This document shows positions 1 to 47,443 of a DNA stretch of 47,443 nt, in pieces. The stretch comes from Bacillus sp. ISL-41. GTDB taxonomy: Bacteria > Bacillota > Bacilli > Bacillales > Cytobacillaceae. The notes below the pieces were generated by a model that was not told where the DNA came from, made no database searches, and was given only the letters and a program-made list of their open reading frames with translations. How positions within the stretch are numbered: the stretch's first letter is position 1; each line of letters starts with the position of its first letter. The DNA is taken from positions 1 to 47,443 of the forward strand of contig NZ_JAGGQP010000028.1 of assembly GCF_018613235.1 (NCBI RefSeq). The letters are read 5' to 3'. The position numbers were made by a program, and so were the translations under genes.

Positions 1-125
1 AGTGGAAGGCGCGAAGACTCCTGAGGGAGCATGGGTCAGGGGAGACCCCACAGGTGCTTATAGCGCCGAGGAGGCTCCCCGGGCCACCCGCGGAAAGCGA
101 AGCGCCTGGAACGAAAATCAACAGA
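1..125. repeat. GC-rich dispersed repeat, cut by window edge
   Basis: Much more GC-rich than its surroundings and full of short inverted segments, for example GGGGAG near 39 and CTCCCC near 76. No open frame fits it. From memory, very similar GC-rich stretches with GAAGACTCCTG and GCGGAAAGCGAAG cores are scattered between genes in many Bacillaceae genomes; I cannot verify that here. It lies directly upstream of fadE and its left end is outside the window. Confidence 0.5.
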
Positions 126-200
126 CTAATTTCACCAAGCATAACTATTTAATATGGAGCGGGTAACTCCCCTCCCCAAAATGGATAGGAGGAACAATAA

Positions 201-1985
201 ATGGGTAACCAAACAGAAAAGCTTGTAAAAGGCGGAAGCTTCTTAATCGAAGATGTAACTTATGACCATGTTTTCACTCCAGAGGATTACACAGATGAGC
301 ATAAAATGATCGCGAAAACGACTGAGGATTTCGTAACGAACGAAGTATTGCCTCAGGTTGAATATATCGAGCAGCACGAGTTTGACCGCACGGTGAAACT
401 ATTGAAGGAAGCTGGAGAGCTCGGCCTTCTTGGAGCTGACGTTCCTGAAGAATACGGCGGTTTAAGCCTTGATAAAATCAGCTCAGCTTTGATCGCTGAG
501 AAGATGGCAGTAGCTGGCGGATTCTCCATCTCCCACGGTGCACACGTAGGGATCGGTTCATTGCCAATCGTTCTTTTCGGTAATGAAGAGCAAAAACAAA
601 AGTACCTTCCTGCACTGGCAACTGGCGAAAAGCTTGCAGCCTACGCACTTACAGAGCCAGGTTCAGGTTCAGACGCACTAGGTGCAAAGACTACAGCTAA
701 GCTGAATGCTGAAGGCACTCACTATGTGCTTAACGGCGAAAAGCAATGGATTACAAACGCTGGCTTTGCTGACGTATTCGTTGTTTATGCTAAAATCGAC
801 GGCGAGCAATTCACAGCTTTCATCGTTGAAAGAGAATATCCAGGAGTTTCAGTTGGCGCTGAAGAAAAGAAAATGGGGATCAAGAGCTCTTCTACACGTA
901 CATTGATTCTTGAAGATGCTCAGGTTCCTGTAGAGAACCTTCTTGGCGAAGCAGGAAAAGGCCACCTTATCGCCTTCAATATCCTGAACATTGGACGTTA
1001 TAAGTTGGGAGTGGGCGCAACTGGCGGTGCCAAGCAGGCATTCGGTCTGACTGTAAAGTATGCTAATCAGCGCCAGCAATTCAAGACACCTATCTCACAA
1101 TTCAACCTTACAAAAGAGAAGCTTGCGACAATGGCTTCCAAAATCTACGCAACCGAGAGCTCTGTATACCGTACAGTAGGCTTGTTCGAAGAGAGAATGA
1201 ACCAGTTGTCTGAAGAAGAAATCAACAATGGTAAAGCAGTCGCTGACTCGATCGCTGAGTACGCAATCGAGTGCTCAATGAACAAAGTCTTCGCAACAGA
1301 AACACTTGACTATGTTGTAGATGAAGGTGTACAGATCCACGGTGGATATGGCTTCATGCAAGAGTATGAAATCGAAAGAGCTTACCGTGATTCAAGGATC
1401 AACCGTATTTTCGAAGGTACAAACGAAATCAACCGCCTGCTAGTACCAGGAACATTCCTGCGCAAAGCTATGAAGGGCGAACTTCCATTATTGCAAAAAG
1501 CTCAACAGCTGCAGGAAGAGCTCATGATGCTTATGCCTGAAGAGCCAGGCGATGAGCCATTGGCACAGGAGAAATACCTTGTTAAAAACGCGAAGAAAAT
1601 CGGCTTGCTTGCAGCTGGATTAGCTGCACAAAAGTTCGGCAAAGCATTGGAAAAAGAGCAGGAGATCCTCGTCAATATCGCGGATATCATCTCTAATGCT
1701 TATTCAATGGAATCTGCTGTTCTTCGTACTGAAAAGGCAATCGCAAAAGATGGAGTGGAAAAGAGCAAGCAAAAGCTTCTTTACACGCAAATCTTCTGCC
1801 AGGAAGCATTCAATGAAATCGAGCGTGACGCAAAAGAAACTCTTGTTGCAACAGAAGAAGGCGACGCGCTTCGCATGTTGACTTCTGCATTGCGTAAGTT
1901 CACAAGACATACTCCAATCAATGTCATTGCGAAGAAACGTGAAGCATCTGAAAAGCTGATCGAAGCAGAGCGATTCATCGTTTAA
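201..1985 (+). CDS. fadE: Acyl-CoA dehydrogenase (FadE/YusJ type)
   Basis: 594 aa flavoprotein that oxidises fatty acyl-CoA to trans-2-enoyl-CoA, the first step of beta-oxidation, in the cytoplasm. The first 400 or so residues carry the normal dehydrogenase fold: an FAD-binding stretch (YALTEPGSGSDA), a WITNAG motif, and the C-terminal signature RDSRINRIFEGTNEI, whose Glu fits the catalytic base. About 190 further helical residues follow, as in the long YusJ-type enzymes. The start is set by AGGAGG 8 bases before ATG. In B. subtilis it ends the fadNAE operon next to yusI, and the same neighbour follows here. The upstream thiolase would lie outside the window or be displaced by the repeat at 1-125. 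Confidence 0.93.
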   Translation: MGNQTEKLVKGGSFLIEDVTYDHVFTPEDYTDEHKMIAKTTEDFVTNEVLPQVEYIEQHEFDRTVKLLKEAGELGLLGADVPEEYGGLSLDKISSALIAEKMAVAGGFSISHGAHVGIGSLPIVLFGNEEQKQKYLPALATGEKLAAYALTEPGSGSDALGAKTTAKLNAEGTHYVLNGEKQWITNAGFADVFVVYAKIDGEQFTAFIVEREYPGVSVGAEEKKMGIKSSSTRTLILEDAQVPVENLLGEAGKGHLIAFNILNIGRYKLGVGATGGAKQAFGLTVKYANQRQQFKTPISQFNLTKEKLATMASKIYATESSVYRTVGLFEERMNQLSEEEINNGKAVADSIAEYAIECSMNKVFATETLDYVVDEGVQIHGGYGFMQEYEIERAYRDSRINRIFEGTNEINRLLVPGTFLRKAMKGELPLLQKAQQLQEELMMLMPEEPGDEPLAQEKYLVKNAKKIGLLAAGLAAQKFGKALEKEQEILVNIADIISNAYSMESAVLRTEKAIAKDGVEKSKQKLLYTQIFCQEAFNEIERDAKETLVATEEGDALRMLTSALRKFTRHTPINVIAKKREASEKLIEAERFIV

Positions 1986-1998
1986 TCTAATGTTCTTG

Positions 1999-2037
1999 AA
2001 CACTTCTCCTGTTTTCTGGGAGGAGTGTTTACTTTTT
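1999..2037 (+). terminator. Intrinsic terminator after fadE
   Basis: An 11-bp stem (AACACTTCTCC with GGAGGAGTGTT, one G-U pair) is followed by TTTACTTTTTT. Confidence 0.85.
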
Positions 2038-2210
2038 TGGACTGCTTTTTAATTCATGAAGGAATTTTTCGAATTATGTAGAATAAAGTAATGGATGCCT
2101 AAAATATCGGGGAATTTAAACACGGAATGTTAGTATTTTTCAGCCTTATTATGTTACTATCCGATTAGAGGGTTTTATTATTGGGATACTAGCAAAGGGT
2201 GGTGAAAAAT

Positions 2211-2567
2211 ATGGCAAAGACGTTTTATTGGTACCCTAAATGCGGCACATGCAGGAACGCCAAGAAATGGTTGGACCAGCATGAAGTAAACTATAATGAA
2301 GTACATATTGTCGAAAACCCACCTTCCCAATCCCAGCTTGAAGAAATGCTGGAAAAAAGCGGCCTCGATATCAAGAAATTTTTCAATACTAGCGGCCAGA
2401 AATACCGGGAACTGGGGATGAAAGACAAAATCAAGACAGCATCAAAAAGTGAGCTGCTGGAACTGCTTGCATCTGACGGCATGCTCATCAAACGCCCGCT
2501 GATGACAGACGGGGAAAAAGTAACTGTGGGCTACAAAGAGGAAGATTTTGAAAAGGCCTGGCTGTAA
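2211..2567 (+). CDS. yusI: Spx/ArsC-family thioredoxin-fold protein YusI
   Basis: 118 aa, the same length as I recall for B. subtilis YusI. The thioredoxin-like fold opens with YWYPKCGTCRNAKKWL, so the Cys pair is C11-x-x-C14, and later has the family segment LLASDGMLIKRPL. Members are related to arsenate reductase and to Spx, but YusI itself has no proven reaction; a redox role is inference. I use the ATG at 2211 because the upstream GTG at 2199 lies inside the Shine-Dalgarno sequence GGGTGGTGA. It sits between fadE and gcvH as in B. subtilis, with its own terminator-bounded upstream gap of 170 bases. Confidence 0.88.
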   Translation: MAKTFYWYPKCGTCRNAKKWLDQHEVNYNEVHIVENPPSQSQLEEMLEKSGLDIKKFFNTSGQKYRELGMKDKIKTASKSELLELLASDGMLIKRPLMTDGEKVTVGYKEEDFEKAWL

Positions 2568-2620
2568 TTTTGGTCCCATCGATATTAATCGATAGAGATA
2601 TACAATTGGAGGGATAGTCA

Positions 2621-3001
2621 ATGAATGCACCGAAAGAGTTGCGTTATTCTGAAGAACACGAATGGGTAAAAGTAGAAGGAGAAAAGGTTCGCATCGGAAT
2701 CACGGATTTCGCGCAATCTGAACTTGGCGACATCGTATTCGTCGAACTGCCAGAAGTGGGCGACGAAATCACTGTTGACCAGCCATTCGGAAGTGTAGAG
2801 TCCGTAAAAACGGTATCAGAGCTTTATGCACCAGTAAGCGGCAAGGTAGTGGAAATTAACGAAGAATTAAATGACAGCCCTGAATTTGTTAACGAATCAC
2901 CATACGAAAAAGCTTGGATGATTACTGTTGAGCTATCTGACAACAGTGAAGTCGAAAAGCTTATGACAGCTGAACAATACGAAAACATGATCAAAGAATA
3001 A
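2621..3001 (+). CDS. gcvH: Glycine cleavage system H protein
   Basis: 126 aa lipoyl carrier of the glycine cleavage system; in Firmicutes it is also the platform on which lipoate is assembled before transfer to other enzymes. The lipoylation site is K63 in [11 protein letters not shown], and the N-terminal [12 protein letters not shown] is typical. GGAGGG lies 9 bases before ATG. It is separated from the other glycine cleavage genes, as in B. subtilis where it is yusH. lipA, which inserts the sulfurs into the octanoyl group, is 27 kb away in this window. Confidence 0.96.
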
Positions 3002-3009
3002 ATTAACTG

Positions 3010-3039
3010 ACGCCTTGATGATTCAAGGCGTTTTCTATT
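3010..3039 (+). terminator. Intrinsic terminator after gcvH
   Basis: Perfect 9-bp stem ACGCCTTGA / TCAAGGCGT with a 4-base loop, followed by TTTTCTATTTT. Confidence 0.88.
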
Positions 3040-3073
3040 TTGAATAATTTATTGGAAATTTTACGATGAAGAT

Positions 3074-3241
3074 TGTCCAGCTCCAGCGCCTAGCCAGTTT
3101 TCATCCCTGCTAGTGCTTCCTCGAGTATCTTGCGAAAAGCATTAGCTTTGAGCAGCTCGAGACGTTTCGAAGTCAAAGAGCGACTTCAGTGGTCGGCCCT
3201 CCCAACGCTTGTCGGGGCTGAACAAGCCGCCTCCGCTTTTC
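3074..3241 (+). repeat. GC-rich dispersed element, copy A (internally rearranged)
   Basis: Opens with TGTCCAGCTCCAGCGCCTAG and closes with GCTTGTCGGGGCTGAACAAG plus a CGCTTTT tail, like the copies at 37146 and 45811. It contains the conserved hairpin GAAGTC-AAAGAGC-GACTTC. The stretch 3096-3160 differs from the other copies. It lies between gcvH and yusG and supplies a spurious open-frame extension to yusG. Confidence 0.75.
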
Positions 3242-3327
3242 TTATAAACTCCTTCATTTTTCCATCAATTCATTGCCTGAATTCGGACAAGCTAAAACTA
3301 ATCAACTATCGAAGAAGGGTGATACTC

Positions 3328-3567
3328 ATGACATTGAACAAACAAAAGCTTGATATAACGGACAGAGTGACAGGAAAGCTTGAAAACGGACAGGTACAGC
3401 TTTACCTGGAAAACGAACACATTGGATCCATAGAGCTTCCAGAAGGGATGCAGATGAAGTTAGAGCATCACTATGAGGCAGAACAGAATAAAATTTACCA
3501 GCATGTATCAGTGCCGGATCAATCAGAACCTCGGTATACTGATTGTGATGAAGGCGGCTGGTGTTAG
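3328..3567 (+). CDS. yusG: DUF2553 protein YusG
   Basis: 79 aa, function unknown. It looks like the small YusG family: a beta-rich protein with an acidic, cysteine-containing tail (YTDCDEGGWC). The start is ATG 3328 with AAGAAGGGTGAT just upstream. The frame stays open far upstream (to 3130) only because it runs into the GC-rich repeat, so a 145-aa version would be an artefact. Position between gcvH and yusF matches B. subtilis. Confidence 0.8.
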   Translation: MTLNKQKLDITDRVTGKLENGQVQLYLENEHIGSIELPEGMQMKLEHHYEAEQNKIYQHVSVPDQSEPRYTDCDEGGWC

Positions 3568-3652
3568 ATAAATCAGAACAGCGGCCAGCCATGCCGCTGT
3601 TTTTCTCTATGTTCACCAAATATCGGCAATGCATCGGTTAAGAATAAAAATA

Positions 3653-3814
3653 CTATAAGCCTAAAATCAGGCTAGATTATGAAAATAACGAAAAAGCTTA
3701 TATAGAATGATCCTATAAGTCCAAAACGAGTCTAAATCATAAAAAAGGTTACATAGAATGATTCTATAAGCCTAAAATGAGGCTGGCTCATGAAAAAGGT
3801 CACATATGAAGAGT
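3653..3814. repeat. Three tandem copies of a 51-60 bp AT-rich repeat
   Basis: Copies start with CTATAAG at 3653, 3713 and 3764 and share AAAA, a TCATGAAAA-like centre and CATAGAATGAT ends. Copies 1 and 3 carry an AGCCT...AGGCT inverted repeat, which copy 2 has lost. This accounts for most of the 404-base gap before yusF. Nothing else convincing was seen in the gap. Confidence 0.8.
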
Positions 3815-3971
3815 CAATACCCCGAAAATGCCGTACAACTGGCTAGTCTAAATTTTTGCAATCTCCTTTAAAAACAGTGACAATAGAATTATGAACATAA
3901 CAGCACAAATTCAATATTCATGTTTATAATATTGTAAGTTAATTATCTCTGGTGCATAGGTGGTTATGGCG

Positions 3972-4322
3972 ATGGACGAAAATCACAAGGTGATCATAGT
4001 AGAGGGTTCGTCAGACAAAAAGAAAGTTCAAACCGTGCTTAATGAACCGGTCGAAATTATTTGTACGAATGGGACTATTGGTGTTTCGAAGCTTGATGAA
4101 CTGATTGATTCCCTTTTCGATAAAGATGTATATATCCTCGTGGATGCGGATGCGTCAGGGGAAAAATTGAGAAAGCAATTTAAAAGGGAATTTCCTGAGG
4201 CCAACCATTTGTATATTGACAGGATGTACAGGGAAGTTGCGACGGCCCCGGAAAATCACCTTGCTACAGTTTTAATTGGAGCAAATATCGATGTTCATGC
4301 AGAGTATTTAGAAAAAGGATGA
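3972..4322 (+). CDS. yusF: Toprim-domain protein YusF
   Basis: 116 aa stand-alone Toprim domain. It has the conserved Glu in VIIVEGSSDKKKV near the N-terminus and the DxD motif in VYILVDADASGEKLR, the acidic residues that bind magnesium in primases, topoisomerases and RNase M5-like nucleases. Its target is unknown; a small nuclease or RNA-processing role is only inference. I chose ATG 3972, 8 bases after AGGTGG; GTG 3960 and ATG 3966 lie in or too near that site. yusE follows after 6 bases, so they are probably co-transcribed. Confidence 0.85.
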   Translation: MDENHKVIIVEGSSDKKKVQTVLNEPVEIICTNGTIGVSKLDELIDSLFDKDVYILVDADASGEKLRKQFKREFPEANHLYIDRMYREVATAPENHLATVLIGANIDVHAEYLEKG

Positions 4323-4328
4323 CTGTAG

Positions 4329-4637
4329 ATGGAAGAATGGACTAAATCAGAGATGGAAACCTTCCTGGAGGAAAAAAGAACAGGTTACCTATATTTTTAC
4401 ACACCAATGTGTGGCACCTGCCAGGTAGCAGGAAAGATGCTCACTGTCATCGATCAGCTGCTGCCGGAAATTCCTTCAGGCAAAGCAGACTTGAATTATC
4501 TGCCTGAGATGGCGGAACGATTTGAGATTGAAAGTGTCCCGTGTCTGATTCTGTTGAACAAGGGAGAGGTGCTAGAAAAGATTTACGCCTTTCAATCTGT
4601 TCCTTATCTTTATGAAAAACTTAAAGGATTAAATTGA
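4329..4637 (+). CDS. yusE: Thioredoxin-like protein YusE
   Basis: 102 aa with a thioredoxin fold. The active site is C28-G-T-C31 after the strand YLYFYTP, followed by the cis-Pro segment VPCLILL near residue 78. It probably reduces or exchanges disulfides in the cytoplasm; the partner is unknown. It lies 6 bases after yusF with AAAGGATGA as ribosome site, and a strong terminator follows. Confidence 0.87.
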   Translation: MEEWTKSEMETFLEEKRTGYLYFYTPMCGTCQVAGKMLTVIDQLLPEIPSGKADLNYLPEMAERFEIESVPCLILLNKGEVLEKIYAFQSVPYLYEKLKGLN

Positions 4638-4640
4638 TGT

Positions 4641-4668
4641 AAAAAGCGGCTTTGCCGTTTTTTTTTTG
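4641..4668 (+). terminator. Intrinsic terminator after yusE
   Basis: Short GC stem (GCGGC with GCCGT) flanked by A and T tracts, ending in nine T. Confidence 0.85.
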
Positions 4669-4844
4669 CCCATTTCAGCTATGGGGTTTGTTTTTACCTA
4701 TAAAAGATGATATTCCCGGATAGAAGAGAGACCTCCCCGTTGAATAGATACTTTCCTAATTAAAATGAATCTCCAAAAGAGATTTACATATCGTTCCATA
4801 AATATTATATTTAGATTAGCGAAATAATTGAGGGGCGAAACATA

Positions 4845-6110
4845 ATGGCTCTATACCAGGAATGGGCGGCACAAATTAAAACTTATAATCGAAATATACG
4901 ACTTACCTTCATTGCGAACATATTGACCCAGATTGGCCTTGGAATTTTCATGGTCATCTATAATTTTTACATCAGGGAGTTAGGCTATAATGAGCTTGTA
5001 AACGGCAAGGTCATAGCCATGACCTCGCTGGCAACTGCTCTTATTCTTATCCCTGCAGGCATTCTCAGTGATAAAGCAGGCAGAAAAAAATTGATGCTGT
5101 ATGGAGCCATCGCGACAGGACTGATCTTATTCAGCCGGAGTATCGTAGAAAGTCAGTCCTTATTAATTCTTTTTGCGTTTGGAACAGGCCTTGCTTCCGC
5201 ATTTATCCAGGTGTCCATTATTCCGTGGCTGGCGGAGAATTCGAAACCTGAACAACGCGTACATTTATTCAGTATTCACTTTGCGGTGATGACGGGTGCC
5301 AACGTAATAGGAAGTCTTTTGGGTGGAATCCTCACAGACTTATTCAGCATGATGGTACCAGGACTTGAAAGTATCAGATATACATTGATGATTGGTTCGT
5401 TCTTGTTTATGGCTGCCCTGATTCCGATTATGAGGCTGAATGAAAATCGGCCAGCCCGCATATCGGCAGGCGATATAAAAGAAAAATCTAAAACCATCCC
5501 TCATAAGGCCAGCTTTAAAATCATACTGCTGTTTGCAGTAGCTCAATTGATGATAGGTTTTGGAGCTGGATTGGTCATTCCATATTTGAACCTCTATTTT
5601 GCGGATCGGTTCATGGCTTCCAATTCAATGATTGGCCTGGTCATTTCACTTGGGCAGGGAGCAACTGCCGTAGCGATGATCATCGGGCCTATGGTCGTGC
5701 GCAGACTTGGGGAAGTAAGAGCGGTAGTTGTTTTACAGATGCTTTCTTTGCCGTTTTTGCTGCTGACAGCGTACACCCAGAATTTTTGGCTGGCAGCTCT
5801 AGGCTTTTTATTCCGTCAGGCACTAATGAACGCGGGTAATCCAATCCAGATGTCGTTAATGATGTCGAAGGTTGATGATTCCATGAAGGGTTTGGCCAAC
5901 TCTGTGAATCAAATGGTGTTTAATCTCGGGTGGGCTGTTATGGGGCCGGTATCGACTGGAATCGTCTTGAAATACGGTTCCTATTGGGGATATGCAACAG
6001 TATTTACTATCACTGCTGGTCTGTATTTAGTTGGATCCACTTATTTCTTCGTAGTCTTCAAAACGATGGATAAGCCAAAATCCGGCATAGTGAATACAAA
6101 AACAGCTTGA
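4845..6110 (+). CDS. Major facilitator superfamily transporter
   Basis: 421 aa membrane protein with about twelve hydrophobic segments. The MFS motif A between helices 2 and 3 is clear (AGILSDKAGRKKLML), and a long charged loop near residues 200-225 separates the two halves. The substrate cannot be told; drug or metabolite efflux is the usual role of such 12-helix carriers. GAGGGGCG precedes the ATG. It is a single gene with its own terminator, not part of the yus cluster in B. subtilis as I remember it. Confidence 0.85.
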   Translation: MALYQEWAAQIKTYNRNIRLTFIANILTQIGLGIFMVIYNFYIRELGYNELVNGKVIAMTSLATALILIPAGILSDKAGRKKLMLYGAIATGLILFSRSIVESQSLLILFAFGTGLASAFIQVSIIPWLAENSKPEQRVHLFSIHFAVMTGANVIGSLLGGILTDLFSMMVPGLESIRYTLMIGSFLFMAALIPIMRLNENRPARISAGDIKEKSKTIPHKASFKIILLFAVAQLMIGFGAGLVIPYLNLYFADRFMASNSMIGLVISLGQGATAVAMIIGPMVVRRLGEVRAVVVLQMLSLPFLLLTAYTQNFWLAALGFLFRQALMNAGNPIQMSLMMSKVDDSMKGLANSVNQMVFNLGWAVMGPVSTGIVLKYGSYWGYATVFTITAGLYLVGSTYFFVVFKTMDKPKSGIVNTKTA

Positions 6111-6146
6111 TTACTGTATTTCTTTGGATTTATTTCTCGGGAAATG

Positions 6147-6187
6147 AAAGACGATGCCGAAATATCACACGGTATTGTCTTTTTTTA
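6147..6187 (+). terminator. Intrinsic terminator after the MFS gene
   Basis: A 13-bp stem (AAAGACGATGCCG / CGGTATTGTCTTT, with G-U pairs) and a T-rich tail. Confidence 0.8.
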
Positions 6188-6294
6188 CTTTAATCACGAT
6201 GTAAATTCAATTTTCATCGAATTATTTGTCGAAGGATTCCAACAGGTTTTTTCCCTTATTACAAGGAATATTTAATATGAGGGAGTTGATCGGA

Positions 6295-6633
6295 ATGCAA
6301 GAACGAATAGACAGGTTTGTGAATGGGATTCCCAACAAAGAGCATATTCTGCCGCTAGTAAAAAAATTGGATTTAATCTTAAAAATAGTAGCAGAGGATA
6401 ACACATACTGCGTGTCTTTTAAGGATGGCAGGGTTGCCTGCTGTGATCCCTGTATTGATAGGGGAAATACTGCAACGATCTCTGGCAGGTTTGCGTATTT
6501 TGAGGATTTATTTGATGGGAATCTTAAACTGCTTCAGGGGATAAAGAAGAATTATTTTACAACGGATTGTCCTTTTCGCGCCCAATTGGTTCTGGAATCG
6601 TTATTTTATCTTGCAAGACCCCTTCCTGTATAA
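6295..6633 (+). CDS. Small YusD-like protein (possible SCP2-type lipid-binding fold)
   Basis: 112 aa. The pattern of a helical N-terminus, a beta hairpin (TYCVSFKDGRVACCDP), then an ATISGRF strand and a helical FEDLFDGNLKLLQG segment resembles SCP2-type sterol-carrier domains; this is a weak, fold-level guess. In B. subtilis yusD occupies this place between yusE and the met transporter, so it is probably the positional counterpart. Start ATG 6295 follows GGGAG by 9 bases; earlier ATGs at 6226 and 6277 lack a site. Confidence 0.6.
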   Translation: MQERIDRFVNGIPNKEHILPLVKKLDLILKIVAEDNTYCVSFKDGRVACCDPCIDRGNTATISGRFAYFEDLFDGNLKLLQGIKKNYFTTDCPFRAQLVLESLFYLARPLPV

Positions 6634-6659
6634 ATTTATATCTGAATAGTCTAAATATA

Positions 6660-6688
6660 TTGACTGGTAAATTGTGACGTGATATTAT
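6660..6688 (+). promoter_or_regulatory. Sigma-A-type promoter for the metY riboswitch
   Basis: TTGACT at 6660-6665 and TATTAT at 6683-6688 with a 17-base spacer, about 35 bases before the riboswitch P1 helix. Confidence 0.75.
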
Positions 6689-6721
6689 CACTTTAACGCA
6701 GTAAAAACGAAATTGAATATT

Positions 6722-6869
6722 CTTATCCAGAGAGGCGGAGGGACTGGCCCCATGAAGCCCGGCAACCGGTTGTGAAACACGGTGCTAATTCCAGCAGAGT
6801 TTTTGCTCTGAAAAGATAAGGAGAGATGATAAATGACCCTCTTCTTAGGAAGAGGGTTTTTGTTTTTTT
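6722..6869 (+). ncRNA. SAM-I (S-box) riboswitch with terminator, upstream of metY
   Basis: The P1 helix pairs CTTATC (6722-6727) with GATAAG (6815-6820). Between them are the S-box core CATGAAGCCCGGCAACC, the GGTGCTAATTCCAGC segment and a P4-like hairpin. A terminator follows: ACCCTCTTC (6836-6844) pairs with GAAGAGGGT (6849-6857) and runs into a T tract. In this class SAM binding favours the terminator, so metY should be off when SAM is plentiful. Confidence 0.96.
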
Positions 6870-6899
6870 AGATAAATTATTTAGATTGGAGAGATGGAG

Positions 6900-8216
6900 A
6901 TGACTAATGAGCAAAAGAGTTACAGGATTGAAACGCTGGGGGTACACGGCGGCCAGTCACCAGACCCGGTGACCGGAGCAAGGGCAGTACCGATTTATTC
7001 GAGCAATGCATTCCAATTTGAAAACACAGAACATGCAGCAGATTTATTTGCACTTAAAGAACCGGGTTATATTTACTCAAGGATACATAATCCGACTGTT
7101 ACTGCCCTGGAAGAAAAAGTGGCTTTGCTTGAAGGCGGTGTAGGCGCGCTTGCTTTATCAAGCGGGATGTCTGCCATCACGATGGCCATCCTGAACATTG
7201 CTCATGCAGGCGATGAAATTGTCGCTGCTTCTAATCTATATGGAGGTACTTACAATCTATTTGCTGTGACCCTTCCGAAGTATGGAATAAAAGTTCACTT
7301 AGTTGATTCTGGTGATCCTGAAAATTTCCGAAAAGCCATCACTCCAAAAACCAAAGCAGTCTATGCAGAAACAATCGGCAATCCAAGTCTCAGGGTTCTG
7401 GATATTGAAGCTGTGGCTGAAGTTGCTCACGAAGCAGGTGTTCCGCTGATCATCGATAACACATTTGCAACACCATATCTATGCCGGCCAATTGAACACG
7501 GCGCAGATATCGTCGTCCACTCGGCAACCAAGTGGCTATTAGGAAATGGTACAGTAATGGGCGGGATTATTGTGGATGGAGGAAACTTTGATTGGAAGTC
7601 TCCTAAATTCCCAGGCTTCAATGAGCCGGACACCAGCTACCATAACATTGTCTACAGTGAAGCAATCGGAGCTGCCGCCTATATCGTAAAGGCAAGAGTA
7701 CAGCTTTTGCGTGACCTTGGACCAGCAATCAGTCCGCAGAGTGCGTTTCAATTCAATCTTGGCATAGAAACTCTGCATGTCCGCATGAAGGAGCATATCG
7801 CCAATACGCGAAAAATTGTTGACTACCTTGAGTCGCATCCTGCTGTTACATGGGTCAGCTATCCTGGTCATGAATCGCATCCTGACAAAGAACTGGCAGA
7901 TCGATATCTTCCAAAGGGAGCCGGTGCAGTAGTCATTTTTGGAATTGAAGGTGGCAGGGAAGCAGGAGCAAAGCTGATCAACTCATTAGAATTATGGTCC
8001 CATGTCGCGAACGTCGGCGATGCTAAAAGCCTGATCATCCATCCTGCAAGCACAACCCATCAGCAGTTGGACTCAGAAGGACTTAAAGCAGCTGGGGTTC
8101 CTGAGGATTTAATCCGCCTTTCCGTCGGGATTGAAAATGTGGATGATATCGTTGAGGACCTGGAGCAAGCGATCGAAAAAGCGACCGGTGTACCTGGAGT
8201 ACCGGCTGGGATTTGA
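6900..8216 (+). CDS. metY: O-acetylhomoserine sulfhydrylase (homocysteine synthase)
   Basis: 438 aa PLP enzyme of the Cys/Met metabolism family. It makes homocysteine from O-acetylhomoserine and sulfide, a direct-sulfhydrylation step of methionine synthesis. K211 in [10 protein letters not shown] fits the PLP lysine, and YSRIHNPT and the AxxSGMSAI segment are conserved. The length suits MetY (about 430) rather than MetB/MetC (about 380-390). I use ATG 6900, six bases after GGAGAG; ATG 6894 is too close. The S-box leader just upstream supports the methionine role. As I recall, B. subtilis has no metY at this place. Confidence 0.93.
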
Positions 8217-8255
8217 AATCCATAACCTTCCAGAAAATATTTGAAAATAATTTTA

Positions 8256-8285
8256 TTGACACTCTTTTTTACTCCGTGCTACAAT
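8256..8285 (+). promoter_or_regulatory. Sigma-A-type promoter for metNIQ
   Basis: Perfect TTGACA at 8256-8261 and TACAAT at 8280-8285, with an 18-base spacer and an extended TGC before the -10 box. Confidence 0.85.
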
Positions 8286-8327
8286 CACACTCGTAACTTA
8301 AAACCGATTAGATAATTTAATAGCGTG

Positions 8328-8505
8328 CTCTTATCAAGAGAGGTGGAGGGAAGTGCCCTATGAAGCCCGGCAACCGTCATTAAGCTTTGCTAATGAAATG
8401 GTGCCAATTCACACAAAGCGAATCGCTTTGGCAGATGAGAGAAAGGAATCCACTATTATTATGCCTTTCTGCTCACTTGCAGGAAGGCTTTTATTTTGTT
8501 CTTTT
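8328..8505 (+). ncRNA. SAM-I (S-box) riboswitch with terminator, upstream of metN
   Basis: P1 pairs CTCTTATC (8328-8335) with GATGAGAG (8434-8441). The core TATGAAGCCCGGCAACC, the GGTGCCAATTC segment and an AAAGCG-AATCGCTTT hairpin are present. The terminator pairs GCCTTTCTGC (8463-8472) with GCAGGAAGGC (8479-8488), followed by TTTTATTTTG. About 220 bases with no clear feature separate it from the metN start. Confidence 0.95.
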
Positions 8506-8728
8506 CGAGTAAATGCTTAAAAAGTTATAGCTAAAAAGCTTGTCCGAAAAGATTTTATCACAAGAGCACAAATTTCCCGTTTAGGATAAGAGCCCATCGC
8601 CCAATGTTACTGAGTTTGAATTTTTTTGGTTAGGGAATGGGAAACTAGATTGATAACCTTCTTATTTTTAGGGAAATTAAACGGTTTTAATAAGTATGGA
8701 ATACTCGGTTGCAAAGAGGGGGAGTCAA

Positions 8729-9754
8729 TTGATTACGATAAAGAATGCCAGAAAGATTTATCCTTCCAACAAGGGGGAGGTTAAGGCAGTCGACGATGTC
8801 AACCTTGAAGTCAAGGAAGGCGAAATCTATGGAGTCATCGGTTATAGTGGTGCCGGAAAAAGTACTTTGATCCGCATGCTGAATGGGCTGGAGATCCCGA
8901 CTTCAGGTTCTGTAGTGGTAGCCGGCAGGGAAGTTTCCAGGATTAAGGGAGCGGAACTGCGCAAGGCCCGCCAGGAAATCAGCATGATTTTCCAGCATTT
9001 CAACCTGCTCTGGTCAAGAACAGTGACAGAGAATATTGCGTTCCCGCTTGAAATTGCTGGAGTTCCAAGTGCTGAGAGAGAGAAACGGGTAAAAGAATTG
9101 ATCACACTTGTAGGCCTTGAGGGCCGAGGGGATGCCTATCCTTCCCAGTTAAGTGGCGGACAAAAGCAGAGGGTCGGAATCGCCAGGGCGCTTGCCAATA
9201 ACCCTAAGGTACTTCTTGGGGATGAAGCAACTTCAGCGCTCGACCCACAGACGACTGACCAGATTCTTGATCTTCTTGTTGATATCAATAAAAGGCTCGG
9301 CCTTACAATCGTCCTGATCACTCACGAAATGCATGTTATCAGGAAGATCTGCCACCGTGTCGCCGTAATGGAAGGCGGAAAAATTGTCGAAACAGGACCT
9401 GTTTTGGAAGTGTTTAAAAATCCTCAGCAGCCGATTACGAAAAGATTCGTCCAGCAGGTGACAGAGCCTGAGGAAACAAAAGAAACTGTTGACCATTTAC
9501 TGGAGCGCTATCCACATGGCCGCGTTGTCCAGCTCACATTCGTAGGTGAGGGGACTGAACAGCCGCTGATCACCAACTTGATCCGTGAGTTTTCCATAAC
9601 GGTCAATATCGTCCAGGGTAAAATATCGCAGACACAAAATGGTTCTTATGGAACCTTGTTCATCCATCTTGATGGTGAAGAGGGCGAAGTAGCCCGGGCA
9701 ATCGAGTATATAGGCCAGCATGAAGTCGGCGTGGAGGTGATTTCGAATGGCTGA
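8729..9754 (+). CDS. metN: Methionine ABC transporter, ATP-binding protein
   Basis: 341 aa ATPase that drives uptake of methionine. It shows Walker A GYSGAGKST, the ABC signature LSGGQKQRVGIARAL, Walker B with DEATSALDP, and an H-loop (LITHEMHV). A C-terminal ligand-binding NIL domain of about 80 residues follows. The start is TTG 8729 with GGGGGAG just upstream, which gives the family N-terminus MITIKNARKIYPS; the ATG at 8696 has no ribosome site. It overlaps metI by 8 bases. Confidence 0.96.
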   Translation: MITIKNARKIYPSNKGEVKAVDDVNLEVKEGEIYGVIGYSGAGKSTLIRMLNGLEIPTSGSVVVAGREVSRIKGAELRKARQEISMIFQHFNLLWSRTVTENIAFPLEIAGVPSAEREKRVKELITLVGLEGRGDAYPSQLSGGQKQRVGIARALANNPKVLLGDEATSALDPQTTDQILDLLVDINKRLGLTIVLITHEMHVIRKICHRVAVMEGGKIVETGPVLEVFKNPQQPITKRFVQQVTEPEETKETVDHLLERYPHGRVVQLTFVGEGTEQPLITNLIREFSITVNIVQGKISQTQNGSYGTLFIHLDGEEGEVARAIEYIGQHEVGVEVISNG

Positions 9755-10415
9755 GACATTGTTTCCAAATGTCAACTGGGACCGAATGTGGGAAGCGACA
9801 GTTGAGACACTATACATGAGTGCCATTTCCGTTGTGGCTACTTTCATCCTTGGAGCAATCCTCGGACTGCTGCTCTTTTTGACCTCCAAGGGCAATATAT
9901 GGGAAAACCAGCCGGTCAATTTAGTATTGAGCGCAATCGTTAATATTTTCAGGTCGATCCCATTCATTATTTTAATCGTCCTATTGATTCCTTTTACAAA
10001 AATCATCGTGGGGTCGATGATCGGAGAAAACGCAGCATTGCCTGCACTGATCATTGGATCGGCTCCATTTTACGCAAGGATGGTGGAAATCGGCTTGCGT
10101 GAGATAGATAAAGGAGTCATTGAAGCAGCAAAGTCTATGGGTGCCAAGACGACGACGATCATCTGGAAGGTGCTGCTGCCGGAATCGATGCCAGCACTGG
10201 TTTCCGGTATCACAGTGACGGCAATCGCGCTGGTCAGTTACACTGCGATGGCCGGAGTCATCGGCGCAGGCGGCCTTGGAAACCTTGCCTACATGGAAGG
10301 CTTCCAGAGGAGCCGGAACGATGTCACCTTGATGGCAACCATCATTATTTTGATCATCGTGTTTTTAATTCAGTTTGTTGGTGATTACTTCACTAGAAAA
10401 TTAGATAAGAGATAA
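9747..10415 (+). CDS. metI: Methionine ABC transporter, permease
   Basis: 222 aa membrane permease with about five hydrophobic helices. The cytoplasmic EAA-type loop is seen in IEAAKSMGAKTTTIIWKVLLPE, which contacts MetN. It starts inside the end of metN with GGAGGTGA 6 bases ahead, which suggests translational coupling. In B. subtilis it is called metP (yusB). Confidence 0.95.
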   Translation: MAETLFPNVNWDRMWEATVETLYMSAISVVATFILGAILGLLLFLTSKGNIWENQPVNLVLSAIVNIFRSIPFIILIVLLIPFTKIIVGSMIGENAALPALIIGSAPFYARMVEIGLREIDKGVIEAAKSMGAKTTTIIWKVLLPESMPALVSGITVTAIALVSYTAMAGVIGAGGLGNLAYMEGFQRSRNDVTLMATIIILIIVFLIQFVGDYFTRKLDKR

Positions 10416-10429
10416 AGGAGAGATTTGAA

Positions 10430-11269
10430 TTGAAAAAATGGTTATTAGCACTATTAGCATTAGTTTTAACAGCAGGCCTTGCAGCTTGCGGAACTTCCGA
10501 GGATAACACATCAGGCGAAGGCGGCAAGGAAGAAAGCAAAAAAATCGTCGTAGGGGCTTCAAACGTACCTCACGCAGAAATTTTGGAAGAAGCAAAAGCT
10601 TTACTTGAAGAAAAAGGTTTTGAAATGGAAATCAAGACATTCAATGATTATGTTGTTCCTAACCAGGCACTTGATGGGGGAGAACTGGATGCAAACTATT
10701 TCCAGCACATCCCTTACCTTGAGTCACAAATGGCTGAGCACGGCTATAAGTTTGAAAATGCTGGCGGCATCCACATTGAGCCTATCGGTGTATATTCCAA
10801 GGAACATACAACACTTGATGACCTGCCAAAGGGTGCGCACATCATTATGAGCAGCTCGGTAGCAGACCATGGCCGTATTTTGACAATGCTTGAAAAAGAG
10901 GGATTGATTACTCTTAAAGAAGGCGTGGAAAAAGTTAATGCTACAATTGATGATATCGCAGAAAACTCTAAAGAATTGAAGTTTGATACAGAATACGAAG
11001 CAGCATTGCTTCCACAGATCTTCAACAATGGTGAAGGCGACGCAGTGTTGATCAACTCTAACTATGCAATTGATGCTGGATTGAACCCATTGAAGGACTC
11101 AATCGCGATTGAGGAAAGCGATTCTCCATACGTGAACGTAATTGCTGTCCGTGAAGGAGATGCTGACAAACCGGCAATCAAGGCATTGGTTGAAGTGCTT
11201 CGTTCAAAAGAAATCCAGGACTTCATCCTTGAAAAATATGAAGGTGCAGTCGTACCGGTAAAAGAATAA
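10430..11269 (+). CDS. metQ: Methionine-binding lipoprotein
   Basis: 279 aa substrate-binding protein of the MetNIQ importer, anchored to the outer face of the membrane. The signal peptide ends in the lipobox LAAC, with the lipidated Cys at residue 20. The mature part has the NlpA-type fold (VGASNVPHAEILEEA; NYFQHIPYLE). Start is TTG 10430, nine bases after AAGGAG, the usual M-K-K-W signal start. A strong terminator ends the operon. Confidence 0.95.
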   Translation: MKKWLLALLALVLTAGLAACGTSEDNTSGEGGKEESKKIVVGASNVPHAEILEEAKALLEEKGFEMEIKTFNDYVVPNQALDGGELDANYFQHIPYLESQMAEHGYKFENAGGIHIEPIGVYSKEHTTLDDLPKGAHIIMSSSVADHGRILTMLEKEGLITLKEGVEKVNATIDDIAENSKELKFDTEYEAALLPQIFNNGEGDAVLINSNYAIDAGLNPLKDSIAIEESDSPYVNVIAVREGDADKPAIKALVEVLRSKEIQDFILEKYEGAVVPVKE

Positions 11270-11276
11270 CTTCTTG

Positions 11277-11309
11277 AAAAAGCAGGCGGGCAGCCTGCTT
11301 TTTCTTTTT
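11277..11309 (+). terminator. Intrinsic terminator after metQ
   Basis: AAAAAGCAGGC (11277-11287) pairs with GCCTGCTTTTT (11293-11303), followed by CTTTTTG. Confidence 0.9.
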
Positions 11310-11373
11310 GCCGCATAACAGGCCAGGAAAATTAACATACTAACCGAGAAAAAAGCAGAATGGAGTGGAAACA

Positions 11374-11745
11374 ATGGAGCATCACTATGAACCCCGGAAT
11401 TCAACCGAAGCAGCTCTTCATGAATATAAGCAAGGATTGGGAGTTTTCACGCAAAAAATGCCGGAGCTTGCAAGCCACTATAATGCATTCACGGAAGTAT
11501 GTTTTCAGGAAGGAACCTTGACGCAAAAAGAAAAGCAATTGATTGCACTCGGGATTTCTTTGTATTCACAAGATGAATATTGCATCATTTATCATGTGAA
11601 AGGCTGCCTAGATCAGGGGGCGACTGAAGAGCAAATTTTGGAAGCGGTTGGAGTTACAGCTGCATTTGGCGGCGGCGCGGCAATGAGCCAGGCCGTGACA
11701 CTAGTCCAGGAAGCAATGGCCGAACTGAATACTTTAAAGCAGTAA
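11374..11745 (+). CDS. yurZ: Carboxymuconolactone decarboxylase/AhpD-family protein YurZ
   Basis: 123 aa alpha-helical protein of the CMD/AhpD family. The core motif is [24 protein letters not shown]; it has Cys and His in place but not the CxxC pair of true AhpD, so peroxidase-linked activity is uncertain. Start ATG 11374 follows GGAGTGG; the GTG at 11365 lies inside that site. In B. subtilis yurZ lies directly between metQ and sufC. Here 2 kb of repeats separate it from sufC. Confidence 0.83.
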
Positions 11746-11893
11746 ATGCTGTTTCATGCAGCAGATTTCGCTGTTAAATAACAGGAAAGGCTTCATTTGG
11801 GAGGATATTGCCAGTATTCTAAGAATGGCAGAGTTGAAGTCGCGTCAGGACCCCATATTCCATCACATCCAAAAATTAACGGTTTTAACCGCT

Positions 11894-11923
11894 TTGATAG
11901 TGGTAAATAAAAGGTGTTAAGAT
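11894..11923 (+). promoter_or_regulatory. Candidate promoter for the 61-codon ORF
   Basis: TTGATA at 11894-11899 and TAAGAT at 11918-11923 with an 18-base spacer and an extended TGT before the -10. A CGGTT-TT-AACCG palindrome (11880-11891) touches the -35 box. Confidence 0.45.
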
Positions 11924-11976
11924 TGCAATATCAAAAAAACGCTTATTAAAGCGAAAAACCGAAGGGATGATTCACT

Positions 11977-12162
11977 ATTAGTCAGCTAAAACTGAACTAC
12001 ACAAGTGAAATGGAGAAAGCGATGCATGGAGCACATGGAATTAGTTACGAGGTATACAGCATGAACCATGACGCAAGAATGGAAGTCGAAAGAAAACGCG
12101 AAAGAGACTATATCAAAAGCCAACGGATGGTCGCAGACCTGGACAGAAAAGTCCACTCGTAA
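11977..12162 (+). CDS. Candidate small protein, 61 aa, possible ATT start
   Basis: I do not recognise this protein. The frame reads SQLKLNYTSEMEKAMHGAHG... and ends in a charged helical tail rich in Glu, Arg and Lys (MEVERKRERDYIKSQRMVADL). No ATG, GTG or TTG in this frame has a ribosome site; the only well-placed site, GAAGGGATGA at 11961-11970, is 6 bases before an ATT codon at 11977. The alternative is ATG 12010 (50 aa) with almost no site. A candidate promoter upstream and a clear terminator 35 bases after the stop frame it as its own transcription unit. Confidence 0.5.
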   Translation: MSQLKLNYTSEMEKAMHGAHGISYEVYSMNHDARMEVERKRERDYIKSQRMVADLDRKVHS

Positions 12163-12197
12163 GCGAGAGAATATATATATAGAAGAAACTCTTTGGG

Positions 12198-12230
12198 AAC
12201 CAGTGTGAATGATACACTGGTTTCTTTATT
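12198..12230 (+). terminator. Intrinsic terminator after the small ORF
   Basis: AACCAGTGT (12198-12206) pairs with ACACTGGTT (12214-12222), followed by TCTTTATTATT. Confidence 0.8.
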
Positions 12231-12261
12231 ATTATGTGCTGTGGTTACACGAAGGTGGAAT

Positions 12262-13175
12262 TTAAAGATCAAGCTGTTATTGTGACAGGTTCGAGGAGTA
12301 AGGATGAAAAGCTGTCATGATCAAGCTGTTATTGTGACAGGTTCGAGGAGTAAGTATGAAAAGCTGTCAAGAAAACGCTGGTATTGTGACAGGTTTGAGG
12401 TGTAAGGATGAAAAGCTGACATGATCAAGCTGTTATTGTGACAGGTTCGAGGAGTAAGTATGAAAAGCTGTCAAGAAAACGCTGGTATTGTGACAGGTTT
12501 GAGGTGTAAGGATGAAAAGCTGACAAGAAAAGGCCGTTATTGTGACAGGTTTGATGTGTAAGGATGAAAAGCTGTCAAGAAAACGCTGTTATTGTGACAG
12601 GTACGAGGTGTAGGAGAGAAAAGCTGTCAAGAAAAAGCCGTTATTATGACAGGTTTGATGTGTAAGGTTGAAAAGCTGTCAAGAAAACGCTGTTATTGTG
12701 ACAGGTACGAGGTGTAAGGACGAAAAGCTGTCAAGAAAAGGCTGTAATTATGACAGGTTCGACTTGTTGGAGCGAAAAGCTGTCAAAAGAAGGAGCAACT
12801 TCAGACAGGTTTGATGCCCAAAGGGGAAAAGCTGTCAAAAGAAGGAGCAACTTCAGACAGGTTTGATGCCCAAAGGGGAAAAGCTGTCATAAGATGAGGG
12901 AACTTCAGACAGGTTTGGTGCCAAAAGGGGAATAGCTGTCATAAGTTGAGGGAACTTTAGACAGTTTTGGTGCTCAAAGGGGAAAAGCTGTCATAAGATG
13001 AGGGAACTTTAGACAGGTTTGGTGCTCAAAGGGGAATAGCTGTCATAAGTTGAGAGAACTTCAGACAGGTTTGATGCCCAAAGGGGAAAAGCTGTCAGAA
13101 GAAGGAGCAACTTCAGACCGGTTTGAAGGAACCAAGTGAAAAGTTGTCCGAAGTCGGTCTAACTTCGTATCGGGC
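12262..13175. repeat. 52-bp tandem repeat array, 16 full copies
   Basis: Sixteen consecutive units of exactly 52 bases run from 12307 to 13138, each starting with AAAAGCTGTC or a close variant. A partial copy precedes them and a decayed copy (13139 onward) follows. Units 1-9 (to 12774) form one subfamily with TGACAGGT right arms; units 10-16 form another with TTCAGACAGG and a CAAAGGGG end. In nearly all units CTGTC and GACAG are 19 bases apart and form an inverted repeat. Units 1-2 and 3-4 are near-identical pairs, and units 10 and 11 are identical. Because 52 is not a multiple of 3 and stops recur, it is not protein-coding. Confidence 0.95.
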
Positions 13176-13434
13176 CTAGCCTCCGTGATTAATCCAGCAG
13201 GATACCACATAGCTTAGGCTATCTAGTACATTTTTTTATAGTAGAAGGTGAAAAATAAAATGATGTACAAGCTATGAGCGGAATATCCGACTTTAAAGTG
13301 CTTGTTCTGTTAAAATGAGATTGTGTTTTGTCGTCGCATGTCGCCATCCAGCGAGCTGAATGGCGGGGTGGGGGAAGTGTAAAGAAGACAAGAAAATCGA
13401 TCTGCAGATATAAATGGAAATCGGAATTCCTGCT

Positions 13435-13573
13435 GATTTTTGGCTCACTTCGTGAAGCTAACGCCTCCCTGGCTTTTCAGCCACGGCTGAAAAGCTGCCG
13501 AGTGGAAATGAAACGCTGCGGGCAAATGAATTTGCTCGGTCGTTTCCTTCCCACTCGGCATGAGCCAAAAATC
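13435..13573. other. Nested multi-branched inverted-repeat element
   Basis: A perfect 13-bp outer stem pairs GATTTTTGGCTCA (13435-13447) with TGAGCCAAAAATC (13561-13573). Inside it are a small CTTC/GAAG hairpin (13448-13457), an 11-bp hairpin GCTTTTCAGCC / GGCTGAAAAGC (13472-13495), and a long arm: TGCCGAGTGG / CCACTCGGCA (13496-13505, 13551-13560), GAAACG / CGTTTC, and GCAAAT / ATTTGC. A weaker outer pairing of CTGCAGAT (about 13402) with ATCTGCAG (about 13592) may extend it. It is a cloverleaf-like fold of about 139 bases on either strand. I do not recognise an RNA family. Confidence 0.75.
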
Positions 13574-13625
13574 GAAGGGGGTTTGACAATAATCTGCAGG
13601 GTTCGTTGTATTTCTTTCCACTTCT

Positions 13626-13644
13626 AAAGTGTTGCTAACACTTT
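13626..13644. promoter_or_regulatory. 8-bp palindrome before sufC
   Basis: AAAGTGTT-GCT-AACACTTT is a perfect inverted repeat about 100 bases before sufC. It could be an operator or a weak hairpin; a TATAAG box lies 9 bases downstream (13653) with a poorly spaced TTGCTA inside the palindrome. Confidence 0.35.
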
Positions 13645-13742
13645 CTATTTGTTATAAGATTGTAATGAGAATAAAATGAGAATAGAGCTTTTGACGGCTA
13701 GAGTCGGCTTAAAATCTTTTCTATATTGACGGAGGTAATATT

Positions 13743-14528
13743 ATGGCAGGATCTGTATTATCAATTAAGGACCTTCAAGTTGAGATTGAAGGCAAGCAGA
13801 TATTAAAAGGTGTGGATATTGAAGTTAAGGGTGGAGAAATCCATGCGATCATGGGACCAAACGGTACTGGTAAGTCCACTTTGTCTTCTTCTATCATGGG
13901 ACACCCTAAGTATGAAGTAACAAATGGAACAATTACGCTTGATGGCGAAGATGTTCTGGAAATGGAAGTTGATGAAAGAGCACGCGCTGGTCTTTTCCTT
14001 GCGATGCAATATCCTAGCGAAATCAGCGGTGTAACGAATGCTGACTTCTTGCGTTCTGCATTGAACAGCCGTCTTGGCGAAGGAAATGAAATTTCTCTTA
14101 TGAAGTTCATCCGCAAGATGGATAAGCAAATGGAATTCCTTGAAATGGACCTTGATATGGCACAGCGTTACTTAAACGAAGGTTTCTCCGGCGGTGAGAA
14201 GAAGCGTAACGAGATCCTTCAATTGATGATGCTTGAACCAAAAATCGCAATCCTTGATGAAATTGATTCAGGACTTGATATCGACGCATTGAAGGTTGTT
14301 TCTAAAGGAATTAACCAAATGCGCGGCGAAGATTTCGGCTGCTTGATTATCACTCACTACCAGCGCCTTCTTGACTACATCACTCCTGACTATGTTCACG
14401 TTATGATGCAGGGCCGTATTGTGAAGTCTGGTGGACCAGAACTTGCACAGCGCTTAGAAGCAGAAGGATACGACTGGATTAAGAAAGAACTGGGCATCGA
14501 AGACGAAACAGTTGGGCAAGAAGCTTAA
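13743..14528 (+). CDS. sufC: Iron-sulfur cluster assembly ATPase SufC
   Basis: 261 aa ABC-type ATPase of the SufBCD scaffold complex. It has Walker A GPNGTGKST, the SufC-type signature FSGGEKKRNEILQ, and Walker B AILDEIDSGLDIDAL. ATP hydrolysis is thought to open the SufB-SufD interface for cluster assembly. GGAGGTAATATT precedes the ATG. It opens the sufCDSUB operon, the Firmicute order; sufD follows after 18 bases. Confidence 0.98.
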   Translation: MAGSVLSIKDLQVEIEGKQILKGVDIEVKGGEIHAIMGPNGTGKSTLSSSIMGHPKYEVTNGTITLDGEDVLEMEVDERARAGLFLAMQYPSEISGVTNADFLRSALNSRLGEGNEISLMKFIRKMDKQMEFLEMDLDMAQRYLNEGFSGGEKKRNEILQLMMLEPKIAILDEIDSGLDIDALKVVSKGINQMRGEDFGCLIITHYQRLLDYITPDYVHVMMQGRIVKSGGPELAQRLEAEGYDWIKKELGIEDETVGQEA

Positions 14529-14546
14529 GCGTTGGGGGGATTTATA

Positions 14547-17519
<2,973 letters not shown>

Positions 17520-17520
17520 G

Positions 17521-17543
17521 AAATCATCACCTGATGATTTTTT
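17521..17543 (+). terminator. Hairpin with T-run between sufU and sufB
   Basis: AAATCATCA / TGATGATTT with a very short loop and six T. It is AT-rich, so termination is probably partial; it sits inside an operon whose last gene is needed in stoichiometric amounts. Confidence 0.5.
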
Positions 17544-17584
17544 CCGAAAGGGCTGCGGGGGATTGGCCTGCAGCGAACAACTAC

Positions 17585-17612
17585 AAAGCAGGAAACCTGG
17601 TTTCCTTGCTTT
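17585..17612. other. Palindrome just upstream of sufB
   Basis: AAAGCAGGAAACC (17585-17597) and GGTTTCCTTGCTTT (17599-17612) form a near-perfect 13-bp inverted repeat ending about 10 bases before the sufB ribosome site. It may be an RNA stability or processing structure, or a protein site. Confidence 0.5.
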
Positions 17613-17632
17613 AAGAATGGAGGAATTCGACG

Positions 17633-19030
17633 ATGGCTAAAAAAATGCCAGAGATCGGTGATTATAAATACGGATTTTCCGATAAAGACGTTTCCATCTT
17701 CCGGTCTAAGCGCGGTTTGACGCGTGAAATCGTTGAAGAAATTTCAAAAATGAAGGAAGAGCCCCAGTGGATGCTGGACTTCCGTTTAAAATCATTGGAG
17801 CACTTCTACAATATGCCAATGCCTCAATGGGGCGGCGACATGGCTTCATTGAACTTTGATGAAATCACTTATTATGTAAAACCTTCTGAGCGCTCTGAAA
17901 AATCATGGGATGAAGTTCCTGATGAAATCAAGGCGACATTCGATAAGCTTGGGATTCCTGAAGCTGAGCAAAAGTACCTTGCAGGTGTTTCTGCGCAATA
18001 CGAATCAGAGGTTGTATACCACAACATGAAGGAAGAGCTTGAAGAGCTTGGAATCGTCTTCAAAGACACAGATTCTGCTTTGAAAGAAAATGAAGACATT
18101 TTCCGTGAGCATTTCGGAAAAGTCATCCCTCCAACAGACAACAAGTTTTCAGCATTAAACTCTGCGGTCTGGTCTGGCGGATCTTTCATCTATGTTCCAA
18201 AGGGCATCAAAGTGGATACTCCGCTCCAGGCGTACTTCCGCATCAACTCTGAAAACATGGGACAGTTCGAGCGTACACTAATCATCGTTGATGAAGGCGC
18301 GCACGTACACTATGTTGAAGGATGTACAGCTCCTGTTTACACAACGAACTCTCTTCACAGTGCGGTCGTTGAAATTATCATCAAAAAAGACGCGTATTGC
18401 CGTTACACAACAATCCAGAACTGGGCAAACAACGTCTTCAACCTTGTAACAAAGCGTGCGGTTTGTGAAGCGAACGCGACAATGGAATGGATCGATGGCA
18501 ACATCGGTTCCAAGCTGACAATGAAATACCCGGCAGTCATCCTTAAGGGTGAAGGCGCACGCGGTATGACATTATCAATCGCAATCGCTGGTAAAGGCCA
18601 GCACCAGGATGCAGGTGCGAAAATGATCCACCTTGCGCCAAACACATCATCAACCATCGTATCAAAATCAATCTCTAAGCAGGGCGGAAAAGTAACATAC
18701 CGCGGTATCGTCCACTTCGGACGCAAAGCTGACGGTGCCCGCTCTAACATTGAGTGCGATACGCTGATTATGGATAACAAGTCTACTTCAGACACGATTC
18801 CATACAATGAAATCCTGAACGACAACATTTCTCTTGAGCACGAAGCGAAGGTTTCTAAGGTATCAGAAGAGCAATTGTTCTACCTGATGAGCCGCGGAGT
18901 CTCCGAAGAAGAAGCAACAGAAATGATCGTAATGGGTTTCATCGAGCCATTCACAAAAGAATTGCCAATGGAATACGCAGTCGAAATGAACCGCCTGATC
19001 AAGTTCGAAATGGAAGGTTCAATCGGTTAA
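17633..19030 (+). CDS. sufB: Fe-S assembly scaffold protein SufB
   Basis: 465 aa scaffold on which the cluster is built. It carries the hallmark segments of Suf[11 protein letters not shown], the [16 protein letters not shown] stretch, and [24 protein letters not shown]. Start ATG follows GGAGGAATTCGACG. It ends the suf operon and is followed by a strong terminator. Confidence 0.98.
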
Positions 19031-19045
19031 TAATGATAGTTACAG

Positions 19046-19076
19046 AATCCACCTGCTTATGGCAGGTGGATTTTTT
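19046..19076 (+). terminator. Intrinsic terminator of the suf operon
   Basis: 11-bp perfect stem AATCCACCTGC / GCAGGTGGATT with a 5-base loop and a T tract. Confidence 0.92.
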
Positions 19077-19148
19077 ATCATTTTTTTCAGCTGGATTCAG
19101 GTATATTTTTGCAAAATTAGGAAGACGGCATGATTAAGGCCGACTTTT

Positions 19149-19458
19149 GGGAGATTATTGATGATTAGTGGGCAATTATTGAATAGAACGGGATAATTAT
19201 GCGATAAGTTTGGGAGATTAAGCTCTTTGATTAGTAGGATAATTTTCCCAGCTCGGAATTCATATAAAATTAAGCTGTGGATTATCACATAATATGGAAA
19301 ACATTGCAATTTCGATATATTTTAATGCGATTCAAAGTGCAGTAAATTCAACTTTTAGTGCAATCAATTCGATTTTCATGCAATTCATGCGATTTTTTAA
19401 TAAAAATGCAATCGGACGTTCAATATCATCTGCAATTAATCGAAAGCAAAATGCAATA
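19149..19458. repeat. Two adjacent AT-rich arrays with about 21-bp period
   Basis: From 19149 a GGGnnATTAT motif recurs at about 19149, 19170, 19190 and 19212. From 19305 a TGCRAT motif recurs at about 19305, 19326, 19359, 19380, 19408, 19431 and 19452, mostly 20-23 bases apart. An 84-aa open frame crosses it but shows no ribosome site or coding character. This covers most of the 514-base gap before yunF. Confidence 0.65.
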
Positions 19459-19544
19459 TTCCCTTTAATGGCGGAACCCAGGTTGTTTCTCCATTTCAAT
19501 TGTGGGGAAATATGCTATCATGAAACTAAAATGGAGGTGCACAG

Positions 19545-20393
19545 ATGATTATTGTTGGCTTAACGGGCTGGGGAGACCATGACAGTTTATATGAAGGCAA
19601 GGTTTCACCGCGTGATAAACTGAAGGAGTACTCCAGCCACTTTCCTGCAGTTGAGGTCGATGCCTCTTTTTACGCTGTGCAGCCTGTGAGGAATGCCGCG
19701 AAATGGGTAGAGGATACACCGGACAATTTTCAGTTCATCGTGAAAGCGTACCAGGGAATGACCGGGCATCAGCGCGGCGAAATTCCTTTTACGGATAAAA
19801 ATGAAATGTTCAATGCCTACAAAGAGTCGCTCAAGCCTTATCTTGAGGCAAATAAGCATGCGATGACGCTTTTTCAGTTTCCGCCGTGGTTTGACTTGCG
19901 TAAGGAGAATGTCGATTATTTACGTTGGTGCCGCGATCAGATGGGGGATATAGACTGTGCGCTCGAGTTCCGCAACCAGTCATGGTTCAGAGATGAAATG
20001 CGCGAGAAGACACTGGATTTTATGAGAAAGGAAAAATGGATCCACAGCATTTGCGATGAACCGCAAGCAGGTGAGGGCTCCATTCCTACAGTTCTCGAAT
20101 CCACTTCAAAGGATAAGGTACTAGTCCGTTTTCACGGCCGCAATGTCCATGGCTGGAACAAGAAAGGGAAAGGCCAGGACTGGCGCGAAGTCCGCTATTT
20201 ATATCGCTATAATCAGGCAGAATTACAGGAATGGTCAGATAACCTGAAAAAACTAAACGAAAGTACTTCCCAGGTTTTCGCATTGTTCAACAACAATTCC
20301 GGCGGGGATGCTGCGGATAATGCTAAACAGATGGTCGAGCTATTGGATATCGAATATGAAGGGTTAAACCCGAGGCAGCTTGATTTGTTTTAG
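19545..20393 (+). CDS. yunF: DUF72 family protein YunF
   Basis: 282 aa, the same length as I recall for B. subtilis YunF. DUF72 proteins have a TIM-barrel fold of unknown reaction. Typical segments are GLTGWGDHDSLY at the N-terminus, FPAVEVDASFYAVQP, and the C-terminal NNNSGGDAADNAKQM. GGAGGTGCACAG precedes the ATG. yunD follows after 66 bases. Confidence 0.9.
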   Translation: MIIVGLTGWGDHDSLYEGKVSPRDKLKEYSSHFPAVEVDASFYAVQPVRNAAKWVEDTPDNFQFIVKAYQGMTGHQRGEIPFTDKNEMFNAYKESLKPYLEANKHAMTLFQFPPWFDLRKENVDYLRWCRDQMGDIDCALEFRNQSWFRDEMREKTLDFMRKEKWIHSICDEPQAGEGSIPTVLESTSKDKVLVRFHGRNVHGWNKKGKGQDWREVRYLYRYNQAELQEWSDNLKKLNESTSQVFALFNNNSGGDAADNAKQMVELLDIEYEGLNPRQLDLF

Positions 20394-20459
20394 ACATTTT
20401 GCACCCTCCTGGCACCATGCAGGGGGGCACTTCATTTTAAAAAGAGGATGGATGGTTAG

Positions 20460-21830
20460 ATGGAAGAAGTTATTCATATTTACCATACGAATGATTTGCA
20501 TAGCCATTTGGAGCACTGGCCAAGCATCCATAAGCTTGTGACAGAGCGAAGGCGCTGGCATGAAGAGGCCGGTGATGAGGTTCTTGTGTTCGATATTGGC
20601 GATCATATGGACCGCTGGCACCCTTTATCTGATGCGACAAGGGGAAAGGCGAATTGCCGACTTCTGAACGAAGCTGGCTACGATGCAGCGACGATAGGGA
20701 ATAACGAAGGCATCACTCTTCCTTTCGAGGATCTTGATTCAATGTATCTTGAAAAAGATTTCGAACTGCTGGCAGCGAACCTTTATAAACAGGATGGAAA
20801 CAGACCTGAGTGGGCGAAGCCCTATCATGTATACATAACAAGCAGCGGGACGAGAATCGGTGTTATTGGCGTCACAGTAAATTTTGCACGGTTTTATGCA
20901 CAGTTGGGCTGGAAGCTGAATGACCCGATTGATGAACTAGAAAAATGCATCGACCACCTGAGAGATGAAACCGACCTTATTATTCTCCTGTCACATCTAG
21001 GGATACATGATGATGAACTGATTGCCGCGAGGTTCCCGGAGATTGATGTCATTCTTGGCGGCCATACACACCATATTTTACACGAGGGCAAGGAGGTTGG
21101 CTCCACCTTGCTGGCGGGAGCAGGGAAGTTTGGGTACTATACCGGACATGTAACCCTGAAGCTGGATGTAAAAACTAAGCGGATTTTACACAGGAGAGCT
21201 GTTCTTTATGATATGAATGAGGCAGATCAGGCTCAAGGAGAAAAGGAAATGGCAGAAAGGTATTTTCTCGAAGGCAAAAGGCTGATGGCAGACAGTGTTG
21301 CATCTCTGCCGCAAGAATTAAAGGCAGATCCTCTCCAGCATTCTGAGCTTACAAAGCTGCTCACCCAGGCATTACGAGAATGGTGCAATGCCGATTGCGC
21401 CTTCATGAATGCCGGCATGATCCTAAAAGGCTTGGACCGGGGAGAAGTCACGAAATTCGACTTGCTGGAAATCTGTCCACATCCAATCAATCCTTGTACA
21501 ATCAGGATGTCAGGAGCAGAGTTAAAAGAAGTACTCCTTCAGACCAGAGATGAAAAATGGCCCCATCTGCAGATAAAGGGTCTTGGATTCCGCGGCACCG
21601 TCATGGGGATCATGGAGTACGATGGTATCGAGTTTCAGCAAAAAGGGAATGTACAGCAGGTTCTCATCAATGGAAAGCTGATAAACCCTAAGGAACACTA
21701 TACACTGGCCATTCCTGATATGTTCACATTCGGCCGCTTCTTCCCTGAAATCCAGCGTGCTGAGGAAAAACGATACTGGCTTCCGGAATTCCTTCGCAAT
21801 TTGCTTGAGTGGAAGCTGGCGTCTTATTAG
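20460..21830 (+). CDS. yunD: Metallophosphatase of the 5'-nucleotidase/UDP-sugar hydrolase family, YunD
   Basis: 456 aa two-domain enzyme. The N-terminal metallophosphatase domain has IYHTNDLHSH, FDIGDHMDRW, ATIGNNEG, LLSHLGIHDDE and GGHTHH, the ligands for two metals. The C-terminal 5'-nucleotidase domain starts near residue 270. Unlike secreted UshA it has no signal peptide, so it probably acts in the cytoplasm; the substrate is not known. It is paired with yunF and yunC as in B. subtilis. Confidence 0.9.
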   Translation: MEEVIHIYHTNDLHSHLEHWPSIHKLVTERRRWHEEAGDEVLVFDIGDHMDRWHPLSDATRGKANCRLLNEAGYDAATIGNNEGITLPFEDLDSMYLEKDFELLAANLYKQDGNRPEWAKPYHVYITSSGTRIGVIGVTVNFARFYAQLGWKLNDPIDELEKCIDHLRDETDLIILLSHLGIHDDELIAARFPEIDVILGGHTHHILHEGKEVGSTLLAGAGKFGYYTGHVTLKLDVKTKRILHRRAVLYDMNEADQAQGEKEMAERYFLEGKRLMADSVASLPQELKADPLQHSELTKLLTQALREWCNADCAFMNAGMILKGLDRGEVTKFDLLEICPHPINPCTIRMSGAELKEVLLQTRDEKWPHLQIKGLGFRGTVMGIMEYDGIEFQQKGNVQQVLINGKLINPKEHYTLAIPDMFTFGRFFPEIQRAEEKRYWLPEFLRNLLEWKLASY

Positions 21831-21976
21831 ATTAATCCGGCGAGCTTTAATGGACTTCTGTCCAATTTAATGAGCTGAAATTCTCAAACAATTTTCACCA
21901 TTATGTGATCAAAATATCACGCTTTTCCCCTCTCCTTCATAGAGTGTTATTGGGATTGAAGGAAGGAGTTGTGGTC

Positions 21977-22279
21977 ATGATCGACATGTCACCTATAGAA
22001 ATAGAAGGCAGGACGTTTTTATGTATTTCTGTAAAACTGCCAAAGACAAACCTGCTTGTCGTTACAGGAGATAAAGGATATATTATGTGCGGCGCTCTGG
22101 ATGTCGCACTTCTCAATGAAAAACTAAAGGGCAGGAAGGTTATTGCCGGCAGGGCGGTTGGAGTAAAAACGATTGAAGAATTGCTTGAAGCCCCGCTGGA
22201 GTCCGTTACGTATGAAGCGGAGAATCTTGGTGCAACAAAAGGTATGGTCGGCAAAGAAGCATTATTGCTCATGAATTAA
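21977..22279 (+). CDS. yunC: DUF1805 family protein YunC
   Basis: 100 aa, function unknown. It matches the DUF1805/YunC family in KLPKTNLLVV, GYIMCGALDVALLNEKL and AGRAVGVKTIEELL. Start is ATG 21977, 8 bases after GGAAGGAG. The open frame runs back to 21905, but that part is not conserved in what I know of YunC. Confidence 0.88.
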   Translation: MIDMSPIEIEGRTFLCISVKLPKTNLLVVTGDKGYIMCGALDVALLNEKLKGRKVIAGRAVGVKTIEELLEAPLESVTYEAENLGATKGMVGKEALLLMN

Positions 22280-22306
22280 AAGACAGCCTGAGCGGGCTGT
22301 CTTTTT
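22278..22306 (+). terminator. Intrinsic terminator after yunC
   Basis: 11-bp perfect stem AAAAGACAGCC / GGCTGTCTTTT with a 6-base loop, then TG. Confidence 0.85.
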
Positions 22307-22534
22307 GCGTGATTATGTGAATATATTGTGGCGATTGTTAAGAATGAATACAGCTATCCGATATATTAACTGAACTGCTTTTTTCCCAACTCGAAAAACA
22401 AAAGGTATCACCACACGAATAATTATTGTGATAGAATATAAGAAAATATTGTCGTTTTATGTAAAATTTTCTTTTTTTCGAAAGTTATCGGCGGAATCAG
22501 CCAACACCAACTAACAGATAAAGTGGGAATAGAC

Positions 22535-23644
22535 ATGAGACTCGTAGCCACCACATCGGTAGAGGAAGGGGCTTTACTCGGAAAAGCCATCTATAATGAC
22601 AAGGGCCAAATCCTGCTCAATGTGGGTGCGCGGCTCGAGCGAAAGATTCTGAATCGGCTTGAAGAATTTGGAATTGATTATATATATATCATGGATCCTG
22701 ATACCGAAGATATTATCGTGGAAAATTCGATATCAGATGACCTGCGGATCAATGCGATCATGACGATTGGTGAAACGTTCAAGCAGATTCAGCTGGATTC
22801 AAAGATATCGCAAACCTTCGTACTCGAAAAATCGGCGAGGAAATTCAAGAGGCTGGTTGTTGCTTTGCTTGATGAACTGAACAGCAGCAAGGAGCTATTA
22901 AATCTTCTTTCTGATGTATTCATTCATGACCACTATATCTTTTCACATTCTCTGAATGTAACACTCTACGCACTTGCGATTGGAATAGAAATGAAGCTGT
23001 CCCCAAAGGAACTGGAACAGCTTGGACTGGGAGCAATTTTGCATGATGTTGGGAAAATGAAGGTGCCTGAGGACATTTTAGCGAAACCAGGCAAGCTGAC
23101 TGCGGAAGAGTTCCAGGTCATTAAGGCTCATGCCGAGGATGGCTTTCAGCTGCTAAGGAATATCCCGACTGTCCCGCTGATAGTCGCCCATTGTGCATAT
23201 CAGCATCATGAACGGTTGAATGGTGCAGGATATCCCCGTGGATTGAAGGAGGATGAAATCCACTTATTTGGTAAAATTCTTGGTGTGGCTGATGTGTTTG
23301 ATGCGGTTACATCTAATCGTGTTTACAGACCTGCCATGCTGCCGCATGAAGGACTTGAAATACTTTATTCAGGCTCAGGCAGCCTGTTTGATCCGAAAGT
23401 GGTCGACGCCTTCCGGAGGGCTGTGGCGATCTATCCGGTCGGTTTGACAGTCATCCTGAGTGATGGACGCAAGGGAGTTGTGGCCGAACAGAATCCCGGC
23501 TTAAGTGAGCGGCCTGTTGTCCGTGTACTGGAGGAAAACGGCCAAAAAGTTGCACCGTATCATCTTGATTTGCAATCACATCTATCCCTGATGATTGTCA
23601 GCTGCGATACGATCATTAAATATGAGTACGCTAATAATCTATGA
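22535..23644 (+). CDS. HD-GYP domain phosphodiesterase
   Basis: 369 aa. About 100 N-terminal residues of unknown fold precede an HD-GYP domain with HD at 170-171 (ILHDVGK), HHE at 224-226 and GYP at 232-234 (HHERLNGAGYP), plus GVADVFDAVTSNRVYRP. This domain degrades cyclic-di-GMP. All the key metal-binding positions look intact, so activity is likely. There is no membrane segment. I use ATG 22535; GTG 22523 is four codons earlier with no better site. It lies between yunC and yunB and should signal independently of them. Confidence 0.88.
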   Translation: MRLVATTSVEEGALLGKAIYNDKGQILLNVGARLERKILNRLEEFGIDYIYIMDPDTEDIIVENSISDDLRINAIMTIGETFKQIQLDSKISQTFVLEKSARKFKRLVVALLDELNSSKELLNLLSDVFIHDHYIFSHSLNVTLYALAIGIEMKLSPKELEQLGLGAILHDVGKMKVPEDILAKPGKLTAEEFQVIKAHAEDGFQLLRNIPTVPLIVAHCAYQHHERLNGAGYPRGLKEDEIHLFGKILGVADVFDAVTSNRVYRPAMLPHEGLEILYSGSGSLFDPKVVDAFRRAVAIYPVGLTVILSDGRKGVVAEQNPGLSERPVVRVLEENGQKVAPYHLDLQSHLSLMIVSCDTIIKYEYANNL

Positions 23645-23701
23645 TTTTGTATTGCTGGTTGAATAGTCCAAGCAGTATTAGAACAAGTTTTTAGGCTAGT
23701 T

Positions 23702-23745
23702 CCCCCCTTTGAAGCATACATATAGCTTTAGAGGGGGGATTTGTT
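23702..23745 (+). terminator. Hairpin that ends the HD-GYP unit and buries the yunB ribosome site
   Basis: CCCCCC (23702-23707) pairs with GGGGGG (23733-23738), and the stem continues inward through TTTGAAGC / GCTTTAGA with G-U pairs to a 9-base loop. ATTTGTTTT follows, as in a terminator. The GGGGGG is also the ribosome site for the yunB TTG start at 23746. The loop region holds CATACATA, which resembles a sigma-E -10 box. Confidence 0.65.
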
Positions 23746-24504
23746 TTGGCAAAATTCGGCCGGCGGCTGCCTCGGAAAGGGCCCTTGCCTTTCAGGTATG
23801 TATTCCTGCTGACATTCGTCTTTTTTTCCTTTTCAACAGCAGGAGGATTGTGGATTATAGATAAAGGGCTCGAGCCCACATTGATGAACTACGCTGAATC
23901 CCAGACAAGAAAGATTGCCACCCTGGTCATTAACAAGGCCATCAATAAAAAAATTGCCAATGGGATGGACATTGATAAAGTAATCGAGTTCGTTCCGGTG
24001 GATGGCGGCACGACCACTGTAGTGAAGTTCAATACTGAGATTATCAACAGGGTAAAAGCGGAAACGACTAACATCGTGCAAATGAACCTGAAGGAAGCAG
24101 AAAGAGGGAACCTGACCTCTCTTGAGATGCTTTCGGATGTCGAACTGGTCACCGATGAGGAGGATAGGGAAGCGGGAATCATTTATTATGTACCATTGGG
24201 CCAGGCAACAAACAACGCGCTTCTTGGTAACATGGGGCCAAGGGTGCCGGTAAAATTCAGCGCCATCGGTGATGTGACAGCTGATGTTGTGTGGGAGACA
24301 GAAGAACATGGAATCAACAATACATTGATTAATGTTTCGGTCAGGGTAAAAGTAAATGTACAGATCATCATTCCTTTCGCGACTGAAATTGCGACTGTGC
24401 AGGAAAATATTCCAATTGGCAGCTTCTACTATCCAGGAAAAGTTCCACAGTTCTACAATGGCGGCGGAGATACATCACCAGCCATCCAGCTTCCTGGAGA
24501 ATAA
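23746..24504 (+). CDS. yunB: Sporulation protein YunB
   Basis: 252 aa with one N-terminal membrane segment (FRYVFLLTFVFFSFSTAGGLWII) and a large domain on the far side. The family pattern is clear: TLMNYAESQTRKIAT, YYVPLGQATNNALLGNMGPRVPVKF, and the end PGKVPQFYNGGGD. In B. subtilis it is made in the mother cell under sigma-E and is needed for normal sporulation; its molecular job is not known. TTG 23746 is the start, 8 bases after a run of six G. Confidence 0.92.
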   Translation: MAKFGRRLPRKGPLPFRYVFLLTFVFFSFSTAGGLWIIDKGLEPTLMNYAESQTRKIATLVINKAINKKIANGMDIDKVIEFVPVDGGTTTVVKFNTEIINRVKAETTNIVQMNLKEAERGNLTSLEMLSDVELVTDEEDREAGIIYYVPLGQATNNALLGNMGPRVPVKFSAIGDVTADVVWETEEHGINNTLINVSVRVKVNVQIIIPFATEIATVQENIPIGSFYYPGKVPQFYNGGGDTSPAIQLPGE

Positions 24505-24570
24505 AAACAGTTGTCAAGTTAACGATATTGTTATATTATAAAACCAATTGAATAATAAACCACATCATTC

Positions 24571-24818
24571 CGATGGGGTAGAGGCGCAGGATTCAATAGT
24601 AAGCTGTGTGAGGATGACAACGTTGATCACAGCTCAAAGGGAATTTTGCCGAAGCAATAATAAGGTGAGTCACACTTTTTATTGCTGGGGATACTTTGAA
24701 CAAGAGTATCACTGTCATTATGGAGGAATATCCATAATGGGGAGCTACAGATCGTGATGGAGACACTAGTTGCTTACTAAGGGCAGCGATAGAATGTTCT
24801 CTATCGTTGCCCTTTTTT
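24571..24818 (+). ncRNA. Lysine riboswitch (L-box) with terminator
   Basis: Conserved L-box parts appear in order: TAGAGGCGCAG near 24579, GTTGATCACAGCTCAAAGGG near 24622, GCCGAAGC at 24648-24655, ATTGCTGGGGAT near 24681, CTGTCATTATGGAGG at 24712-24726, and GGAGCTAC, whose CTAC closes P1 with GTAG near 24577. The expression platform is a 12-bp terminator: GGGCAGCGATAG (24781-24792) with CTATCGTTGCCC (24801-24812) and six T. It should turn off the next gene when lysine is plentiful. It fills the 395-base gap after yunB. Confidence 0.93.
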
Positions 24819-24899
24819 GTATTTTTTTAAAAGGAAGTAACTAAACTCTTTTCATGTAAAAAGTTTCCCCCTGTCAAAAACAAGGAGGAGAAAGAAAGA

Positions 24900-26486
24900 A
24901 TGGAAAACACAATTTTTTCATTGCTGCCGCCATTAGTGGCAATCTTGATGGTAGTGATCACAAGGCGAGTGCTGTTGTCATTAGGGACAGGCATCGTCGC
25001 AGCTGCTTTTTTGCTGGCTGAATTTAATATCGCAGACACATTTGCTATTATGTGGGACGCGGCTAAAGGAATCGTTGTCGCTGACGGGGAATTGAACACA
25101 TATAGCTTGTACATCATCCTTTTCTTATTATTATTAGGTACAATTACAGCGTTCATTTCCATTTCTGGCGGTAGCCGTGCGTTTGGCGAATGGGCGATGA
25201 AGCGTGTGAAAACAAGAGTCGGAGCACAGCTTGTCGGTGCATTTTTGGGAGTTATTATTTTCATTGATGATTATTTCAATGCTCTGGCAGTTGGCCAAAT
25301 CACACGTCCAATCACTGACCGACAGAAGGTTTCGCGGGCCAAACTCGCATATATTATTGATTCAACCTCAGCACCTATGTGTGTCATCTCACCGATTTCC
25401 AGCTGGGGTGCATACATTATTGCTTTGATCGGTACAATCCTTGCTGCACACGGTGTTAATGAATATAGTGCGTTCTCAGGATTCATGCAAATTGTGCCAA
25501 TGAACTTCTACGCACTTGCAGCATTATCAATGGTCTTTATCGTAGCTCTTCGAAACATCGAAATTGGGCCTATGAAAAAGCATGAAGAACGTGCAATCAT
25601 GGAAGGAATTGTCGTTCCTCAGGACAAGCCTGTACCTGGTGAACTGAAGGATGACCTGCCTACAAGCACAAAAGGGACAGTTGGAGACCTTGTATGGCCG
25701 ATTGTTGCCCTTGTCGCTGGAACAGTTGGCATGATGCTTTGGACTGGCGCAAGCGCCGTTGAAGGTGAAGTAACCATTTTCGGCATTTTTGAAAACACAG
25801 ATGTTACTAAGTCACTTGTAACTGGTGGATTGCTTGGCCTAGCTGTAGCGTTGATTCTCTTTGTTAGACAGGCAGTTGTTTTAAAAGGCGTCAATGCCAG
25901 TGTATTTGGAAAAGGAATGGTTGAAGGCATTAAATCCATGCTTCCGGCTATTTATATCTTGTTCTTCGCATGGGTCATTGTTGATTTGATTGGCAGACTT
26001 GAAACCGGCAAGTATCTTGCTGGTATTGTTGAAAGCTCGAATATCAATATCTCGTTCCTGCCGTTCCTGCTATTCCTAGTAGCTGGAATCATGGCTTTCT
26101 CAACAGGAACTTCATGGGGATCGTTCGGCATCCTGCTGCCAATTGCAGGGGATATTGCAGCTGCAGCTGATATCACTATGATGCTGCCAGCATTGGCAGC
26201 TGTATTGGCGGGCGCAGTTTTTGGTGACCACTGTTCACCAATTTCCGATACCACGATCCTGTCATCAACCGGGGCTGGCTCACATCACTTAGACCATGTC
26301 ATGACTCAGCTTCCATACGCTTTGATTTCTGCGGCGATTTCATCTGTTGGATTCCTGATCATTGGTTTCACTGGAAGCACGGTGGGTGCACTTGCAGCTG
26401 TGGCAATTTTGCTTATTGCTTTTGCTTTCATTTTCGGAAGCAAGACAACCCAGGAAGAAGTGCTAAAAGAAAATCTTGCAGAATAA
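24900..26486 (+). CDS. NhaC-family transporter, probable lysine transporter
   Basis: 528 aa polytopic membrane protein of the NhaC sodium/proton antiporter superfamily, with about twelve hydrophobic helices. Typical segments are FIDDYFNALAVGQITRPITD, DSTSAPMCVISPISSWGAY and GDHCSPISDTTILSSTGAGSHHLDH. The lysine riboswitch directly upstream argues that it moves lysine rather than sodium alone; comparative work on L-boxes predicted such NhaC-type lysine transporters under the name lysW. Annotation pipelines would call it a sodium/proton antiporter. GGAGGAG precedes the ATG. Confidence 0.85.
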   Translation: MENTIFSLLPPLVAILMVVITRRVLLSLGTGIVAAAFLLAEFNIADTFAIMWDAAKGIVVADGELNTYSLYIILFLLLLGTITAFISISGGSRAFGEWAMKRVKTRVGAQLVGAFLGVIIFIDDYFNALAVGQITRPITDRQKVSRAKLAYIIDSTSAPMCVISPISSWGAYIIALIGTILAAHGVNEYSAFSGFMQIVPMNFYALAALSMVFIVALRNIEIGPMKKHEERAIMEGIVVPQDKPVPGELKDDLPTSTKGTVGDLVWPIVALVAGTVGMMLWTGASAVEGEVTIFGIFENTDVTKSLVTGGLLGLAVALILFVRQAVVLKGVNASVFGKGMVEGIKSMLPAIYILFFAWVIVDLIGRLETGKYLAGIVESSNINISFLPFLLFLVAGIMAFSTGTSWGSFGILLPIAGDIAAAADITMMLPALAAVLAGAVFGDHCSPISDTTILSSTGAGSHHLDHVMTQLPYALISAAISSVGFLIIGFTGSTVGALAAVAILLIAFAFIFGSKTTQEEVLKENLAE

Positions 26487-26493
26487 TGAAAAG

Positions 26494-26519
26494 GCTGTCT
26501 GAAATTCAGACAGCTTTTT
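26494..26519 (+). terminator. Intrinsic terminator after the NhaC-type gene
   Basis: GCTGTCTGAA pairs with TTCAGACAGC, followed by TTTTTC. Confidence 0.88.
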
Positions 26520-26621
26520 CATATTTTCAAGAAAGTGGGAATAGAATCCTAATTAATAGGGTTATTGGTATAGTTGGGAAAAATTTTTTAGGAATATTTT
26601 TATTATGACCAAAATAATATT

Positions 26622-26650
26622 TTGACAAGCAATTAAAAACTAGCTATACT
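26622..26650 (+). promoter_or_regulatory. Sigma-A-type promoter for the sodium symporter
   Basis: Perfect TTGACA (26622-26627), 17-base spacer, TATACT (26645-26650). Confidence 0.85.
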
Positions 26651-26735
26651 ATTCCTAGACTAAATAATCTGAAAATATAAAACTTTCTAATTCATCAATA
26701 TTTTCCAGGTGATTAGAAGGCGAGGGGGATTCAAA

Positions 26736-28247
26736 ATGGAAAATCGTCCACAGTGGGGAACAAGGGCGGGATTTATTCTTGCCGCGGTAGGATCGGCAGT
26801 TGGGTTGGGAAATATTTGGCGCTTTCCGGGAGTAGCTTATGAGAATGGAGGGGGAGCATTTTTCTTCCCATACCTATTCGCACTCTTGACAGCAGGTATT
26901 CCAATTTTGATTTTGGAATTCACAATTGGCCATAAATACCGTGGTTCAGCACCATTAAGCTACTTCAGGATGCGTAAAGGTGCCGAGTGGATTGGCTGGT
27001 GGCAGCTTGCCGTTTCTTTTGTCATCTCGACTTACTATGCAGTCATTATTGCATGGGCAATGTCTTACGCTTATTTCTCGCTAAGCAAGCAATGGGGAGA
27101 CGATCCGCTGACTTTCCTTGTCGGTGACTATCTAAAAGTAGTTGACGCTGGCCAGGTTGGAAGTATCGTACCTGGTGTATTCCTTCCATTGGTCATTGTA
27201 TGGGTCATCACTCTTGGTATTTTGTTCAAGGGAGTAAAGAAAGGTATTGAGGTTGCGAACAAGATTTTTATTCCTGCACTTGTTGTTTTATTCTTTGTGA
27301 TTGTTGTTCGCGCTTTAACCCTGGATGGAGCAATTGATGGCGTCAACGCATTCTTCAAGCCAGACTGGAGCCAGATCTTTAATGGTAAAGTATGGGTTGC
27401 GGCATATGGACAGATTTTCTTCAGTTTATCCATTGCTTTTGCCATCATGATCACTTACTCAAGCTATCTTCCTAAGAAATCTGATATTACAAACAACGCA
27501 TTCATTACAGCTTTTGCTAACTCTTCTTTTGAGTTGCTGGCTGGTATCGGGGTGTTCGCAGCATTGGGCTTCATGGCCATGCAGCAGGGAGCTCCAATCG
27601 ATGAAGTGGTAAGCAAAGGGGTAATCCTGGCGTTCGCGGTATTCCCGCAGATCATCAATGAATTACCGGCGTTCAGTGCAGCGTTCGGAGTACTATTCTT
27701 CGTCAGCTTGACTCTGGCAGGACTTTCTTCATTGATTTCAATCGTAGAGACTTATGTTGCTGGTGTTCAGGACAAATTCAATGTTTCCCGTACAAAGGCA
27801 GTGGCAATCGGCGGCGGTTTGTCTGCTTTGATCTCCATCCTGTTCGCAACACAGGGCGGCTTGAATTTCCTTGATACAGCAGATGCATTCATCAATAACT
27901 ATGGTGTTGCTCTTGCGGGTCTTGTAGAAGTAGTCTTCATTGTATGGGTAGCGAAGGAACTGACTAACCTGCAAAATCATGCAGATGCCATCTCAGATAT
28001 TCGCCTTGGCAGCTGGTGGGTCATCTCTTTGAAATACATCACTCCAGTCGTTCTGGGTATCATGATGGTCATGAACATCATGTCAGATATCAAAACGAGC
28101 TATGGCGGTTATCCGGTCATGTTCAATGTCTACTTCGGATGGCTTGTAGCAATCGGTGCGATTTTGGTCGGGTTCATTTTCGCAAAGGCAAAGAAGTGGG
28201 ATGCAGCACTTTATGAAATTCCACAAGACAAGGGGGTTTCTAAATAA
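26736..28247 (+). CDS. Sodium-dependent NSS (SNF) family amino-acid symporter
   Basis: 503 aa with eleven to twelve membrane helices. It has the NSS signature near the N-terminus (AAVGSAVGLGNIWRFPGVAYENGGGAFFFPY), the unwound helix 1 that binds sodium and substrate in LeuT. The small MetS-type subunit encoded next suggests a MetPS-like methionine or alanine importer. Start ATG 26736 follows GAGGGGGAT; the GTG at 26709 lacks a site. Confidence 0.92.
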   Translation: MENRPQWGTRAGFILAAVGSAVGLGNIWRFPGVAYENGGGAFFFPYLFALLTAGIPILILEFTIGHKYRGSAPLSYFRMRKGAEWIGWWQLAVSFVISTYYAVIIAWAMSYAYFSLSKQWGDDPLTFLVGDYLKVVDAGQVGSIVPGVFLPLVIVWVITLGILFKGVKKGIEVANKIFIPALVVLFFVIVVRALTLDGAIDGVNAFFKPDWSQIFNGKVWVAAYGQIFFSLSIAFAIMITYSSYLPKKSDITNNAFITAFANSSFELLAGIGVFAALGFMAMQQGAPIDEVVSKGVILAFAVFPQIINELPAFSAAFGVLFFVSLTLAGLSSLISIVETYVAGVQDKFNVSRTKAVAIGGGLSALISILFATQGGLNFLDTADAFINNYGVALAGLVEVVFIVWVAKELTNLQNHADAISDIRLGSWWVISLKYITPVVLGIMMVMNIMSDIKTSYGGYPVMFNVYFGWLVAIGAILVGFIFAKAKKWDAALYEIPQDKGVSK

Positions 28248-28348
28248 TGGATGCTAGCGCAGTAGCAATGATGGTCACTGGTATGGTCATTATCTGGGGA
28301 GGACTTGCAGCAAGTGTTTTATATGCTGTCAAGAAAGCCCGTTCATAA
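28247..28348 (+). CDS. metS: MetS-type small subunit of the NSS transporter (33 aa)
   Basis: The 33-residue frame MDASAVAMMVTGMVIIWGG... is one hydrophobic helix followed by a short basic tail (KKARS). Its ATG shares one base with the stop of the symporter (TAATG), and AGGGGG lies 11 bases upstream. Size, topology and coupling match the MetS family, the small subunit of MetP/MetS-type methionine and alanine importers. It is too short for most gene callers. A terminator follows after 5 bases. Confidence 0.85.
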   Translation: MDASAVAMMVTGMVIIWGGLAASVLYAVKKARS

Positions 28349-28353
28349 AAAGG

Positions 28354-28383
28354 AAAGGCCAACCGGAATGGTTGGCCTTTTTG
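28354..28383. terminator. Bidirectional terminator between metS and lytH
   Basis: 11-bp perfect stem AAAGGCCAACC / GGTTGGCCTTT, with T tracts on both strands, between convergent genes. Confidence 0.88.
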
Positions 28384-28388
28384 AATGC

Positions 28389-29387
28389 TTATTTTTTCTT
28401 GAGCCTCGCCCTTTCCTGCCTTGCCCATGATTTTAGATGCGGGTATGGGTCAAAGGACCATTCAGTATACCCATTGTCCTTGTACATGCCGTAATGCAGG
28501 TGGGGTGGGAATTTTCCGCTTGTTCCGGGAGGGCCGTAGCCCGAGCTTCCGACACCGCCAATGACTGTGCCTGGTTCGACGATCTGCCCAACTTTTAGAT
28601 CCTTCGCGAAGCCGCTCAGGTGGGCAAAATAATGGTAAGTATTATTGATATCACGGATTCCGACACGCCATCCGCCATATTTGTTCCAGCCTTTCATTTC
28701 CACGATGCCATAGCCTGTCGCACGTACAGGTACTCCATAGCCGGCAAAAATATCTGTTCCTTCATGGATCCTTCTGCCACCCCAGCCGCGGGCGTCGCCC
28801 CAGGTATTGTTGTAACTGTGGTTGCTCCTTAGTGGCATAGGAAAGACATGAGTATCAAGGTCTAAACGCCCAAAGTTCTTGTAAATCATGGCTTTGCCAA
28901 CGATGATCCCAACCGTTTTATCACGCTTATAGTAGTTCCACAGCCCAATTTTTAAGTTTTCATGGTCTGTACCATATGAAAGCAAGTATTGGGCAAAAGC
29001 CTGGAGTACGTCCTCGTCATCCTTTAAACTTGCTTTGCCATCACCATTCCCATCGAAACCAATTCCATTGAAAAACTGTATGGAAACTGGATTTTCATCT
29101 TCAAGATTTGGGTTCAGGAGTCCTGCCCACTCTTCGGGTTTGAAATAGACCCCGGCAACTCCTTCCGCTTTGGGTAAATCTTTTCTTGCCTGGCGGACAT
29201 TCCTCTCATATTGGTCTACCGCAGCAATATAGTACCAGGGAATCTGGCTGACCGCTTCAACTTTTGTATAAAGTTCCATTCTTTTTTTGTAAACATCTTC
29301 TTGACCCTGCTCGGCTGCATTTGCACCTTCATTTAACAGGACCGGGGAAAGTAAAAAAAGAACGATGACTGCTTTAAGGATTTTCAC
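28389..29387 (-). CDS. lytH: M23 peptidase LytH, spore cortex maturation
   Basis: 332 aa secreted or membrane-anchored peptidase. An N-terminal hydrophobic signal (VIVLFLLSPVLLN) precedes a helical domain, then an M23/LytM domain with H208 and D212 (HEGTD) and H296-L-H298 as zinc and catalytic residues. In B. subtilis LytH cuts the L-Ala to D-Glu bond and yields the single-L-alanine side chains of the cortex, under sigma-K. The start is GTG, with GGGAGGATTAC upstream. It diverges from lipA across 256 bases. Confidence 0.92.
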   Translation of the reverse strand: MKILKAVIVLFLLSPVLLNEGANAAEQGQEDVYKKRMELYTKVEAVSQIPWYYIAAVDQYERNVRQARKDLPKAEGVAGVYFKPEEWAGLLNPNLEDENPVSIQFFNGIGFDGNGDGKASLKDDEDVLQAFAQYLLSYGTDHENLKIGLWNYYKRDKTVGIIVGKAMIYKNFGRLDLDTHVFPMPLRSNHSYNNTWGDARGWGGRRIHEGTDIFAGYGVPVRATGYGIVEMKGWNKYGGWRVGIRDINNTYHYFAHLSGFAKDLKVGQIVEPGTVIGGVGSSGYGPPGTSGKFPPHLHYGMYKDNGYTEWSFDPYPHLKSWARQERARLKKK

Positions 29388-29643
29388 CGTAATCCTCCCT
29401 TCAGGATGTAGCTCCTATAAATTACAGCTTCAGCAAAAAACACTGCCTCCGCTTTTCTTCTGTTAGTTTGCGATGATGGGGATTTTTCATAAATATCAAA
29501 TAATGGTAATCGCAAGGAACGCAAGGTTATCGCACTTGTCGAGAGTTTTTCATTGTGTTAAAGTGACATCAGAGAAGCTGTATACCGGCCTTGATTTTTA
29601 CATGGTGTTCTTGATGTAATGCAGCAGGAATGGAGTGAAAATA

Positions 29644-30558
29644 ATGAGCAAAAAAGAGGTACAGAGAAAGCCTGAATGGCTGAAGATAAAGCTAAACACG
29701 AACGAAAATTATACTGGCTTAAAAAAGATGATGCGTGAGAAAAATCTACATACTGTATGTGAAGAAGCCAGATGCCCGAACATCCACGAGTGCTGGGCTG
29801 TAAGACGTACTGCTACCTTTATGATCCTAGGTGATGTATGTACGCGTGCATGCCGTTTTTGTGCTGTAAAAACAGGACTTCCAACTGAGCTTGACTGGCA
29901 GGAGCCAGAAAGAGTAGCGGATTCGGTGACACTTATGAATCTGAAGCACGTCGTCGTAACTGCTGTTGCCCGTGATGACCTGAAGGATGGGGGAGCAGCT
30001 GTTTTTGCCGAGACGGTAAGAGCGATCCGTAAGAAAAATCCGTTTACCTCAATTGAAGTATTGCCTTCAGATATGGGCGGAGTTGAGGAAAACCTGAAAA
30101 CCCTTATGGATGCACGTCCAGATATCCTGAACCATAACATCGAAACTGTTAGAAGCCTGACGCCAAGAATCCGTGCACGCGCAACTTATGAGCGTTCACT
30201 GGAGTTTTTACGCCGTGCAAAAGAAATGCAGCCGGATATCCCTACGAAATCCAGCATCATGGTTGGCTTAGGCGAGACGAAGGAAGAATTGATTGAAGCA
30301 ATGGATGACCTGCGTGCTAACAATGTGGACATCCTTACGCTTGGTCAATATCTGCAGCCATCCAAGAAGCATCTTGAGGTCCAAAAATACTATCATCCTG
30401 ATGAGTTTGCCGAGCTTAGGGAAATCGCGCTCAAAAAAGGCTTCAGCCATTGTGAAGCAGGCCCTCTTGTCCGTTCATCTTACCATGCCGACGAACAGGT
30501 CAACTCTGCGGCAAAGCACAGACAACAGCTTGCAGAGCAGGAAGCCCAACAGGCGTAA
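29644..30558 (+). CDS. lipA: Lipoyl synthase
   Basis: 304 aa radical-SAM enzyme that inserts two sulfurs into octanoyl groups. The auxiliary cluster Cys are C39, C44 and C50, the radical-SAM CxxxCxxC is C66, C70, C73, and the C-terminal RSSYHADEQ holds the final Ser ligand. I use ATG 29644 after GGAGTGAAAATA; the GTG at 29635 lies inside the ribosome site. Its natural substrate in Firmicutes is octanoyl-GcvH, and gcvH is in this window. Confidence 0.97.
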
Positions 30559-30589
30559 TTTAAACCGGTAATGTATTAATCAATCGTAA

Positions 30590-30624
30590 AAAAGAGTTCA
30601 GCATCCATGCTGAACTCTTTTCAT
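30590..30624. terminator. Bidirectional terminator between lipA and yutC
   Basis: 15-bp perfect inverted repeat, AAAAGAGTTCAGCAT / ATGCTGAACTCTTTT, loop CC, between convergent genes. Confidence 0.92.
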
Positions 30625-31322
30625 TATTTTCCTTGTTGCATCTGTCTTGAAAGGTCGTCTTTGTCCGTCTCTTCGTTCAATTCACCCTTGGCTTCGCCAT
30701 TCGCATTTTCACCAGTGCTCATGTCGCGGCCTTGAGGGGATTTAAGCATTTGTTTAACCACTCCATCAACTAACTCATCGACATCACGGCTATCTGTGTC
30801 AAGTGAAGCAAAGTTCTCGACCTCTTTGCGCAGGCTAGTGTCATCTGATACGTACACATGGAACCAGCGCGGTACGACTGACATTGCCATACGCTTCACC
30901 TGGTCGGCTGTCTCGTTGCGATTTTGAGAATCTGTTGCGTAGACAATCAGAACTTCTTCATCTGTCACGAGTGTAGACACATCATCCACATTTTGGGCCA
31001 TCAAGCTGAATTTGCTGATCATGTCCGCAATTTGTTCACGGTCGATCGCCTGGTATGCATTTTGCCCATTATCGGCACCCATCACTCCTGTTTTTTGATG
31101 GCGTACATACCCGAAGTCCTCGCTTTTGTCTTTCATTCCTTTTCGTCCATCCTCATTGTATAAGTCTGGTCGCTGATCGTTTACATTCAGTGTGTTACCG
31201 CTCTGCTGGTAAATTCCAGCTCCGCCATCACGGCCGGCTGGTGAGGCGTTATCGTCACCACCTGTACAACCGGTCATAGCCACTGTTCCGCAAATACCAA
31301 GAGCCATTAATGCTTTTTTCAA
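30624..31322 (-). CDS. yutC: YhcN/YlaJ-family sporulation lipoprotein (YutC)
   Basis: 232 aa. A signal peptide ends at the lipobox C19 (AMTGC). The middle domain of about 110 residues has the YhcN/YlaJ pattern (DREQIADMISKFSLMAQNVDDVSTLVTDEEVLIVY, then a conserved VVPRWFHVYVSDD). The last 40 residues are charged and low-complexity. Relatives sit in the spore membrane and affect germination or outgrowth. The start is TTG 31322 with GGGGGTG 7 bases upstream. yutC lies between lipA and yutD in B. subtilis as well. Confidence 0.88.
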   Translation of the reverse strand: MKKALMALGICGTVAMTGCTGGDDNASPAGRDGGAGIYQQSGNTLNVNDQRPDLYNEDGRKGMKDKSEDFGYVRHQKTGVMGADNGQNAYQAIDREQIADMISKFSLMAQNVDDVSTLVTDEEVLIVYATDSQNRNETADQVKRMAMSVVPRWFHVYVSDDTSLRKEVENFASLDTDSRDVDELVDGVVKQMLKSPQGRDMSTGENANGEAKGELNEETDKDDLSRQMQQGK

Positions 31323-31394
31323 TTAAAACACCCCCTAATCATTAGAATGGCTTCGAAATTAATTTTTTTGCTTAGTAATTGATGGGGAATAAGT

Positions 31395-31400
31395 TATAAT
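31395..31400 (+). promoter_or_regulatory. Probable -10 box for yutD
   Basis: Perfect TATAAT 55 bases before yutD; no -35 box at good spacing (TTGCTT at 31368 is 21 bases away). Confidence 0.45.
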
Positions 31401-31455
31401 TAAGAAAAGCTAATGATAAAGACAGATTGTTACGGAAAAAGAGGTGGACCTACCG

Positions 31456-31746
31456 ATGATTTGCATCAATAATCTTTGCTATGAAATAGTGGATGAAAGC
31501 AGGGACGGCTTTAATGAGGAAGCCTTTCGCGGCAGATACAGCGAGATATTGACGAAATACGACTATATTGTTGGGGACTGGGGATACGGACAGCTCCGGT
31601 TAAGAGGCTTTTTTGATGATCAAAACCAGAAGTCAACTTTCGATACAAAAATCAGTACCGTCAGCGAGTACTTATATGAGTATTGCAATTTTGGCTGTGC
31701 TTATTTCGTCGTTAAGAAGGTCGCGAAACAAGCCCAGGATAAATAA
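31456..31746 (+). CDS. yutD: YutD family protein (DUF1027)
   Basis: 96 aa, function unknown. The family pattern is seen in YEIVDESRDGFNEEAFRGRYSEIL, DYIVGDWGYGQLRLRGFF and YLYEYCNFGCAYFV. Start ATG 31456 after AGAGGTGG; the GTG at 31444 lies inside that site. It stands alone between two terminators. Confidence 0.9.
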   Translation: MICINNLCYEIVDESRDGFNEEAFRGRYSEILTKYDYIVGDWGYGQLRLRGFFDDQNQKSTFDTKISTVSEYLYEYCNFGCAYFVVKKVAKQAQDK

Positions 31747-31759
31747 AGAAAGAATGAAG

Positions 31760-31797
31760 AAATGCTCCAATCAACATGATTGGAGCATTTCTTGTTT
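31760..31797. terminator. Bidirectional terminator after yutD
   Basis: 14-bp perfect stem AAATGCTCCAATCA / TGATTGGAGCATTT, loop ACA, then TCTTGTTTCTT; it also serves the convergent 95-aa gene. Confidence 0.88.
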
Positions 31798-31798
31798 C

Positions 31799-32086
31799 TT
31801 ATAGATCGCTGTACGGCGGCTGTTCACTCTCATTAGGGTCATCATGGGTTGGATGGGCGCCCGCTTCTTTCCTTGGTGTTCCCTGATGGAGAGACTTGAA
31901 CTCATAGTTGAAGTTACTGTAGGACCGCTGCCCTTCACGCCACGGCGTGCTTTTGCCTTCTACAGGTTCATCTTTCCGGAAAGGAGATCCATAAGGACCC
32001 TCTGGATAGTCTTCAGCCGTTACATAGTTGCGCTGCTTTTCTACATTCGAAAAATCTGAATACTTTTCACTGTCTTCCTTGCTCAT
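31799..32086 (-). CDS. Small acidic hydrophilic protein, unknown
   Basis: 95 aa. I do not recognise a named family with certainty. The protein is highly hydrophilic, Pro/Ser/Tyr-rich and probably disordered, with YVTAEDYPEGPYGSPF and a C-terminal HPTHDDPNESEQ. A HPTHDD-like motif also occurs, from memory, in some other small Bacillus proteins. The ribosome site AAGAAGGTGAG is strong, so it is probably expressed. It is the third gene of a likely glpX-DUF3055-this unit on the minus strand, 75 bases after the DUF3055 stop. Confidence 0.75.
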   Translation of the reverse strand: MSKEDSEKYSDFSNVEKQRNYVTAEDYPEGPYGSPFRKDEPVEGKSTPWREGQRSYSNFNYEFKSLHQGTPRKEAGAHPTHDDPNESEQPPYSDL

Positions 32087-32161
32087 GAACTCACCTTCTT
32101 TTGCTTGATGTCTTTAGTATTTCTACCTAAAGACAAATCAAACAAACAGTTCGTTCCAAAT

Positions 32162-32428
32162 TTAAAGGATTGGCCGCAGGAAAGAGCGGAGTTCCTCTGC
32201 ATCTTCTTCAGAAAGATTATAGGCAAATTCGAGATAACCTTCTTCATCGAGATCATCCTGGCCGAGGATGGCAAATCGGCTTCCCTGGATATCCATCACG
32301 ATGCTTTTGCCATAATATCGCCCAGTCTGCATAATGGCAAGATCGAAGCGCTGGTTCTCTCCGACAAAGCTTACATAACGCGTTTTTGTTTCTTCAGTAT
32401 CATCATATAAAAAAAATTGTTCAGTCAT
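32162..32428 (-). CDS. DUF3055 protein
   Basis: 88 aa small acidic protein. The pattern TRYVSFVGENQRFDLAI, YGKSIVMDIQGSRFAILG and EEGYLEFAYNLSEEDAEEL fits the DUF3055 family of Bacillales, whose role is unknown. AGGAGGATCACG precedes the ATG. It starts 28 bases after the glpX stop, so it is probably co-transcribed with glpX. Confidence 0.8.
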   Translation of the reverse strand: MTEQFFLYDDTEETKTRYVSFVGENQRFDLAIMQTGRYYGKSIVMDIQGSRFAILGQDDLDEEGYLEFAYNLSEEDAEELRSFLRPIL

Positions 32429-32456
32429 CGTGATCCTCCTAAGTATGTAATTCCTG

Positions 32457-33425
32457 CTAAACCATCACTAAGTGTGGCTTGTGCTCCAAATGATGGTGTG
32501 CTGTGATATAACGGACTGTCTTGGTTTTTGAACGCATGACAATGGAGTGGGTTTCAACAAGATCTCCGCCAAGGAAGCGAACTCCGTCGAGCAGCTCACC
32601 GCTAGAAACACCTGTCGCGGCAAAAATCGCATCGTCTCCTGAAACAAGGTCATCGAGCATCAGCAATTGTCTTGGATCCTTCAATCCCATAGCAATGCAG
32701 CGCTCTTCTTCCTCTATCGTCTGCGGTACGAGCCTTGCCTGCATATCGCCGCCAAGAGCTTTGATGGCAGCAGCAGAAATGACTCCCTCAGGCGCACCGC
32801 CTGTTCCTACGAAAAGGTCGACACCAGTATGCGGCAGGGCAGTCGCAATCGACGCACCTACATCGCCATCGCCGAACAGCTTCACTCTGGCGCCTTTCTG
32901 CCTGACACGCTCAATAAGCTCATCATGGCGGTCACGTTCCTGAATGATGACAGTTAAATCCTGGATTCGTTTATTGTTGGCTTCTGCAACGATTTCGATC
33001 GTCTTCTCTATTGGATCATCAAGGCTGATTTTGCCAGCTGCACTTTTGCCGACCGCGATTTTTTGCATGTACATGTCTGGTGCATGAAGAAGGGTGCCTT
33101 TATCCGCGACCGCTATAACGGCCATAGCATTATTGTGTCCCTTGGCGACGATATTCGTCCCTTCCAGCGGGTCCACCGCAATGTCGACTTTTGGGCCCAT
33201 CTTTGTGCCGAGCCTTTCTCCTATATAAAGCATTGGAGCCTCATCCAATTCTCCTTCACCAATGACAACAATCCCATCCATATTGACTGAATCGAACATT
33301 CTGCGCATTGCCGTTGTGGCTGCATCATCCGCTTCATTTTTCTTTCCGCGGCCCATCCATTGGGCAGACGCAAGCGCAGCAGCCTCCGTAACCCTTACAA
33401 TTTCAAGTGCCAATTCGCGTTCCAA
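32457..33425 (-). CDS. glpX: Class II fructose-1,6-bisphosphatase
   Basis: 322 aa GlpX-type enzyme that removes the 1-phosphate of fructose-1,6-bisphosphate in gluconeogenesis. Metal and substrate motifs include [25 protein letters not shown] and [10 protein letters not shown] place the start at TTG 33425: GGAGG lies 8 bases upstream, and the protein then begins [12 protein letters not shown], like known GlpX N-termini, at the usual length (321 in B. subtilis as I recall). ATGs at 33440 and 33458 have no ribosome site. Confidence 0.95.
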
Positions 33426-33565
33426 ATGTTTCTCCTCCATTTTCGACAGCATTCTCACTCAACAACAATCTTACCAGAAAAACAATCATTTCTGAATTTT
33501 TCAGAGGATTTTTTGTCTTTTTGCATGGCAAGTTCAAGTTCTGGCAGCTAAGGCTGGTTATAAGG

Positions 33566-33610
33566 AAAAGCTGTCAAAAGAAAGCTCAACTTAAGACAGG
33601 TTTACTGTCA
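33566..33610. repeat. Solo copy of the 52-bp repeat
   Basis: AAAAGCTGTC at 33566 and GACAGGTTTA at 33595 have the same arm sequences and the same 19-base gap between CTGTC and GACAG as the array at 12307-13138. It is closest to the second subfamily (CAAAAGAA after the left arm). Confidence 0.8.
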
Positions 33611-33771
33611 AAACCATACTCGCATTCCGTTAGTCGCTAACACAATTGCCCAAATCCATCCAAAATTCATTTCACTCCACCACCAAACTTTATCCACATT
33701 CTCACAGTAACAAAGAAGTAAAAATATTTCGAAATAACTCTCTAGGAAAAAAGGTCTATTTTAGCTAAATA

Positions 33772-33780
33772 TGGTACAAT
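33772..33780 (+). promoter_or_regulatory. Extended -10 box for the EAL gene
   Basis: TGGTACAAT is a TGn-extended -10 of sigma-A type, 42 bases before ATG 33822. It overlaps the first ATG of the open frame (33771), which is therefore unlikely to be translated. Confidence 0.6.
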
Positions 33781-33821
33781 TAAGAAAAAGTTCTAGCGAT
33801 CTTCTGAGAGGATTGAAACCT

Positions 33822-35111
33822 ATGGCCCGCCGTGTTACTAGCATATTAGACAACCTGCTTGGTTGGGGGAAAATAATGTTGCCTCATTCATCAATTTGTT
33901 ATTACCCTCCGCAGTTCATTTTGAGGGATCCTGTCGTATCAGGGGTGAAGAAGGCTTTTAATAATGGTTTTGAAGTTGCGGTTATCGCGTACACGATCAA
34001 GAATCATCATGACCTTGCTTCGCAGCTTGGTGAGGAGAACTGGAAGTTTCATAAGTCTCTGAAACGGCATTTCAAAGCGGTGATCGAAAAGGAAATCGAT
34101 AAAGAGGACATGATTGTCCTGCATGATTACTTTAGCGACAGCCTGAGCCTGTTCATGCGGATTGACCATAACAGGTACTGTATTTCTGAAATCGATGCGA
34201 AAATGAAGAAAATCCTCAGGGAAGCGGAAAGCAGGATTTTCCTTGAGTATCCTACTGTCCAGCCTGTTTTTGATACGGGGTTTATTTTTATCGATAAATC
34301 GGTCGGTTCCGTGCACGGTGCTGTCTTAAAGGCACACCAGCAAGCTTTTGCCATGGCTGAAAAAAGAATCCAAACTGAATTCAATGAAATGGTCTTTGAA
34401 ATGAAAAGAATTATCGCGCAGCAAAATATCAAGCTTTTAGCGCAGCCGATCATAGACGTCGCTACAAAGGAAATCCGTGCCTGGGAGATGCTGACCAGAG
34501 GGCCTGAGGGCACCGAGCTTGAGAGTCCGTTGCAGCTTTTTTCCGTTGCCCGGCAGACAAATATGCTCTATGACCTGGAAATGATTGTGCTGAAGAAAAC
34601 GCTTGAGCAAATTACGTCGACTGGCTGCCGTGATGATATTTTTATTAATTTCACCCCGATTACCCTCGGGAATTCCAGATTCATCCGGGATCTGAAAAAT
34701 CTGATGCAATCTTTTGAAAGCATCCAGCCAAATCAGATTACTTTGGAAATCACCGAGAGGGACTCGATTGAGGGAATCGAGAATTTTATCTATAATATAA
34801 AAGTGTTAAGAGGAATGGGAATCAAAATTGCGGTTGATGATACTGGAGCAGGATATGCCAGCTTGAATACCATCAGTGAAATCATGCCGGACGTCATCAA
34901 GATTGATCGTTCCGTCATCGAGAATATTGATAAGAACTCTGTGAAGGAGTCAATGCTGAAAGGGCTGCTGCTTGTTGCCAGGGAAGCAGGATCCACGGTC
35001 ATTGCGGAAGGAATCGAAAATGAACATGAAGCATCGGTCCTGTCACGGAACAAGGTTGAACTGGCGCAGGGATATTTTTACGCCCGTCCTGGATTACTGA
35101 AAACCGTCTAG
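33822..35111 (+). CDS. EAL-domain cyclic-di-GMP phosphodiesterase
   Basis: 429 aa soluble protein. About 190 N-terminal residues of a degenerate, possibly GGDEF-like fold precede an EAL domain. Key residues are all present: E222-M-L, N276, E309, DD at 339-340, K360, E396 and Q416 in QGYFYARP. It should therefore cleave cyclic-di-GMP to pGpG. The EAL motif itself reads EML, a tolerated variant. I use ATG 33822 with GAGAGG upstream; ATG 33771 overlaps the promoter and ATG 33876 (after GGGGGA) is a possible shorter start. yutE follows after 22 bases. Confidence 0.87.
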   Translation: MARRVTSILDNLLGWGKIMLPHSSICYYPPQFILRDPVVSGVKKAFNNGFEVAVIAYTIKNHHDLASQLGEENWKFHKSLKRHFKAVIEKEIDKEDMIVLHDYFSDSLSLFMRIDHNRYCISEIDAKMKKILREAESRIFLEYPTVQPVFDTGFIFIDKSVGSVHGAVLKAHQQAFAMAEKRIQTEFNEMVFEMKRIIAQQNIKLLAQPIIDVATKEIRAWEMLTRGPEGTELESPLQLFSVARQTNMLYDLEMIVLKKTLEQITSTGCRDDIFINFTPITLGNSRFIRDLKNLMQSFESIQPNQITLEITERDSIEGIENFIYNIKVLRGMGIKIAVDDTGAGYASLNTISEIMPDVIKIDRSVIENIDKNSVKESMLKGLLLVAREAGSTVIAEGIENEHEASVLSRNKVELAQGYFYARPGLLKTV

Positions 35112-35133
35112 CATCTTTATGAGGTGATATTGA

Positions 35134-35571
35134 ATGTACTTTGTCGACAGGGATCAAATCGAAGAAACATTGCAGTATTTAAACAGGCAAATTGACTTTT
35201 TCGAAAGCAACGGGCCATGGGAAACGCCAATGGAAAAATCAGCCCTTGAGCGTGCAGCACATACGATGATTGAAGCTGTCCTCGATGTGGGAAACGCGAT
35301 GATCGACGGCTTCATCATGCGCGACCCGGGAAGCTATGAAGACATCATTGATATTCTCGATGATGAAAAGGTGGTTACTCCGGAAATGAGCGTGGGATTG
35401 AAAAAAATCGTCCTGTTCCGGAAGATGCTGGTCCAGCAGTACACAGCTGTGGACCATGCCAGCCTGATTGAAACTTTCAAGTCCGAGCTCCCTCATCTGA
35501 AGCTTTTTACAGAAAAAGTGAGAGAGTACCTGACGAATGAACTAGGGCCGGTTTCCGCTTTTAAAAAGTAA
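35134..35571 (+). CDS. yutE: HepT-like (DUF86/HEPN) protein YutE
   Basis: 145 aa all-helical protein of the DUF86/HepT family. In HepT toxins the RNase motif is R-x4-H-x-Y. Here it reads R96-K-M-L-V-Q101-Q-Y103, so the catalytic His is Gln. No MntA nucleotidyltransferase partner lies next to it; neighbours are the EAL gene and yutF. The protein is therefore probably not an active toxin. From memory B. subtilis YutE has the same His-to-Gln change, so this is a family trait. GAGGTGATATTGA precedes the ATG. Confidence 0.87.
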   Translation: MYFVDRDQIEETLQYLNRQIDFFESNGPWETPMEKSALERAAHTMIEAVLDVGNAMIDGFIMRDPGSYEDIIDILDDEKVVTPEMSVGLKKIVLFRKMLVQQYTAVDHASLIETFKSELPHLKLFTEKVREYLTNELGPVSAFKK

Positions 35572-35580
35572 ATATGACAG

Positions 35581-35615
35581 AAGAGACCGTTATTTTACGC
35601 GGTCTCTTTTCTTTT
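35581..35615 (+). terminator. Intrinsic terminator after yutE
   Basis: AAGAGACCG pairs with CGGTCTCTT (35600-35608), then TTCTTTT. Confidence 0.87.
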
Positions 35616-35731
35616 AAACAACAAATTTCCAGCCAGTGAGCTTTGTCCTTTGCACTTGCTGTCTAGCTTTAATAAAATGGGAGTATTCGTTTTTAAACGA
35701 GATGGGAACGATATAATTAGGAGTGATAATC

Positions 35732-36496
35732 ATGAAAAAATATAAAGGATATTTGATTGACTTAGATGGAACAATGTATCGAGGTTCAGAGCGCATCGAA
35801 GCGGCTTCTGATTTTATAAAAAGGTTGATTGAAGCGGAAATTCCGTATTTGTTTGTAACGAATAATTCATCACGCACACCGGCACAGGTGGCGGAAAAGC
35901 TCCGCGGCTTTGATATCCCAACGACTGAGGAGCAGGTTTTCACGACAAGCCAGGCAACGGCCAACTATATATATGAGCAAAAACAAGACGCGACCGTATA
36001 TGTGATTGGCGAAGAGGGAATCCAGACGGCAATCCAGGAAAAGGGCCTGAAATTTGCCGGAGAAGACGCTGATTTTGTTGTTTCCGGCATCGATCGCGGA
36101 ATTACATATGAAAAGCTGGCTGTCGGCTGTCTTGCGGTCAGGAATGGTGCAACCTTCATTTCGACAAATGGGGATATTGCCATCCCGACTGAACGAGGCT
36201 TGCTTCCGGGGAATGGTTCGCTGACTTCAGTTATCGCTGTTTCCACACAAACAGATCCGATTTTTATCGGAAAGCCGGAATCGGTGATCATGGAACAGGC
36301 TTTAAAAGTACTTGGGGCAAAAAAAGAGGAGACCCTTATGGTTGGTGATTATTATGATACCGACATCCTCGCAGGCATGAGGGCAGGGATGGACACACTC
36401 CTCGTCCACACAGGGGTAACGACAAGGGAATTGCTGAAAGGTTATAATGAAATGCCAACTTACACAGTGGATTCGCTGGACGATTGGGAAGTATAA
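35732..36496 (+). CDS. yutF: HAD-family phosphatase YutF (NagD-like)
   Basis: 254 aa HAD hydrolase with a C2 cap. Motif I is DLDGTMY, motif II FVTNNSSR, motif III K in FIGKPE, and motif IV GDYYDTDI. These sugar- or nucleotide-phosphatases have broad activity in vitro; the physiological substrate is unknown. Start ATG 35732 after AGGAGTGATAATC; GTG 35723 lies in that site. yutG is convergent. Confidence 0.93.
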   Translation: MKKYKGYLIDLDGTMYRGSERIEAASDFIKRLIEAEIPYLFVTNNSSRTPAQVAEKLRGFDIPTTEEQVFTTSQATANYIYEQKQDATVYVIGEEGIQTAIQEKGLKFAGEDADFVVSGIDRGITYEKLAVGCLAVRNGATFISTNGDIAIPTERGLLPGNGSLTSVIAVSTQTDPIFIGKPESVIMEQALKVLGAKKEETLMVGDYYDTDILAGMRAGMDTLLVHTGVTTRELLKGYNEMPTYTVDSLDDWEV

Positions 36497-36511
36497 GAAT
36501 AGCCACAGTAA

Positions 36512-36556
36512 CAAAAGGGACTTGAGCCGCGAAGGCATCAGGTCCCTTTGTTTTAA
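36512..36556. terminator. Terminator between yutF and yutG
   Basis: AAAGGGAC pairs with GTCCCTTT (36514-36521, 36542-36549), and TGA with TCA further in, followed by TTGTTTTAATTT. Confidence 0.75.
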
Positions 36557-36560
36557 TTTC

Positions 36561-36603
36561 GCTCAAGCGCCTGTCGGATTTGACCAGGGCACTTGCGGTT
36601 TTC
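36561..36603 (+). repeat. GC-rich dispersed element, tail fragment
   Basis: AAGCGCCTGTCGGATTTGAC followed by CAGGGCACTTGCGGTTTTC matches the last 40 or so bases of the copies at 37146 and 45811. No 5' part is visible. Confidence 0.6.
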
Positions 36604-36605
36604 TC

Positions 36606-37115
36606 TTAATCCTCTACATTTGCTGCTCTGTGGGCTAGACGGCTTGAAGCTGCTGCCGCAACTGCCCCTACGATATCATCGAGGAAAGTATGGCATTTGC
36701 CGGATGCTTCCTTGTCATTAAGCTTTTCCAGAATGCCTGGTTTCGCTTTATCAATGAATCCATAATTCGTGAAACCAATCGATCCATATATATTCACGAT
36801 TGAAAAAGCGAGGATTTCATCCACGCCGTACAAACTTTCGTCTGTTTCAATTATTGATTGCAGCGGTTCGCCAAGCTTCTTTTGCTCTGCGAGGATATCC
36901 AGCTGGATTCCTGTCAAAATCGCATTCTGAACCTCACGTTTGGATAAAACTCGTTCTACGTTTTCGATACAGTCATCCATCTGCAGATTCGGGTGGTACT
37001 TTTCCTGCAGGAAATAGACGAGATTGGCGATATCTTCTATTTCAACCCCACGTTCATGGAGCCACTTTCGGGCAGTTTCCTCTGTCATATGGATGGCGCG
37101 TTTCTTCTCTAACAT
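36606..37115 (-). CDS. yutG: Phosphatidylglycerophosphatase A-like protein YutG
   Basis: 169 aa. The C-terminal two thirds show the PgpA-like pattern of the YutG family: SIVNIYGSIGFTNYGFIDKAKPGI and HTFLDDIVGAVAAAASSRLAHR. PgpA removes phosphate from phosphatidylglycerophosphate, but YutG lacks obvious strong membrane helices, so the activity is uncertain. I use ATG 37115, six bases after AGAAAGGTG. The frame stays open to 37235 only through the GC-rich repeat, so the 209-aa version is an artefact. Confidence 0.85.
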   Translation of the reverse strand: MLEKKRAIHMTEETARKWLHERGVEIEDIANLVYFLQEKYHPNLQMDDCIENVERVLSKREVQNAILTGIQLDILAEQKKLGEPLQSIIETDESLYGVDEILAFSIVNIYGSIGFTNYGFIDKAKPGILEKLNDKEASGKCHTFLDDIVGAVAAAASSRLAHRAANVED

Positions 37116-37145
37116 CTGCATCACCTTTCTATTTTTAACTGGAAT

Positions 37146-37390
37146 TGTCCAGCTCCAGCGCCTAGCCCCTCGAGACGTTGGTCTAGCTACGGCTCCTAAC
37201 TCCTCGAGTCGTTTCAGTCCTGCCAATGAAGTCAAAGAGCGACTTCACTGTCAGGCCCTCCAGCGCTTGTCGGAGTTGGGCAGTCGCCTTCGCATTTCGA
37301 ATTCGGTCCGCCCAATGAAGTCAAAGAGCGACTTCACCGGTCGGCCCTCCAACGCTTACTCGGGGCTGACCAAGGCGCTTGCGCTTTTTT
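37146..37390 (+). repeat. GC-rich dispersed element, copy B (double)
   Basis: Begins TGTCCAGCTCCAGCGCCTAG and contains two successive modules, each with the hairpin TGAAGTC-AAAGAGC-GACTTCA and a GGCCCTCCA(G/A)CGCTT end. It closes with AAGGCGCTTGCGCTTTTTT. It lies between the divergent yutG and yutH and accounts for over half of that 460-base gap; I see nothing else there except AT-rich DNA. Confidence 0.8.
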
Positions 37391-37575
37391 ATCAGCATAC
37401 TCATACTCTTTATCCTATTTAACCTAAAATATTCCGCTTAATCCGTTTTAGTGAAAGAATTCATTCCTTTAAATCATTTCCCTAATGGAGCCGCTTATTC
37501 ATTGTAATGTTCAATCAAGTTTTACAATCCAATACATATATTTGTAAAAGAGTGGCTTGGAAATGAGGTGCTAAA

Positions 37576-38583
37576 ATGTTTCAAAAGATGTTAAAAGAAG
37601 TATATGGGATTTTGGCAGATTCAGAAGTATCTCTTGGAAGATATCATGGATATAAGCATAATGAAGGGCTTTATCTGATTATGGACGCTAATGGTGTAAA
37701 AGAGCAAGAAATAAGCGAGCTGGCGAGGATTGCTGATCATATGCAGAAGTCTGGTGACCGTAATGTGTCGATGCTTCTTGCAGATAAGGAAGGGAAGCAA
37801 ATTTGTGATTGGGAGGGTCGGAAATACTGCGTGTTATCAAACAGGGCCGTCCCGATGCCAGGGAAATTGAAAACAGGGAGGAAACTGGCTAAATTTCATG
37901 CAAGAGGGCGGCAAATCCCCTTCAAGGTGGAAAGCATGAGCCGAGTGGGACAATGGAAGCAGCTGTGGGAAAAGCGGCTCGATCAGATGGAGAAGGTATG
38001 GAGCGGAAAGCTTTACACTGAACCGGAGAACGATTTTGAAAAAATGTTTATGGAATCTTTTCCGTATTACATGGGGCTGTCTGAAAATGCCATTCAATAT
38101 CTTGCCGATACAGAGATTGATGATAAGCCGACAAGGATTGACCATGGCACTGTCTGCCATGAGCGCTTTACTAACACTGTCTGGAGAGGAGACTATTTTG
38201 TCAAAAACCCTTTTGAGTGGGTATTTGACCATGCAAGCCGAGACCTCGCTGAATGGGTCAGGGACCGATATTTTGCGAATATCCAGACGAGTCAGCCGGA
38301 GATCAAGAACTTCCTGGCTGAGTATCAATCACTGACGATGCTGTCGCCTTTTTCATGGCGGCTGCTTTACGCCAGATTGCTATTCCCGCTCCATTACTAT
38401 GAGACAATCGAAAATTATTATATTACCCAATCGGAACAGACGAAACGACAGCTCGAAGACCGCTTGCGAAAGTATTTGAATCAAAGCAGTGATCATGAGC
38501 GTTTTTTGAGCCATTTTTACCATCTTAGTGACGCACCTGTAAAAGCCGCAAAACTTCCGGGCGTCGATTGGCTATTAAGGTAA
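37576..38583 (+). CDS. yutH: Spore coat protein YutH (CotS family)
   Basis: 335 aa member of the CotS/YutH family, relatives of aminoglycoside-phosphotransferase-like kinases that bind the spore coat. Visible pieces are KLAKFHARGR in the N-lobe region and RIDHGTVCHERFTNTVW, where HGTVCHER corresponds to the catalytic-loop position; the usual kinase Asp is not evident, so it is probably a pseudo-kinase. GAGGTG precedes the ATG. A mother-cell promoter is expected but not clear from the sequence. Confidence 0.88.
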   Translation: MFQKMLKEVYGILADSEVSLGRYHGYKHNEGLYLIMDANGVKEQEISELARIADHMQKSGDRNVSMLLADKEGKQICDWEGRKYCVLSNRAVPMPGKLKTGRKLAKFHARGRQIPFKVESMSRVGQWKQLWEKRLDQMEKVWSGKLYTEPENDFEKMFMESFPYYMGLSENAIQYLADTEIDDKPTRIDHGTVCHERFTNTVWRGDYFVKNPFEWVFDHASRDLAEWVRDRYFANIQTSQPEIKNFLAEYQSLTMLSPFSWRLLYARLLFPLHYYETIENYYITQSEQTKRQLEDRLRKYLNQSSDHERFLSHFYHLSDAPVKAAKLPGVDWLLR

Positions 38584-38670
38584 ACGTGCTTTTCCGCCTT
38601 AAGAAAGTGTAATTTTGTGGTAGAATTAAGTTATTCTCCAATATTAAGCGCTTTCAAAAGGAGTTAGATT

Positions 38671-39648
38671 ATGAAGCCGTATGTTTATATCACCAGGAAA
38701 TTGCCTGACGATACGATTGCTGAACTTACTGAGCTTTTTGAGGTGAAAATGTGGGAACAAGAAGATACCCCTGCCCCAAGAGAAGTTATTTTAAAAGAAG
38801 CCCAAAAAGCCAGTGCTTTAATTACAATGCTTTCTGACAAAGTCGACATGGAAGTGTTGTCTGCAGGTAATAATCTAAAAGTGGTCGCCAACCTGGCAGT
38901 TGGTTTTGACAACATTGAACTTGAAGCAGCGACAAAGCGTGGGATCATCGTGACAAACACGCCGGATGTGCTGACAGAGACAACAGCAGATCTTACTTTT
39001 GCTTTGTTGGTGGCTTCAGCCAGACGGATTGTTGAAGCGGCTGAATATATAAAGGATGGCAAATGGGATGGCTGGAGTCCGTACCTGCTTGCCGGGCATG
39101 ATGTTTTTGGAAAGACAATCGGGATTGTCGGCATGGGTAAAATTGGTGAAGCAGTCGCACGCAGGGCTAAAGGCTTTGGCATGGAAATCCTTTACCATAA
39201 CCGCTCCCGCAAACACGAAGCTGAAAAAGAATTGGGCGCTGTCTACAGTTCTTTCGACGATCTTGTAGCAAAATCTGATTTTGTGGTTTCTCTCGCTCCT
39301 TTGACGCCGGAAACGAGAAATCTTTTTACAGCCGATGTCTTTGCAAAAATGAAACAAAATGCGATTTTCATTAATGCAGGCCGAGGTCCGGTTGTGGACG
39401 AGCAGGCATTATATGATGCACTTAAGAATGGTGAGATTGCAGGTGCAGGTCTCGATGTCTTTGAAAAAGAGCCTATTTCCTCCGAACATCCATTACTCGA
39501 ACTGCCAAATGTTACTGCGATCCCGCACATAGGCAGCGCAAGCACCGAAACGAGGACAGCGATGATCCAGCTGTGCTGCACAAATGTGAAAGCCGTACTG
39601 ACAGGAGACAATCCGAAGACAATCGTCAATAAAGAAGTGATTCAATAA
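38671..39648 (+). CDS. D-2-hydroxyacid dehydrogenase (glyoxylate/hydroxypyruvate reductase type)
   Basis: 325 aa NAD(P)-dependent dehydrogenase. The dinucleotide site is GIVGMGKIGEAVARRA near residue 150. The catalytic Arg (NAGRGPVVDE), Glu (DVFEKEP) and His (PHIGSA) are all present. It probably reduces glyoxylate or hydroxypyruvate; lactate or phosphoglycerate dehydrogenase roles are less likely because there is no C-terminal ACT domain. AAAGGAG precedes the ATG. A terminator follows, so it is not part of the hom operon. Confidence 0.9.
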   Translation: MKPYVYITRKLPDDTIAELTELFEVKMWEQEDTPAPREVILKEAQKASALITMLSDKVDMEVLSAGNNLKVVANLAVGFDNIELEAATKRGIIVTNTPDVLTETTADLTFALLVASARRIVEAAEYIKDGKWDGWSPYLLAGHDVFGKTIGIVGMGKIGEAVARRAKGFGMEILYHNRSRKHEAEKELGAVYSSFDDLVAKSDFVVSLAPLTPETRNLFTADVFAKMKQNAIFINAGRGPVVDEQALYDALKNGEIAGAGLDVFEKEPISSEHPLLELPNVTAIPHIGSASTETRTAMIQLCCTNVKAVLTGDNPKTIVNKEVIQ

Positions 39649-39652
39649 TCTA

Positions 39653-39688
39653 AAAATCCTTCCCTTATGAGCGGGAAGGATTTTTAAT
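39653..39688 (+). terminator. Intrinsic terminator after the dehydrogenase
   Basis: 12-bp perfect stem AAAATCCTTCCC / GGGAAGGATTTT with an 8-base loop and a T tract. Confidence 0.88.
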
Positions 39689-39766
39689 TGAAATATTTAA
39701 AATTTTTTTACACTTACAGCACCATAGGATTAAGCGTTTACACAGGAAAAGCATCCTAAATATTCC

Positions 39767-39795
39767 TTGTAAAAGCTGTTTTTGCTCTTTATAAT
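39767..39795 (+). promoter_or_regulatory. Sigma-A-type promoter for hom-thrC-thrB
   Basis: TTGTAA (39767-39772), 17-base spacer, perfect TATAAT (39790-39795). An inverted repeat AATGTCTA / TAGACATT (39793-39800, 39829-39836) begins inside the -10 box and spans the likely transcript start; it may be an operator. Confidence 0.8.
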
Positions 39796-39853
39796 GTCTA
39801 CTATACAAATACAAGTGTACATTTAGAATAGACATTAGAGAGGGGAAGAGAAA

Positions 39854-41152
39854 ATGCAGGCAATCTCGGTTGGACTTCTGGGTTTAGGAACAGTGGGGTC
39901 AGGTGTGGTCAGGATTATTGAAAACCACCAGGATAAATTAATGCACCAGGTTGGGTGCCCGATTAAAGTGAAGAAAATCCTTGTTCAGGATGTTGATAAA
40001 GAAAGGTCGGTTAAAGTGGACCCTTCCCTCCTGACGGTGAATCCAGCAGATATTATGGAAGACCCGGAGATTGAGGTAGTCATCGAGGTGATGGGAGGCA
40101 TTGAGGATACTCGGAATCATTTGCTTCAGGCATTAAGGAGCAAAAAGAATATTGTGACGGCAAACAAGGATTTGATGGCTGTCCATGGTTCCGAGCTTTT
40201 AACAGTTGCCAACGAAAATGGCTGCGATCTCTTTTTTGAAGCGAGCGTCGCCGGAGGGATTCCGATTTTGCGAAGTCTGGTGGATGGTCTTGCATCTGAC
40301 AGAATCACAAAGATGATGGGGATTGTGAATGGCACAACAAACTACATTTTAACGAAGATGAGCCAGGAGGGACTGGCGTATGATAGCGTGTTAAAGGAAG
40401 CGCAGCAGCTTGGGTACGCGGAGGCAAACCCTGCATCTGACGTAGAAGGACTGGATGCAGCGCGGAAAATGGCGATCATGGCCACATTAGGGTTTTCGAT
40501 GAAGATTGATCTTGATGATGTGAAATTTAAGGGAATAACTTCTGTAACCGAGGAAGACCTGCAATATGGGAAACAGCTGGGCTATACGATGAAATTGCTC
40601 GGCATCGCCGTTCGTGAAGGCGAAAAAGTCGAGGTTTGCGTAGAGCCGGCACTGCTGCCTTCATCGCATCCGCTTGCATCTGTCAATAATGAGTACAATG
40701 CGGTATATGTCTATGGTGAAGCAGTCGGGGAGACGATGTTTTACGGTCCTGGAGCTGGAAGCTTGCCAACTGCCACAGCAGTGGTCTCGGACCTTGTTGG
40801 CGTCGTCAAAAACATGCGCCTTGGAGTAAATGGCAATTCATTTGTCACTCCGCAGTATGAGAAGCAGCTGAAGGATGATGGAGAAGTGAACTCAAAGTAC
40901 TTCCTGCGTCTCCATGTTCATGACGAAGTAGGTGTATTCTCGGAAATCACCTCTCTTTTCGCGAACCATGGCGTCAGCTTCGAAAAAATCCTCCAGATGC
41001 CTTTGAAGGAAAAGGAGCTTGCGGAGATTGTGGTCGTTACACATCAGGCTTCTCTGAGGGATTACCAGAATATTTTAATGGAGCTGCGCGACCTGAGGGT
41101 TGTGAAGGACGTTAAAAGCTCATACAGGGTCGAAGGAAGTGTCAGCGCATGA
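39854..41152 (+). CDS. hom: Homoserine dehydrogenase
   Basis: 432 aa NAD(P)-dependent enzyme that reduces aspartate semialdehyde to homoserine, the branch point for threonine and methionine. It has the N-terminal [13 protein letters not shown] dinucleotide site, [18 protein letters not shown], and a C-terminal ACT domain from about residue 350 ([16 protein letters not shown]) expected to bind threonine as inhibitor. GAGGGGAAGAGAAA precedes the ATG. It overlaps thrC by 4 bases. Confidence 0.97.
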
Positions 41153-42210
41153 GATGGCGAGGTCTTTTGAGTGAATACCGTGAATACTTGCCGGTCAATG
41201 ATGAAACACCATTGTTCACCCTCCATGAAGGCAATACGCCGCTGATCAGGCTTGACCAGCTGTCAGAGGAGTGGGGGATCGATCTATATGTAAAAGTAGA
41301 AGGAGTAAATCCTACCGGCTCATTCAAAGATAGAGGGATGGTCATGGCAGTCGCCAAGGCTAAGGAGGCAGGCAGTGACACAGTCATCTGCGCCTCCACA
41401 GGCAATACCTCTGCCTCGGCGGCAGCTTATGCGGCAAGGGCAGGATTAAGGTGCATAGTCGTCATTCCTGATGGGAAAATCGCAATGGGCAAACTCGCCC
41501 AGGCCGTGATGTATGGCGCAAGCATCGTTTCGATTGAAGGAAACTTTGATGAAGCACTGAAAATGGTCAGGGCGATCAGTGAAACAGAACCTGTGACCCT
41601 CGTAAATTCAGTGAACCCTTACCGACTTGAGGGGCAAAAAACAGCTGCCTTTGAAATATGTGACCAGCTGGGCGGCGCACCTGATATCCTAGCCATTCCA
41701 GTAGGAAATGCCGGAAATATCAGTGCCTACTGGAAAGGCTTCAAAGAATACGATGCCAGTAAGCGCACTGGTTTGCCGCGGATGTTCGGTTTTGAGGCGG
41801 AAGGGGCAGCCGCCATTGTCAAGGGGCAGCCGATTGAACAGCCGGAGACGATTGCAACGGCAATCCGCATTGGCAATCCGGCAAGCTGGGATCTCGCCGT
41901 TTCAGCCCGTGACGAATCTGAAGGGAAGATCGACTTTGTGACGGATGATGAAATTTTACAAGCATACAGATTGCTGGCGGCTTCGGAAGGGATTTTCGCT
42001 GAGCCAGGTTCCTGTGCATCGCTGGCGGGTATCCACAAACTTTTACAACGGGGAGAAATACCTCGAGGCTCCAGAATCGTTGCCGTGTTGACAGGAAATG
42101 GTTTGAAGGATCCTTCAACAGCGATTGACATCAGTTCGATTTCACCAGTGCTGCTTCCAAATGACGAGAGCATCGTCAGTGACTATATCAGAGGAGTGGT
42201 CCGGCAATGA
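41149..42210 (+). CDS. thrC: Threonine synthase
   Basis: 353 aa PLP enzyme that turns phosphohomoserine into threonine. K60 in [10 protein letters not shown] binds PLP, and [19 protein letters not shown] is the phosphate-binding loop region. The ATG overlaps the hom stop in ATGA, and its own stop overlaps thrB the same way, so translation of all three is coupled. Confidence 0.97.
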
Positions 42211-43142
42211 AGGGAGTCGAGGAGCCATTAGCTGCCGGGGTAGGCAGGGGAAGAGTTTTATCGGTAAAAGTTCCGGCCAGCTCAGCGAACCTGGGCCCTG
42301 GTTTTGACTCCCTCGGCGTCGCTTTGAATCTCTATATGGAAGTACAGGCTGTAATAAGTGAAAAATGGGGTGTTGTTCCCTTATCGACTTCCTTAGCAGG
42401 TTTTCCTGTTGATGAAAAAAACTTCATTTGCCAGATTGCGATCAAAACAGCAGAGTTGTACAAGCAAGAAATGCCATCGCTCCATATCTCTGTGAAAAGC
42501 GAGATCCCGCTCGCGAGGGGACTTGGTTCCAGCGCAGCAGCCATCGTCGCTGGAGTCGAGCTGGCCAATGAATTTTGCGGGTTACAATTGACACGTTATG
42601 AAAAATTGACGGTCGCTTCCAGGTTTGAAGGCCACCCTGATAATGCCGGAGCAAGTCTGTTTGGAGGCGTCGTTATAGGCAGTCAAATTGGGGATGAGGT
42701 CGATTTAACCGTTCTTGACCAGATCCAGTTTGACCCGGTACTGGTCGTTCCTAAGCAGGAGCTGCTGACAGAAGCTTCACGTGATGTCCTCCCGGATGTG
42801 ATGGACTTTCAGCGAAGTGTCCAGGCAAGTGCTGTTGCTAACCAGCTGCTCGCTGCCCTGATGACACAGAATTGGGCTCTCGCAGGCAGGATGATGGGCG
42901 CTGATTTATTCCATCAACCATACAGGAAAGCACTTGTGCCATTTTATGAAGAAGTTCATGAAAAAGCAATTCAATCAGGAGCATTCGGCGCAGCACTGAG
43001 CGGGGCGGGGCCATCGCTCCTTTGCCTGGTACAACCCGGAAAAGGGGAAGAAGTGGCAGAAAAATTGAAACGGCAGCTAACGGGGATGGAGATTTTCAGC
43101 CTGCAGATTGATCAAGAAGGCTGCAGGTCATCATTTAGGTAA
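42207..43142 (+). CDS. thrB: Homoserine kinase
   Basis: 311 aa GHMP kinase that phosphorylates homoserine. It has [16 protein letters not shown] near the N-terminus and the ATP-binding [17 protein letters not shown]. Its first 14 residues are an unconserved basic lead; the overlapping ATG at 42207 is the most likely start. It ends the threonine operon. Confidence 0.96.
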
Positions 43143-43181
43143 TGATTATTTAAAATTTGTTTTTAATAAATAGCCTTAAAA

Positions 43182-43222
43182 AAAGCGGTTTTGCCATTCA
43201 CAGGCAAAACCGCTTTATTATT
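43182..43222. terminator. Bidirectional terminator between thrB and yutI
   Basis: 14-bp perfect stem AAAGCGGTTTTGCC / GGCAAAACCGCTTT, between convergent genes. Confidence 0.92.
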
Positions 43223-43228
43223 GGTTAA

Positions 43229-43465
43229 TTAGAATACCTGTTCAACCTCAACAACGCCAGGTACTTCTTCTAAAAGTGCGCGTTCAATTCCAGCCTTAAG
43301 CGTGATTGTGGAGCTCGGGCAGCTTCCGCATGCACCCAGCAGGCGAAGTTTAACAATGCCATCCTCAATATCAACTAATTCGCAGTCTCCACCATCGCGA
43401 AGAAGGAATGGGCGCAATTTATCTAATACTTCCTGTACTTGCTCAAACATTTGCTGTTCAGTCAT
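43229..43465 (-). CDS. yutI: NifU-like Fe-S scaffold/carrier YutI
   Basis: 78 aa, equal to the C-terminal domain of NifU. The cluster-binding Cys pair is C46-G-S-C49, and the [14 protein letters not shown] segment is typical. It probably receives or carries an Fe-S cluster made by the SUF system. AAAGGAG precedes the ATG. Confidence 0.94.
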
Positions 43466-43616
43466 GCAAATCGACTCCTTTCATAATACTTATTATAATC
43501 TTATCGGCCGGAAAAATCTATCCAATAAACTGAAAAACCAGTGAACACAGTTTTTTCCTTATGCATCTATTTCATCGTATAGTAAAATAAAAGAAAATAA
43601 CAGGGGGTAATTGATA

Positions 43617-43943
43617 ATGGAACGTAAAGAGGTAGAAATCGTCGTTTACGGTGCAGAAGTGTTATGCCCAAGCTGTGTGAACCTGCCATCCTCAAAAGAA
43701 ACATATGAATGGCTTGAAGCCGCGATCGGCCGCAAATACGCAGACCAGCCATTCAAAATTGTTTATGTTGATATCCACAACCCTCCAGCAGAGGAAGATA
43801 AAAAGGAATTCGCCGAAAAAGTAATTGAAGAAGACATGTTTTACCCTGTCGTCCTGCTCGAAGGCAAGATTGTCGGCGAAGGAAACCCGAAATTGAAAAC
43901 AATATACGCAGAATTAGAGAAATATGGCTACGTTCCAGCTTAA
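43617..43943 (+). CDS. yuzD: DUF1462 protein YuzD
   Basis: 108 aa thioredoxin-fold-like protein with a CPSC motif (VLCPSCVNLPSSKETYEWL), family DUF1462/YuzD. It may be a redox partner of the neighbouring YutI or YutJ; that is inference from position, shared with B. subtilis. Start ATG 43617 is 9 bases after GGGGG; the TTG at 43611 is too close to it. Confidence 0.88.
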   Translation: MERKEVEIVVYGAEVLCPSCVNLPSSKETYEWLEAAIGRKYADQPFKIVYVDIHNPPAEEDKKEFAEKVIEEDMFYPVVLLEGKIVGEGNPKLKTIYAELEKYGYVPA

Positions 43944-43950
43944 ATCTGTT

Positions 43951-43981
43951 AAAAGCATTCCGAATTGGGATGCTTTTTCTC
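43951..43981 (+). terminator. Intrinsic terminator after yuzD
   Basis: AAAAGCATTCC pairs with GGGATGCTTTT (one G-U), then TCTCTT. Confidence 0.82.
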
Positions 43982-44021
43982 TTATTGAGAAGGTTTAGGA
44001 TGAAAATCACGATTTCTTAAG

Positions 44022-44085
44022 TGCGAAATACTTTTTATAGCGAGAATTTTATTTTTATAGCGAATTGGCAATTCCACTCGATTTT
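44022..44085. repeat. Short AT-rich array, about 17-20 bp period
   Basis: GCGAAAT, GCGAGAAT and GCGAATT recur at about 44023, 44040 and 44060, the last two preceded by TTTTTATA; a CTCGATTTTTA follows near 44077. It resembles the TGCRAT array before yunF. Confidence 0.5.
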
Positions 44086-44112
44086 TACCAATTTTGTTTA
44101 ATCCTTTTAAAT

Positions 44113-44139
44113 AAAAAAACCGGGCATCCTCGCCCGGTT
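44113..44139 (-). terminator. Intrinsic terminator after yutJ
   Basis: Read on the minus strand, AACCGGGC / GCCCGGTT with a 6-base loop is followed by a T tract. Confidence 0.88.
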
Positions 44140-44148
44140 CACAATTGA

Positions 44149-45216
44149 TCAACCATTATGATATTTATACATCCACAAAATACCTGACTTTAGCAAACGT
44201 GCGACACGGCCAGTTATTGGGCGTTCGGCGACAAGGCCGAAGCCGTGCTTTTTGCCGAGTGAACCGATGACGCCTTTCAGCTTGATCGGCGGGAATGATT
44301 CAGGGGGTTCTTCACCCTTCCAGCGTTTTTGCAGTACCTGGACGATTTGTTCTGCCTGGCCTTCTGCAAGCTGGGCGCTTGGAGCGTGAGGCAGGCTCGC
44401 GCAGTCACCGACTATATAAACCTTTTCATAGCCTGGCAGATTATGCTGCGGTGTTACCAGTGCACGGCCCATGCCGTCTTTTTCAACGTCCATCTCGCGT
44501 ACAAGTCTATTAGCCTGAATTCCGGCCGTCCAGACGATGGCGTCACATACAATCGGTTCATCGTGATTATAGAGTACATTTTTCTGTACTTCCGTAATAT
44601 TCGCGTTGTTGATGATCTCAACATTATGATTATCGAACCAATTTTCGACGTACGTGCTCAGGCGTTCAGAAAAGGCAGACAAGATATGGTTGCCGCGGTC
44701 AAAAAGCTTAATTTTCAGGTCTTTGCGGCTTTCCGCCAATTCGCTTGCAAGCTCAACACCACTTAATCCAGCGCCGACGATTGAAACGGTGGAACCTGCT
44801 GGCAAATTATTCAGTGCCTGATAGGTTGCGCGGGACTTTTCAATTGATTGGATACTGTATGTGAACTGGTCAGCTCCTGGAACATTATGATATTTATCTT
44901 CACAGCCAAGTCCGATAATAAGGTCATCAAATTGAACGGACTCATCTCCTTGCAGCTCAACCTTTTGATCCTCGAGATTAACGGCAGTGACTTCCGCATA
45001 TTTTACCTGAAGGCGGGGGTGCTCAGGAAAGGCCACCCGAATATGTTGGTCTGAAATCGTACCTGCAGCCAGGGCATAGTATTCTGTTTTTAAACAGTGG
45101 TATGGAACACGGTCAATCAGCGTGATCGATACATCTTCCGGCAGATCATTCGGCAGCAATTTATTAAGGACACGCATGCCGCCATAGCCGCCGCCAAGGA
45201 TAACGAGATTTTTCAT
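44149..45216 (-). CDS. yutJ: FAD-dependent pyridine nucleotide-disulfide-type oxidoreductase YutJ
   Basis: 355 aa NDH-2-like flavoprotein. The N-terminal FAD site is LVILGGGYGGMRVL, the second NAD(P) site is SIVGAGLSGVELASELAE, and the FAD ribityl motif is KVYIVGDCA. It resembles type II NADH dehydrogenases but is shorter at the C-terminus (about 355 against 390-400), so the membrane anchor may be missing and its electron acceptor is uncertain. AAAAAGGGGAAATTCAC precedes the ATG. It diverges from yuzB. Confidence 0.9.
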   Translation of the reverse strand: MKNLVILGGGYGGMRVLNKLLPNDLPEDVSITLIDRVPYHCLKTEYYALAAGTISDQHIRVAFPEHPRLQVKYAEVTAVNLEDQKVELQGDESVQFDDLIIGLGCEDKYHNVPGADQFTYSIQSIEKSRATYQALNNLPAGSTVSIVGAGLSGVELASELAESRKDLKIKLFDRGNHILSAFSERLSTYVENWFDNHNVEIINNANITEVQKNVLYNHDEPIVCDAIVWTAGIQANRLVREMDVEKDGMGRALVTPQHNLPGYEKVYIVGDCASLPHAPSAQLAEGQAEQIVQVLQKRWKGEEPPESFPPIKLKGVIGSLGKKHGFGLVAERPITGRVARLLKSGILWMYKYHNG

Positions 45217-45464
45217 GTGAATTTCCCCTTTTTAACTCTTCGAAAGACAGTTAATGAAGTTTCTCCAGCTCGTTCTGCAAAATCCGTAAACGGATACATT
45301 TTTTCGAAATTATTCTGCAATATTTATATGCTCAATAAATCACCATAAAAAGTATAACGAAATTGTGACAAAATAACAACAATTTTATGGATGCTGCAAG
45401 CCTGTAAAATTGACGATTTTCCAGAAAAGGGTTACGATTAAAAATTAGTAGAGAGGTGAAACAA

Positions 45465-45704
45465 ATGATTAAGCCAATCATTGAATTTTGTATCAGCAAT
45501 CTAGCGAGCGGTTCGCAAAAAGCCAGGGCGGAACTGGAGAAGGATTACGATCTGGACGTCATCGAATACGGCTGCCTTGGTTACTGCGGAAAATGCGCCC
45601 AGTCCATGTTCGCGCTTGTAAACGGGGATCCAGTAGTGGGAGATACTCCCGAAGAACTAGTAGAAAATATTTATAAATATTTGGACGAGAATCCGATGTT
45701 TTAA
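45465..45704 (+). CDS. yuzB: DUF1450 protein YuzB
   Basis: 79 aa small protein with three Cys in conserved places: [11 protein letters not shown] near the start and [20 protein letters not shown] in the middle. This DUF1450 family has a thioredoxin-like or ferredoxin-like look but no known role. Start ATG 45465 after GAGAGGTGAAACAA; the GTG at 45456 lies in that site. Confidence 0.9.
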
Positions 45705-45709
45705 TATAG

Positions 45710-45750
45710 AAAAAGGCTGGCGTGGTATCGGACCATCGCCAGCCTTTTTT
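45710..45750 (+). terminator. Intrinsic terminator after yuzB
   Basis: 13-bp perfect outer stem AAAAAGGCTGGCG / CGCCAGCCTTTTT with an inner TGGT/ACCA pairing and a T tract. Confidence 0.92.
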
Positions 45751-45810
45751 CATTTCTTAGCAAATTATAAGATTATTCACTAGTGGATAACTACATTTAG
45801 TGTTCTTAAT

Positions 45811-46170
45811 CTAGCTCCAGCGCCTAGCCCCTCGAGTCGCTTGTCTAGCTGCGGCTCCTACTCCTCGAGACGTTTCGGTCCTGCCAATGAAGTCAAAGAG
45901 CAACTTCACTGTCAGGCCCTCCAACGTTTGTCGGAGTTGGGCAGTCGCCTCCGCTTTTTGAATTGTCTAGTGTCGCCTCTTAGAAACTCCGAAACTTCAA
46001 CTCCGCCGGCAGAAGCAAAAAGCGCTTCTTTGTCGCAGTCTCCAGTTTCTGCGTTTCTGAACAGTCGGCTATACTTTTCGATTTCGGTCCGCCCAATGAA
46101 GTCGAAGAACGACTTCACCGGTCGGCCCTCCAGCGCTTGTCGGGGCTGAACGAGGCGCTTGCGCTTTTTG
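45811..46170 (+). repeat. GC-rich dispersed element, copy C, with a nested second element
   Basis: Opens CTAGCTCCAGCGCCTAGCCC and ends GAGGCGCTTGCGCTTTTTG. Two modules with hairpins (GAAGTC...CTTC) at about 45889 and 46097 flank a different stretch at about 45965-46085 that has its own hairpin AGAAGC-AAAAAGC-GCTTCT. It fills the 486-base gap between yuzB and the convergent DUF2225 gene. Confidence 0.8.
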
Positions 46171-46190
46171 TTCTGTGAGCAGGGCAGACT

Positions 46191-46889
46191 CTAGCTGCCC
46201 GAAACGACTTTATCTTCACGCATCTCCTGCCAGCGATCCTTTGCGATCTGGATGATCTGCGGTTCCACTGACTGCCTCTGCTTTTCGATTACTTTTGAGA
46301 AAAAGCGGACCGCGTCCTGGGTATTGCCAATCCTTCTTGAGAGTTCGCCAATCAGGTACATAAGCCGCAGCTCTGATACCTGGGTTCCTTTATAGTCTCC
46401 GGTACTGTACGATTCAGTATATTCCTTAAGGGAGAGTTTTAAAAAGCGCAATTCCTGATCGAGGTTTTCGGTTGAGCGATACAGCCAGGCAAGTCGAATG
46501 TAAAGACCGGCTGTGACAATATGCTTCTCCTTTTTTAGCATCGAGCTGTAGGCAGCAAGCTTAAAAGTATTCAATGCATCCTGGATTGTCCGCTCTGCTC
46601 CATAGTCGTGCGGTACCCACTGATTGCAGATTTTATCCTGAATGACTTGTTTAGCGCCGGGCGGAAAGTAACTGCTGAAGTCGTCGGTAAAGGAATAGCC
46701 ACAGTCAGGACAGACATTGATATAGTAAAAGTTGGGGTTTTCAAAACCATCGGCATATAGAGGGGCAAAGTCAGTATCAAAGTTGAGGACCTTAACAAAA
46801 CGCGAGCGGACCTTCTTGGTAGTGAAGGAATTCTCGCACATTGCGCATGTGTACTTTTTATCATAGAGCGGTACTAGTTGAGTCATCAT
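46191..46889 (-). CDS. DUF2225 zinc-ribbon/TPR-like protein
   Basis: 232 aa. Two CxxC pairs near the N-terminus (YTCAMCENSF and NVCPDCGYSF) form a probable zinc ribbon. The rest is helical and looks like tetratricopeptide-type repeats (AGLYIRLAWLYRSTENLDQELRFLKLSLKEY; LRLMYLIGELSRRIGNTQDAVRFFSKV). This is the DUF2225 family; its role is unknown. Start is ambiguous among GTG 46895, ATG 46889 and ATG 46886, with AGGTGACG and AGGAG as candidate sites. Confidence 0.85.
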   Translation of the reverse strand: MMTQLVPLYDKKYTCAMCENSFTTKKVRSRFVKVLNFDTDFAPLYADGFENPNFYYINVCPDCGYSFTDDFSSYFPPGAKQVIQDKICNQWVPHDYGAERTIQDALNTFKLAAYSSMLKKEKHIVTAGLYIRLAWLYRSTENLDQELRFLKLSLKEYTESYSTGDYKGTQVSELRLMYLIGELSRRIGNTQDAVRFFSKVIEKQRQSVEPQIIQIAKDRWQEMREDKVVSGS

Positions 46890-47002
46890 CGTCACCTGCC
46901 AATTCTCCTAGAATTTCAAAAAGCGGTTTGGGTATATTATACCAATTTATTTGGCTGTCCGGTGGTAAAAATATGAAGAAAATTCTTTTTCGGCTCGATT
47001 GG

Positions 47003-47031
47003 TTGAGGATTGGAAAAACAGTGAGTATACT
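47003..47031 (+). promoter_or_regulatory. Probable promoter of the A-type carrier gene
   Basis: TTGAGG (47003-47008), 17-base spacer, TATACT (47026-47031), 29 bases before the ATG. Confidence 0.6.
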
Positions 47032-47059
47032 ATAATAAAGGGATCAAGGAGGTTTTATA

Positions 47060-47422
47060 ATGGATAACATTGTGATCTTAACTGAAGAAGCTGCATTGCA
47101 GGTTAAAGATATGATGAAACAAAACGAGACGGAAGACGCTTACCTTCGCGTTTCTGTAAAAGGCGGCGGCTGCAGCGGCCTGTCGTACGGCATGGGTTTT
47201 GCCCATGAAGTGGAAGAAGGCGACACGCAATTAGAGCAGCACGGCATCAAAATCCTTGTTGATAAGGAAAGCGCACCAGTCCTGAACGGGACGAAAATCA
47301 GCTATAAGCAGTCTTTGATGGGCGGCGGCTTCACGATCGAGAACCCAAACGCGATCGCATCATGCGGCTGCGGCTCTAGTTTCAAAACGGCAACTCGTGA
47401 AGGAACACCTGAAGAGTGCTAA
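47060..47422 (+). CDS. erpA: A-type Fe-S cluster carrier (HesB/ErpA/YutM)
   Basis: 120 aa A-type carrier that delivers Fe-S clusters to apoproteins. The three ligand Cys are C38 (KGGGCSGLSY), C102 and C104 (SCGCGSSF). AAGGAGG lies just before the ATG. B. subtilis yutM occupies the same place beyond yuzB. A hairpin may follow, but the window ends at 47443. Confidence 0.95.
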   Translation: MDNIVILTEEAALQVKDMMKQNETEDAYLRVSVKGGGCSGLSYGMGFAHEVEEGDTQLEQHGIKILVDKESAPVLNGTKISYKQSLMGGGFTIENPNAIASCGCGSSFKTATREGTPEEC

Positions 47423-47443
47423 AAAAAAAGCAAGGTCCGCGGA

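Follow-up and report, generated by a model that had tools for sequence, protein, structure and literature searches.

The window analysed here, a stretch of 47,443 bp from Bacillus sp. ISL-41, contains a tandem array in the intergenic region between two genes which we take to be yurZ (11365..11745) and sufC (13743..14528), names that come from the original prediction. The features of this region, together with a solitary unit of the same family located elsewhere in the window, are the following:

11365..11745, + strand: yurZ-like gene, flanking the intergenic region on its 5' side (open reading frame and relatives)
12195..12225, + strand: intrinsic-terminator-like hairpin with a T-rich tail, upstream of the array (consensus scan only)
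12262..12306, + strand: partial leading unit, with a GACAGG right half-site and no left arm (sequence)
12307..12774, + strand: units 1-9, subfamily A, mostly CTGTCAAGAAAA...GTTATTGTGACAGG, 9 x 52 bp
12775..13138, + strand: units 10-16, subfamily B, CTGTCANAAG...AACTTNAGACAGG, 7 x 52 bp
13139..13190, + strand: degenerate 17th unit, AAAAGTTGTCCGAAGTCGGTCTAACTTCG...
13743..14528, + strand: sufC-like gene, 3' neighbour of the intergenic region (open reading frame)
33566..33617, + strand: solitary B-type unit of the same family, between diverging open reading frames

Direct reading of the sequence revealed 16 units in a row at 12307-13138, each exactly 52 bp long and with zero indels, as had been predicted, and TRF returned a period of 52 for both halves of the array. 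The inverted arms were also found as described: CTGTC was intact in 14 and GACAG in 15 of the 16 units, with both present in 13, and the exceptions were exactly those named before, CTGACA in units 3 and 5 and GACCG in unit 16. The claim of two strongly differing subfamilies was borne out as well, since units 1-9 were 84% and units 10-16 83% identical among themselves, compared to 58% across subfamilies. The window array is thereby confirmed as a genuine feature. Its conserved arms are often longer (AAAGCTGTC...GACAG[G/C]TTT), and its partial first unit starts approximately 40 bp past the terminator-like hairpin.

Other elements were observed in the window. An open reading frame of 50 amino acids (12010-12162) lies upstream of the terminator and the array, and its DNA occupies the same place in loci L010 and L013. 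A second, unrelated array of period 51, with about 2-3 units, 81% matches in TRF and short internal inverted repeats, was found at 3663-3847. Rfam searches identified two SAM riboswitches and one lysine riboswitch, located at 6720-6822, 8328-8441, and 24571-24755.

Distribution and inheritance of the arrays

The genome-wide unit search proposed with the original prediction was run, and CTGTC-N19-GACAG was found 225 times in the genome against 5 times for the reversed-pattern control, which places the array far beyond chance. In the genus survey, 18 of the 21 genomes were positive, with 19-414 pairs per genome and controls of 0-6; the remaining three had 7, 3, and 2 pairs, equal to the control level, and one of these (G015) still has 63 tandem TGTC-N19-GACA-N25 matches. 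The outcome named beforehand as speaking against the prediction, namely further copies that vary randomly in length and lack conserved arms, was looked for and not found. Judging by the labels of the nearest yurZ loci, the source genome very probably belongs to the genus Mesobacillus: these loci come from Bacillus sp. ISL strains, Mesobacillus selenatarsenatis, M. boroniphilus, and M. subterraneus, together with one record labelled Chryseobacterium and one labelled Cytobacillus.

Of the nine nearest loci, seven (L005-L011) have an array between yurZ and sufC, L012 shows no array, and in L013 a degenerate array runs into the end of the contig. The window, L005, and L009 share the order of A-type units followed by B-type units, and the copy number at the same site varies between species. 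In genomes G000 and G007, three array sites are orthologous by their flanking DNA (84-89% identity over kilobases). The array consensuses of these three pairs agree at 34-35 of 37 core positions and 8-11 of 15 spacer positions, compared to a mean agreement of 28.4 core and 5.9 spacer positions in 125 other array pairs, where the best spacer score was 12. The orthologous arrays of G000 and G007 and the recurrence at yurZ-sufC indicate that arrays are mostly inherited in place, and the yurZ-sufC array site is old.

A self-similarity scan for periods of 12-119 bp was carried out on 327 kb, comprising the window and contig stretches with known matches and thus enriched for the family. The scan revealed 11 arrays, of which six had a period of 52 bp, one of 104 bp (the window array), two of 53 bp, one of 51 bp, and one of 21 bp. 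The yurZ loci from other genera, 580 kb in total, yielded five arrays with a period of 52 or 104 bp, one of them weak, and one locus contained 21- and 41-bp arrays. Several G000 contigs, C2 (end) and C5, C6, C8, C28, and C48 (starts), begin or terminate within a 52-bp array or unit; these repeats are therefore probable breakpoints of the assemblies, and there may be more arrays than were counted. The genome also contains two 53-bp arrays of different sequence (L099:9772-10037 and L095:18021-18216), each with long inverted arms. In Bacillus sp. REN3, a long 21/41-bp array lies upstream of yurZ (L014:2586-3791); its period is close to the second size class of repeats that has been described in Bacillus (20-21 nt).

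Tandem repeats of 52 nt in Bacillus and other Firmicutes form a class described by Subirana and Messeguer (2021; PMC8161180), who concluded that repeat length must matter and suggested a polymerising protein or small RNAs. They report that the sequence is not conserved between species, and list close species, with B. selenatarsenatis sharing repeats with B. boroniphilus and B. subterraneus. The array in the window is a chromosomal member of this known class of Bacillus-type bacteria, which it resembles in length, in being non-coding, in the presence of several same-length families per genome, and in short motifs that often occur with their reverse in the unit (PMC8161180). Against a class range of 51-53 nt and at least 4 repeats, it has 16 units of 52 bp; other 51-53-bp arrays occur at window 3663-3847, L095, and L099; of 35 arrays and solitary units, not one extends into a called gene beyond a single base; and CTGTC occurs together with GACAG in 13 of the 16 units. 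The difference lies in the internal geometry: the description of the class in PMC8161180 does not seem to report a fixed one, whereas TGTC-N19-GACA-N25 was here common to 30 genera.

Table 1 of PMC8161180 prompted the idea that an outer TGTC/GACA with a 19-bp interior recurs. Among the 25 consensus units of that table, five carry TGTC-N19-GACA and the others have differing arms, or none found by the arm search, so the 52-bp class is wider than the signature. Among the 397 genomes of the order, the tandem signature TGTC-N19-GACA-N25-TGTC-N19-GACA was detected in 69, which belong to 30 of the 135 genera; the highest number in a single genome was 584 matches, while 54 of these 69 genomes had five or more matches and seven had one. 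Its reversed control gave 0 matches in all order genomes except G014 (1 match), and in a class sample outside the order the signature occurred in 3 of 360 genomes, all from one family. Half-sites were common to distant genera, TGTCCTTCAT occurring in 10 and TGTC[CT]AATAG in 5 of the 19 genomes sampled. In 203 distinct units sampled from 19 genomes outside the genus, TGTC was followed by C or T at all 406 half-sites, but A or G takes this place in listed units of G207, G549, and G559; in Mesobacillus this base is mostly A, which was seen at 239 left and 182 right half-sites of 247 distinct units. The half-site signature and its exact spacing, common to many genera, are new here.

Constancy of the spacing

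A position-weight scan of 43 loci detected 282 units, and none on reversed sequences. Out of 247 intervals between these units, 237 measured 52 bp, four 51 bp, and two 53 bp, with one each of 60, 65, 100, and 103 bp. The modal interval was 52 bp in 29 of 30 arrays with at least three units, the exception being L010, which has one interval of 52 and one of 103 bp. Comparison of neighbouring units over the 244 intervals of up to 60 bp, with the intervals of 65, 100, and 103 bp left out, gave 1,600 substitutions and seven length changes, corresponding to 229 substitutions per change. In the yurZ-sufC flanks of seven loci, the ratio was 2.6-4.2 substitutions per gap under loose scoring and 18-21 under very stiff scoring (four scoring schemes, with pairwise counts that are not independent). 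Indels in the arrays are thus approximately 11-fold depleted compared to the flanks at the stiffest gap scoring, and more so with the other schemes. Mean identity among 24 arrays compared was 37% in the spacers and 75% in the cores.

The same constancy was observed across the order. When the spacer between tandem units was left free at 14-36 bp, it was exactly 25 bp in 5,948 of 6,131 tandem pairs (97.0%), with all 22 other lengths together accounting for 183, counts that overstate the number of independent events because units within one array are not independent. This test covered 36 of the 69 positive genomes, from 20 genera and mostly those with many matches, and the 25-bp spacer was dominant in all 36. 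Outside the genus, the 25-bp spacer was found in 2,412 of 2,497 tandem pairs from 26 genomes; spacing was looser in G116 (25 bp in 24 of 40 pairs) and G373 (22 of 29).

These results support the constraint on spacing that the original prediction had put forward, given the depletion of indels compared to the flanks and the 97.0% of pairs with a 25-bp spacer despite spacer drift. The five-turn helical phasing proposed at the same time is, taken alone, insufficient to account for this: repeats of 42 and 62 bp were covered by the spacer test and were nearly absent. The near absence of spacers one turn away (about 15 or 35 bp) implies that the exact distance matters, and not only the face of the helix.

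A neutral minisatellite, in which one ancestral 52-bp repeat spread and the constant length reflects shared ancestry and homogenisation, would account for the concerted likeness of units within an array, for the copy number that differs between species at the same site, and for the existence of solitary units. It is at odds, however, with spacers that are down to 37% identity between arrays while 29 of 30 arrays keep the modal interval, with the indel depletion of about 11-fold or more, with a dominant 25-bp spacer in all 36 tested genomes of 20 genera, and with drift that affects the centre and spacer but spares the outer arms. We regard this explanation as quite improbable.

Covariation, folding and gene context

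The original prediction also allowed that the array RNA forms a string of equal hairpins. Such a transcript might serve as a small RNA, a sponge, an RNase III substrate or a 3'-end element. In line with this possibility, repeats of the 52-nt class are reported to be transcribed in B. coagulans, as shown by RNA-seq (Subirana and Messeguer, PMC8625621). The covariance test proposed in the original prediction was run on one unit from each of 30 arrays, seven of which represent one orthologous site. In these Mesobacillus units the arms are nearly invariant, and the centre and spacer drift. Interior pairs showed no excess over shuffled pairing (z -2.0 to 0.2), several of them pairing below the shuffled level, with the exception of pair 14/24, whose excess (z 2.7 in the 30 arrays and 5.4 in 202 distinct cores) speaks for RNA and probably results from the split between A and B types. 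Compensatory pairing is thus nearly absent. The base opposite G4 was G in 21 and C in 9 of the 30 arrays, so that 4/34 is more often mismatched (G.G) than not. One reversed-sequence control was invalid in Mesobacillus because the arms are palindromic, and its loci from other genera had been picked beforehand by the 19-bp pattern.

Covariation pooled across other genera was seemingly strong, with z up to 9.6. Within three half-site types of these genera (103, 34, and 22 distinct units), the two halves varied independently; the pooled signal was put down to the mixing of half-site types, since it vanishes within them. RNA folding gave z values of -7.5 to -8.1 for three arrays from other genera, in which an RNA role is conceivable, and moderate values of -2.3 and -3.5 for the window, whereas the L107 array folded no better than its shuffles (z -0.3). 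No window-array match in Rfam reached the gathering cut-off, and the sole match up to E 1 was an insect lncRNA model (E 0.23, 22.6 bits compared to a cut-off of 40).

Unit orientation relative to genes showed no preference among 21 arrays with both neighbours called (7 <<, 6 >>, 4 <>, and 4 ><), orientation being uncertain where units are near-palindromic. In a test of 78 arrays based on crude calls of open reading frames of at least 90 amino acids, divergent gaps were avoided (4/78 arrays compared to 92/367 background gaps; Fisher p 2.9e-5) and convergent gaps were favoured (26/78 compared to 49/367; p 8.2e-5). The number of divergent Mesobacillus arrays differed by caller, being 4/21 with coding-scored open reading frames and 0/20 with those of at least 90 amino acids. 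A terminator-like site was found for 35 of 98 array-facing gene ends, and it was located before the array in 27 cases, inside it in one, and after it in seven; this strict scan found none for the other 63 ends and misses the terminator-like hairpin of the window at 12195-12225. With a cruder list of open reading frames, 5 of 84 arrays overlapped one of at least 150 amino acids by more than 30 bp, which we read as chance open reading frames running through repeats. These observations favour a position of the arrays mostly outside transcription units and promoters.

Within the genus, a string of RNA hairpins is therefore not supported, given interior pairs that do not covary save for 14/24 and units in both orientations to genes. 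The enrichment in convergent gaps, i.e., at 3' ends, and the strong folds of the three arrays from other genera are what an RNA function would lead one to expect; the independently varying halves, the L107 array, and the terminators placed before the array, in the window as in 27 of the 35 detected cases, are not, and we consider such a function unlikely. Taken together, the arms, covariation, orientation, gaps, and terminators favour selection on DNA with two half-sites at a fixed distance.

A putative protein platform and comparable systems

The array may well be a DNA-level platform for a putative dimeric protein that reads TGTC half-sites in exact register; we hold the chances of this to be about evenly balanced, and favour it over RNA hairpins, a neutral minisatellite, and REP elements driven by a transposase, all of which fit worse. 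Each unit is an inverted pair of half-sites (AAAGCTGTC and GACAG[G,C]TTT here, TGTC-N19-GACA order-wide), with the next pair following exactly 25 bp on in the TGTC register, and a dimeric DNA-binding protein would bind it through both half-sites. The exact 52-bp register, of about five helical turns, could bring neighbouring bound dimers into contact or allow them to form a polymer on the array, and five turns would set all dyads on one helix face. The result would be a multi-copy nucleoprotein platform of plasmid-centromere-like design, usually on the 3' side of genes, with local nucleoid structure, tethering or insulation as candidate roles. Its copy number would be altered by ordinary unequal exchange, so that array length drifts and the register is held.

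The centromere sopC of the F plasmid consists of 43-bp tandem direct repeats at a single locus of the plasmid, next to the par genes that belong to it. By analogy, both systems have tandem repeats of fixed length with an inverted repeat in each, which is bound by a dimeric ParB/SopB-type protein in sopC and may be bound by a dimer here; they differ in that 43-bp repeats at one plasmid locus stand against 52-bp repeats at many chromosomal loci. The spacers of the present arrays are alike within an array and are not the unique spacers between identical repeats that characterise CRISPR.

The REP/BIME elements associated with RAYT are short palindromes with a conserved foot motif, intergenic and often clustered. 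Selfish or mobile palindromes of this type that a Y1 transposase (RAYT) mobilises, or the sites of a site-specific recombinase, would agree with the patchy distribution over genera, with solitary units, and with short palindromes that have a conserved foot and are mostly intergenic. The foot tags named for REP are GTAG/CGTC (PMC3733652), whereas the arms here are CTGTC/GACAG without such a tag and in a strict 52-bp register. Tn3-family res sites share facing TGTC-type half-sites, with 25 bp from TGTC to TACA in site III compared to 27 bp from TGTC to GACA in the array unit, and the crystallised oligonucleotide of res site III also starts with TGTC (PMC9943657). Res differs, however, in having three dimer sites, in a transposon with a resolvase, with a spacer in site II that exceeds the one in site III by 9 bp (PMC9943657), where the arrays here are uniform; the resemblance to site III is taken as an analogy only. 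Array positions and array-specific spacers inherited in place also count against mobility, as does the lack of a BLAST match for the window array in plasmid and phage collections; 19 viral contigs have one isolated two-unit match each, and these look like chance.

Candidate partners were compared between two hand-picked sets, 20 genomes with the signature (G007, positive in the genus survey, and 19 from the list of 69) and 20 of the 328 signature-free genomes, in which other families of 52 bp may still occur. The comparison yielded no binding protein, as the families Y1_Tnp, Resolvase, and NERD fail to track the signature in these 40 genomes. Y1_Tnp occurred in 19/20 signature-bearing compared to 17/20 signature-free genomes and was absent from G006, a repeat-rich genome with 506 signature matches, and Resolvase, the serine resolvase family, occurred in 40/40 genomes with no separation. 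Transposase- or recombinase-driven spread is thus, in our judgement, also rather improbable. NERD genes end 46-143 bp from an array in G000 and G007 (one orthologous site), G041, G247, and G349, and one lies 1.6 kb from an array in G137 (NERD genes near arrays: L111:4195-5103, L094:5861-6769, L161:5430-6272, L132:3977-4882, and L157:3937-4848). NERD was dropped because none of 30 NERD loci, the best-scoring matches in the 40 genomes, carries a two-unit signature within the stretch fetched.

Beyond the single array, it is possible, although we lean against it, that TGTC-N19-GACA-N25 arrays are an order-wide satellite docking one conserved, patchily distributed family of dimeric proteins that would polymerise in an exact 52-bp register, with half-sites co-evolving by genus. 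If true, bacteria would possess arrays that correspond in design to centromeric or insulator satellites. Constant length combined with seemingly inconstant sequence has earned the 52-nt repeats the label enigmatic. A search of titles and abstract openings in the open-licence PMC literature returned neither a function for them nor a named TGTC-N19-GACA signature. The common half-site signature and its exact spacing turn the matter into a testable question, namely which protein reads TGTC-N19-GACA at 52-bp intervals, and the list of presence and absence (69 of 397 genomes) is a ready phylogenetic profile for the protein search. A gene presumably of the LCP family was also observed to recur beside arrays, in G041/G151, G310, and G330.
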